Assembly: GCA_023662835.1 (NCBI GenBank)
Contig: JAMPII010000001.1
Location: forward strand, 498,709-539,313
Origin: Muribaculaceae bacterium
GTDB taxonomy: Bacteria > Bacteroidota > Bacteroidia > Bacteroidales > Muribaculaceae
Reading direction: 5' to 3'
DNA: 40,605 bases
Below the pieces are notes generated by a model. The model saw nothing but the letters and a program-made list of their open reading frames with translations, did not search any database and was not told the origin of the DNA. This document shows positions 1-40,605 of the stretch, piece after piece. A program made the translations under genes and the position numbers. Every line of letters starts with the position of its first letter. Within the stretch, counting starts at the first letter, position 1.

Positions 1-17
1 TCCCTCCAAACCAGCGA

Positions 18-54
18 CCCCAGCGGCCCTGAAATTTTATGATATGGGCCCTTA
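18..54. repeat. 37-base inverted repeat, left copy
   Basis: This stretch is the exact reverse complement of 40497-40533, over 37 of 37 bases; the match stops at both edges. It lies two bases beyond the stop codon of the minus-strand flavodoxin/ferredoxin gene. Read in that gene's direction, it has the same orientation as the right copy has relative to the OPT transporter gene. Inside it, GGCCC at 25-29 can pair with GGGCC at 46-50 around an AT-rich loop, so it could form a weak hairpin, but no U-tract follows. It may be a dispersed intergenic repeat or a 3' RNA element. Confidence 0.9.
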
Positions 55-56
55 AT

Positions 57-812
57 CTAAAAATTGGGGTGGAGGTATTGGCCCTTTGAATGTGTTAGAT
101 TGCCGTAGGCTATAGCGTGACGTGGGCACTGATGGTAGCAACGCAGGCAAAGCGCGCAGTTGTCGCCCCATATGGGCAGTGAGCCTGGCGTAAAAGTGAT
201 GTTTTTCAGCGGACAACGGATGGCACACTTTCCACAACCGATGCATGACACAGTGGCGCGGAAAGGTCGAGGACTCATAGCAAAACGCACAAACAATGGG
301 TTTATTATTCCGGACTTTAATCCGGGAAAGCTCCCCTCGGTAACGTCGTCACCCTTGAAGCCTGTTGCAATTTTGTCGGCAACTTCCTCTATACGGGCTT
401 CGCACCGATTTAGTTTATCGGCGGCAATTTGCTTTGTGTCAACATCGAAGAAGGGGAAGAGCACGTAGGTGTTTGGCATCGTTATTGAATATGCTCCGTA
501 CGCGGCCCAGCTGCGTTGCTCCATGGTCTCGCGCCATTGTAGGTGGGTGTGGCCAACATCGTCGCCGCATGTGCAAACCATATGATGCCTTGCCCCGTGC
601 ATATGCCTGTCGCTTACAGTCAGCATAAATTGCCTGACCAGTGGCGGAATTCCCCATGCATACGTAGGGAACACCCAAACAACGTCGGATGCTGATTCTA
701 CCGTCGTTTCGGCTGCGCCAATCATGAATAGAGCGGCATTGAGCCTTGCGGACAGCCGGCGGGCCACTTCCAGGGAGTTGCCTGTTCCGCTAAAGCAATA
801 TATTGCGGTCAT
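57..812 (-). CDS. EFR1-type flavodoxin/bis-4Fe-4S ferredoxin fusion protein
   Basis: A 251-residue cytoplasmic electron-transfer protein with two parts. Residues 1-150 resemble a flavodoxin: FSGTGNSLEVA (7-17) is the FMN phosphate loop, and FPTYAWGIP (48-56) is a second flavin-contact loop. The C-terminal part is a two-cluster ferredoxin, with C190-x2-C193-x2-C196-x3-C200 and C219-x2-C222-x2-C225-x3-C229, each last Cys followed by Pro. The family is called EFR1 (flavodoxin domain plus 4Fe-4S); electron donor and acceptor are unknown. I chose the ATG at 812 because a longer frame to 878 only adds residues overlapping the upstream gene. Stop and start overlap by one base (TGATG) with the DUF2027-Smr gene, so the two are probably translationally coupled. 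The gene ends two bases before the left inverted repeat. Confidence 0.85.
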   Translation of the reverse strand: MTAIYCFSGTGNSLEVARRLSARLNAALFMIGAAETTVESASDVVWVFPTYAWGIPPLVRQFMLTVSDRHMHGARHHMVCTCGDDVGHTHLQWRETMEQRSWAAYGAYSITMPNTYVLFPFFDVDTKQIAADKLNRCEARIEEVADKIATGFKGDDVTEGSFPGLKSGIINPLFVRFAMSPRPFRATVSCIGCGKCAIRCPLKNITFTPGSLPIWGDNCALCLRCYHQCPRHAIAYGNLTHSKGQYLHPNF

Positions 813-1873
813 CACTTGATGGTTACCTGCGTGGCGCCAAAGCCATATTCGCGGAACGATGCGTCCTGAACATCGCACTGTTTGTACTTCAACTTGAGTT
901 CCTTCAGCAGGGCTTGACGAAGCACCCCTTCCCCTTTTCCATGAATGAATACTATTTTCTGGCCCTTTGCCTTGGAGTAGTATTTCATAACGCGGTTGAA
1001 CTCGTTAAGCTGAACGTTGAGCATATCGGTATTAGTTAGGCCGCTTATCGAATCGAGCAGCTGATGAATGTGAAGGTCGACTTCAACTATGGTTTTTGTG
1101 GCCACATGAGGTTGCTGCTCGCTGGCCACTGGTTTTTTTAACCGGCCGGACGTTTCGGCTGATTTGTTTGTGCGCAGAGCATCTTCGAGCAGCGACGAAT
1201 CGATCATAACAGCGCGGCGCGGCACATCGTTTTTCACAATCTCATATTCAATCACCGGGGTGTCGAAGTATATGCTGTCGCGGAAGCAATGTGTTTTGAA
1301 AAATTTGGTTGTATCGAGCGGAAACTCTACAGCTACCGGCGACTTCAACCGGAACTCGCCTGCGGTTTTGAAGGCTACATACTGCACGCAAACACGATCC
1401 ATCTGCGTCAGTTCGGCCGAGCGCGGCTCGATTGTCTGCAAAGGTTCCTGCATGTTTGGCTCTATGATGCCGCTAAAGCGCGTAACCCATCCGTTGTCCT
1501 GGTCGGAGCGGGTAAGGTAGGTTAGCATGAGCGTGTAGTTCGAATCATTCACCAGATAGGCTGTGAAACCGGTGGTGTTAAGATGCTTAGGCTCATCGGC
1601 TTCGTAGGCGAGAACGATGTTAAGAGTGTCGCCGCCCGGTGTTTCCTGAACCGACGGCTTTGCCGTAGCCGATTGTTGCGTTGCCGTCGGCGTTGTTTCC
1701 ACCAGCTTTTTCGGCGCCTGAGCTTTGGCCGGCGTGACAACAACACATTGTTTCAACAACACTGGGGTTTCAAACCCATCCTCATCGACATATGCCATTT
1801 GCCCGTCGATTCTAACGATTGTGCCGCCACCAACCGAGTCGAGGTAGCGAACTATATCACCAACTTGTGCCAT
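812..1873 (-). CDS. DUF2027 and Smr domain protein
   Basis: A 353-residue protein without signal peptide. The first ~40 residues (GDIVRYLDSVGGGTIVRI) form a small beta-rich module. A Thr/Gln/Pro/Ala-rich linker (about 50-80) follows, then a beta-rich DUF2027 region (about 80-260), another linker, and a C-terminal Smr domain (about 270-353). The Smr domain is recognised by VDLHIH and HGKGEGVLR, the conserved motifs of MutS2-type Smr nuclease domains. The DUF2027-Smr order is typical of Bacteroidota; its role is not established, though Smr domains cut DNA or RNA in other proteins. There is no MutS2 ATPase part, so this is not a broken mutS2. It is the first gene of a two-gene unit with the EFR1 protein. 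A -7 box lies at 1892-1899. Confidence 0.85.
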   Translation of the reverse strand: MAQVGDIVRYLDSVGGGTIVRIDGQMAYVDEDGFETPVLLKQCVVVTPAKAQAPKKLVETTPTATQQSATAKPSVQETPGGDTLNIVLAYEADEPKHLNTTGFTAYLVNDSNYTLMLTYLTRSDQDNGWVTRFSGIIEPNMQEPLQTIEPRSAELTQMDRVCVQYVAFKTAGEFRLKSPVAVEFPLDTTKFFKTHCFRDSIYFDTPVIEYEIVKNDVPRRAVMIDSSLLEDALRTNKSAETSGRLKKPVASEQQPHVATKTIVEVDLHIHQLLDSISGLTNTDMLNVQLNEFNRVMKYYSKAKGQKIVFIHGKGEGVLRQALLKELKLKYKQCDVQDASFREYGFGATQVTIK

Positions 1874-1891
1874 AATTATTTATTTACCCTG

Positions 1892-1899
1892 CAAAGGTA
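1892..1899 (-). promoter_or_regulatory. -7 box for the DUF2027-Smr/EFR1 unit
   Basis: Read on the minus strand this is TACCTTTG, a full match to the Bacteroidota -7 consensus TAnnTTTG, 19 bases before the ATG at 1873. I see no clear TTTG at the usual -33 distance. It predicts a very short leader. Confidence 0.5.
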
Positions 1900-1960
1900 C
1901 GAACTTTTTAAATGTGCTATATGTTCTATTTCTACAAAATAACCAAAATCATATAGTATT

Positions 1961-2542
1961 ATGGCTACTAAAAGTATAAAAGGCACACAAACAGAAAAAA
2001 ATCTGGTAAAGGCTTATGTGAGCGAATCGGGAGCATACACACGCTATATCTATTATAGCCAACAGGCTCAGAAAGAGGGATATTTTCCTATTCAGAACGT
2101 TTTTGAGGAGACTGCCGCCAACGAGTTGCGTCACGGCAAAGTGTTTATGAAATTCCTGGAATCGGGCGTAGTTCCTTGCGAGGTTGACGTTGATGCCTGC
2201 AACATAGGCGACACAGCAACCTGCCTGGAAATAGCTATTAAGGAAGAACGTACCGAGGGCTTTGAAGAATATCTGGCATCGGCCAAGGTGGCTCGCGACG
2301 AGGGTTTCCCCGAAATAGCAGAACATTTCGAGGCTATTGCAGCTATTGAGAAGACCCATATGAACCGTTTCCAGCGCTATCTCGACCAAGTGAAGGCCGG
2401 CACAGTATGGAAGCGCGATCACGACATTACATGGAAATGTCTTGTTTGTGGCTATGAATATGTAGGTAAGGAACCACCCGTAAAATGCCCTGCGTGCGAT
2501 CACCCGCAGCAGCACTACATCGGTTTGGATATGGTGATGTAG
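1961..2542 (+). CDS. rbr: Rubrerythrin
   Basis: A 193-residue cytoplasmic di-iron peroxidase that protects anaerobes by reducing hydrogen peroxide. The N-terminal part is a ferritin-like four-helix bundle. Candidate iron ligands include Glu in FEETAANELRH (48-58), EERTEGFEEYL (95-105) and AIEKTHMNRF (128-137). The C-terminal part is a rubredoxin-like [Fe(SCys)4] domain with C160-x2-C163 and C176-x2-C179. Length and domain order are standard. It is a single-gene unit, divergent from the DUF2027-Smr gene, with a terminator hairpin at 2573-2621. I found no exact TAnnTTTG box in the 87-base divergent gap on this strand. The electron donor is unknown; the nearby EFR1 protein is a possible partner by proximity only. 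Confidence 0.95.
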   Translation: MATKSIKGTQTEKNLVKAYVSESGAYTRYIYYSQQAQKEGYFPIQNVFEETAANELRHGKVFMKFLESGVVPCEVDVDACNIGDTATCLEIAIKEERTEGFEEYLASAKVARDEGFPEIAEHFEAIAAIEKTHMNRFQRYLDQVKAGTVWKRDHDITWKCLVCGYEYVGKEPPVKCPACDHPQQHYIGLDMVM

Positions 2543-2572
2543 ACATCCCGTTAATAGTTAATGAAGCAATAA

Positions 2573-2621
2573 AGAGGCTGGGCCGTCAGGTTTTGATTGC
2601 GGCACAGCCTCTCTCTATTTT
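2573..2621 (+). terminator. Intrinsic terminator after rubrerythrin
   Basis: AGAGGCTG at 2573-2580 pairs with CAGCCTCT at 2605-2612. An inner CCG/CGG pairing and a short T-rich run after the stem follow, 30 bases past the rubrerythrin stop. Confidence 0.7.
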
Positions 2622-2638
2622 GTCGACGAGTAGGGGGC

Positions 2639-3034
2639 TTATTCTTTTGTCTGTTGATCTTTCTGAAAAATAGATTTTAATATAACTCCAAAGAATAGTA
2701 TAGCTAAAGCAATTTGGAATAAAATATTCTTTAGATGAATATCACAGTAAAAGCTATATATAACAACCAAAGTCAGCGCTATTATATATATTAATTCTTT
2801 TAAGCATTGTTTTGAATTGTACCCTTCTAATAAATTCCGGTATCTATTACTGGCAAAAAATACTATTGCATATAATATGACAAATATAAATTGAGAAATT
2901 ACGAATACCGGATAGAGTTTTGGACAATAAAACATCGCTATACAAGTCCAAACTAATGCAAACGACATTATCCCGTGTGCATTCTTATTTATATGTTTAG
3001 TTTTCATTCTTAACATAGTTTGTCCAATATTCAT
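2639..3034 (-). CDS. AT-rich orphan membrane protein, function unknown
   Basis: A 131-residue protein with about four hydrophobic helices: ALVWTCIAMFYCPKLYP, FVISQFIFVILYAIVFFA, ELIYIIALTLVVIYSFY and ILFQIALAILFFGVILKSIF. The N terminus is basic (MKTKHINKNAH) and the tail is charged (FQKDQQTKE). I do not recognise a family. I chose the ATG at 3034; a GTG at 3049 in the same frame is only a few bases from the expected transcription start. Base composition is strikingly different from its neighbours: the first 120 bases from 2641 contain 29 G/C, whereas neighbours are near one half. It has a textbook promoter at 3063-3094, which argues that it is a real gene. It is probably a recent acquisition or fast-evolving. 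It could be a short bacteriocin-immunity-like or toxin-related membrane protein, but nothing in the sequence proves that. Confidence 0.6.
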   Translation of the reverse strand: MNIGQTMLRMKTKHINKNAHGIMSFALVWTCIAMFYCPKLYPVFVISQFIFVILYAIVFFASNRYRNLLEGYNSKQCLKELIYIIALTLVVIYSFYCDIHLKNILFQIALAILFFGVILKSIFQKDQQTKE

Positions 3035-3062
3035 AACTATAAAAAACACGTTTGATTCCTTT

Positions 3063-3094
3063 CAAAATTAAAAAAAAATTATTAATTATCCAAA
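3063..3094 (-). promoter_or_regulatory. Promoter of the AT-rich membrane gene
   Basis: On the minus strand there is a TTTG (3091-3094), a 20-base spacer, and TAATTTTG (3063-3070). This fits the Bacteroidota consensus exactly. The predicted start of transcription is about 20 bases before the ATG at 3034. Confidence 0.65.
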
Positions 3095-3113
3095 TAAAAC
3101 AAAATTTAACATA

Positions 3114-3149
3114 TAAAAAAATACCCTACTCGGTCTGAATCGGGTAGGG
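3114..3149 (-). terminator. Intrinsic terminator after galE
   Basis: CCCTACTCG (3124-3132) pairs with CGGGTAGGG (3141-3149) around an eight-base loop. On the minus strand the stem is followed by TAT and a run of T (3114-3120). It lies 46 bases beyond the galE stop and just before the promoter of the AT-rich gene, insulating the two. Confidence 0.8.
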
Positions 3150-3195
3150 GATTATGCAATTTCTTAAAAGAGCCGTGTCAAAATAATTATCAAAA

Positions 3196-4233
3196 TTACA
3201 TGATGCCGCGTTCGCGGAGCTTGAGCTGCCATTTCCATGCCGAACGCATTGTGTCGGCAATCGGGGTGTCGGCTTTCCAACCGAGAACATTGTTGGCATA
3301 GGAGGGATCGGCCCAAACCTGTTCTATATCGCCGGCACGACGGCCTACAATCTTGTGAGGCACTTTAACGCCTGTGGCCGATTCGAACGCGTTGATAAGC
3401 TCCATAACCGACAGTCCGTTGCCTGTGCCGAGATTGAAAATCTCAATTTTTTCGTCCGATTTATCCTCAAGCATACGTTGTACGGCGATAACGTGGGCTT
3501 TGGCCAGGTCGACAACATCGATAAAGTCGCGGATGCAATAGCCGTCGCGGGTGTTGTAGTCGTTGCCGAACACCGACAGTTCCTTGCGCACACCGATTGC
3601 GGTCTGAGTCAGGTATGGAATCAGGTTCTGAGGAACGCCCAGGGGGAGTTCGCCGATTTCGGCCGATGGGTGAGCACCTATGGGGTTGAAGTAGCGCAGG
3701 ATGATACTCTTGAACGGAGCACCGGCATTGATAACGTCGGTGATAATTTCTTCCGAAATCTGTTTTGTGTTGCCATAGGGCGATGTGGCCTTCTTGATGG
3801 GCGACTGCTCGGTTACCGGGTTCACGTCGGGTTCGCCGTAAACGGTACATGACGATGAGAACACGATGCCTTTCACGCCATGTTCGCCCATCATGTCGAG
3901 CAGGTTCATCAGGGTGTTAAGGTTGTTGCGGTAGTACATTACCGGCTTCTGAACCGATTCGCCAACAGCCTTGCTGGCAGCGAAGTTGATTATACCTTTG
4001 ATGTCGGGGAACTTAAGGAAGAGATTGCGAAGCGCGTTTATGTCGGTGCAGTCGGCCTCGACAAAGTCGGGACGAATGCCTGTTATGCGCTCTATTCCGT
4101 TGAGCACCTCAATGTTAGAGTTCGAAAGGTTGTCGATTATTACTACCGGGTAGCCTGCATTCTGCAGTTCAACAACTGTGTGTGAGCCAATATAGCCCGT
4201 TCCGCCTGTAACTAATATTCTGTCTGTTTTCAC
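3196..4233 (-). CDS. galE: UDP-glucose 4-epimerase
   Basis: A 345-residue NAD-dependent extended SDR that interconverts UDP-glucose and UDP-galactose, in galactose use and in making galactose for surface glycans. The N terminus has the Rossmann motif TGGTGYIGSH. The catalytic Ser/Thr lies in SSSCTVYG and the YxxxK pair in YGNTK. IRDFIDVVDLA, RRAGDIEQVWADP and the length are typical of GalE. I place the start at the GTG at 4233 (MKTDRILVTGG). The frame continues up to a TTG at 4281, but the promoter (-7 box at 4263-4270) lies downstream of that TTG, which excludes it. It is a single-gene unit with its own terminator. GalE could feed the GH36 galactosidase products made elsewhere in the window, but it is a general housekeeping gene. 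Confidence 0.95.
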   Translation of the reverse strand: MKTDRILVTGGTGYIGSHTVVELQNAGYPVVIIDNLSNSNIEVLNGIERITGIRPDFVEADCTDINALRNLFLKFPDIKGIINFAASKAVGESVQKPVMYYRNNLNTLMNLLDMMGEHGVKGIVFSSSCTVYGEPDVNPVTEQSPIKKATSPYGNTKQISEEIITDVINAGAPFKSIILRYFNPIGAHPSAEIGELPLGVPQNLIPYLTQTAIGVRKELSVFGNDYNTRDGYCIRDFIDVVDLAKAHVIAVQRMLEDKSDEKIEIFNLGTGNGLSVMELINAFESATGVKVPHKIVGRRAGDIEQVWADPSYANNVLGWKADTPIADTMRSAWKWQLKLRERGIM

Positions 4234-4262
4234 GATTATTGTTATTTTGGTTATGATATTTA

Positions 4263-4292
4263 CAAAATTAGTAAAATTCAATTAATTGTCAA
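4263..4292 (-). promoter_or_regulatory. galE promoter
   Basis: On the minus strand there is a TTG (4290-4292), a 19-base spacer and TAATTTTG (4263-4270). It sits between the U32 gene stop and galE. It fixes the galE start at the GTG at 4233, with a leader of about 25 bases. Confidence 0.65.
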
Positions 4293-4294
4293 TT

Positions 4295-6136
4295 TTATGG
4301 CCGACATTTCAACAGATGCATGCGGCAATTGGTGCAATCGAATTCGAGGCTAAAGCGGTCGGCGCCATGAACCAGCGTAAGAGGCGATTTCAGTCTTGCT
4401 CCTTCAGGTGAGCGCAGGCATGCGCCCAGCTCGCGGCGCAAACAGTAGCGCGTTGTCATGACAGTAAGCTTTTTGTCGGTCGGGGGTGCAACTTCCGTGG
4501 CCGGCTCGATAGCAGTAGTGCCATGGTCGGCGTAGAATCTGCGTGCTGCCGAGTTGGCAACATTATCGTGGCGCGACAACTGTTTAGGAGCCTGCGCGGC
4601 GGTGTCTTCTGTGCGACGTATCGTGAGGCGTCGGATGCATGATGCTGACGTTTCGAGCGCTTCCAATGCCTGTCGGCGCAACACAGTCAGCTTTGAAGCG
4701 GCAACAAAGAGCGAGCCAAGTCGGTCATCAATCTCGGCAAGGGTGTAGATTGTACCGCCTAGACGAGCCAGAATGTCGTGGCGATGCTGCTGTTGTGGTG
4801 TCCGGCTCTCTTGAAACACGTCGACTTCGACACAGGCCGAAGCGTAGGCTCCGCGCGCAATGTCGGCAACGTCGAGAACTAATGTAGAGCCGGCGCGCCG
4901 AAGTGTGAAACTGATCGGGATCGTGCGCGTGGCCGTGGTGCCATTGAGCTGGTCGTCGAATTGCTTGTCGGAATTTCGGTATAAGATTGTGCCGGGCCGC
5001 AATGCAGGCAGCTTTCCTGCAGGAAAAAGCTTTTTGCCCTCCACGCGGTTGAGCCTGAATCCGGCGAATTGACCGTCGGGTGCGAAATAGCCCAGCCCGT
5101 CGCCATTGCTCAGCTTTGCGTCGAGTTGGGCAACGATGAAGCCCCGTTCCTGACGAACCACTTTCGCAACAGGCAATCCGGTCGATTTCGGCGTATCGAA
5201 ACCTGCCATTTTCAGTTTGGGTCGCTCGCCTGTCGAGAAATATGTTGTGAAACCGCGGTTGAAACTGCGGGTAGGGTCGGGGGTGAAGCTGATGACCGAT
5301 TTCCCTACCGATGAGCGCGCATATTTTTCGGGATTAGCCTCTAAGATTTTGTCGAGCAACTGCCTGTAGTAGGCCACGATATTCTTCACATAGCCAGCAT
5401 CTTTCAGGCGCCCTTCGATTTTAAACGACGAAGCTCCGGCATCGAGCAACTGCGACAAGCGTGACGACAGATTTAGATCGCGCAAAGACAGCAGATGTTT
5501 TCCGCGCATCAGTGTGCGCCCCTCGCCGTCGATAAGGTCGAATGGCAGCCGGCAAACCTGGGAGCATTCGCCGCGGTTTGCGCTTCGTCCTGTTGTCATG
5601 AAGCTGGCTTGACAATCACCACTATAGCTTACGCATAGCGCACCGTGGACAAACACTTCGAGCGGCACATCAACCGCTGTATGCATCTGCGCAATCTCGT
5701 CGACAGTTAACTCGCGCGGCAGAACTAGCTGGCTGAACCCTACGTCGGCCATGAATCTGGCTTTTTCGGGGGTACGGATGTCGCACTGAGTGCTGGCGTG
5801 CAATTCGATGGGAGGTATGTCGAGCCGGAGTATGGCCATATCCTGCACTATGAGCGCGTCGACACCGGCCCGATAAAGCTGACGGATAAGACGTTCGGCC
5901 GCAGCGAGCTCGTTTTCGTAAATCAGCGTGTTAACAGTGGCGTAAACGCGGGCGTTGAACTTGTGGGCATAGTCGGCTACGCGTGCGATGCTGTCGGTGG
6001 AGTTCCCGGCAGCAGCCCTGGCACCAAAGTTTTCCGGCCCTATGTAGACAGCGTCGGCGCCGTGGTTAATAGCATCAACGGCAACTAATTCGTTGCGCGC
6101 CGGTGCCAGAAGTTCTATTTTCCTTTGTGAAGCCAT
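4295..6136 (-). CDS. Peptidase U32 family protein (collagenase-like)
   Basis: A 613-residue cytoplasmic protein. Residues 1-300 form the U32 barrel, with ELLAPARN, the signature EVFVHGALCVSYSGDCQAS (160-178) and RGECSQVCRLPFDL (189-201). Cys168, 175, 191 and 195 are candidates for the iron-sulfur ligands seen in this family. Members include TrhP/YegQ (tRNA 5-hydroxyuridine synthesis) and RlhA (23S rRNA C2501 hydroxylation), so an RNA-hydroxylation role is likelier than secreted protease activity, especially without a signal peptide. The extra C-terminal half ends in a second Cys group (TTRYCLRRELGAC and FDCTNC), which I associate with Bacteroidota members of the long type. The exact RNA target cannot be told from sequence. 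It is transcribed alone from a start 86 bases from the divergent LEA-like gene. Confidence 0.85.
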   Translation of the reverse strand: MASQRKIELLAPARNELVAVDAINHGADAVYIGPENFGARAAAGNSTDSIARVADYAHKFNARVYATVNTLIYENELAAAERLIRQLYRAGVDALIVQDMAILRLDIPPIELHASTQCDIRTPEKARFMADVGFSQLVLPRELTVDEIAQMHTAVDVPLEVFVHGALCVSYSGDCQASFMTTGRSANRGECSQVCRLPFDLIDGEGRTLMRGKHLLSLRDLNLSSRLSQLLDAGASSFKIEGRLKDAGYVKNIVAYYRQLLDKILEANPEKYARSSVGKSVISFTPDPTRSFNRGFTTYFSTGERPKLKMAGFDTPKSTGLPVAKVVRQERGFIVAQLDAKLSNGDGLGYFAPDGQFAGFRLNRVEGKKLFPAGKLPALRPGTILYRNSDKQFDDQLNGTTATRTIPISFTLRRAGSTLVLDVADIARGAYASACVEVDVFQESRTPQQQHRHDILARLGGTIYTLAEIDDRLGSLFVAASKLTVLRRQALEALETSASCIRRLTIRRTEDTAAQAPKQLSRHDNVANSAARRFYADHGTTAIEPATEVAPPTDKKLTVMTTRYCLRRELGACLRSPEGARLKSPLTLVHGADRFSLEFDCTNCRMHLLKCRP

Positions 6137-6222
6137 AACGCGAAGTTACAAAAAAATCATAAATGAATAAACCCTGGCGTATGGGGCTATGTTATATAGT
6201 AGATTATTAAAATATTACAACT

Positions 6223-6546
6223 ATGGATATTGAAACTATAAAAGAAACAGCTAAAACTCAGGCAGCTATCAGTAGTGAAGCTGCAAAAGTGAGTGCAAAC
6301 GCAGCCGCTAATGCCGCACGGGCCGAAATGGAGGTTGCCAAAGATGAAGCAAAAATTAATGCACAAAATGCGAAAGAAACACTAAACAACAAATTCAACG
6401 CGGCTAAGGATGCTGCTTCTGAAACGCTCGGTCGCGCCAAAGCCAACGGTGCCGACTTTGTTGGAAAAATTAAGAATAAAACTGCCGACCTGCTCGACAA
6501 AGGTGCTGACAAAGCTCACGAGCTGGCCGACAAACTGGCAAACTAA
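6223..6546 (+). CDS. LEA-like Ala-rich amphipathic small protein
   Basis: A 107-residue protein without signal peptide or membrane segment. It is extremely biased: 28 Ala, many Lys, Asp, Glu and Asn, and no Cys, Pro, Trp or Tyr. The pattern of small and charged residues predicts one or two long amphipathic helices (for instance AAKDAASETLGRAKANGADF). It resembles late-embryogenesis-abundant group 3 or apolipoprotein-like stress proteins, which protect membranes and proteins during drying or osmotic stress. That comparison rests on composition and is only an inference; a YtxH-like or phasin-like role is also possible. It is a single gene with a start at ATG 6223, an AT-rich upstream region without an exact TAnnTTTG box, and a hairpin after the stop. 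Confidence 0.75.
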   Translation: MDIETIKETAKTQAAISSEAAKVSANAAANAARAEMEVAKDEAKINAQNAKETLNNKFNAAKDAASETLGRAKANGADFVGKIKNKTADLLDKGADKAHELADKLAN

Positions 6547-6576
6547 CAACCTTAAAACGACTGATAGATAGAAACG

Positions 6577-6616
6577 AAGCAGCGATGTGGCTCTCAGCCG
6601 CCCCGCTGCTTAGCTT
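6577..6616 (+). terminator. Terminator hairpin after the LEA-like gene
   Basis: AAGCAGCG (6577-6584) pairs with CGCTGCTT (6604-6611), with an inner GGCT/AGCC pairing, and a short T-rich stretch follows. It lies between convergent genes and may serve both. Confidence 0.6.
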
Positions 6617-6622
6617 TTAGAG

Positions 6623-7411
6623 TTATTTCGACAAATGTAAATATGTGTGTACACAGCCTACAAGCAGTGCGCCACCTACGATATTGCCAAGTGTTGCGGG
6701 AATCAGATTGTTAACAACCATTTGAACAATAGTGACATCGGCGCCCTCGAGCATGCCGCAGGGAATAAAGAACATGTTGGCTATCGAGTGCTCGTAGCCA
6801 AGGGCTACAAAGGCCATCACCGGCAACCAGCAGCCAAACATTTTCGCTCCGCTGCTTTTGGCCGACATGGCCAGCCATATGGCCAGACACACACACCAGT
6901 TTGCTCCGATGCCTTTTAGAAAAACGATGAGCCACGGCATTGCAACCTTTGCTTGAGCAATGTTAATAATTGCCGTATGGTAAGGCTCGGGGCTCATAAG
7001 CCCTACACCCCAAACCAGCATCAGAATGAACAGTATGGCGCCTACGAAGTTTCCTATCCAGACCAGCGCCCAGTTGGCCAAAACGCTACGCCACGAGCAT
7101 CCGCCGCGAAGCCAGTGAGGCATCAGCAAGGCGTTGTTGCCTGTGAATAGTTCAGCGCCAAGCACCACCACAAGTATCAGCCCTACGGGGAAAGCTGCGC
7201 CGCTGAGCAGTTTCTGCATAGCCGGATTGGCAGTTGTAATCTCCGGGAATCCGAAACCTAGAATCACCGACAGTGTACCGCCAAAAGCAATATAAGCTCC
7301 GGCCAGAATTGTTAACAGCGCGAATCGAGTTGGGGTGGCATGCAGCGACAGCTTGCGTTGTCCGGCACTGCGGGCTGCTTCGATAACCTCTTTGGGCGAG
7401 TATGTGCTCAT
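6623..7411 (-). CDS. Formate/nitrite transporter (FNT) family channel
   Basis: A 262-residue inner-membrane channel for formate, nitrite or a similar small anion, normally a pentamer. The FNT hallmarks are present: AELFTGNN, the pore-region KGIGANWCVCLAIW, GYEHSIANMFFIP with the central conserved His, and NLIPATLGNIVGG near the C terminus. About six hydrophobic helices are visible. Length fits FocA/NirC. FocA (formate) and NirC (nitrite) cannot be separated with confidence here; no nitrite reductase or pyruvate formate lyase lies nearby. The gene begins three bases after the succinylornithine carbamoyltransferase stop, so both are on one transcript. The metabolic reason for this pairing is not obvious. 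Confidence 0.92.
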   Translation of the reverse strand: MSTYSPKEVIEAARSAGQRKLSLHATPTRFALLTILAGAYIAFGGTLSVILGFGFPEITTANPAMQKLLSGAAFPVGLILVVVLGAELFTGNNALLMPHWLRGGCSWRSVLANWALVWIGNFVGAILFILMLVWGVGLMSPEPYHTAIINIAQAKVAMPWLIVFLKGIGANWCVCLAIWLAMSAKSSGAKMFGCWLPVMAFVALGYEHSIANMFFIPCGMLEGADVTIVQMVVNNLIPATLGNIVGGALLVGCVHTYLHLSK

Positions 7412-7414
7412 ACC

Positions 7415-8368
7415 TTATAAGCTCTCAAGGATTCGTTTGAGCACAACCTGAGCCGAAATTTCGCGGTTGGCAGCTTCCGGAATCACCAGTGAACGCTCCG
7501 ATTCAATTACGTCGTCGGTAACAATCATGTTTCGGCGCACGGGGAGACAATGCATGAAGAAAGCATTGTTTGTCAGTGCCATTTTGCGTGAGTCAACCGT
7601 CCAGGAGCGGTCGGTTGAGAGTACTTTACCATAGTTTGGGTCGGCATATGCGCTCCAGTTTTTTGCGTAAACGAAGTCGGCACCTTCGAGAGCCTCGTCC
7701 TGATTGTAAACTACTCGTGCGTTACCAACGAATTGAGGAGCCAGTTCATAACCATGCGGGTGGGTGATTACGAAATCGTAGTCGGTGGCGTTCATCCACT
7801 CGGCGAACGAGTTTGGAACGGCTTGTGGCAGCGACTTTGGATGCGGAGCCCATGTCATTACAACTTTTGGCCGGGCAACGGTTTTATGCTCCTCTATTGT
7901 AATCAAGTCGGCGAACGACTGCAGAGGGTGGCGGGTGGCTGCTTCCATCGACACAACCGGCCGTCCGGAGTATTTTATGAACTGATTAATAATTTTTTCT
8001 TCATAATCGTCGGCCTTCGACTCGAATCGAGCGAAGGAACGCACACCAATAATGTCGGCATAGCAGCCCATAACGGGAATAGCTTCGAGCAGGTGTTCGG
8101 GTTTGTCGCCATCCATGATCACCCCTCGTTCGGTTTCAAGTTTCCATGCACCTTGGTTCACATCAAGTACAATCACGTTCATACCCAGATTCATAGCAGC
8201 TTTCTGGGTGCTCAAACGTGTGCGCAGCGACGAATTGAAAAATAGCATCAGCATGGTTCTATTTTCGCCAAGATGCTTGTAGGCAAAGCGGTTGGCTTTA
8301 ACTTCTAGAGCTTCGGCCACGGCTTTGTCAAGCGGACCTATGTCGTTTACACAAGTGAAATTTCGCAT
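7415..8368 (-). CDS. argF': N-succinylornithine carbamoyltransferase
   Basis: A 317-residue cytoplasmic enzyme of arginine synthesis. It transfers the carbamoyl group from carbamoyl phosphate to N-succinyl-L-ornithine, the Bacteroidota variant of the ornithine carbamoyltransferase step. The carbamoyl-phosphate motif is NSSLRTRLSTQ (45-55), where classic enzymes have STRT. HCLPVRRNMIVTDDVI is the C-terminal catalytic motif. Pro90 in GDKPEH is the residue that in published work separates the succinylornithine enzyme from the acetylornithine enzyme, which has Glu at that place. The start at ATG 8368 gives the usual length. It is the first gene of a unit with the FNT channel, with a -7 box (TAACTTTG) at 8392-8399. 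Confidence 0.95.
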   Translation of the reverse strand: MRNFTCVNDIGPLDKAVAEALEVKANRFAYKHLGENRTMLMLFFNSSLRTRLSTQKAAMNLGMNVIVLDVNQGAWKLETERGVIMDGDKPEHLLEAIPVMGCYADIIGVRSFARFESKADDYEEKIINQFIKYSGRPVVSMEAATRHPLQSFADLITIEEHKTVARPKVVMTWAPHPKSLPQAVPNSFAEWMNATDYDFVITHPHGYELAPQFVGNARVVYNQDEALEGADFVYAKNWSAYADPNYGKVLSTDRSWTVDSRKMALTNNAFFMHCLPVRRNMIVTDDVIESERSLVIPEAANREISAQVVLKRILESL

Positions 8369-8391
8369 ATCTGTATGGTTATATTTGCTCG

Positions 8392-8399
8392 CAAAGTTA
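8392..8399 (-). promoter_or_regulatory. -7 box for the carbamoyltransferase/FNT unit
   Basis: On the minus strand this reads TAACTTTG, matching TAnnTTTG, 23 bases before the ATG at 8368. No clear TTTG is seen at the -33 distance. Confidence 0.5.
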
Positions 8400-8472
8400 C
8401 GCTAAAATCCCCATATTCACTCTCTTTTGGCCAACTATTTTTAGCTGCCGGGCGTTCTTAAAAAACAGATAT

Positions 8473-8712
8473 ATGACGATTATGAACGACCGTTTAAGCT
8501 ATAAAGAGAAAGAAACGCTGCCCGACAGCGTTTTCGGCCTGCCCGAGCGCAGGGAGTATCCTATGCCCGACGCTGCACATGTGCGTGCCGCCGAGGCTTA
8601 TTTCCGCTATTGTCCTGAGGAACTGAAACCAAAACTGGCCCGAGCAATTTTAGCTCGAGCCAGGGAATATGGTGTCGACGTGGAAAGCCCTACGGTGCTT
8701 TCCTATGTTTAA
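8473..8712 (+). CDS. Short conserved Bacteroidota protein (DUF6582-like)
   Basis: A 79-residue soluble protein with no signal peptide. The central block LPDSVFGLPERREYPMPDAAHVRAAEAYF resembles a motif I associate with small DUF6582-type proteins: a Pro-Asp-Ser/Ala-x-Phe start, a YP(M/I)PD step and a His-containing helix. The assignment is from memory and tentative. The C-terminal part, KPKLARAILARAREYGVDVES, is helical. No function is known to me. It starts at ATG 8473 (or ATG 8482 in the same frame), diverges from the carbamoyltransferase gene, and converges with the endonuclease/phosphatase-family gene only 20 bases beyond its stop. Confidence 0.7.
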   Translation: MTIMNDRLSYKEKETLPDSVFGLPERREYPMPDAAHVRAAEAYFRYCPEELKPKLARAILARAREYGVDVESPTVLSYV

Positions 8713-8717
8713 TTTTC
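8682..8717 (+). terminator. Possible terminator at the end of the short conserved gene
   Basis: GGAAAGC (8682-8688) pairs with GCTTTCC (8697-8703) around an eight-base loop. The stem lies within the last codons and is followed by a T-rich stretch that spans the stop codon. The stem is short, so this is a weak call. Confidence 0.3.
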
Positions 8718-8732
8718 TTGTAAAAGAGGCTC

Positions 8733-9824
8733 TTAAAATTCGCGGACAAGGAAAATTTGTGTCGGGAAGTGGTCGGAATAGCCATTAAGGAACGTTTTTC
8801 CCGAGAATGTGCGCAACGGGTAGTTCTTGTATTTTCCCGACTGTGTGCGAAGCATAGGCATATTGTGGACAGTGGCTTTCCAATATTGCAAGTCGCCGCC
8901 CTTGCCGTTGGCAAGATTTCCGCTCACGATAATCTGGTCGAACAGATTCCATTTGCCTTGGTAGCAGAGTGAACCGACGCCTTGGTCGAGAATCCACCAG
9001 AAAGGATTGTAGAAACCGTGGTCGGTGGCTTTTTCGCGGTCGCGACGAGCGCCGAGAGTTTGAGCACACGATTTGTTCTGTGGGTCGTCGTTCAGGTCGC
9101 CCATTACGATAACTCCCATGTCGGGATTTGCTTTCCAAAGCGAGTCGGCTATATGAGCCGACAATTTTGCAGCCTCAACGCGCAAATATTCCGATTCGGC
9201 CTGGCCGCCCAGGCGCGATGGCCAGTGGTTGACGATAATGCTGATCGGTTTCTCGAACATCTCGCCTGTAACAACCATTTGGTCGCGGGTGAGGAAGTCG
9301 GGATTGTCGTCGATTTTCAAGCGGTGGTTGTTCACGTTTTTCAGCTCGAAATAGAGCGGGTTGTACAGCAAGCCAACATCGACGCCGCGACGATCGGGCG
9401 AGTCGTGATGGCATATCTGCAAGCCCCAAGGCTCGCGTCCGTCGGCTACAAGAACATTGTCAACCTCCTTGACGAGATCCTCGATAACGCTGCGGTTTTC
9501 TATTTCAGAAATGCCTATAATGCCGGGGCCATTGGGGGTATTTTCGGTATTCAGCTTTGATATTGCTGTTGCCAGATTGTGAATTTTTTTCCAATATTTG
9601 TCGGAATTCCACATTTTTGCACCTTCAGGCGAGAATTCGCGATCGTAGCTTCCGTTTTCGTTTATTGTGTCAAACAGGTTTTCAAGATTGTAGAACGCTA
9701 CGCCGGCAACGAGGTACTGTTTTCCGCTATCTGTCGGTTCGTCGCCTGCAGCCGATGAACCGCAACACATAAAGCTGATAGTTAGTGCTATAGCTAAAAA
9801 TGGCATTAGGAAAAGTTTACGCAT
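8733..9824 (-). CDS. Exported endonuclease/exonuclease/phosphatase family protein
   Basis: A 363-residue protein with a hydrophobic export signal (about 1-20) ending in FMCCG. A lipoprotein Cys there is possible, but the lipobox is not canonical. The metal-dependent EEP fold is shown by FYNLENLFD near the N terminus, GISEIENR (metal-binding Glu), NHWPSRLGG, GDLNDDP and SDHFP (catalytic Asp-His). The family includes DNase I-like nucleases and phosphodiesterases. Bacteroidota members of this type are often annotated as endonucleases, but the substrate is not fixed by sequence. It is probably periplasmic or surface-attached, scavenging phosphate or nucleic acid. It is a single gene with a promoter at 9864-9895. 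Confidence 0.88.
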   Translation of the reverse strand: MRKLFLMPFLAIALTISFMCCGSSAAGDEPTDSGKQYLVAGVAFYNLENLFDTINENGSYDREFSPEGAKMWNSDKYWKKIHNLATAISKLNTENTPNGPGIIGISEIENRSVIEDLVKEVDNVLVADGREPWGLQICHHDSPDRRGVDVGLLYNPLYFELKNVNNHRLKIDDNPDFLTRDQMVVTGEMFEKPISIIVNHWPSRLGGQAESEYLRVEAAKLSAHIADSLWKANPDMGVIVMGDLNDDPQNKSCAQTLGARRDREKATDHGFYNPFWWILDQGVGSLCYQGKWNLFDQIIVSGNLANGKGGDLQYWKATVHNMPMLRTQSGKYKNYPLRTFSGKTFLNGYSDHFPTQIFLVREF

Positions 9825-9863
9825 ATGTATGGAAAGTTTTTCTGTTTAGGGTTAATTACACAT

Positions 9864-9895
9864 CAAATTTAGCGATTATTCTATTAACTACACAA
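9864..9895 (-). promoter_or_regulatory. Promoter of the exported EEP gene
   Basis: On the minus strand there is a TTG (9893-9895), a 21-base spacer, and TAAATTTG (9864-9871), about 40 bases before the ATG at 9824. Confidence 0.5.
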
Positions 9896-9905
9896 TATTA
9901 AATCG

Positions 9906-9913
9906 TATCTTTG
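9906..9913 (+). promoter_or_regulatory. -7 box for aroQ
   Basis: TATCTTTG matches TAnnTTTG and lies 29 bases before the aroQ ATG at 9943. It is divergent from the EEP promoter. No TTG is seen at the -33 distance. Confidence 0.55.
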
Positions 9914-9942
9914 TTAGGCTACAACATTATAAAATTGAAAGA

Positions 9943-10371
9943 ATGAAAGCGATTACAATTGTCAACGGACCTAACTTAAATCTGCTCGGCGTTCGCGAAC
10001 CATCGATATACGGGTCGACCGGCTTCGACACAGTTTTGGCCGATTTGCGCAGCAAGTATGGCAACCTGACAATCAATTATTACCAGAGTAACCATGAAGG
10101 TGATCTCATCGACTGTTTGCAACGATATGGATTTGATGCCGACAGCGGAATTGTGCTCAATGCCGGGGCATATACCCATACGTCGATAGCGCTTGCTGAT
10201 TGCATAGCCGCGATAAAAACGCCGGTGGTTGAGGTGCATATTTCCAATGTGCACGCTCGCGAAGAGTTTCGTCATCATTCAATGCTTTCGCGCGTTTGTC
10301 GCGGGGTTATTCTCGGTTTTGGAACGGATGTTTACCGGCTGGCTATCGAAGCCCTCATCAATTGCAAATGA
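9943..10371 (+). CDS. aroQ: 3-dehydroquinate dehydratase, type II
   Basis: A 142-residue cytoplasmic enzyme of the shikimate pathway; it removes water from 3-dehydroquinate to give 3-dehydroshikimate. Type II features are clear: NGPNLNLLGVREPSIYG at the N terminus with the catalytic Tyr at 23, QSNHEGDLID, LNAGAYTHTS, and VEVHISNVHAREEFR with the catalytic His. Type II enzymes form dodecamers. The length is normal. Its stop overlaps the start of the O-methyltransferase gene (ATGA), so the two genes are co-translated. Confidence 0.96.
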   Translation: MKAITIVNGPNLNLLGVREPSIYGSTGFDTVLADLRSKYGNLTINYYQSNHEGDLIDCLQRYGFDADSGIVLNAGAYTHTSIALADCIAAIKTPVVEVHISNVHAREEFRHHSMLSRVCRGVILGFGTDVYRLAIEALINCK

Positions 10372-11018
10372 GTGTTGTCAATCCCGACATAGAAAAATAT
10401 GTGCTCGAGCATATCGACCCTGAACCGGAGCTGCTTCATAGGTTGAACCGCGACACCCACAGGCGCTGTCTTTACCCCGACATGTGTTCCGGCCATTATC
10501 AAGGCCGATTCCTGAAAATGCTGGTCCGTATGATTAAGCCAAGGCGCATTCTTGAGCTAGGAACATTCACCGGCTATTCGGCCATGTGTATGGCCGAGGG
10601 ATCGACCGACGATGCTCAGGTTCATACGGTTGAGGTTAACGACGAGATGGCTAGACTAATACAACGCAATTTCGACAGTTGGCCCTACGGTAAAAAGATT
10701 AAATTGCATGTCGGCGACGCGCTGCGACTCATAGAGCCGCTGAGCCGCGAATATGGACCATGGGATATCGTGTTTCTCGATGCGAATAAACGCAACTATG
10801 CCGACTATTATGACTTGGTACTGCCACATGTTGCAACGGGTGGATTTATTGTAGCCGACAATACTCTTTGGTATGGCAAAGTAGGTTTGGCCGACAAACC
10901 GCACGATGCGCAAACACGGGGAATACTCCGTTTCAACGATATAGTGGCCAACGATAAACGTGTGGAGAAAGTGATACTGCCTTTGCGCGACGGACTTTCT
11001 TTAATTCACAAACTTTAG
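10368..11018 (+). CDS. Class I SAM-dependent O-methyltransferase
   Basis: A 216-residue enzyme of the caffeoyl-CoA/catechol O-methyltransferase-like family. LELGTFTGYSA (about 62-72) is the SAM-binding glycine loop, VHTVEVND ends the second beta strand, and DIVFLDANKRNYADYYD holds the metal-binding Asp region. The family uses a divalent metal and methylates vicinal hydroxyls on small molecules; the substrate here is unknown. I chose the ATG at 10368, which overlaps the aroQ stop as ATGA. A longer frame up to 10296 lies inside aroQ and has no homology character. Coupling to a shikimate gene is suggestive of an aromatic substrate, but it could be only genomic habit. Confidence 0.88.
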   Translation: MSVVNPDIEKYVLEHIDPEPELLHRLNRDTHRRCLYPDMCSGHYQGRFLKMLVRMIKPRRILELGTFTGYSAMCMAEGSTDDAQVHTVEVNDEMARLIQRNFDSWPYGKKIKLHVGDALRLIEPLSREYGPWDIVFLDANKRNYADYYDLVLPHVATGGFIVADNTLWYGKVGLADKPHDAQTRGILRFNDIVANDKRVEKVILPLRDGLSLIHKL

Positions 11019-11081
11019 AACTTTTTTACGATCAAGGATGTTATTAGTTAAAAATAAAGTGCGTTTTAACTATTGCGTCAT

Positions 11082-12278
11082 ATGAAGAATGTGGAAAAGA
11101 TATTGTTAGCTATGCTGTGTGCGTGCCCATTCGTCGGCTTCGCGCAGTCAATCAACGGTGTAATTGAGAAAATGCGTCGGGTGGAATGCTATCAGGCCAC
11201 TGTTGACTATCAGGTGCTGATGTCGCTGCAAAGCGATGTGAACTACACGGTTGCACTCGAGTCACAATCGTCGCCAACCGACACTTTGGCCCCCTGCAGC
11301 TACCTTATCAGCTGGCGTCTTTCGCCTGACGCCGATTCGATATCGGGTTTTTGTGCCTACGCCGGAGGTGATATGTACCAGTTCCGAGGCGACCGTATGC
11401 AAGAATATCATTATGAGCAAAGTCCTGCCGTTTTTGGTTCGTCGGGTTCGGAAACGGCTCCTCTGCCGGGAATTCAAATGCGTGGTCAGTTTGCCAATCT
11501 GCTGCCTCAATTTATCGCGAGCGAAATAGCTGCGGTAATCAGCGACCCGCACTACCAGTGGAAATTCACATCTGACACAGTTGTAGGTGCCGGAAAATGC
11601 TCACTGTTTGAAGCCAGAATGCTGATTGACGGAACTGTATGTAAAGAGTTGACCTACGGTTTTGACCGTACTTCATGTATGCCACTGTTTTCAGAAGCCG
11701 AAAATAATCCAGGCGCTCTGGCCGAACAAACAATTTTGTGCCGCTATATTTATGCTTCTGAGCCTGCGACGTGTACGCCAATTACTGAACGACGGCTAAG
11801 CGATACTTACCCGCGGGTCTTCGATGCGTTCCGCGAAAGCACCTTTACAATCAATAATTTACCATCACAGCCGCTGCCGACAATAGCTCTGCCGACAACC
11901 ACCGGCGAACGCTACACACACCATCGTGGCGACGGCTTTGCCCACCCGACGCTGGTTGTGCTGATCTCGGCGTGCTCGGAATTTGCTCAGGCAACTGTAG
12001 CCGATGTCAGGCGGGGTGTGTCCACGTTGCCAGACAATGTCGACGTCATATGGGCGTTCACCGATAATAATATCAACGACATCGAAACGGTAGTTATTCG
12101 TCCCGAGCCGGGAGAACATCTTTTGCAGAGTGCCAAGGCCTTGGCTCGCGACTGTGGAGCATCGGTTATGCCTGTCATTATCTTCGTAGGGACGGACGGA
12201 AGTGTTAATAATGTGATAGTAGGTTACAACAAAAACCTGGCTAATGATGTTATTGAAAAAGCGATGAATCTTAAATAA
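11082..12278 (+). CDS. Exported LolA-like/thioredoxin-fold protein without CxxC
   Basis: A 398-residue protein with a clear signal peptide (MKNVEKILLAMLCACPFVGFAQS), so periplasmic. Residues about 25-230 form a beta-rich domain resembling outer-membrane lipoprotein-sorting (LolA-like) folds. The C-terminal ~130 residues look like a TlpA/thioredoxin fold: the strand TLVVLISACSEFAQATVADV stands where the WCxxC site would be, followed by DNVDVIWAFTD and the cis-Pro-like strand SVMPVIIFVGTDG. The redox CxxC is missing; only one Cys remains in SACSEF. So it is probably a structural, binding or degenerate redox protein. I start it at ATG 11082, because the extension to 11073 uses TTG. It is followed after nine bases by thiol peroxidase, so the two likely share a transcript. 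No family name is certain. Confidence 0.75.
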   Translation: MKNVEKILLAMLCACPFVGFAQSINGVIEKMRRVECYQATVDYQVLMSLQSDVNYTVALESQSSPTDTLAPCSYLISWRLSPDADSISGFCAYAGGDMYQFRGDRMQEYHYEQSPAVFGSSGSETAPLPGIQMRGQFANLLPQFIASEIAAVISDPHYQWKFTSDTVVGAGKCSLFEARMLIDGTVCKELTYGFDRTSCMPLFSEAENNPGALAEQTILCRYIYASEPATCTPITERRLSDTYPRVFDAFRESTFTINNLPSQPLPTIALPTTTGERYTHHRGDGFAHPTLVVLISACSEFAQATVADVRRGVSTLPDNVDVIWAFTDNNINDIETVVIRPEPGEHLLQSAKALARDCGASVMPVIIFVGTDGSVNNVIVGYNKNLANDVIEKAMNLK

Positions 12279-12287
12279 CGATTACGT

Positions 12288-12788
12288 ATGGAAACTATTT
12301 ACTTTCAAGGCAATCCCTGTCACACATATGGAATGCTGCCTGCAGTGGGCACACAAGCCCCCGATTTTACTCTAGTAACTCCCGACCTAAAGGAAGTTCA
12401 TCCTACTGATTATAAAGGGAAGAAATTGATTCTTAATATATTCCCTTCGCTTGATACGGCTGTCTGCGCTATGTCGGTGCGTAAATTCAATCAGAAAGCA
12501 GCCGCGCATCCCGATACAGCCGTTCTATGTGTGTCGATGGATTTGCCCTTTGCCGCCGCACGGTTCTGTTCGGCCGAAGGTATTAAGAATGTGTTACCGG
12601 CATCGGCTTTCCGCGCTCCGGAATTTGTTAAAAACTATGGTGTCGAGATTGTCGATGGCCCACTGAAGGGTCTTCTGGCGCGCGCTGTGGTTATTATCGG
12701 CCCCGACGGCAAGGTGATTTACCGCGAACTCGTTGAGGAAATCACACACGAACCCGATTATGAAGCAGCCTTGAAAATGCTGAAATAA
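12288..12788 (+). CDS. tpx: Thiol peroxidase (Tpx, atypical 2-Cys peroxiredoxin)
   Basis: A 166-residue peroxiredoxin that reduces hydrogen peroxide and lipid hydroperoxides with electrons from thioredoxin. The peroxidatic Cys60 lies in PSLDTAVCAMSVRKFN and the resolving Cys94 in ARFCSAEGIKNVLPAS, the spacing expected for Tpx. The N-terminal hexapeptide region (GNPCHTYGMLPAVGTQAPDF) is also typical. There is no signal peptide, so it acts in the cytoplasm. It follows the exported thioredoxin-like gene by nine bases and ends in a strong terminator at 12797-12834. Confidence 0.95.
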   Translation: METIYFQGNPCHTYGMLPAVGTQAPDFTLVTPDLKEVHPTDYKGKKLILNIFPSLDTAVCAMSVRKFNQKAAAHPDTAVLCVSMDLPFAAARFCSAEGIKNVLPASAFRAPEFVKNYGVEIVDGPLKGLLARAVVIIGPDGKVIYRELVEEITHEPDYEAALKMLK

Positions 12789-12796
12789 ACAGGCTT

Positions 12797-12834
12797 AAAA
12801 AGAGTGTTAGGGCGTTGGTCTTAACACTCTTTTT
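12797..12834. terminator. Bidirectional terminator between tpx and cdd
   Basis: AGAGTGTTA (12801-12809) pairs with TAACACTCT (12822-12830). The stem is flanked by A-rich and T-rich runs, so it can stop transcripts from both convergent units. Confidence 0.85.
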
Positions 12835-12848
12835 TATGAAATGGGTAC

Positions 12849-13325
12849 TTATTCGAAATGGGAGAAGCAGAGAGGGAGGAGCGACGCTACCGAAGGGAGA
12901 ACGAAGCAGCATTGGCTACCAACAAGTATGACGCGTACGTTATGACCGGCCAGAGTTTCAAACTCGAGCAGGGATTGGCGGCATGCGCCGCAGGGCGAAA
13001 TTGGTGATTCGAGTGGCTGGCCGGATGTGTCGCGGGCGGCTATTGCGATTGCCACGAAGCGGGCGTTGGGATAACGGGCATGGGCATAAAAAGCGGCTGT
13101 GCGCTCGGCGCATATCCCGGAGGGGGTGGCTGCGTTTTCTTGATTTGAGCCGGTTACAATTTCTCCGTTGTCGAGCAACAAGGCGGCTCCCACGTGGAAA
13201 TTGCTATATGGAGCGTAGGCAGTTTCGGCTGCTTCGCTTGCCAGTCTGACAAGTTCGCGGTCTGTGGCGTCAAGCTCTTCGGGTTGCACCGCCGTAACTG
13301 TTAAATTTATATTAAATTCTTTCAT
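12849..13325 (-). CDS. cdd: Cytidine deaminase
   Basis: A 158-residue zinc enzyme that deaminates cytidine and deoxycytidine in pyrimidine salvage. Zinc and proton-shuttle residues are visible: C72-A-E74 in SGICAERTAA, and P-C112-G-A-C115-RQ. FHVGAALLLDNGEIVTGSNQENA binds the nucleoside. The ending SVASLLPLCFSHFE matches the conserved DLLPxxF tail of homotetrameric Cdd. It starts at ATG 13325, overlapping the stop of the DUF2007 gene by four bases (ATGA), so it is translationally coupled to it. Confidence 0.95.
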   Translation of the reverse strand: MKEFNINLTVTAVQPEELDATDRELVRLASEAAETAYAPYSNFHVGAALLLDNGEIVTGSNQENAATPSGICAERTAAFYAHARYPNARFVAIAIAARDTSGQPLESPISPCGACRQSLLEFETLAGHNVRVILVGSQCCFVLPSVASLLPLCFSHFE

Positions 13326-13555
13326 GGCATATCGTTATGTTCTCTCATTAATTCGCGGGCAAGGTCGGCCTGAGAGCGAAGCACAAACAAGCGAGTCGGA
13401 AAAGCCACTCCTCCATATATAGTCGACATATTGCCGTCGTTAAGAGCGCAAACAATTCCGTTGGCTTCTAGCATATCTTTCACTACGTAGGCTTCCGACT
13501 GCGAGTTGAACGCAGCCAGCAGAACAATTGGATTGCTGTTGTCGTGCTGATGCAT
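13322..13555 (-). CDS. DUF2007 small protein
   Basis: A 77-residue soluble protein of the DUF2007 (putative signal-transducing) family. Features are the beta strand IVLLAAFNSQSEAYVVKDMLEANGI, then ALNDGN, and the second repeat-like strand RLFVLRSQADLARELM. The fold is small and ferredoxin-like, resembling PII-like or ACT-type domains. The function is unproven. It is upstream of and coupled to cdd by ATGA. Its ATG lies only 11 bases after the end of the rpsP terminator (13567-13615), leaving no room for a separate promoter. It is therefore probably expressed by readthrough from rpsP. Confidence 0.8.
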   Translation of the reverse strand: MHQHDNSNPIVLLAAFNSQSEAYVVKDMLEANGIVCALNDGNMSTIYGGVAFPTRLFVLRSQADLARELMREHNDMP

Positions 13556-13566
13556 AGTCGTTTGAT

Positions 13567-13615
13567 AAAAAAAGCCCCGAAAGGAGGGTTAAAATATAAC
13601 TCCAACTTTTGGGGC
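13567..13615 (-). terminator. rpsP terminator or attenuator
   Basis: On the minus strand GCCCC (13611-13615) pairs with GGGGC (13574-13578), with extra A/T and GGAG/CTCC pairings inside, followed by seven T (13567-13573). It lies between rpsP and the DUF2007-cdd pair on the same strand, so it probably lets part of the transcription through. Confidence 0.75.
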
Positions 13616-13653
13616 AAAGTTCATTTCCAAGTAGCTGTTTGGCTCTGGCTGAA

Positions 13654-14217
13654 TTACTCAGCGGCAGGAGCTTCTTCTGCAGCGGGAGCTTCCTCGTTGC
13701 CTGCAGCGGCTTGTTCGGCAGCAGCGGCAGCTTCAGCCTCAGCTTTAGCAGCAGCGATTTCAGCTTTTTTCTTGGCTACGGCCTCGGCTTTTGCTTTATT
13801 TACAGCGGCTTCAGCTTCCAAACGGGCTTTGAGATCCTGTTCTTTTTTGCTAGCCATAGTTGTGCAAGCTGCGTCAACTTTTGCCTGACGATCAGCTTTC
13901 CAAGCTTCGAAACGATGCTGAGCTTCTTCTTCGTTGAATGCGCCTTTCTTAACACCACCCTGAAGATGCTTCATCAAAAGCACGCCTTCACGAGAAAGAA
14001 TGGTGCGAACTGTGTCGGTGGGTTGTGCACCAACGTTGAGCCAGTAAAGGGCACGTTCGAAGTTTAATGTTACTGTAGCAGGATTAGTGTTCGGATTGTA
14101 CGAGCCAATACGTTCAATAAACTTACCATCGCGTGGTGCCCTGCTGTCGGCGATTACGATAGGATAAAACGCGTATCCTTTGCGTCCGTGACGCTGTAAT
14201 CTGATTTTTGTTGCCAT
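13654..14217 (-). CDS. rpsP: 30S ribosomal protein S16 with long C-terminal tail
   Basis: A 187-residue ribosomal protein. The first ~85 residues are canonical S16 ([37 protein letters not shown] and the following strand), which binds 16S rRNA and helps 30S assembly. The remaining ~100 residues are a charged, then Ala/Glu-rich, helix ([26 protein letters not shown]), ending with a repeat of EEAPAAE. Long S16 tails are usual in Bacteroidota, while the Ala-rich end is low complexity. It is transcribed from a -7 box at 14260-14267 with a leader of about 40 bases. Confidence 0.97.
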
Positions 14218-14259
14218 TTGTAATTAATTGTTTAATAGATTTGTTGCAAAAATGCGCTG

Positions 14260-14267
14260 CAAAGTTA
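14260..14267 (-). promoter_or_regulatory. -7 box for rpsP
   Basis: On the minus strand this reads TAACTTTG, a full match to TAnnTTTG, 42 bases before the ATG at 14217. It is divergent from the hpt promoter. Confidence 0.55.
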
Positions 14268-14333
14268 GTAATTAATTTCCAAACTAAAAACTATTTCTCG
14301 AAAAGGATGTGAGGTTATGACGCGAAAAATTGC

Positions 14334-14341
14334 TAATTTTG
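14334..14341 (+). promoter_or_regulatory. -7 box for hpt
   Basis: TAATTTTG matches TAnnTTTG, 21 bases before the hpt ATG at 14363. The -33 element is not clear. Confidence 0.55.
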
Positions 14342-14362
14342 TGAAAACAAACGTAACCTTCA

Positions 14363-14938
14363 ATGACTAATCCCGATAAAGACAACTCTGTGTGTTATAA
14401 TGGCCTCAGATTTGTTCCATATATAACCCACGAGCAAATTCAAAAACGTATTAATGAAATAGCGACGGAAATAGCTACCGAATATAAGGACAAATGCCCG
14501 TTGTTTCTGTGCGTGCTTACAGGTGCATTCCCATTTGCCGCCGACCTATTCAGGCAAACCGGTATCGATTCGGAGATATCATTTATTCGGCTCAAGAGCT
14601 ATGAAGGCACGCAAACTTCAGGCAAAGTGAAGCAGCTGATTGGTCTTTCCGAGGATATAAAGGATCGCCATGTGATTATTGTAGAGGATATTGTTGACAC
14701 CGGTCATACAATTTCTCACTTGATCGACGACCTCCGTCAGCGACAACCCGCCTCTATTCGTGTTGCAACACTGCTGTTCAAACCTGAATCAGAGCGTTGC
14801 GGCGTCAAGCCCGATTATGTAGGTTTCAGTATTCCGCCTGCATTCATTATCGGATTCGGTCTCGACCTCGACGGAAAGGCACGTAATCTTCGCGACATCT
14901 ACGTAGTTGACAGCCAATGTGAAAATATACCTAACTAA
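14363..14938 (+). CDS. hpt: Hypoxanthine phosphoribosyltransferase
   Basis: A 191-residue purine-salvage enzyme that joins hypoxanthine or guanine with PRPP to give IMP or GMP. The PRPP-binding motif HVIIVEDIVDTGHTI has the two conserved acidic residues. LCVLTGAFPFAADL is the pyrophosphate loop and SFIRLKSYEGTQTSGKV the flexible loop. Near the C terminus, KPDYVGFSIPPAFIIGFGLDLD is the purine-binding end. It is followed by adk after 46 bases, and a weak hairpin lies between them. Confidence 0.95.
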   Translation: MTNPDKDNSVCYNGLRFVPYITHEQIQKRINEIATEIATEYKDKCPLFLCVLTGAFPFAADLFRQTGIDSEISFIRLKSYEGTQTSGKVKQLIGLSEDIKDRHVIIVEDIVDTGHTISHLIDDLRQRQPASIRVATLLFKPESERCGVKPDYVGFSIPPAFIIGFGLDLDGKARNLRDIYVVDSQCENIPN

Positions 14939-14939
14939 G

Positions 14940-14965
14940 AGGTTGACATACAACCTTTAATTTTA
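14940..14965 (+). terminator. Weak hairpin between hpt and adk
   Basis: AGGTTG (14940-14945) pairs with CAACCT (14951-14956) around a five-base loop, followed by TTAATTTT. The stem is short, so it would give partial termination at best; adk probably still depends on hpt transcription. Confidence 0.35.
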
Positions 14966-14984
14966 TTCCATAATATTTCTCAAC

Positions 14985-15566
14985 ATGATAAACATTGTAA
15001 TTTTCGGCGCCCCTGGCAGTGGAAAGGGCACACAAAGCGAACGTCTTATCGACCAGTACGGATTGCATCATATCTCTACAGGCGATGTGCTCCGCGACCA
15101 TATTAAACGTGGCACCGAACTTGGTAAAGTGGCAGAGAGCTTCATCTCACAGGGACAACTCATCCCCGATGAGCTTATGATAAGCATTTTGGGCGATGTT
15201 CTCGACTCTAACCCTGCGGCAACACAGAAAGGTGTGATTTTCGACGGCTTCCCACGTACAATTCCGCAGGCCAAAGCCCTGAACGAACTGCTGGAAAAGC
15301 GCGGCACAAAAGTTCACGCTGTTGTGGGATTGGAAGTTGATGACGAAGAACTCGTTGACCGTTTAATTAAACGCGGACAAATGAGCGGACGTTCCGACGA
15401 TAATCTGGATACGATCAACAAACGCTTGGCCGTTTACCATTCACAGACATCGCCATTGCGCGATTTTTATGTGACCGAAGGTAAATATCAAGCTATTGAG
15501 GGTAAAGGATCGATCGACTCGATTTTCGATTCCATCAAGAAAAGCATCGATAAGGTTACTGAATAA
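14985..15566 (+). CDS. adk: Adenylate kinase (short form)
   Basis: A 193-residue enzyme converting AMP and ATP to two ADP. The P-loop GAPGSGKGT lies at residues 8-16. HISTGDVLRDHI and FDGFPRTIPQA bind AMP and phosphates. The LID region is short (RGQMSGRSDDNLDTINKRL), with no zinc-binding Cys, as in the short bacterial and Bacteroidota enzymes. Its stop overlaps the start of the next gene by one base (TAATG), so the downstream unknown protein is co-translated. Confidence 0.96.
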   Translation: MINIVIFGAPGSGKGTQSERLIDQYGLHHISTGDVLRDHIKRGTELGKVAESFISQGQLIPDELMISILGDVLDSNPAATQKGVIFDGFPRTIPQAKALNELLEKRGTKVHAVVGLEVDDEELVDRLIKRGQMSGRSDDNLDTINKRLAVYHSQTSPLRDFYVTEGKYQAIEGKGSIDSIFDSIKKSIDKVTE

Positions 15567-16135
15567 TGCCAACGCCACAGCAACAAGCAGTTGCCCAAGT
15601 TTATGAATTCTTACTCGGCGGCGATGCCCAAATGGCGGCATCGCTAGCCGAGGAAATTTTGGCTGATTGCGGCGCGGGGTTTAACGAGGCTCCCGGCGCA
15701 ACTACGGCAAGCGCTACAGTGATGGCGGCCACTGCCTATGCCGAGGCTTTGTTGAAAAGCGGGCGCGTGAAAAGTGCTATAGCGGTGTTGATAAATGCGC
15801 TGCAAGCAACTTCCGGCTACAATCCTGAAGCGGGCGATATGATGACGGCTCTTATCACGCTATGGCATGCCGTTGAGTTGTTGCTGTCGCAAACTTCGCC
15901 CGACTCTCCGGCGCAATGCGATGCTACTGAAACGCTCTGCACAGCTATGGCATGCTTGCTTTACGACCTGTATTATCAGGTTGGCCATACTCAGCCGCAG
16001 CATCCGGCCTTGTCCGATGCGTACGCTACGCTCAAATTGCTTTCTAACCTTGTACAAATCACACCTGTCGCTGCATCGCTCCCCTTCTTAATTTCGCAAA
16101 TGGCAGCCGCAGCGGGTGTTCTGAGGCTTATCTAG
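15566..16135 (+). CDS. Unknown helical protein coupled to adk
   Basis: A 189-residue Ala-rich protein without signal peptide. It is predicted to be all-helical with repeated helix pairs, such as QQQAVAQVYEFLLGGDAQMAASLAEEIL and ATAYAEALLKSGRVKSAIAVLINALQ. The second looks like a tetratricopeptide repeat, so a TPR-like scaffold is plausible. I do not recognise a named family. It starts in the adk stop (TAATG) and ends in a stop shared by palindrome with the opposite-strand luxC-like gene (CTAG, 16132-16135). In many Bacteroidota I would expect obgE at this place after adk; that is absent here. Confidence 0.7.
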   Translation: MPTPQQQAVAQVYEFLLGGDAQMAASLAEEILADCGAGFNEAPGATTASATVMAATAYAEALLKSGRVKSAIAVLINALQATSGYNPEAGDMMTALITLWHAVELLLSQTSPDSPAQCDATETLCTAMACLLYDLYYQVGHTQPQHPALSDAYATLKLLSNLVQITPVAASLPFLISQMAAAAGVLRLI

Positions 16136-17355
16136 AGAATTGTGATGTTGCGTGATAGGATGTCAATCAGGTTGTAGCCGTCCCAAATCAATGAGAAAGC
16201 CGTTGTTTCACCGATAGGAACAATTCTGTCGATACCGGCAGGTTTGTATGTGTTGATGAAATCGTTTATTTGCTCATGGCCGATGCCATAGTAGGCCATT
16301 GTTTGATATCGGGGAGTTATTATGTCGGTCAGGTCGGCAAGAGAGGTTATTGTAGTTTCGGTAAAGTAGCCGCTATGGCAGCGGTAGTTTTCGATACCGG
16401 TTATTGGCTTATCTGTTTCAACCCTTACGATTAAGTTGTCGACCATTTTGGTGGCTGATATGTTCATATCGATTGCCTGTGAATATAAGGCCACAAGTTT
16501 ATCAACAGCCATAACGGGTTGTAGTGCATAGTGAGCTTCTGCGTAGTGATGGACAGCATTCCAGAATTTAGTTTTTGCCAATTCTGCTTCATCTGATTCG
16601 CCGAGCCATGCAACCATATGGGGGGCCGAACAAGCGTTCTGATCGAAGAGGAATGTATCGTTGTAAAATTTTTCGGCTAAAGACGACATGTCAGTTCCCG
16701 ATGCGGACGCAACAGCGTTGGCGTTGATTACGCACAAACTGTAGCGGTCGGAAAAACATACATCGACCGAGCGCGGCGGTGTGGCGTACGAGCGGATAAG
16801 TGCTATTGTTTGGTCGCCGCCCCAAATCACGCGTGCATCGGCTATTGCGGAGAATTGGGCCGATGCCTCACTTTGGTGAGGATACCGCACCAGTACTATC
16901 CGGCGGGCAACACTATTGTCGGCCAATGCCCTGATATGCTTAATAATAATGTCGACTTGCCGAAACGGTCGCGACGAGAGTTTTACAACATTGTTGTTGC
17001 CAGCCAATAGTCCGGCTACAAGAGAATAGGCGAAATTTACCGGAACATTTCCCGGAGCGATGTGGAACACGATTCCGCGACCAAGATGAATGCCTGCAGG
17101 GTTATGCCGCTCTTTTAGCTTCAGAAGATTTGCCTTGCGGCAGAAGAAAGCGAATGTAACAACATCGGGATACGCCCGGCTTTCTCTGTCCTTAAGAATA
17201 GAAGCCGACAGCGAGTTGAGAAAATCGATTGTTTTGTCGGAAAATGGAGCATCGCAAACGCAGGGTAGTGCTACGTCGGTGCTGTTGGAAGGGAACACGT
17301 AGGTGCAATCAGAATCTGGCAGCGTAAGTGTCGCTGCATCCGCGTATTTCTGCAT
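16132..17355 (-). CDS. LuxC-like acyl-CoA/acyl-protein reductase
   Basis: A 407-residue NADPH-dependent acyl reductase of the LuxC family, which makes fatty aldehydes from acyl-enzyme or acyl-CoA intermediates. The nucleotide-binding region is GRGIVFHIAPGNVPVNFAYS (92-111), with LLAGNNNVVKLSS. The catalytic Cys242 lies in FDQNACSAPHMV, as in aldehyde-dehydrogenase relatives. Length is slightly under that of luminous-bacteria LuxC. It is the last gene of the nine-gene operon. Its start at ATG 17355 overlaps the end of the luxE-like gene by 47 bases; no later Met exists before residue 223. There is no luciferase, so it is not for light. Its stop codon overlaps that of the convergent helical gene. 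Confidence 0.88.
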   Translation of the reverse strand: MQKYADAATLTLPDSDCTYVFPSNSTDVALPCVCDAPFSDKTIDFLNSLSASILKDRESRAYPDVVTFAFFCRKANLLKLKERHNPAGIHLGRGIVFHIAPGNVPVNFAYSLVAGLLAGNNNVVKLSSRPFRQVDIIIKHIRALADNSVARRIVLVRYPHQSEASAQFSAIADARVIWGGDQTIALIRSYATPPRSVDVCFSDRYSLCVINANAVASASGTDMSSLAEKFYNDTFLFDQNACSAPHMVAWLGESDEAELAKTKFWNAVHHYAEAHYALQPVMAVDKLVALYSQAIDMNISATKMVDNLIVRVETDKPITGIENYRCHSGYFTETTITSLADLTDIITPRYQTMAYYGIGHEQINDFINTYKPAGIDRIVPIGETTAFSLIWDGYNLIDILSRNITIL

Positions 17356-18397
17356 TTTTTATTCGTCCAAAAATTTTAAAATATTTTCCTTTGCGGCCGC
17401 ACGGGCAGTTGTCTTCGCCTAATATCGCTCCCTCATCTTCAGTGAGAAGAATGTGTCCGGGGTAGCTTTCTGGAATGACGCTAACAACTTCAATCAATCC
17501 TTTCTCGCCTGTTGCAGCGATAGAGAAATCGTAGGGACGACGAATTATAACGTCGCTGAATGCCGATGTGTGAAGATGTCCGTATTCACATTCCATATAT
17601 ATTGTGCCAGTTTGTTCAACCATACCGTAATAATCATGGATGTTTTCGGGCTTTATGTTGCAAACCGAATTAAGGGCTTTTTTGAAGTCGTCGGCCGAAA
17701 TTTTTTCATTTTCCAGTTTTTTCCAACCTCCACCATGAATAAGGACGGCATTCGACAGGTCGGGGTTGTAGCCACTATCTTTCAGCTTTTTATAGAAATG
17801 TTGCCATATCATGAAGGTGAAGCCGAACAGGAAAATGACCGGAGCTTCGGCGTAGGTGTTGAGAAATGCTTTCAGTCCGTCGATATCCAGTTCCATGTTA
17901 TCGTCGAGCGCGTAGATACGTTTCGAACCAAACATTGAAAAGCCTAGAATACCTGCGCCGCGAGCCGAAAACATAGCACGGTTTTTTATTATCGCGCCGG
18001 TATCGAGTATGATCATCGGAACGCGTTGTGTTCCTATGAAACTGCTTACAATTTTGGTGAGACACTTGGTTTGGAGCGACGATGTGGTTCGGTCGAGATA
18101 AATTTTACTTACCCTCTGACCCGACGTGCCCGACGAGGTCATTGTTTTAACTATCTCCTCCTTAGTACATGATTTCAGTTCGAACTCCTTGAACATCCTG
18201 ACGGGAAGCATAGGTATTTGCTCAAAGTCGGGGAGATTCTCGGTGTCGATATCCATAGCTTGTAAAATTCGTGCATATTCGGGACAATTGGCCGCGTGAT
18301 GTCGAGTCAGCTCTTTAAGACGCCGATCAAGCATTTTGTGCTTTTGCTCACGACTAAGCGAGTAGGGTGGTATGTTAAGTATTTCGTCGGTTGTCAT
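17309..18397 (-). CDS. LuxE-like acyl-protein synthetase
   Basis: A 362-residue ATP-dependent acid-activating enzyme of the LuxE family (related to PaaK and F390 synthetases). LuxE adenylates a carboxylic acid, carries the acyl group on a Cys, and hands it to LuxC. The AMP-forming signature TSSGTSGQ lies at 87-94, and HDYYGMVEQTGTIY is the second ligase motif. The C terminus has CPCGRKGKYFKIFGRIKNAEIRGCSD. Cys354 in RGCSD is the best candidate for the acyl-carrying Cys, as in LuxE. It is cotranscribed with the luxC-like gene and overlaps it by 47 bases and the AMP-ligase gene by four (ATGA). Confidence 0.85.
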   Translation of the reverse strand: MTTDEILNIPPYSLSREQKHKMLDRRLKELTRHHAANCPEYARILQAMDIDTENLPDFEQIPMLPVRMFKEFELKSCTKEEIVKTMTSSGTSGQRVSKIYLDRTTSSLQTKCLTKIVSSFIGTQRVPMIILDTGAIIKNRAMFSARGAGILGFSMFGSKRIYALDDNMELDIDGLKAFLNTYAEAPVIFLFGFTFMIWQHFYKKLKDSGYNPDLSNAVLIHGGGWKKLENEKISADDFKKALNSVCNIKPENIHDYYGMVEQTGTIYMECEYGHLHTSAFSDVIIRRPYDFSIAATGEKGLIEVVSVIPESYPGHILLTEDEGAILGEDNCPCGRKGKYFKIFGRIKNAEIRGCSDTYAARF

Positions 18398-19803
18398 TGG
18401 GTAATGAGTTTTAGGAGTTCGGCATAGAGCGTTTTTCCTGCAGGTGACATCGGGATTGAATCAATAACTCTTATCTCAAAGGCTCGCGGATTAAATCCCG
18501 TTTTATCTGATAGCTGTTTCTTTACTTGCTCTGCCTTAATGCCATCGGTTATGAACACTGTTATTTTGTCGTCAACCCCTACACAAGCACATACCGGCGC
18601 AATGGTTTTCGCAATCTGCTCAATGGCATCGAGATTACAACGGTTGCCCCACACTTTTACGAAACGTTTCATTCGACCGGTTATGTAAAAATAGCCGTCG
18701 GCATCGAATCGGGCGATATCGCCTGTGTGCAGACGTCCGTGATTTTCATCGCCTTTGGCTAGATCGGCTACCGATTCCGCATAGCCCAACGAAACATTCT
18801 CGCCCTCGTAAACCAATTCGCCGTCGCATTCGGGGATGGTTATTTCCCGATCGTTGGCGTCGACAATATGGAACCGACCGCCTGGAATAGGTATGCCGAT
18901 TGATGCACATTTCTCCAACGCCTTGCCGACGGGGGTATAGCTCATGCGGGCGGTGGCTTCGGTTTGCCCATACATTACAACAAAGCGTCGGCCTTGCCGT
19001 TGTGAATCCTCGATGAACTCTTTTATCAGAACCGGACTGAGTTTGCCGCCTGCTTGAGTGAGGGTTTTTAGCGATGGAAGGTCCATGCGGTTGAAGCGCA
19101 AGCGTCGGAGCATCTCGTAGGTATAGGGCACTCCGGAAAGTGACGTGGCGCCGTTGGCCTTTACAAAGTTCCAGAATTCGCGCTGCATAACGGTAGCCGA
19201 AGTCAGCAGTATAGTAGCCCCGGCAATGAGGTGGCTGTTAATCACTGACAGGCCATAGGAGTAATGCATCGGCAATGATGTTACCGGACGTTCCTTTGAC
19301 GTTATGTTCAGATATTCAATTATTGAATTGGCGTTTGATAGAAGGTTGGCTGTTGACAGGCGAACAAATTTAGGCGATCCGGTGCTCCCTGACGTAGTGA
19401 GACATAGAGCAAGTTGAGGATTCATTTCCTTTGCTCCAACTTTGTCGTTTAAGCGAAGCAGAATATTGTTGCCGTAAGTGTATTCCTGTTTTCCGTTAAA
19501 ATCTGAGGATTTATCGCGGGGCAGCCAGATATAATCGGCTTTATATATAGATATAAGCTGAGCTATAGTTTCAGAGTCCTTAGCGCTGTCGAGGAGCACC
19601 TGCGGAACGCCGTTGTTTATTGCTCCGATATAGCCTGCAAGCGACTCGACTGAGTTGTTGCATAGGTTTAGCATCAGACTGTTGGCTGACAAGTGCGATG
19701 CAAACCGTTGAGCTTCGTCGTGCAGTTCGGAATAGGTCAGCGTGGAACCGTTGTCGGCTATGACAGCCGTGCTATTGCCGTATTTAATTAGATTCAGCAG
19801 CAT
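18394..19803 (-). CDS. AMP-forming acyl ligase (ANL superfamily)
   Basis: A 469-residue member of the acyl-CoA synthetase/adenylation-domain family. The phosphate loop TTSGSTGSPK is at 136-145, YGQTEATARM at 278-287, LHTGDIARFDADGYFYITGR at 358-377, and the catalytic Lys457 in SPAGKTLY. It lacks extra domains, so it acts alone or loads a separate carrier protein. The operon holds a free ACP, so acyl-AMP transfer to that ACP is the likely reaction, while CoA ligation is the alternative. The substrate cannot be told. It overlaps the transketolase C half by 10 bases and LuxE by four. Confidence 0.88.
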   Translation of the reverse strand: MLLNLIKYGNSTAVIADNGSTLTYSELHDEAQRFASHLSANSLMLNLCNNSVESLAGYIGAINNGVPQVLLDSAKDSETIAQLISIYKADYIWLPRDKSSDFNGKQEYTYGNNILLRLNDKVGAKEMNPQLALCLTTSGSTGSPKFVRLSTANLLSNANSIIEYLNITSKERPVTSLPMHYSYGLSVINSHLIAGATILLTSATVMQREFWNFVKANGATSLSGVPYTYEMLRRLRFNRMDLPSLKTLTQAGGKLSPVLIKEFIEDSQRQGRRFVVMYGQTEATARMSYTPVGKALEKCASIGIPIPGGRFHIVDANDREITIPECDGELVYEGENVSLGYAESVADLAKGDENHGRLHTGDIARFDADGYFYITGRMKRFVKVWGNRCNLDAIEQIAKTIAPVCACVGVDDKITVFITDGIKAEQVKKQLSDKTGFNPRAFEIRVIDSIPMSPAGKTLYAELLKLITQ

Positions 19804-20765
19804 GTTTTGATGATATCGGCTGCTATAAGTTCCGGAGTCAGCCGGTTTTGTAGCAGCAAGTTTTCATAGCTTGCGGCCTTGTTGAACACGTCGTTTATGC
19901 CAAGGCGCAGCAAGCGTGGCATTGAGGCGGCTTCGGTCATCACTTCGGCAACTATTCCGCCGAGACCGCCCATTATATTATGTTCCTCCACTGTGACGGC
20001 TAGCCGGTAATCTTTTGCCCGGAAAATCGCATCGCGGTCTACCGGCTTGAGTGAGTACATATCAACAACTGTTGCCGTTATCCCGGAATCGGGAAGTAAC
20101 GCGGCCGCTTTGAGTGCTGAAGCAACCATTGTTCCGGTGGCGTATATTACGACATCGTTCCCTTTGGTAAGCTCCTTGCTTCCGCCGGGTTGGAAATCGG
20201 TGTCTTCTTTGTAAACAACCGGGCAGTTGAGGTTGCCGGTTAGATGGATGTAGCATGCGCTCTCTAGCTCACGTGCCGTGTGGAACAGCTTTACTGCAGC
20301 GCCTGCATCGGCAGGTGAAAAAATTGTTATTCCGGGAATTGCGCGCATCATGGAAATATCCTCTATGGTGTAGTGTGTATTTCCGGCAAAAGCCTGACAC
20401 AAACCTGCACCCGAACCGATAAGCACGGCGCGCAGCCCCATATAGCCGAAGTAGTGGCGTATTTGTTCGCATCCGCGCATGGTGAGGAATGTTGCGTAGG
20501 TCGTAGCCACGGGATGGAACCCTTCGGCAGCTAAACCGGCTGCGATACCCAGCATGTTCTGCTCGGCAATGCCTACATTCACAAAGCGATCGGGATATGT
20601 GCGTATGTATCGTTCCATTCCCGAAAGAGTGGCCAGATCGGCAGTCAGGAGAATGAAGTCCTTGTCGCTGGCGGCTGCATCGAGAGCGGCCATTCCGAAT
20701 ATTGCACCTCTTTGTCCGAGCATGCTGAATGTGCGGATATTTTGTCGGGTCAGTTCCATGTTCAT
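19794..20765 (-). CDS. Transketolase-like protein, C-terminal half (TPP pyrimidine/central domain)
   Basis: A 323-residue subunit equal to the pyrimidine-binding and C-terminal domains of transketolase. The catalytic Glu68 is in VNVGIAEQNM. GNTHYTIEDISMMRAIPGITIFSPAD and the C-terminal domain from about residue 200 (VVIYATGTMVASALKAA) are typical. It needs the N half encoded just upstream; their genes overlap by four bases (ATGA). Split transketolases occur in central metabolism and in secondary pathways. Here the setting among acyl-activating and acyl-reducing genes points to a special acceptor. Confidence is high on the family and low on the substrate. Confidence 0.9.
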   Translation of the reverse strand: MNMELTRQNIRTFSMLGQRGAIFGMAALDAAASDKDFILLTADLATLSGMERYIRTYPDRFVNVGIAEQNMLGIAAGLAAEGFHPVATTYATFLTMRGCEQIRHYFGYMGLRAVLIGSGAGLCQAFAGNTHYTIEDISMMRAIPGITIFSPADAGAAVKLFHTARELESACYIHLTGNLNCPVVYKEDTDFQPGGSKELTKGNDVVIYATGTMVASALKAAALLPDSGITATVVDMYSLKPVDRDAIFRAKDYRLAVTVEEHNIMGGLGGIVAEVMTEAASMPRLLRLGINDVFNKAASYENLLLQNRLTPELIAADIIKTCC

Positions 20766-21556
20766 TCGATGTCGTTTATTGCCTGTGCATATTCGTTATC
20801 GCTGAGTGTATGGTGGTGCCATTCCTTCTTTAACTCCATAAACGATACCCCTTTCCCTTTTATTGTGTGGGCAATTATGCATCGTGGTTTTTGTTGCGTT
20901 TGGCCGGCCAATGCGGCTGCGAGCTGCTCGCATGAGTGTCCGTCCACTTCAACGACTTCGAATCCGAAGGCTCGAAATTTATCGGACAATGGGGCTGTGT
21001 CCATTACCTCGGTCGTGAAGCCGTCGTATTGCAATTGATTGCAGTCGACTATAACAGTCAGGTTCGACAACTTGAAATTTGTCGCCGCCATGGCCGCTTC
21101 CCATATAAGTCCTTCGTCGCATTCGCCGTCGCCCACGATGCAAAATACGCGTGAACGAGGCCCTTTCTTTTTGCAAGCCAGAGCTTGACCAACGGCAAAC
21201 GACATGCCCATACTGAGGCTTCCTCCGGAAAATTCGATTCCACGGCCGATATTTCTAACGGCATGGCCGTGGAAATCAGATCCGTCGGTTTCAAACGACT
21301 CCAGATCGGCTTCGGTAATGAATCCGGCCAGCCGCAGTGCGGAATAGTATGATAGAACGCAGTGTCCTTTACTGACAACAAGCCGGTCGCGTTCCGGATT
21401 TTCAGCGTCGGCAGGGTTTAAATTTAATATTTTCCCGAAAAGGACAGCAAAAATTTCCACAGCCGACAGTCCCGGTCCGATGTGCGAACCGGTTTTCCCG
21501 ACGCGGTGAGCCATATCTAAACAGCTGCGGCGTATTTCTTTTGCCAATGTGTGCAT
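20762..21556 (-). CDS. Transketolase-like protein, N-terminal half (TPP diphosphate domain)
   Basis: A 264-residue thiamine-diphosphate-binding half of transketolase. TGSHIGPGLSAVEI near the N terminus contains a conserved His. The GDG of the Mg/TPP motif (VGDGECDEG) is followed about 30 residues later by DCNQ. SKGHC and EFSGGSLSMGMSFAVGQA are also family motifs. I chose ATG 21556; the frame goes to 21562, but with a TTG. It joins the C half to form an active heterodimer or heterotetramer that transfers a two-carbon ketol unit. It is 11 bases after the SDR gene and overlaps the C half by four bases. Confidence 0.9.
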   Translation of the reverse strand: MHTLAKEIRRSCLDMAHRVGKTGSHIGPGLSAVEIFAVLFGKILNLNPADAENPERDRLVVSKGHCVLSYYSALRLAGFITEADLESFETDGSDFHGHAVRNIGRGIEFSGGSLSMGMSFAVGQALACKKKGPRSRVFCIVGDGECDEGLIWEAAMAATNFKLSNLTVIVDCNQLQYDGFTTEVMDTAPLSDKFRAFGFEVVEVDGHSCEQLAAALAGQTQQKPRCIIAHTIKGKGVSFMELKKEWHHHTLSDNEYAQAINDIE

Positions 21557-21567
21557 ATACAAATTAT

Positions 21568-22335
21568 TTATTTGTTATTAGAAAGCCTCAGGTCGAAACC
21601 TCCGCCGTCGGCCCGGATAGTTTCGCCATTGATAATCGACGATACGTCGGAAGCAAGAAACATGCAAACCTCGGCTACTTCCTCGGCTGTGCCCAAGCGT
21701 TTGAACGGCAATCCGTTTTTTATGTTGTCGAGAGTCTCGTCCGAAATATTGTCGAGCATCTTTGTGTATGTCAACCCCGGAGCAACGGCATTTACGCGTA
21801 TACCGCTACGCCCCAATTCACGCCCTAGCTTTTTTGTAGCGGCAACAAGGGCTGCTTTGCTTGCTGCATATTCCATTTGGGATGTGTCGTCGCCATAAGC
21901 TGCTATGCTGGCTATATTTATGATTGAACCGGATTTCTGTCGCATCATAGGGCGGAGAACGAGCTGCGTGAGTTGAAGTGCGCTGAGAAAGTTCACTTGC
22001 ATTACGTTGCGTATATCGTCCATTCTTGTCATGGCGAACAATCGGTCGGGGCTAACCATTCCAGCGCCATTCACCAGTATGTCGATAGGTAATTTATCGC
22101 TCTGAATCAATTTGTAACCCTCTTTAATCGACTCCTCTGAGAGCAAATCCATATGCACAGCCTTTATCCATACGCCATATTGGCTTTGGAGCAGCGCTAT
22201 TTCGCTGAGGAATTCGTCGGATTGGGTGTGGGTTACGACCCACATGTTGCATCCTTTGGAGGCAAAGAGCCTCACAATGGCCAGTCCTATTCCGCTGCGG
22301 GCGCCCGTGACTATTGCATTTTTCCCGTGGAGCAT
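21568..22335 (-). CDS. SDR-family oxidoreductase (FabG-like)
   Basis: A 255-residue classical short-chain dehydrogenase. The cofactor loop is TGARSGIG (10-17), NGAG is at 89-92, and the catalytic tetrad is N115, S143, Y156 and K160 (YAASK). The end GETIRADGGGFD is typical of FabG-type enzymes. It reduces a ketone or oxidises an alcohol with NAD(P)H. Lying directly after the ACP gene, it could act on an ACP-bound 3-ketoacyl chain. Alternatively, it could act on the ketone produced by the transketolase. Which of the two is true is not shown by the sequence. Confidence 0.9.
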   Translation of the reverse strand: MLHGKNAIVTGARSGIGLAIVRLFASKGCNMWVVTHTQSDEFLSEIALLQSQYGVWIKAVHMDLLSEESIKEGYKLIQSDKLPIDILVNGAGMVSPDRLFAMTRMDDIRNVMQVNFLSALQLTQLVLRPMMRQKSGSIINIASIAAYGDDTSQMEYAASKAALVAATKKLGRELGRSGIRVNAVAPGLTYTKMLDNISDETLDNIKNGLPFKRLGTAEEVAEVCMFLASDVSSIINGETIRADGGGFDLRLSNNK

Positions 22336-22343
22336 ACTTCCTT

Positions 22344-22580
22344 TTATAGGGTTACATTATATTTTTTGAGAATTTCTTTTCCTTTAGTGTAGGATGAGAA
22401 ATCGATTATATCGTCGGTGTCCATCATTATGTCGAACGCTTCTTCCAATGCAGCAACAAGACTCATATGGCCGACAGAGTCCCAGAGTTCTGTGCCCTGA
22501 TATGTGAGGGTTTCGAGTTGGAAGGGTGCTATTTCGAGCGTGGTGCAGAACGCTTCGTTATATTTTTCGAGATTTGTCAT
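22344..22580 (-). CDS. Acyl carrier protein
   Basis: A 78-residue stand-alone carrier protein. Ser35 in LWDSVGHMSLV is the phosphopantetheine site, in the DSxxHM context common to carriers of specialised pathways rather than the DSLD of fatty-acid AcpP. The rest is a compact acidic helical bundle (ALEEAFDIMMDTDDIIDFSSY), as expected. It must be modified by a phosphopantetheinyl transferase encoded elsewhere. Its start (ATG 22580) overlaps the GNAT gene by 23 bases, a strong sign of coupling. It probably carries the acyl group handled by the AMP ligase, SDR, GNAT or LuxE/LuxC. Confidence 0.92.
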   Translation of the reverse strand: MTNLEKYNEAFCTTLEIAPFQLETLTYQGTELWDSVGHMSLVAALEEAFDIMMDTDDIIDFSSYTKGKEILKKYNVTL

Positions 22581-23121
22581 TTTTGGGGTTATTAAAATGG
22601 TTTATGTATCGTGTTCTGTTTTTGTTGTTGAAATACGTTTCGCGCTCGAGACGATATAGTTGGTTCAGGATGTCATCCTGATTTTCGGCCATGCGAAAGC
22701 CAAGGTATTGGGTGAACCGTTGGGCTCGACGATTATCTTGAAGCACATGCGATATGATAGCCGTGTTGGCCGTGTTGCTGAAAAATTCGTCGAACAGGGC
22801 CAGATGCGCGCGGAAACTTATGTCGGAGTTTAGCGCCGAGTCGTCCCAAATGAAAATGCCACCTTCGCCAACGCCATTCTCGATATCCTTAATGTTTATC
22901 AGCCCGATTTCTTTACCTTTGTGGTTGATAATATAGAACAAGTTCTGCGGGGTGTTCACCTTCTGAAACCAGCGTTCTTGCATCTCGGGCGTGATTGTTT
23001 GCCGATATTCCATGTATTGGGAAATCTTTGGGTCGTTGCGCCAGCGGCGAACCAACTCAATCTTGTCGTGGGTGAGTCGGCGAAGCTCTATCCCGTAGCT
23101 GTTTATCTCGTTACTTATCAT
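22558..23121 (-). CDS. GNAT-family acyltransferase (RimJ/PseH-like)
   Basis: A 187-residue N-acyltransferase. The family shape is visible: IELRRLTHDKIELVRRWRNDP at the start, ending with the beta strand KEIGLINIKDI, then WDDSALNSDISFRAHLALFDEFF, and VLQDNRRAQRFTQYLGF for the acyl-donor-binding helix. It resembles RimJ/RimL acetyltransferases and PseH-type enzymes that acylate amino sugars in surface glycan synthesis. Here the neighbour ACP suggests that acyl-ACP rather than acyl-CoA may be the donor. The acceptor amine is unknown; no aminotransferase is in the operon. It is three bases after the flippase gene. Confidence 0.85.
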   Translation of the reverse strand: MISNEINSYGIELRRLTHDKIELVRRWRNDPKISQYMEYRQTITPEMQERWFQKVNTPQNLFYIINHKGKEIGLINIKDIENGVGEGGIFIWDDSALNSDISFRAHLALFDEFFSNTANTAIISHVLQDNRRAQRFTQYLGFRMAENQDDILNQLYRLERETYFNNKNRTRYINHFNNPKNDKSRKI

Positions 23122-23124
23122 AGC

Positions 23125-24477
23125 TTATTTGTTCCAGATGCCTGTAGCCGTGCGGCTTATTAGTTTGTGAACCTGAATTACGCCGAACCATGATGTGAAT
23201 ACTGCGAAAGTGATCAGCGATGCTCCCAGCAGGCCAACGAGTCCGTAGTATTTGCAACCGAGAATAGCCAGCGGCAGATAGGCTGCACAACATAGTGTTG
23301 AGCAAATAACTTGTAATCGTATTTTACCGAAACCGCACAATAATTGTGTCCATAGAGTTGACCAAATTGTGCAAATCTGAAATCCGTAAACCAGCACTGT
23401 GATGACGAATGGCACCTCTACTTTGCCGTTGAGCCAAATTTTATAGAAAACAGGGGAAATGGCTACCATCACGGCTCCGATGACAGCCATTAGCAGAACT
23501 ATCTGCACAAGGCGGCGTGTGGTGGCACGCATCCAGGCATAGTCGCCGTTCACATTAGCTTCGGCATATGCGCTCCAAAAGGGGGTGATCAAAATGGTGA
23601 ACAACATTGCCAGCACCTGCATGTATTTGTAGGAAATGTTGTAGACAGTGACTTCGTCGGGCCCGATAAACTGCGTGATTATTAAATTGTTGGTTTGATA
23701 AAATGCAATGGCGATAATCTGGATGAAGAAGAACATTATGCCAAGCGACATAATACCTTTTGCCAAACTGAAACGAACCGATTTTAGCGACGGACGATAT
23801 TGGCTCAGGTACTTGTTGAATGTCCATACGTTTGAGACCAGCAGAACAGCCAGCGACACTCCCCCCATTGCAAATGCAAGATAAACGAGATTGCCTGTTG
23901 TGAATTTTACCAAAATCCATAGTACAACGCAGAGTAATGCCTGAGTAGCGGCGTCGAAAGCCGAGGCTATAGCCGGTCGCTGAATTGCGTGGAGAAGGGT
24001 GCGGTTTAGTCCGAGAATAAAAAGAATTGAAAAGTTGGTGATTACAATGATAACCGTCAGTAGTAACTCGTTTTCAGGCACTTCGCCGGCATTCAGCACG
24101 CTGTGCCAGTTTATGAAGAACGATGCTAGGATGGCTAGTGCCCAAACAGAGCCTACAACTAGCGATATGATTGCATAAGCGGTGCTGACATAAACTTTTG
24201 CAAGACGGTGTTTGCCACGCTCTATTGCTTCAATAACTTTGTTGCGCATGCCGTTGCCAATGCCCAGATCGAAGAAACTCAGCCACGCAACCAACGAAGA
24301 AATCGTGAGCCATATTCCGTACTCGTATTTCGAAACATAATCAATCGTTAATGGAACTATATATAGCGTGCAGAGCACACTGACGCCACGAAGAAAGAAC
24401 ATAGCTACAATGTTTTTCTTTGCTCTGGCAGTACGTTCCTGTCCCGAATTGAGATAATGTCTGAGTCGGTTTATCAT
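23125..24477 (-). CDS. MOP-superfamily flippase (Wzx/MATE-like)
   Basis: A 450-residue integral inner-membrane protein with about 12 hydrophobic segments, starting with a basic Arg-rich N terminus. Wzx-like features are IVPLTIDYVSKYEYGIWLTISSLVAWLSFFDLGIGNGMRNKV at the start, the YQTNNLIITQFIGPDEVTVYNISYK loop in the middle and a mid-protein helix pair after it. Such proteins flip lipid-linked sugars or small lipids across the inner membrane. The operon has no glycosyltransferase, so it may be the exporter for the operon product, or it may serve sugars made elsewhere. It is the first gene of the nine-gene operon, with a promoter at 24512-24543. Confidence 0.88.
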   Translation of the reverse strand: MINRLRHYLNSGQERTARAKKNIVAMFFLRGVSVLCTLYIVPLTIDYVSKYEYGIWLTISSLVAWLSFFDLGIGNGMRNKVIEAIERGKHRLAKVYVSTAYAIISLVVGSVWALAILASFFINWHSVLNAGEVPENELLLTVIIVITNFSILFILGLNRTLLHAIQRPAIASAFDAATQALLCVVLWILVKFTTGNLVYLAFAMGGVSLAVLLVSNVWTFNKYLSQYRPSLKSVRFSLAKGIMSLGIMFFFIQIIAIAFYQTNNLIITQFIGPDEVTVYNISYKYMQVLAMLFTILITPFWSAYAEANVNGDYAWMRATTRRLVQIVLLMAVIGAVMVAISPVFYKIWLNGKVEVPFVITVLVYGFQICTIWSTLWTQLLCGFGKIRLQVICSTLCCAAYLPLAILGCKYYGLVGLLGASLITFAVFTSWFGVIQVHKLISRTATGIWNK

Positions 24478-24511
24478 GTTTGGTTTCCAAAAGAGCCACC
24501 TGTACCTAATG

Positions 24512-24543
24512 CAAAATTAGTGAAACTCCTGCAGTTGTGCAAA
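24512..24543 (-). promoter_or_regulatory. Promoter of the nine-gene operon
   Basis: On the minus strand there is TTTG (24540-24543), a 20-base spacer, and TAATTTTG (24512-24519), a full match to the Bacteroidota consensus. It sits in the gap between the surE stop and the flippase ATG at 24477, giving a leader of about 30 bases. No regulator-binding repeat is obvious. It shows that the operon can be transcribed apart from surE. Confidence 0.7.
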
Positions 24544-24552
24544 TGGCATAGG

Positions 24553-25353
24553 CTACTGTAGCTCCAGCATATTGGCGATGGCTACCTGTTGGTCGGGTGC
24601 CGACTGGTCGGGACGGGTTGGCACCACAGATGCGTAGCCCCGGTCGGTCCAGTAGAGATCGGTGTCGGGATTGTCAGGATCGGTGTTTACAAACGAGCCT
24701 GTCAACCAATAAAATGGCTTGCCCGAAGGATCGGTGTATTCTTTGTACTCCTCGGTCCAGTATCCGCATGCATCGCGAACAACTTTTATCCCCTTAACCT
24801 CGGTACACTTGGGTATGTTTACATTCAGGCAAATCCCCTTGGGCAGTCCCTTTTCAACAACTTTTGCTGTGATTTTTTCAACAACTTCGCGACAGGCGCC
24901 CAAAGGTGAACTTTCATTATGGTCGTGGTAGGAAAAACCTATGGCAGGTATGTTGCAAATGCAACCTTCCATCACGGCTCCCATTGTGCCGGAGTAAATT
25001 ACATTTATTCCTGAGTTGGAGCCATGGTTAATCCCTGCTAACAGCAAATCTGGGCGACGGCCTAGTACAGCGTGTATGCCTAATTTTACGCAATCGACTG
25101 GCGTTCCGCTTACCGACCACATTTGTATCCCTTCAAAATCGTCGTGGCGCTTAACGCGCAGCGGTTCGGCAACGGTGATTGCCGACGACTGTCCCGAATG
25201 TGGATGCTCGGGCGCCACAACAATTACTGTTCCTAAATGCGCAACCCATTTTGCTAGTGAGCGGATGCCGGGAGTATTAACACTATCGTCGTTCGTTATC
25301 AATATAAGTGGTTTGTTGTCAGGTAAATTGCCTGCTAAAGGAAGATTTGTCAT
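24553..25353 (-). CDS. surE: 5'/3'-nucleotidase SurE
   Basis: A 266-residue metal-dependent nucleoside monophosphatase, a stress-survival enzyme. The metal-binding N terminus ILITNDDSVNTPGI has the two Asp and the Ser. GTPVDCVKLGIHAVLGRRPDLLLAGINHGSNSG and YSGTMGAVMEG are also SurE motifs. I use the ATG at 25353. A longer start at 25383 would place the start codon in the -7 box (25381-25388), so it is not used. It is upstream of the nine-gene operon on the same strand, with 75 bases between them and a separate promoter for the operon. The function is unrelated to the operon, as far as I can see. Confidence 0.93.
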   Translation of the reverse strand: MTNLPLAGNLPDNKPLILITNDDSVNTPGIRSLAKWVAHLGTVIVVAPEHPHSGQSSAITVAEPLRVKRHDDFEGIQMWSVSGTPVDCVKLGIHAVLGRRPDLLLAGINHGSNSGINVIYSGTMGAVMEGCICNIPAIGFSYHDHNESSPLGACREVVEKITAKVVEKGLPKGICLNVNIPKCTEVKGIKVVRDACGYWTEEYKEYTDPSGKPFYWLTGSFVNTDPDNPDTDLYWTDRGYASVVPTRPDQSAPDQQVAIANMLELQ

Positions 25354-25380
25354 ATTTCTCTTTTTTTTGAGCTTGCAGCA

Positions 25381-25388
25381 CAAATATA
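25381..25388 (-). promoter_or_regulatory. -7 box for surE
   Basis: Minus strand reading TATATTTG, matching TAnnTTTG, about 27 bases before the ATG at 25353. It supports that start over the longer frame. Confidence 0.5.
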
Positions 25389-25391
25389 AGC

Positions 25392-25419
25392 TATTTTTGC
25401 GGGAAAAACATTAAATTTG
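25392..25419 (+). promoter_or_regulatory. Two -7 boxes for the M13 peptidase gene
   Basis: TATTTTTG (25392-25399) and TAAATTTG (25412-25419) both match TAnnTTTG. The first has a TTTG 22 bases upstream. They may be alternatives; both lie 40-60 bases before the ATG at 25460. Confidence 0.45.
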
Positions 25420-25459
25420 CACCATAATAAGAACAACAACCATATAAACCAACAGATTG

Positions 25460-27502
25460 ATGTTGAAAAAAATTTTAATCTCATGTGCTGCAGTGGCAAC
25501 TTGCTCACTGATGGCCTCGGCTCAAGAACATCTTAAGAGCCTGAATCCCGATTATTTCGACAAGGACGTTCCCGCAACTGTCGATTTCTACAAACACGTG
25601 AACCATGGTTGGCAGGAGGCTCACCCGCTGACGCCCGAGCATGCCCGGTACGGTCAGTTTAATATCCTTAACGACTCGTCGGAGCTTCGCGTTAAAAACA
25701 TTGTGATGAATCTAGGTGCCTCAAACCCCGAGCAAGGCACGGTTGCACAAAAAGTATGGACAATCTATTCCCAGTCGCTCGACTCGGTTCGTCGCAATAA
25801 CGACGGCTATTCACCTATCGTCGCCGATTTGCAACGTATCGAGAATACCAAACCCGAGGAAATGACCGACCTGTTCTATTGGATTCACGCAAATTATGCC
25901 AGCCCATTTTTCGGCGCAGGACCTATGGAGGACCTGACCAACAGTAAGGTGTATGCAATGTATGTCAGCGGTGGAGGTATGGGTTTGGGCGACCGCGACT
26001 ACTATCTTGAAAAAGACAAGCGCAATACCGAGGTACGCGAAGCGTACAAAAAACTCATTGTTGGTCAGATGATGAATGCCGGCTTCAAGAAAAAAGAGGC
26101 TAATCGAATCATGAACAACGTGATGAAGATTGAAACTGCATTGGCCGACTCGGCATGGACCCGCGAGCAGAGCCGTAACATTCCGGCGATGTACAACCCC
26201 TATACGCTTGAGGATTTGCAGAAAAGCTATCCCTCTGTAAATTGGATCGACTTCTTCCCCAAAACAATGGAGATTGACGCTCCACAGCAGGTAATCGTTA
26301 CCGAACCTAGCGCTGTTGCCCAGGCCATGAACTTGATGGCCTCGCTTACTGATCGCGAAATCAAGGACTATTACCTATGGAAATATGTTTCACAAGCCCA
26401 GGGTCGCTTGTCTGACAAATTCACAAACACGGCTTTTGAGTTCAACAAGGTGATGAGCGGCGTTCAGGAACAGCGTCCGCGTTGGAAACGCGCTCTTGCC
26501 GCTACCGAAGGTTCGCTTGGCGAGGCAATCGGACAGCTCTACGTTGAAAAATATTTCCCCGAATCGTCGAAGCAATATATGATCGGCTTGGTCGAGAACC
26601 TACGCACAGCACTAGGTAAACATATTATCCAATTGCCTTGGATGACTCCAGAAACCAAACTGAATGCAATCAAAAAATTGCAGGCTTTCACCGTGAAAAT
26701 CGGCTATCCCGACAAGTGGAAAGATTATTCGACAATGGAAATCGATCCCAATAAGTCGTACTACGAGAACATGCATAACGTAGACATGTGGCACCAGCGT
26801 GAACAGCTTGCCAAATGGGGCAAACCGGTCGACAAAACAGAGTGGGGCATGACACCTCAAACAGTGAATGCCTACTATAACCCGCTGGCTAACGAAATCG
26901 TGTTCCCCGCAGCAATCCTGCAAGCTCCTTTCTTTGACCCCAACGCTTCCGACGCTGAAAACTACGGCGGTATCGGCGTTGTTATCGGCCACGAGATGAG
27001 CCACGGGTTCGACGACCAGGGCCGTAACTTCGATGCTGAAGGAAATATGACCGACTGGTGGACACCCGCCGACGCAGAAGCCTTTACTAAGCTGACAAAA
27101 GGCCTGATTGCGCAGTTCGACGAAGTTGAGGTGCTCCCCGGTTTACATGCGAATGGGCAATACACATTGGGCGAAAATATCGGCGACCAGGGTGGTTTGC
27201 GCGTAGCATACACCGCATTCCTCGATTCTCAAAAAGCTAAAGGTGTCGACATTAAAGACGAGTCTGCCAAAATCGACGGCTACACTCCTGCACAGGTGTT
27301 TTACATGAACTATGCCAACCTCTGGGCAGGGAATATACGTGACGAGGAAATCCGTTCGCTGACAACCGGCGACGTTCACTCGCTTGGAGTTAACCGCGTG
27401 AATGTTACGCTACGCAACCTCGATCCCTTCTTCGAAGCATTCTCGATGAAAGAGGGCGATCCCATGTTCCGTCCGGTTGCTGAACGTGTCGTTATCTGGT
27501 AA
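25460..27502 (+). CDS. M13 family (neprilysin-like) metallopeptidase
   Basis: A 680-residue exported zinc peptidase of the PepO/neprilysin family. A signal peptide (MLKKILISCAAVATCSLMASA) is followed by a long helical N-terminal region and a catalytic domain. The zinc site HEMSH is at 511-515, in VVIGHEMSHGFDDQGRNFDAEG. GENIGDQGG is the downstream Glu-containing motif. NAYYNPLANEIVFPAAILQAPFF is the substrate-binding strand. No lipobox is seen, so it is probably free in the periplasm, trimming short peptides. It starts at ATG 25460, since the extension upstream uses TTG. It is a single gene with a hairpin after its stop. Length is normal for bacterial M13 enzymes. Confidence 0.94.
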   Translation: MLKKILISCAAVATCSLMASAQEHLKSLNPDYFDKDVPATVDFYKHVNHGWQEAHPLTPEHARYGQFNILNDSSELRVKNIVMNLGASNPEQGTVAQKVWTIYSQSLDSVRRNNDGYSPIVADLQRIENTKPEEMTDLFYWIHANYASPFFGAGPMEDLTNSKVYAMYVSGGGMGLGDRDYYLEKDKRNTEVREAYKKLIVGQMMNAGFKKKEANRIMNNVMKIETALADSAWTREQSRNIPAMYNPYTLEDLQKSYPSVNWIDFFPKTMEIDAPQQVIVTEPSAVAQAMNLMASLTDREIKDYYLWKYVSQAQGRLSDKFTNTAFEFNKVMSGVQEQRPRWKRALAATEGSLGEAIGQLYVEKYFPESSKQYMIGLVENLRTALGKHIIQLPWMTPETKLNAIKKLQAFTVKIGYPDKWKDYSTMEIDPNKSYYENMHNVDMWHQREQLAKWGKPVDKTEWGMTPQTVNAYYNPLANEIVFPAAILQAPFFDPNASDAENYGGIGVVIGHEMSHGFDDQGRNFDAEGNMTDWWTPADAEAFTKLTKGLIAQFDEVEVLPGLHANGQYTLGENIGDQGGLRVAYTAFLDSQKAKGVDIKDESAKIDGYTPAQVFYMNYANLWAGNIRDEEIRSLTTGDVHSLGVNRVNVTLRNLDPFFEAFSMKEGDPMFRPVAERVVIW

Positions 27503-27522
27503 CGGTTACTGTAAAAACAACT

Positions 27523-27556
27523 GAGGGCTGTGTCGTGTAAAAACGGCGCAGCCCTC
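27523..27556. terminator. Hairpin between M13 peptidase gene and mltG
   Basis: GAGGGCTG (27523-27530) pairs with CAGCCCTC (27549-27556). The T-run is weak on the plus strand; on the minus strand it is followed by CAGTTGTTTTT. It may serve both convergent genes. Confidence 0.6.
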
Positions 27557-27574
27557 TCGTTATAAAGATGTTGT

Positions 27575-28609
27575 CTAGTGGATACCTCGTCGGTTGAGAG
27601 CTGCCCTGTAGCGGGCAGCGTTTTGCATGTGTTGCTGGGCCGAGGCTGTGAAATTGTGGAGCCCCGACATATCTTCGCGGGCACACATGTAGATATAGTT
27701 GTTGGGCGCCGAATCCAAAATGGCATCGATTGTGCGTGCATCGGGCATGCGGATTGGGCCCGGAGGCAGACCTTCGTTAAGGTAGGTGTTGTATGGCGAT
27801 TTAACTTCCAGATGCTTCCCGGTTATACGGCGTAAAGCGAAATCGCCTACGGCAAATTTTACAGTGGGGTCGGCTTGAAGGCGCATGCCGTGCTTTAGAC
27901 GGTTAATGTATAGCCTCCCAACAGTTGCACGCTCGGCTGCATTGTTAGTCTCCTCTTCGGCGATCGATGCAATTGTTATCACCTGCTCGGGCGTCAGTCC
28001 CAGGTCGGCGGCCTTAAGCGTGCGTTCCGGATTCCAAAAAGCCTTTTGGTGGGAGTGGATTTTATCGATAACCTTTTGTGGCGAATCGGTCCAGTAGAAT
28101 TCGTATGTGTCGGGCATGAATGCTCCAATATATTGTTCTTTCGCCAAACCATTGGCTGACAGCGATGAGTCGGCTGCGGTTGCTATAGCAAGGGAATCGG
28201 CTTCTATTTGTGTCGACAAGCGGGCGTACAACTGGGGCATCGTGCGGATGTTATTAAACGTTACGCGAACCGGGGTCTGACGTCCGCGCGAAATTGTGCG
28301 GTAAATACTCAGTGCCGATGTGCCCTTCTCGATTTTGAATGCACCGTGAGCGCGTGAGGTTTTTCCGCCGGTGAGTTTCCAAATTGTTGCAGCATTCACT
28401 CCTGCTTTGCCAAGCGATTTCGACAATGAATCGCTTATTTGTTCAAAGTCGCTTCCAGCAGGAATGTATACCCACGCCGGTTGCTCACCGGTGTAGTCGG
28501 TATTGGTAATCGAACTCCATGTGAACATCCCAGCCGCGACTACCAACAGCAACATTATAAGGATAATTGTGAGGCGTTTGCCCGTTTTGCTTTCAGAAAT
28601 ATTTTGCAT
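27575..28609 (-). CDS. mltG: Endolytic murein transglycosylase MltG
   Basis: A 344-residue inner-membrane-anchored enzyme that cuts nascent glycan strands in peptidoglycan. One transmembrane helix (RLTIILIMLLLVVAAGMFTW) lies near the N terminus. The YceG-like domain follows, with the catalytic Glu in TIASIAEEETN and GRLYINRLKHGMRLQADPTVKFA, then EGLPPGPIRMPD. The LysM-like part is in the middle region. I start it at ATG 28609; the longer frame up to 28738 would run through the promoter palindrome and into the opposite gene. It diverges from fbp; the shared promoter is at 28620-28662. Confidence 0.92.
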   Translation of the reverse strand: MQNISESKTGKRLTIILIMLLLVVAAGMFTWSSITNTDYTGEQPAWVYIPAGSDFEQISDSLSKSLGKAGVNAATIWKLTGGKTSRAHGAFKIEKGTSALSIYRTISRGRQTPVRVTFNNIRTMPQLYARLSTQIEADSLAIATAADSSLSANGLAKEQYIGAFMPDTYEFYWTDSPQKVIDKIHSHQKAFWNPERTLKAADLGLTPEQVITIASIAEEETNNAAERATVGRLYINRLKHGMRLQADPTVKFAVGDFALRRITGKHLEVKSPYNTYLNEGLPPGPIRMPDARTIDAILDSAPNNYIYMCAREDMSGLHNFTASAQQHMQNAARYRAALNRRGIH

Positions 28610-28619
28610 TACCGTATAT

Positions 28620-28662
28620 TTTGAATTTACATGTAGGGTGCGTATCTTTGTACAAAGATACG
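28620..28662. promoter_or_regulatory. Palindromic divergent promoter, mltG and fbp
   Basis: 28641-28662 is a perfect 22-base palindrome. It contains TATCTTTG on the plus strand (28643-28650) and the same on the minus strand (28653-28660). Thus two -7 boxes face each other. For fbp there is a TTTG at 28620-28623, 19 bases upstream of its box, a textbook promoter. For mltG the -33 region is weak. The predicted starts leave about 37 bases to the mltG ATG and about 72 to the fbp ATG. A second TATTTTTG at 28720-28727 lies right against the fbp ATG and is likely chance. Confidence 0.7.
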
Positions 28663-28728
28663 TAAGTCTGCAGAAACGTAACCCTGTCACAGCTAAATTT
28701 GTTGACCGGGGTTGAAAATTATTTTTGT

Positions 28729-30720
28729 ATGTCACCAATCGATACTAATAAACTGGAGAGCGACCGCCGCATATTGGAATTGCTGTCACAATCATTCCCG
28801 AATATAGGGTCGGCCAGTACAGAGATAATAAACCTTGAGGCTATTGAGAACCTTCCAAAGGGCACTGAGCATTTTGTTGCCGACTTGCATGGCGAGCATG
28901 AAGCCTTCAGTCACATTCTTCGCAACGCTTCGGGAAATATCAAACGCAAAGTTACCGAACTGTACGGAACTTCGCTGCGAGAGCAGGAGCTGCGCGATTT
29001 ATGCACACTTATTTATTATCCGGAGCGGAAGCTGGAGTACATTAAGGCATCCGAAACCGACCTGAACGATTTCTACGCCGTTACGCTCCATCGTCTTATT
29101 GGTGTTTGTCAATCCGTTTCATCAAAGTACACCCGTTCGAAGGTGCGCAAAGCCTTACCAAATGAGTTCTCGTATATTATAGAGGAGTTGCTTCACGAAG
29201 CTCCATCCGACCCTGATAAGGAAGCTTACTTTAAACGTATTATCGAAACCATAATCACAACAGGACAAGCCGACGCATTTGTCGTGGCTATATGCTATGT
29301 GATACAACGACTTTCGATTGACCAACTACACGTGTTAGGCGATATTTTCGACCGCGGCCCCGGCGCGCATCTAATAATGGATACCCTTTGCAACTACAAT
29401 CATTTTGACATACAGTGGGGAAATCACGACGCATTGTGGATGGGCGCATCGGCTGGAAACGACGCATGTATCGCAAACGTATTGCGCTTATCTCTGCGCT
29501 ATTGCAACATGGCAACTCTTGAGGATGGATATGGAATCAACCTGGTGCCTTTGGCAACGTTCGCCATGGAAACCTACGGAAACGATCCTTGTGAAAATTT
29601 CATGCCGCATGTAGTTGATCCCGAGCGTGCTCCGGACGAAAAATCGCTGATGTTGTTGGCCCGGATGCACAAAGCTATCTCGATTATCCAATTTAAAATT
29701 GAGGCGGCTCTCATCGACCGTCGTCCTCAGTGGGGAATGTCTGATCGTAAGCTTCTAGGTGGTTTGCATACCGACCGTGGAGTAATTGAGATCAACGGAG
29801 TTGAATATCCGCTGAAGGATACGTTCTTCCCTACAGTTGATCCGGAAAATCCTTACGTGCTCACTCAAGAAGAGAGTGCTCTGATGGCCAAACTCCATCA
29901 TTCATTCCGGGTGAGCGATAAACTGAAGAAGCATGTGCAGTGCTTACTTTCCCACGGTTGCATGTATGGAGTGTTCAACTCCAATTTGTTGTTCCACGCC
30001 TCTATGCCACTGAATGCCGACGGCTCGCTGAAAGAGGTGGCTGTAGGCGATAAGGTTTACAGCGGGCGTGAACTGATGCACCAAGTTGGAATGACAATGC
30101 GCGCGGCATTCAACTCCGACACCCCGTCCGAGGAGCGCGCTTTTGCAAAAGATTATTTTTGGTACCTGTGGTGCGGCTCCGACTCGCCATTGTTCGACAA
30201 ATCGAAAATGGCGACTTTCGAGCGCTACTTTATTTCCGACCCTGCAACCCACAAGGAGGAGAAAGGCTATTATTACTTGTTGCGCGACAATCCCGACGTT
30301 ATCGACAACATTCTGGATGCTTTCGGAGTGGAAGGAGAACATCGGCATATAATAAACGGACATGTGCCGGTTCGTATCAACAAAGGCGAGAAGCCTATAC
30401 GCGCCAATGGTAAACTGCTGGTGATTGACGGAGGTTTTGCAAAAGCCTACCATACAACAACCGGTATTGCCGGCTATACGCTGGTTTATCACAGTCGCGG
30501 ACTGCAGTTGGTGCAGCATGAGCCATTCACTTCAACCGAAGAGGCGATTTGCAACGGTTCCGATATTATCGGGGCTATACAGATTGTTGAGCTTAGCGCA
30601 AAACGCATGCGCGTTCGCGATACAGATAAAGGTCGCGAACTGGCCGGTCAAATCCGCGAGCTCACAGAGTTGCTCCACGCCTACAGGCTGGGCATTATAA
30701 AAGAACGTTCATTGAAATAG
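28729..30720 (+). CDS. fbp: Fructose-1,6-bisphosphatase class III
   Basis: A 663-residue gluconeogenic enzyme that hydrolyses fructose 1,6-bisphosphate to fructose 6-phosphate. Class III (Firmicutes/Bacteroidota type) belongs to the metallophosphoesterases: HFVADLHGEHEAF, LGDIFDRGPGAHLIM and WGNHDALWMGASAGND hold metal ligands, and later INGHVPVRINKGEKPIRANGKLLVIDGGF. The start is ATG 28729 (MSPIDTNKLESD); a longer frame to 28699 uses TTG and has no homology character. Length is normal for class III. A perfect 15-base hairpin follows after 16 bases. Confidence 0.94.
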   Translation: MSPIDTNKLESDRRILELLSQSFPNIGSASTEIINLEAIENLPKGTEHFVADLHGEHEAFSHILRNASGNIKRKVTELYGTSLREQELRDLCTLIYYPERKLEYIKASETDLNDFYAVTLHRLIGVCQSVSSKYTRSKVRKALPNEFSYIIEELLHEAPSDPDKEAYFKRIIETIITTGQADAFVVAICYVIQRLSIDQLHVLGDIFDRGPGAHLIMDTLCNYNHFDIQWGNHDALWMGASAGNDACIANVLRLSLRYCNMATLEDGYGINLVPLATFAMETYGNDPCENFMPHVVDPERAPDEKSLMLLARMHKAISIIQFKIEAALIDRRPQWGMSDRKLLGGLHTDRGVIEINGVEYPLKDTFFPTVDPENPYVLTQEESALMAKLHHSFRVSDKLKKHVQCLLSHGCMYGVFNSNLLFHASMPLNADGSLKEVAVGDKVYSGRELMHQVGMTMRAAFNSDTPSEERAFAKDYFWYLWCGSDSPLFDKSKMATFERYFISDPATHKEEKGYYYLLRDNPDVIDNILDAFGVEGEHRHIINGHVPVRINKGEKPIRANGKLLVIDGGFAKAYHTTTGIAGYTLVYHSRGLQLVQHEPFTSTEEAICNGSDIIGAIQIVELSAKRMRVRDTDKGRELAGQIRELTELLHAYRLGIIKERSLK

Positions 30721-30736
30721 CAGAAACCAAATAAAC

Positions 30737-30776
30737 GATAGCGAGGTTGCATTTTTTTTTGTGCAACCTCGCTATC
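30737..30776. terminator. 15-base-pair hairpin with poly-T loop
   Basis: Arms 30737-30751 and 30762-30776 are perfectly complementary, 15 base pairs, around a ten-base loop of nine T and a G. No T-run follows the stem on the plus strand, so it is not a canonical intrinsic terminator. It lies between the convergent fbp and GH36 genes, two bases beyond the GH36 stop, and may block both. Confidence 0.6.
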
Positions 30777-30778
30777 AC

Positions 30779-32782
30779 TTAGTGTATTATGCGTAAAAGA
30801 GCACTACTTTCCGGTTGAGGTAGTGTTACTGTGATTCCGTCGGTCATTAGAGCTCGTCCTGTCATTGTTGTGGTTGAGCCGTTGTCGAGATTCGTGATTG
30901 TGTAGTCGACTTTCGGGTCGAGGCCCTTTAACACTAATGTTTGGGTGCTGTTCTCGGCATTCTTACGCCGGAATGCCTGAATAAAGCCTGTGCTCGATTC
31001 CGGCCGGTAGAACATCCAGCCTACCCAGCAATCTGTGGCTATACTATAGGGAGTTAGCGCATAGTAATTCCCTTTGTAATCGTCGCCTATATTTCGCCAT
31101 TGACTGACAAGACGCCGAAGTTCAGACCATTCGAGATCCTTTCGCCTGGCATCAAGGTTTAGTACAATCGACGGACTCATATTTGAACGGAATGAATATT
31201 CGTTTACAGCATTTACGCCTGCGCCTGAGTAAGGTATCCAGGGAGAAATGCCCATTGTTTGTCCCTGCACACCGATTGGTTCAAAAGCATAGTCGCTTCG
31301 CCACATAGGAACGGCTCGACGAAGATTTTCCAGTTCCAGACGTTTGCCTCCTGCGGCGCATATGTCCATAAGCATTCCCGGATGCCTAGCTAGCAAACTG
31401 TCGATATACTCCAGGTAGCCAACGGCATGTTGGTTTTCTGATATGCCTGTACGGCCGGGCGATAAACGGTCCTGTTGATCCCAGTATTCGCCACTCATAA
31501 CTGCGAAATCCTGCCGGTAAAGGCTTATTCCTTCGGCTGTTAATATACTGTCAACATGGTTTAGCATCCACTGGCGCGCCTGTTTGTTGCCATAATTGAA
31601 AAAGCCGGGCCAGCCTTCGTGGTCGACGCGCAGCATCCATTCCGGATGGTTGTCCCATAGCCAGCTGTCAGTGGTTACACGCTCCGGCTCGAACCATAGC
31701 ATTGTGCGGTGGCCGCGAGACATTGCATGGTCGCTGATTTTGCGCAGCCCATGTGGATAGCGTAGCGTGTCGGCTTCCCATGTTCCAAGCAGATCCTGCC
31801 ATGTGCCACCTTTGTTGGGGTACCAGCCCGCGTCCATCCACCAATAGTCGAGGCCGATTCCGTTGTCGGCATATGCGTCAATAAATTCAATTTGGTCGTA
31901 GTCGTGGGCGTTGAACATTTCTGCAAAGAAGGGGGAACTTGCAGCCTCTAGCATTGTTGTCGGAGCGTTGCCGTCGGGGTGAGGCGTGTTGTAGCGAAGC
32001 ATCCATTGACGCCACATGTTTTGAGCCTCGTCAATATTGTCTTTCCAAAACATCAGCACTACGCGCGGCGTTCTGACACGCTCGTCCGGAGCCAGACGCA
32101 TCGATGTATATAACTGTCCTGCTGATACGCGTACGGCCGTATCACCGAGACATTCAAATTCAACCTCCCAGCGTGTTGGCCAACCTACTGCTACAATAAC
32201 TCCTGCCGGGTTCTCGTCGGTCCCATACTCAAGATTGAAGAAGGGCAGATAATCGGCCGTTGGGAATCCGCCCCAATAGCTTCCCATCTTTACGGGTTGC
32301 TGCGCTGTGTCGAGCAGGCATGACTGTGGACTAAATTCCTCAATGCCCGATTTGCCTCCTGTATTATAATGTAACAACGGCTTTCCCGACAGCGGGAACA
32401 CAAAATCAAGAGCCTGCAGGTCGGAAATCAATTCCGTAGTGTCTGAACCATTGTTGCTTAACCATGTAAGGGTTTCTATAACGGGAAAGTCATCGTAGCA
32501 GTACGTCAGGCATTCAATGCTTATCCCTGAAACAGAGTCATTGAAGTTGCGGGTCCATAGTAACCCTCCGTCGAAATCGGAAACCGTGGCCGACTCAATA
32601 AGATTGAATTTATCACTCTGCTTGAACGAGAACGGAACCATACTGCCGTTCGGCGCGATCTGTGAAGCAAATGCAGCCTGAGCTTTGTTGTCGGCTGCAA
32701 CATACCCTGTATTTGTGGTACAGGCTGCTACGACACATAGTAATGTCGCGGCAGCCAGCACACTATAAATTGTCTTATGCAT
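30779..32782 (-). CDS. GH36-like alpha-galactosidase lipoprotein
   Basis: A 667-residue surface or periplasmic lipoprotein (lipobox VAAC, acylated Cys21). The GH36/GH-D type barrel follows: GLDYWWMDAGWYPNKGG (310-326), MLWFEPERV (361-369), LYRQDFAV with candidate nucleophile Asp425, and MDICAAGGKRLELENLRR with MWRSDYAF holding candidate acid/base Asp497. The substrates of related enzymes are alpha-galactosides such as raffinose or melibiose, but GH36 also contains alpha-N-acetylgalactosaminidases. It is the last gene of a three-gene unit, sharing a TAATG stop/start with the DUF1080 gene. Confidence 0.88.
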   Translation of the reverse strand: MHKTIYSVLAAATLLCVVAACTTNTGYVAADNKAQAAFASQIAPNGSMVPFSFKQSDKFNLIESATVSDFDGGLLWTRNFNDSVSGISIECLTYCYDDFPVIETLTWLSNNGSDTTELISDLQALDFVFPLSGKPLLHYNTGGKSGIEEFSPQSCLLDTAQQPVKMGSYWGGFPTADYLPFFNLEYGTDENPAGVIVAVGWPTRWEVEFECLGDTAVRVSAGQLYTSMRLAPDERVRTPRVVLMFWKDNIDEAQNMWRQWMLRYNTPHPDGNAPTTMLEAASSPFFAEMFNAHDYDQIEFIDAYADNGIGLDYWWMDAGWYPNKGGTWQDLLGTWEADTLRYPHGLRKISDHAMSRGHRTMLWFEPERVTTDSWLWDNHPEWMLRVDHEGWPGFFNYGNKQARQWMLNHVDSILTAEGISLYRQDFAVMSGEYWDQQDRLSPGRTGISENQHAVGYLEYIDSLLARHPGMLMDICAAGGKRLELENLRRAVPMWRSDYAFEPIGVQGQTMGISPWIPYSGAGVNAVNEYSFRSNMSPSIVLNLDARRKDLEWSELRRLVSQWRNIGDDYKGNYYALTPYSIATDCWVGWMFYRPESSTGFIQAFRRKNAENSTQTLVLKGLDPKVDYTITNLDNGSTTTMTGRALMTDGITVTLPQPESSALLRIIH

Positions 32783-35148
32783 TATTTTTTCGACAAGTCA
32801 AGAATTCTTATGTTGCGGAATTTTAAACCTTCGCCATGGCCACAGAAACTGATTTTGCCCGATTTGTTAAACAGACCTGGGTGATTCTGGTGGTCGATAG
32901 TGTAGGGATTGTTTTTCCCTCCGTCGGGAGCTACGTTATGTCCCTTGCATGCTTTGCGGATATTGCCGTCGGTGAGCACTTTGCCGTCTACAGTAACTTT
33001 GATATGGTCGCCTTCAGCGCGTATTTCCTCGCTGTGCCATGTTCCAACCGGACCGAAGTCGATATGCTCAGGAATAATTATACCGTAAACCGAACCGTGC
33101 TGTTGATAGGGGCGCAAACCTTTGTAAATAGGAGCGTCATGATCGAGAATTTGAATCTCCATACCGTGATAGGCTGCATCCATACCCTCGGCTGTTGTGC
33201 GAATGCCAACGCCGTTGTTAACGCCCGGTTCGAGGAATTGGAATTCGAAGCGGAAAACGAAGTCGGAATAATCTTTGTCGGTGTAAAGGTTACCTTCGCT
33301 ACCGTATCCGGCCGACACATATATGCAACCGTCTTCAGGAGTGTAGTTAACTGTATTACCATGCCAGCCATCCAGTGTCAGTCCGTCGAACAGAAGCTCG
33401 AAGCCTTGTTGCTCTTCTTCGTCCGACAGTTTTGCAGCTGCCGGAGCCTTTTGTTGCATCAGCAGTTTTATTTCGTCGACAGCATAGCCGGCATCGGCGT
33501 TGTTGGTTTGAGCGGCATATATAGCCATTGCTTTTGTAAGCAGATTATTAGTCGACTCGTGGCCTTGAAGCGACTTGTTTTTCGACACGATATTCTTAAC
33601 GGCTCCGGCTGCGGCACGCTCGGTAGCCTTGTTGTCAAGCCATGGAGCAACACCCGACAGCGCACTTCCAGTAGCTGTTTTTCCGAGCGATGTGATTACG
33701 AGGTTGCGGGTTTTGTCGGAGAGATTCATCGGTAACAAGCGGCGGAGCTGGAAGCTCTTGGCGGCAGGTTCTGCATCCGATTTGTCGACCAGTTTGCTGA
33801 TTCGTTGCGCCGCCTTATCGCGACGTGCCGAATCGGAAAGAGCTATTTTGTATAGCAGTTCGGGCATCTCCTTACGGTCAACAATCAGAAGCGCTTCAAA
33901 CGCAGCATCCTTGTCGTTGCCCTTTGCAAAAGCATCGTTAAGCATGTTCATCGCTCTACCAGAATTTGATTTTGCAAGCAGGGGATAAAAATTAGCCGGT
34001 TTTGCTGCTTTTTCAACAATCGGCTGGAGCATTTCAAACTGGCGACTGCCGTCAGCGCCACCCATGGCGTTGGTGATACCTGTCGACAGGTATGTCAGAT
34101 TCTGTCCGTTGTCGGCATCAAGCATGGCACATAGCGTGTTGAAATCGCTGCCCGACGCGCAGTTTGCCAAAGCTTTGTAGGCCGATTTACTGTCGGTCGC
34201 GTTTGGCAGATATGTGTCAATTGCTTTAAACAGTGCAGGCACACGACGTTTTTCAGCCATAACAACGATGTTGTCTTTCGCGCGGGTATCGCCTGTGCTC
34301 ATCACGCGTTGACTCATCTGGGCAATATCGCCGCGATATGAACGTAATGCAATAGCTGCTTGTGGCGCATAGTCGGTGTTGAGTGCGCTTTCCAGGTACG
34401 AGAGCGCATTATCTGCTGTAAACTTGGCAGCGGCTTCAATTGAAGCTTCAGCTGTAGCGGGATCTAGGAGATTTTTCGGGTTGGTTACCAACGGAAGTCC
34501 CAATTCAATATGGTTATCGCCAATCCAGCGCAGAACGTCGGCCTGAGCATCGACTGGAAGTATTTTGCTCTTGCCGATAACGGCAACTATCTCATTTTGG
34601 CAACCTTCGATGACAGTCTGGTCGAGTGCCGCATTGCGTTGCTGTGCATTTCCTTTTTGGAGAGTTTTAAAGGCATTTTTGCACAAGTTTTTGTCGTGTG
34701 TCTTATATACTACAGTATTGACCGGTGTTTCGTCTGCTGTCTTTGCAAATTCGGTTCTTGCGGCAAGTTTCTGCAGGAACAATCGGTTTTCCGAGTCGAT
34801 TTGAGCAGCAGCTGCAGCCGTCAACTCCTTGTTGAGGGTCGAGGCAAGCGCTGTGTCGCCTCTAGCCACGCAATAGTCAACAAGGCCTGAAAGTGCATAT
34901 TCGTATTTGGCGTTGGACTCGGCTTTTCCGTGGGGTTGCAGATAGCCGGCTATCGTTTTAACGCTGATTTGCGGAATGGCGGCAAGGTCGGCCATGGTCT
35001 CGTTAAAATCGGTATGTTTCTGAACCGGCATGCGCGCGAGAGCATCAGCTACCACAGTTTCCGGCAGGCGGTTACGGCTGTCGCGTTGGGCGAATGCACT
35101 GATGCCTGTCAGCAGGGCAATCGCTATAATAAAAAGAATTTTTTTCAT
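32782..35148 (-). CDS. Exported solenoid protein with C-terminal DUF1080 (3-keto-disaccharide hydrolase) domain
   Basis: A 788-residue protein with a signal peptide (MKKILFIIAIALLTGISAFAQ). About residues 40-570 form helical HEAT/ARM-like repeats. From about 578 a DUF1080 domain begins (FELLFDGLTLDGWHGN), followed by RFEFQFLEPGVNNGVGIRT, YHGMEIQILDHDAPIYKGLRPYQQHGSVYG, then GTWHSEEIRAEG and IKVTVDGKVL. DUF1080 belongs to the concanavalin-like folds, and family members were shown to cleave 3-keto-glucosides. The HEAT part would bind a partner or glycan. It is 21 bases after the oxidoreductase gene and linked by TAATG to the GH36 gene. It is long for DUF1080 proteins, most of which I know as ~200-300 residues. 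Confidence 0.85.
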   Translation of the reverse strand: MKKILFIIAIALLTGISAFAQRDSRNRLPETVVADALARMPVQKHTDFNETMADLAAIPQISVKTIAGYLQPHGKAESNAKYEYALSGLVDYCVARGDTALASTLNKELTAAAAAQIDSENRLFLQKLAARTEFAKTADETPVNTVVYKTHDKNLCKNAFKTLQKGNAQQRNAALDQTVIEGCQNEIVAVIGKSKILPVDAQADVLRWIGDNHIELGLPLVTNPKNLLDPATAEASIEAAAKFTADNALSYLESALNTDYAPQAAIALRSYRGDIAQMSQRVMSTGDTRAKDNIVVMAEKRRVPALFKAIDTYLPNATDSKSAYKALANCASGSDFNTLCAMLDADNGQNLTYLSTGITNAMGGADGSRQFEMLQPIVEKAAKPANFYPLLAKSNSGRAMNMLNDAFAKGNDKDAAFEALLIVDRKEMPELLYKIALSDSARRDKAAQRISKLVDKSDAEPAAKSFQLRRLLPMNLSDKTRNLVITSLGKTATGSALSGVAPWLDNKATERAAAGAVKNIVSKNKSLQGHESTNNLLTKAMAIYAAQTNNADAGYAVDEIKLLMQQKAPAAAKLSDEEEQQGFELLFDGLTLDGWHGNTVNYTPEDGCIYVSAGYGSEGNLYTDKDYSDFVFRFEFQFLEPGVNNGVGIRTTAEGMDAAYHGMEIQILDHDAPIYKGLRPYQQHGSVYGIIIPEHIDFGPVGTWHSEEIRAEGDHIKVTVDGKVLTDGNIRKACKGHNVAPDGGKNNPYTIDHQNHPGLFNKSGKISFCGHGEGLKFRNIRILDLSKK

Positions 35149-35169
35149 TGTTGGTCGGTTAAAAGGTTA

Positions 35170-36456
35170 TCAAATGCGCCATTCTCCTTCGAAAACAGGA
35201 TATGAAATTGCGTTTGCTTCGTCGTCGCCGATGAAGCGCTCGGTCTCCGGGTTGAATTCCAGCACGTCGCGGTTCAGGCGCAGAGCAGTTGCGCCCATGT
35301 TTACTAATGTGCAGGAGCGATGACCGTTAACTTCGTTGAGGGCAAATTTGCGGCGATTGCGCACACAGTCGATGAAATCGGTGCGTTGCATTTCCGGTTC
35401 GGGCATTTCTGCAATCTTGTTCCATACGTCGGGAATTGTGCATTCAAAGCCTTGATAAACACATCCTAGAGGACCTTCGATGTATGGCTTCTTACCTGTC
35501 GACTCATAACCTTCCCCTTCAAGCACAATCTGGCAACCGTCGGCATATGTGTATGTTATTTTGCGCCAGATGCCTACTGCGTCGTGATGTTGCTGAGGTG
35601 CTTCAACCTCCACCTTCACCGGACTTTCGTCATCTTTACCCAAGATGTATTGAACTGGGTCGAGATAGTGCTGACCCATGTCGGTCAATCCACCGCCGTC
35701 GTAATCCCAATAGCCTCGGAATGTTTGATGAACGCGGTGGGCGTTGTATGGCTTAAATGGCGCCGGGCCGAGCCACATTTTATAATCGAGATTAGAAGGA
35801 ACAGGCTGAGTTTCAAGATGGTCTTTTCCTACCCAGAAGAATTTCCATGCAAATCCGGTCGATGCCGATACAGTGAATTTCAACGGCCATCCCAGCAAGC
35901 CACTTTGTACTAGTTTTTTTAGGGGGCGAACTTCTGTCCCGAGTCCATAGAAAGTGTCCTTAAAACGGAACCATGTGTTTAGTCGTAGCACACGGTGGTT
36001 GCGTTCGATAGCTTCCTTCACGGCGCGCCCTTCACCGATTGTTCGTGTCATCGGTTTCTCACACCAAACGTCTTTTCCTGCGTTGGCGGCAGTAATAGCC
36101 ATTACGGCATGCCAATGCGGAGGAGTAGCGATGTGAACGATGTCGACATTTTTGTCGGCTATAAGATCGCGGAAATCGTGATATGTTGTCACATCCTGGC
36201 CGAGCTGTGTCTTTGCCTGTGACACAGCGCGTTTGAGATGGTCGGAGTCGACATCGCAAATTGCGGTGAGTCGACAACGCTCGTCGCTGGTGAAATGATA
36301 TGACGAACGGCCTATGCCGCCTACGCCGATAATACCCTTGGTCAGCTGGTCGCTGGGAGCAATGTGACCGGTTCCGCCAAGAACCTTACGCGGCACGATT
36401 GTGAAAAGCGAAGCCGCGGCACATGTTTTTAAAAACGTACGTCTGTCTGTGTTCAT
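35170..36456 (-). CDS. TAT-exported Gfo/Idh/MocA oxidoreductase
   Basis: A 428-residue NAD(P)-dependent oxidoreductase with a twin-arginine signal (MNTDRRTFLKTCAAASLF), so it is exported folded with its cofactor. GVGGIGRSSY (44-53) is the Rossmann loop, and CEKPMTR (132-138) has the conserved Glu-Lys-Pro. The second half has YWDYDGGGLTDMGQHYLDPVQYILGKDDESPVKVEVEA, typical of the C-terminal domain. The family oxidises or reduces sugars, and periplasmic members have been tied to 3-keto sugar formation. It is the first gene of the unit with DUF1080 and GH36. It follows typA on the same strand after 56 bases, and no clear promoter is visible there, so it may use readthrough. Confidence 0.88.
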   Translation of the reverse strand: MNTDRRTFLKTCAAASLFTIVPRKVLGGTGHIAPSDQLTKGIIGVGGIGRSSYHFTSDERCRLTAICDVDSDHLKRAVSQAKTQLGQDVTTYHDFRDLIADKNVDIVHIATPPHWHAVMAITAANAGKDVWCEKPMTRTIGEGRAVKEAIERNHRVLRLNTWFRFKDTFYGLGTEVRPLKKLVQSGLLGWPLKFTVSASTGFAWKFFWVGKDHLETQPVPSNLDYKMWLGPAPFKPYNAHRVHQTFRGYWDYDGGGLTDMGQHYLDPVQYILGKDDESPVKVEVEAPQQHHDAVGIWRKITYTYADGCQIVLEGEGYESTGKKPYIEGPLGCVYQGFECTIPDVWNKIAEMPEPEMQRTDFIDCVRNRRKFALNEVNGHRSCTLVNMGATALRLNRDVLEFNPETERFIGDDEANAISYPVFEGEWRI

Positions 36457-36512
36457 GGATTTATGTTTTTTACTCCTGTATACTGGTTAATATTGTGTAT
36501 GTTATAAATGTA

Positions 36513-38309
<1,797 letters not shown>

Positions 38310-38327
38310 TATAAGTAAAATTTTTTA

Positions 38328-38359
38328 CAAAATTACTATGTTATTAATCATAATCCAAA
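38328..38359 (-). promoter_or_regulatory. typA promoter
   Basis: On the minus strand there is TTTG (38356-38359), a 20-base spacer and TAATTTTG (38328-38335), a full match to the Bacteroidota consensus, about 20 bases before the ATG. Confidence 0.7.
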
Positions 38360-38389
38360 AAAATCGCTTCTCCAACATTGAAAATTAGT

Positions 38390-38397
38390 TACCTTTG
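38390..38397 (+). promoter_or_regulatory. -7 box for the OPT transporter gene
   Basis: TACCTTTG matches TAnnTTTG, 41 bases before the ATG at 38439. The -33 element is weak. Confidence 0.5.
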
Positions 38398-38438
38398 TGC
38401 TATAAATTTTGATAAACCGCAAACATATTATTATTGTA

Positions 38439-40427
38439 ATGGCAAAAGAAACAACAAAAAAACCAGATTTCGACGGGGCTGACAACGGCGTGTCGGGTCT
38501 GCCTGAAAATGCCTTTCGCGAACTGGCGGCCGATGAGGAGTATCGGCCTATAATGCATCCTGCGCGCGAATATCCCGAAGTGACTCCTTATTCTGTGTGC
38601 ATGGGTTTGCTGTTGGCTGTTGTGTTCAGCGCGGCAGCCGCCTATTTGGGTCTGCGTGTAGGGCAGGTGTTCGAGGCGGCTATACCTATCGCGATTATAG
38701 CCGTAGGCTTATCAGGCGCGCTGAAAAAAAACAATGCGTTGGGTCAGAACGTTATAATACAATCGATTGGCGCCAGCTCAGGCGTGATTGTGGCCGGCGC
38801 TATCTTTACCCTTCCGGCGTTGTTTATCCTTCAGGAAACGCATCCGGAGATTACTGTAAACTTTTTTGAAATTTTCTTAAGTTCGCTTCTTGGAGGAGTG
38901 CTGGGAATATTATTTTTCATTCCTTTCCGTAAATATTTTGTAAAGGATATGCACGGCAAATACCCATTTCCGGAAGCGACAGCTACTACGCAAGTCCTTG
39001 CAAGCGGACAAGGTAGCAAAGCCGACGGCGGAGCTCAGGCTCGTACGCTAGTTATAGCCTCGCTGATCGGCGGTATCTACGATTATGTGCTGGCAACGTT
39101 CGGATGGTGGGCCGAGAATGTGACTTCAACCGCTGCCCATTGGGGCGAGCAACTTGCGGCTAAGGCTAAACTGGTTTTCAGCGTAAACACAGGAGCTGCG
39201 CTGCTTGGCCTTGGCTATATCGTAGGGTTGAAATATGCGTTTATAATTTTTGCCGGAAGTGTGTTTGTATGGTGGGTGATTATCCCACTGCTGGGAACAT
39301 ATGGCTCGCCCGAGATTGTAGCAATGGCGCCGCAGACGATATTCAGCGACTACGCCCGTTTAATTGGTATAGGAGGCATAGCAATGGCCGGTGTGATTGG
39401 TATCGTTAAGTCGTGGGGAATTATCGCGCAGGCTGTCGGGTTGGCTGCTAAGGAACTGAAAGGTAAAAGTTCGGAGGCAAAGCCCGTACGTTGGCAAACC
39501 GACATATCGATGAAACATGTGGCTTATTTCACATTCATCGCTTTGACAGCCGTGTTGCTTTTCTTTTGGCTCGGTGTTATCCATACATTCTGGCAAGCGC
39601 TTGTGGCCTGGATTGTGGTTACAGTGATTGCATTCCTGTTTACAACTGTAGCGGCCAATGCTATTGCTATTGTAGGCTCTAATCCTGTTTCGGGAATGAC
39701 ATTAATGACTCTTATCATAGCTTCCGCCATATTTGTTGCCATAGGTCTTAAGGGCACGCAAGGAATTGTAGCATCGATGGTTATCGGTGGCGTTGTTTGC
39801 ACTGCTCTGTCGATGGCCGGCGGTTTTGTAACTGACTTGAAAGTGGGCTACTGGCTTGGTACAACGCCGCGCAAACAGGAACAATGGAAATTTTTGGGTA
39901 CACTTGTTTCGGCTGCCACAGTAGGTGGTGTGATTCTGGTGCTCAACAAGGTTTACGGATTTTCTGGACCTGACGCGCTTGTTGCTCCTCAGGCAAATGC
40001 TATGGCAAAAGTTATAGAACCGCTGATGATGGAGGGCCCAACCCCCTGGATTTTATACATGGTTGGCGCTGTTCTGGCTCTATTGCTCAATTGGTTGGGC
40101 GTTCCTGCGCTAGCATTTTGTTTGGGTATGTTCATTCCGTTGCAATTGAATACACCAATGCTTATCGGTGGTTTGGTCGCTTATTTTGTAGGCACACGTT
40201 CAAAAGAAGCAAAAATTAACGATGCACGTCGCGACCGTGGCACATTGATCGCTTCCGGACTTATAGCCGGAGGAGCATTATTCGGAGTTTTCGCTGCGCT
40301 CACACGCTTTGCCGGATTCGAGTATACCTCACCGTTAGCGATGGGCACGACTCAAGGTCTTGGCGTAGTGATGTATTTGCTGTTGATTGTTTATGTTGTA
40401 TACGACAGCTTCCGCGCTAAAGTCTAA
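38439..40427 (+). CDS. OPT-family oligopeptide transporter
   Basis: A 662-residue inner-membrane protein with about 14-16 hydrophobic helices. The OPT family moves short peptides or metal chelates with protons. Family features are SVCMGLLLAVVFSAAAAYLGLRVGQVFEAAIPIAII, IGASSGVIVAGAIFTLPALFIL, and FPEATATTQVLASGQ, the conserved loop. The N-terminal ~50 residues are hydrophilic (PENAFRELAADEEYRP). I start it at ATG 38439; the longer frame to 38409 begins with TTG. It is a single gene, followed by a strong terminator and then the right inverted repeat. Confidence 0.93.
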   Translation: MAKETTKKPDFDGADNGVSGLPENAFRELAADEEYRPIMHPAREYPEVTPYSVCMGLLLAVVFSAAAAYLGLRVGQVFEAAIPIAIIAVGLSGALKKNNALGQNVIIQSIGASSGVIVAGAIFTLPALFILQETHPEITVNFFEIFLSSLLGGVLGILFFIPFRKYFVKDMHGKYPFPEATATTQVLASGQGSKADGGAQARTLVIASLIGGIYDYVLATFGWWAENVTSTAAHWGEQLAAKAKLVFSVNTGAALLGLGYIVGLKYAFIIFAGSVFVWWVIIPLLGTYGSPEIVAMAPQTIFSDYARLIGIGGIAMAGVIGIVKSWGIIAQAVGLAAKELKGKSSEAKPVRWQTDISMKHVAYFTFIALTAVLLFFWLGVIHTFWQALVAWIVVTVIAFLFTTVAANAIAIVGSNPVSGMTLMTLIIASAIFVAIGLKGTQGIVASMVIGGVVCTALSMAGGFVTDLKVGYWLGTTPRKQEQWKFLGTLVSAATVGGVILVLNKVYGFSGPDALVAPQANAMAKVIEPLMMEGPTPWILYMVGAVLALLLNWLGVPALAFCLGMFIPLQLNTPMLIGGLVAYFVGTRSKEAKINDARRDRGTLIASGLIAGGALFGVFAALTRFAGFEYTSPLAMGTTQGLGVVMYLLLIVYVVYDSFRAKV

Positions 40428-40442
40428 GAACCCATAAAGGAC

Positions 40443-40485
40443 AAAAAAAGCGATGTGTCGGCAATCGGCACATCGCTTTTTTTTT
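40443..40485. terminator. Strong bidirectional terminator after the OPT gene
   Basis: GCGATGTG (40450-40457) pairs with CACATCGC (40469-40476), with an inner TCG/CGG extension. It is flanked by seven A before and nine T after, 16 bases beyond the stop. Confidence 0.9.
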
Positions 40486-40496
40486 GCGCTACTATA

Positions 40497-40533
40497 TAAG
40501 GGCCCATATCATAAAATTTCAGGGCCGCTGGGG
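40497..40533. repeat. 37-base inverted repeat, right copy
   Basis: Exact reverse complement of 18-54. It lies 70 bases beyond the OPT stop and just after its terminator, in the same orientation relative to the OPT gene as the left copy has relative to the EFR1 gene. The 72 bases after it (to 40605) hold no clear gene; CGATG and CATCG around 40573-40586 form a small hairpin. The sequence ends there. Confidence 0.9.
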
Positions 40534-40605
40534 CGGCTCCGGGCGAGTGCTTTTCGCGAGTTGAGGAAGGAGCGATGCGGGCATCGTGACTGACGAGACT
40601 CGGTG

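Follow-up and report, generated by a model that had tools for sequence, protein, structure and literature searches.

The window, by which we mean the whole 40,605-nucleotide stretch of DNA analyzed here, contains nine open reading frames between positions 16132 and 24477, all on the minus strand, with gaps of up to 8 bases and overlaps of up to 47 bases. In transcription order, they encode a flippase, a GNAT N-acyltransferase, an acyl carrier protein (ACP), an SDR reductase, the N-terminal (TktN) and C-terminal (TktC) chains of a split transketolase, an AMP-forming ligase, a LuxE-family protein, and a LuxC-family reductase; the successive junctions are +3, −23, +8, +5, −4, −10, −4, and −47 bases. 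The tight codirectional packing described in an earlier note on this DNA was thus borne out, and the largest gap given there, 11 bases, is obtained at the SDR-TktN junction if TktN starts at the in-frame Met at residue 3. The single promoter of that note corresponds to one match to TTTG-N20-TAATTTTG, which we take to be the Bacteroidota promoter consensus, at 24512..24543 (minus strand), 35 bases upstream of where the flippase begins. Matches to this pattern numbered 5 in the window versus 0.56 expected (at least 5 in 0/100 shuffles); because one of the five sits on the opposite strand within the flippase gene, a match alone is no proof, and the promoter is a predicted one.

The earlier note also called the gene identities strong, which holds for the seven genes with Pfam matches but not for the flippase and the ACP, neither of which matched anything in Pfam or NCBIfam at 1e-3. 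The putative flippase (Wzx/MATE type, 450 residues; 23125..24477, minus strand) gave sub-threshold scores with PF13440 (0.0021) and PF01943 (0.0043), and its identity is supported by relatives in glycan loci. The ACP (78 residues; 22344..22580, minus strand) gave a sub-threshold score with PF00550 (0.013), and its identity is supported by an Asp34-Ser35 pair that was invariant in 59/59 aligned rows. The GNAT N-acyltransferase (187 residues; 22558..23121, minus strand) matched PF13302 (3.1e-13). PseH acts on a UDP sugar, and the window GNAT scored 56.5 bits against the NCBIfam PseH model, under the cut-off of 93.1, which is a point against our preferred reading below; the best other match of the GNAT lay inside another Tkt-LuxE cassette.

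The SDR reductase (21568..22335, minus strand; PF13561, 9.5e-55) belongs to a family in which the Ser/Tyr/Lys residues were kept in 62/62 rows. TktN (20762..21562, minus strand; PF00456) and TktC (19794..20765, minus strand; PF02779 and PF02780) form a split transketolase in two separate chains and retain its conserved His and Glu residues: TktN His27 and His67 were kept in 35/35 rows, Asp145 was kept in 30/35 and replaced by Asn in the other 5, and TktC Glu68 was kept in 40/40. The best PDB sequence matches of both chains were to the split transketolase of Carboxydothermus hydrogenoformans (6yak for TktN and 6yaj for TktC), with active-site residues kept; unlike that enzyme, the window pair is the cassette partner of a carrier protein pathway. 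The predicted AMP-forming acid:ACP ligase (469 residues; 18394..19803, minus strand; PF00501) aligned with relatives that kept Lys457 in 75/75 rows. The LuxE-family acyl-protein synthetase (17309..18397, minus strand; PF04443, 6.7e-65) and the LuxC-family acyl reductase (16132..17355, minus strand; PF05893, 1.3e-30) represent the same two families as the bioluminescence LuxC-LuxE pair (7xc6), to which LuxE Cys354 and LuxC Cys242 both aligned, each being kept in 78/78 rows.

In bioluminescence, LuxE and LuxC act on fatty acid substrates, which favors a fatty aldehyde or alcohol pathway leading to a liposugar. Such a role was proposed for flagellin islands (PMC4875605 and PMC7874193; here and below, published systems are compared from excerpts of the cited papers). 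Against the NCBIfam long-chain models, the window proteins scored far under the cut-offs (LuxE, 85.8 bits versus 550; LuxC, 55.4 versus 750), and Pfam matched none of the nine genes to a luciferase, a thioesterase, a ketosynthase, or any further elongation family, in agreement with the earlier note as to the first three. Furthermore, the acyl group of Vibrio cholerae O1 is a four-carbon, polar one, according to excerpts of PMC3441752. We consider the liposugar distinctly unlikely; a fatty aldehyde or light-type pathway was rejected because of the missing luciferase and elongation families and the low long-chain scores, and on the same features the cassette differs from a bioluminescence operon.

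The cassette core is widespread in bacteria, and Bacteroides or Parabacteroides strains are among those with related loci. The best 80 of 266 relatives were kept, a sample that leans toward the window's own LuxE branch, and gene content was tallied in 54 loci after 26/80 with short flanks were left out. Among these 54 (from the best 80 of 266), LuxC was present in all, the AMP ligase in 53, and the ACP in 52, accompanied by an SDR in 44, a PglD- or f1-GNAT-type acyltransferase in 30, the split transketolase in 23, and a DegT transaminase in 22. For ten of the flank families (f0 to f20), the name comes from a single representative matched to Pfam; the rest were named by eye. Judged by this comparison of gene content, ACP, AMP ligase, LuxE, and LuxC are the conserved core, and the partners are variable. 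A thioesterase gene (6/54) or an MBL gene (5/54; both from the best 80 of 266) occurs in some relatives, which counts against our preferred reading in that a free acid rather than an ACP-bound acid could be the one reduced. In three loci of the genus Vibrio (L158 to L160), ACP and AMP ligase genes stand with a LuxE-LuxC fusion and a gene for an alcohol dehydrogenase, which Pfam assigned to Fe-ADH in L158, an arrangement which we take to be that of V. cholerae O1 rfbKLMN; because the two proteins are fused there, LuxE is suggested to feed LuxC. Phage carriage was also considered, but none of 60 pattern matches in viral contigs was confirmed as a relative.

The window copy has an adk-like gene plus an unnamed ORF to one side and SurE (Pfam) plus a peptidase-like gene to the other; adk, the peptidase, and the remaining window genes were named by eye. 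These nearest neighbors differ from the flagellar or pse location of flagellin-island cassettes. The hpt-like and adk-like genes were kept in 6/6 same-genus stretches of 16 kb each. A clean insertion between adk and SurE was considered and set aside because SurE was found in none of these six stretches, so that no empty site could be demonstrated. No tRNA genes were found in the window, and the operon GC (about 0.46 to 0.51 in 2-kb windows) resembles that of the remainder, which offers no compositional hint of a recent import.

Glycan-type genes were present within 10 kb in 36/45 long relatives (best 80 of 266) compared with 6/20 control stretches (Fisher p 0.0002). This count left out 35 loci shorter than 18 kb (50/80 over all loci), and it is biased toward the relatives in that the glycan HMMs were seeded from their own families. 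The controls were picked by coordinate in 9 genomes belonging to the order of the window, and two genomes of its genus supplied 10 of the 20; they were not species matched, the relatives being largely Clostridia. The other 9/45 long relatives (best 80 of 266) had no detectable glycan gene types, which counts against a glycan role; together with the housekeeping surroundings of the window copy, they also mean that the gene set does not always lie within a large O-antigen or capsule locus of known chemistry, the finding that the earlier note had named as fatal to its claim of novelty. The same housekeeping surroundings, and two Rhizobium plasmid copies that adjoin a siderophore-receptor gene, would suit a secreted small signal or metabolite with no glycan connection. 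We regard that as very improbable, given the enrichment of relatives near glycan genes and the link of the flippase to WecE and a glycosyltransferase (GT) described next. Thus, among the products offered by the earlier note (a lipid, a modified sugar, or a signal), the glycan context favors the modified sugar over the other two, in the form of an amino sugar that is N-acylated and part of a glycan for export.

In another genome of the same genus (G004), a flippase ortholog with a 68% match to that of the window is followed by ATP-grasp, PglD, WecE (dTDP-Fuc4N transaminase), and GT genes; the acyl module there differs from that of the window. The WecE of G004 is 84% identical to that of the window genome and its GT is a 54% match, and in the window genome WecE scored 541.6 against an NCBIfam equivalog cut-off of 375, and RmlB scored 462.5 against 365.1. 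The WecE and GT genes of the window genome lie on a contig other than that of the window, and by analogy with G004 they may be linked to the cassette. A fourth Vibrio-genus locus (L161) combines the core with a WecE-like gene (58.7% to f0), an f1-GNAT-like gene with no Pfam or NCBIfam match at 1e-3, and RmlB-, RmlA-, and flippase-like genes named by eye.

The V. cholerae O1 cassette presumably includes an Fe-alcohol dehydrogenase and a fused LuxE-LuxC, LuxE and LuxC being separate genes in the window; gene-by-gene roles of the tetronate genes were reportedly set out by Morona in 1995. By analogy, tetronate synthesis in V. cholerae O1 (VC0248-VC0252; PMC3441752 and PMC12208996, in excerpt) is the closest known logic, with an ACP, an AMP ligase of similar length (WbeL, 471 residues; window, 469), a LuxE/LuxC-type reductase, and amino-sugar acylation. 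Of the features of the rfbKLMNO cassette, ACP with AMP ligase and LuxE with LuxC are present in the window. There was no Fe-ADH among the nine genes (Pfam), and a phmmer query with the L158 Fe-ADH found nothing at 1e-5 in the ORFs of 84 loci. The window cassette works like the tetronate type but, lacking Fe-ADH, is not classed as a member; the V. cholerae cassette in turn has no transketolase and so no chain extension, whereas the window has both Tkt chains.

Other relatives are already in print, so the set is not undescribed, as the earlier note had supposed. Aeromonas group II and enterobacterial flagellin islands carry ACP, FabG, AMP ligase, LuxE, and LuxC near glycan genes (PMC7874193 and PMC4875605), in the order ACP-FabG-AMP ligase-LuxE-LuxC in Aeromonas, and all five genes of the PMC7874193 list were found in the window by Pfam. 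There, flagellin is the glycan target, the Aeromonas glycan carries an unexplained 102-Da moiety, and the excerpts of PMC7874193 do not mention "transketolase." By gene lists, Dickeya zeae EC1 (W909_12275-12315) has a block of LuxC, LuxE, FadD-type ligase, TktA, TktB, FabG, ACP, and an acetyltransferase, described as fatty acid biosynthesis (PMC4522980 and PMC6206727, in excerpt). It differs in its position between fliA and fliC and in having two FabG genes and a maltose O-acetyltransferase, compared with the one SDR, GNAT, and flippase of the window. Our literature search found no tests of the role of the Dickeya set among the excerpts, nor did it turn up a worked-out chemistry for cassettes with the transketolase.

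Presence of the Tkt pair was then mapped on trees of four genes over 31 common rows; rows lacking a full-length gene or an assignable SDR were left out. On the SDR tree, the Tkt label required 3 changes (0/500 shuffles as low), compared with 8 on the LuxE tree (49/500), 9 on the LuxC tree (103/500), and 10 on the AMP ligase tree (240/500; shuffled mean, 10.46). The SDR tree therefore follows the Tkt pair while the other three do not, which makes SDR, TktN, and TktC one swap module; judging from these trees, the three genes seem to come and go together on a constant core, which would lengthen the side chain. Our initial model had the AMP ligase as a module-specific last enzyme, and its predicted match between the ligase tree and the Tkt label failed; because of this, the pathway steps were reordered. 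The same chemistry with the ligase acting last, on the free extended acid, as in the V. cholerae literature where RfbL activates 2,4-dihydroxybutanoate, is nevertheless a serious contender, if somewhat the less probable order. A carboxyl end common to all products could let a tolerant ligase stay unchanged, and on a larger, quick ligase tree a "no extension module" label was mildly clustered (13 changes versus 16.4; 29/500). The blindness of the 31-row ligase tree to the Tkt label argues against it.

Our preferred reading, to which we give a probability of roughly 0.55, is that a short, polar acyl group is built by the operon and joined to an amino sugar and that the resulting glycan is exported; the group looks like an unusual hydroxy-acid chain carried by an amino sugar of the cell surface. 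The dedicated pathway envisaged in the earlier note (acid activation, reduction, C2 transfer, ketoreduction, N-acylation, and export) is favored by the family matches and the relatives. We infer the order of steps, the tethering to ACP, and the identities of acid, sugar, substrate, and product as follows. The AMP ligase would load an acid, which we guess to be malate or a similar dicarboxylic acid, onto ACP; LuxE would activate the carboxyl and transfer it to LuxC for reduction to an aldehyde; the split transketolase would extend this aldehyde by a two-carbon ketol unit; and the SDR would reduce the new ketone. The GNAT would then transfer the completed acyl chain from ACP onto the amine of the sugar, most likely dTDP-4-amino-4,6-dideoxygalactose (Fuc4N), and the flippase would export the lipid-linked glycan. 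Chain building in sugars is a known activity of transketolase and of NeuB-type enzymes, and NeuB (7/54) and ALS-like (4/54) genes occur in related cassettes (best 80 of 266), so the aldehyde and C2 unit might instead enter the backbone of a higher-carbon or branched sugar. Such a sugar would need neither the ACP (52/54) nor the acyltransferase (30/54; best 80 of 266), and the V. cholerae and Fuc4N links favor an acyl group; we consider the backbone route unlikely.

If the N-acyl reading is right, a widespread set of genes now carrying annotations of fatty acid synthesis or luciferin ligase would be a combinatorial route to surface-sugar decoration in Bacteroidota, Clostridia, and other bacteria, with a transketolase-based way to acyl groups. 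More speculatively, and with the odds in our view well against the whole, SDR-TktN-TktC would be a mobile plug-in that forms a C-C bond on a carrier-protein-held aldehyde, a malate-semialdehyde-type intermediate giving a tetronyl-type group if reduced and a 3-deoxyhexonoyl-type group if extended. The core would also accept FabZ-ALS-NeuB as another plug-in, and the 102-Da flagellin group of Aeromonas would be the unextended product, which would give that group a testable identity. The computed masses are 102.0317 for the unextended product (C4H6O3) and 162.0528 for the extended acyl residue. The latter, if real, would be isobaric with hexose and open to misreading in mass spectra, and in some cases a residue assigned as hexose from its mass only could be an acyl group.

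The nine genes of the operon, all on the minus strand, run from the flippase start at 24477 to the LuxC end at 16132 in an assembly of 2.18 Mb and 67 contigs. Junctions between the genes ranged from −47 to +8 bases, and a match to a Bacteroidota-type promoter (24543-24512, minus strand) lies 35 bases upstream of the flippase start. The earlier note had called the gene identities strong; this held for seven of the nine, which gave strong family matches, and did not hold for the flippase and the acyl carrier protein (ACP), which gave sub-threshold matches only. All of the catalytic residues examined were present in the window and were invariant among the aligned relatives except for one TktN Asp, which was Asn in 5 of 35 aligned rows. 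The LuxE and LuxC cysteines were kept and aligned with the acyl-carrying cysteines of the LuxC-LuxE complex whose structure is solved (7xc6). For both transketolase chains the top solved match was the split transketolase 6yaj/6yak. Within the same genome, the runner-up among transketolase-like matches was a 715-residue open frame sharing 32% identity with TktN, so the TktN-TktC pair is not the housekeeping transketolase.

The distribution of the gene set was examined with LuxE (E 0.001) in 296 genomes, including that of the window. Some match was found in 88, and close matches were found only in the window's own genome and in G043 (73%), G269 (66%), and G248 (55%); a 35% version in G150 and G231 lay inside open frames of 835 and 821 residues. 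No LuxE match was found at this threshold in any of the 13 other same-genus genomes searched. A pattern scan across 84,980 species genomes yielded 266 relatives, of which the best 80 were retained; among these are Bacteroidota, many Clostridia, Treponema, Flavobacterium, Vibrio tapetis, Smithella, and a Verrucomicrobia bin. Plasmid records held 35 further, more distant relatives (<60% identity), including Priestia, Rhizobium, Ponticoccus, and Deinococcus. The gene set is therefore accessory and scattered. Two Rhizobium plasmid loci (L235, 2188-14371; L238, 3337-14385) adjoin a siderophore-receptor gene and carry the transketolase pair, a small carrier-like gene, AMP ligase, LuxE, LuxC, SDR, FabZ, and a GMC oxidoreductase, with one glycosyltransferase and no flippase listed within the stretch.

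Gene content was tallied in the 54 of the best 80 loci whose sequence extended 6 kb or more upstream and 1.5 kb or more downstream of LuxE, counting genes on the LuxE strand within 6.5 kb of it and naming flank families from Pfam on one representative each. LuxC (54/54), AMP ligase (53/54), and ACP (52/54) were nearly constant; SDR was found in 44 loci, TktN with TktC in 23, a PglD-type or f1-type (GNAT-type) acyltransferase in 30, and a DegT transaminase in 22. Rarer partners were FabZ-like (9/54), NeuB-like (7/54), thioesterase (6/54), MBL (5/54), and ALS-like (4/54) genes. Transketolase and ALS occurred together in none of the 54, and NeuB accompanied transketolase once (L110). Gene orders included acyltransferase-ACP-SDR-TktN-TktC-ligase-LuxE-LuxC-transaminase (L061 and L079), ACP-SDR-ligase-LuxE-LuxC (L042, L059, and L060), and FabZ-ALS-NeuB-ligase-LuxE-LuxC (L116). 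FabZ-ALS-NeuB genes stand on the common LuxE/LuxC/ACP/AMP-ligase core in L161 (9438-18656), L162 (9140-17175), and L116 (4291-8583), and may be an alternative plug-in that forms carbon-carbon bonds. A second cassette type, in L035 (2632-12454) and L036 (2344-12437), combines the transketolase pair with two SDRs, one (L035) or two (L036) KASIII-like genes, and LuxE-LuxC as a single open frame of 826 or 802 residues, respectively. Two LuxE-LuxC pairs occur in each of L090, L096, L098, and L110, possibly a sign that reduction and extension take place twice.

For each gene tree, we asked whether topology tracks the presence of the transketolase pair, counting label changes against 500 label shuffles in a common set of 31 rows (30 loci and the window; pair present in 17, absent in 14). 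The SDR tree required 3 changes (shuffled mean, 10.3; 0/500 as low), compared with 8 for LuxE (10.4; 49/500), 10 for AMP ligase (10.5; 240/500), and 9 for LuxC (10.6; 103/500). Larger quick trees gave 4 changes versus 14.1 shuffled for SDR (0/500; 42 rows), 14 versus 15.8 for LuxE (119/500; 47 rows), and 16 versus 17.2 for AMP ligase (166/500; 51 rows); on the last, the "no module" label was mildly clustered (13 versus 16.4; 29/500). Because only the SDR tree tracks the label, SDR, TktN, and TktC are inherited or exchanged as a group, while AMP ligase, LuxE, and LuxC serve cassettes with and without this module. The same difference suggests that the core meets the same substrate in either case and that the SDR acts on the transketolase product. 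A first model had placed the AMP ligase at the final step, working on a product-specific acid; a ligase tree that ignores the label goes against it.

LuxE family enzymes form acyl-AMP and then acyl-Cys, LuxC family enzymes convert the acyl group to an aldehyde, transketolases pass a C2 ketol unit on to aldehydes, SDRs act as ketone reductases, and GNATs acylate amines. Gene content, co-inheritance, kept active sites, and context are observed, and from them we infer which acid, ketol donor, and sugar are used and that the steps run in a carrier-bound order. Malate as the starting acid is a guess by analogy, made because the Vibrio cholerae O1 acyl group is 3-deoxy-L-glycero-tetronate in the excerpted text of PMC3441752. 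From malate, reduction alone would give a residue of 102.0317, and C2 extension with reduction would give one of 162.0528, which would be isobaric with hexose.

A version of the gene set that includes TktA and TktB is already in print: passages of PMC4522980 and PMC6206727 place it between flagellar genes in four Dickeya zeae strains and label it fatty acid biosynthesis. Enterobacterial flagellin islands carry Acp, LuxE, LuxC, CaiC, and FabG, for which a liposugar was suggested (PMC4875605, in part). In the portions of PMC7874193 consulted, an Aeromonas glycan has a 102 Da moiety whose identity is not given, and the cassette, unlike the window operon, has no transketolase; this moiety fits the proposed unextended product but proves nothing. 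No paper testing or explaining the transketolase version was found in the open-licence literature, a scope outside which most subscription journals fall.

Glycan-type genes (glycosyltransferases, DegT transaminases, PglC-type transferases, and flippases) were found near 36 of 45 relatives with loci of at least 18 kb and in 6 of 20 control stretches (P = 0.0002), a comparison in which the local HMMs were seeded from the relatives' own families, favoring relatives, and the controls came from 9 same-order genomes not species-matched to the largely Clostridia relatives. These HMMs found none in the other 9 of the 45. L161, a Vibrio-genus locus, combines LuxE, LuxC, an f1-type GNAT, ACP, FabZ, ALS, NeuB, and AMP ligase with a WecE-like transaminase (58.7% to flank family f0) and neighbors resembling, by eye, RmlB, RmlA, and a flippase; with these by-eye calls, it is a near-complete set for N-acylated dTDP-Fuc4N. 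In the same-genus genome G004, a 68% ortholog of the window flippase is followed by ATP-grasp, PglD, WecE, and glycosyltransferase genes. Counterparts of this WecE (84%) and glycosyltransferase (54%) lie in the window's genome on another contig, where WecE scored above the equivalog cutoff for dTDP-4-amino-4,6-dideoxygalactose transaminase; RmlB is also present in the genome, and no second match to the window flippase was found there. The simplest reading is a single Fuc4N glycan served by either of two acyl modules within the genus. The best match to the window GNAT outside its own genome sits in another transketolase-LuxE cassette (L036).

Elsewhere in the window's genome, a DegT transaminase is flanked by two FdtA-like genes, one Pfam-confirmed (L126, 9443-11432), which probably represent a separate amino-sugar pathway. 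A possible second home for the acyl sugar in the same genome is the glycan-type cluster L127 (79-8521), where by-eye calls give a DegT transaminase, a PglC-like gene, and glycosyltransferase-like genes. Locus L229 (460-4766) has a pair of flippase-like genes that point in opposite directions, with a near-identical open frame beside each, either an inverted duplication or an assembly artifact. The LuxC of L039 (from 10008) and the AMP ligase of L069 (from 8561) each match in two pieces and are possibly broken copies or sequencing errors.
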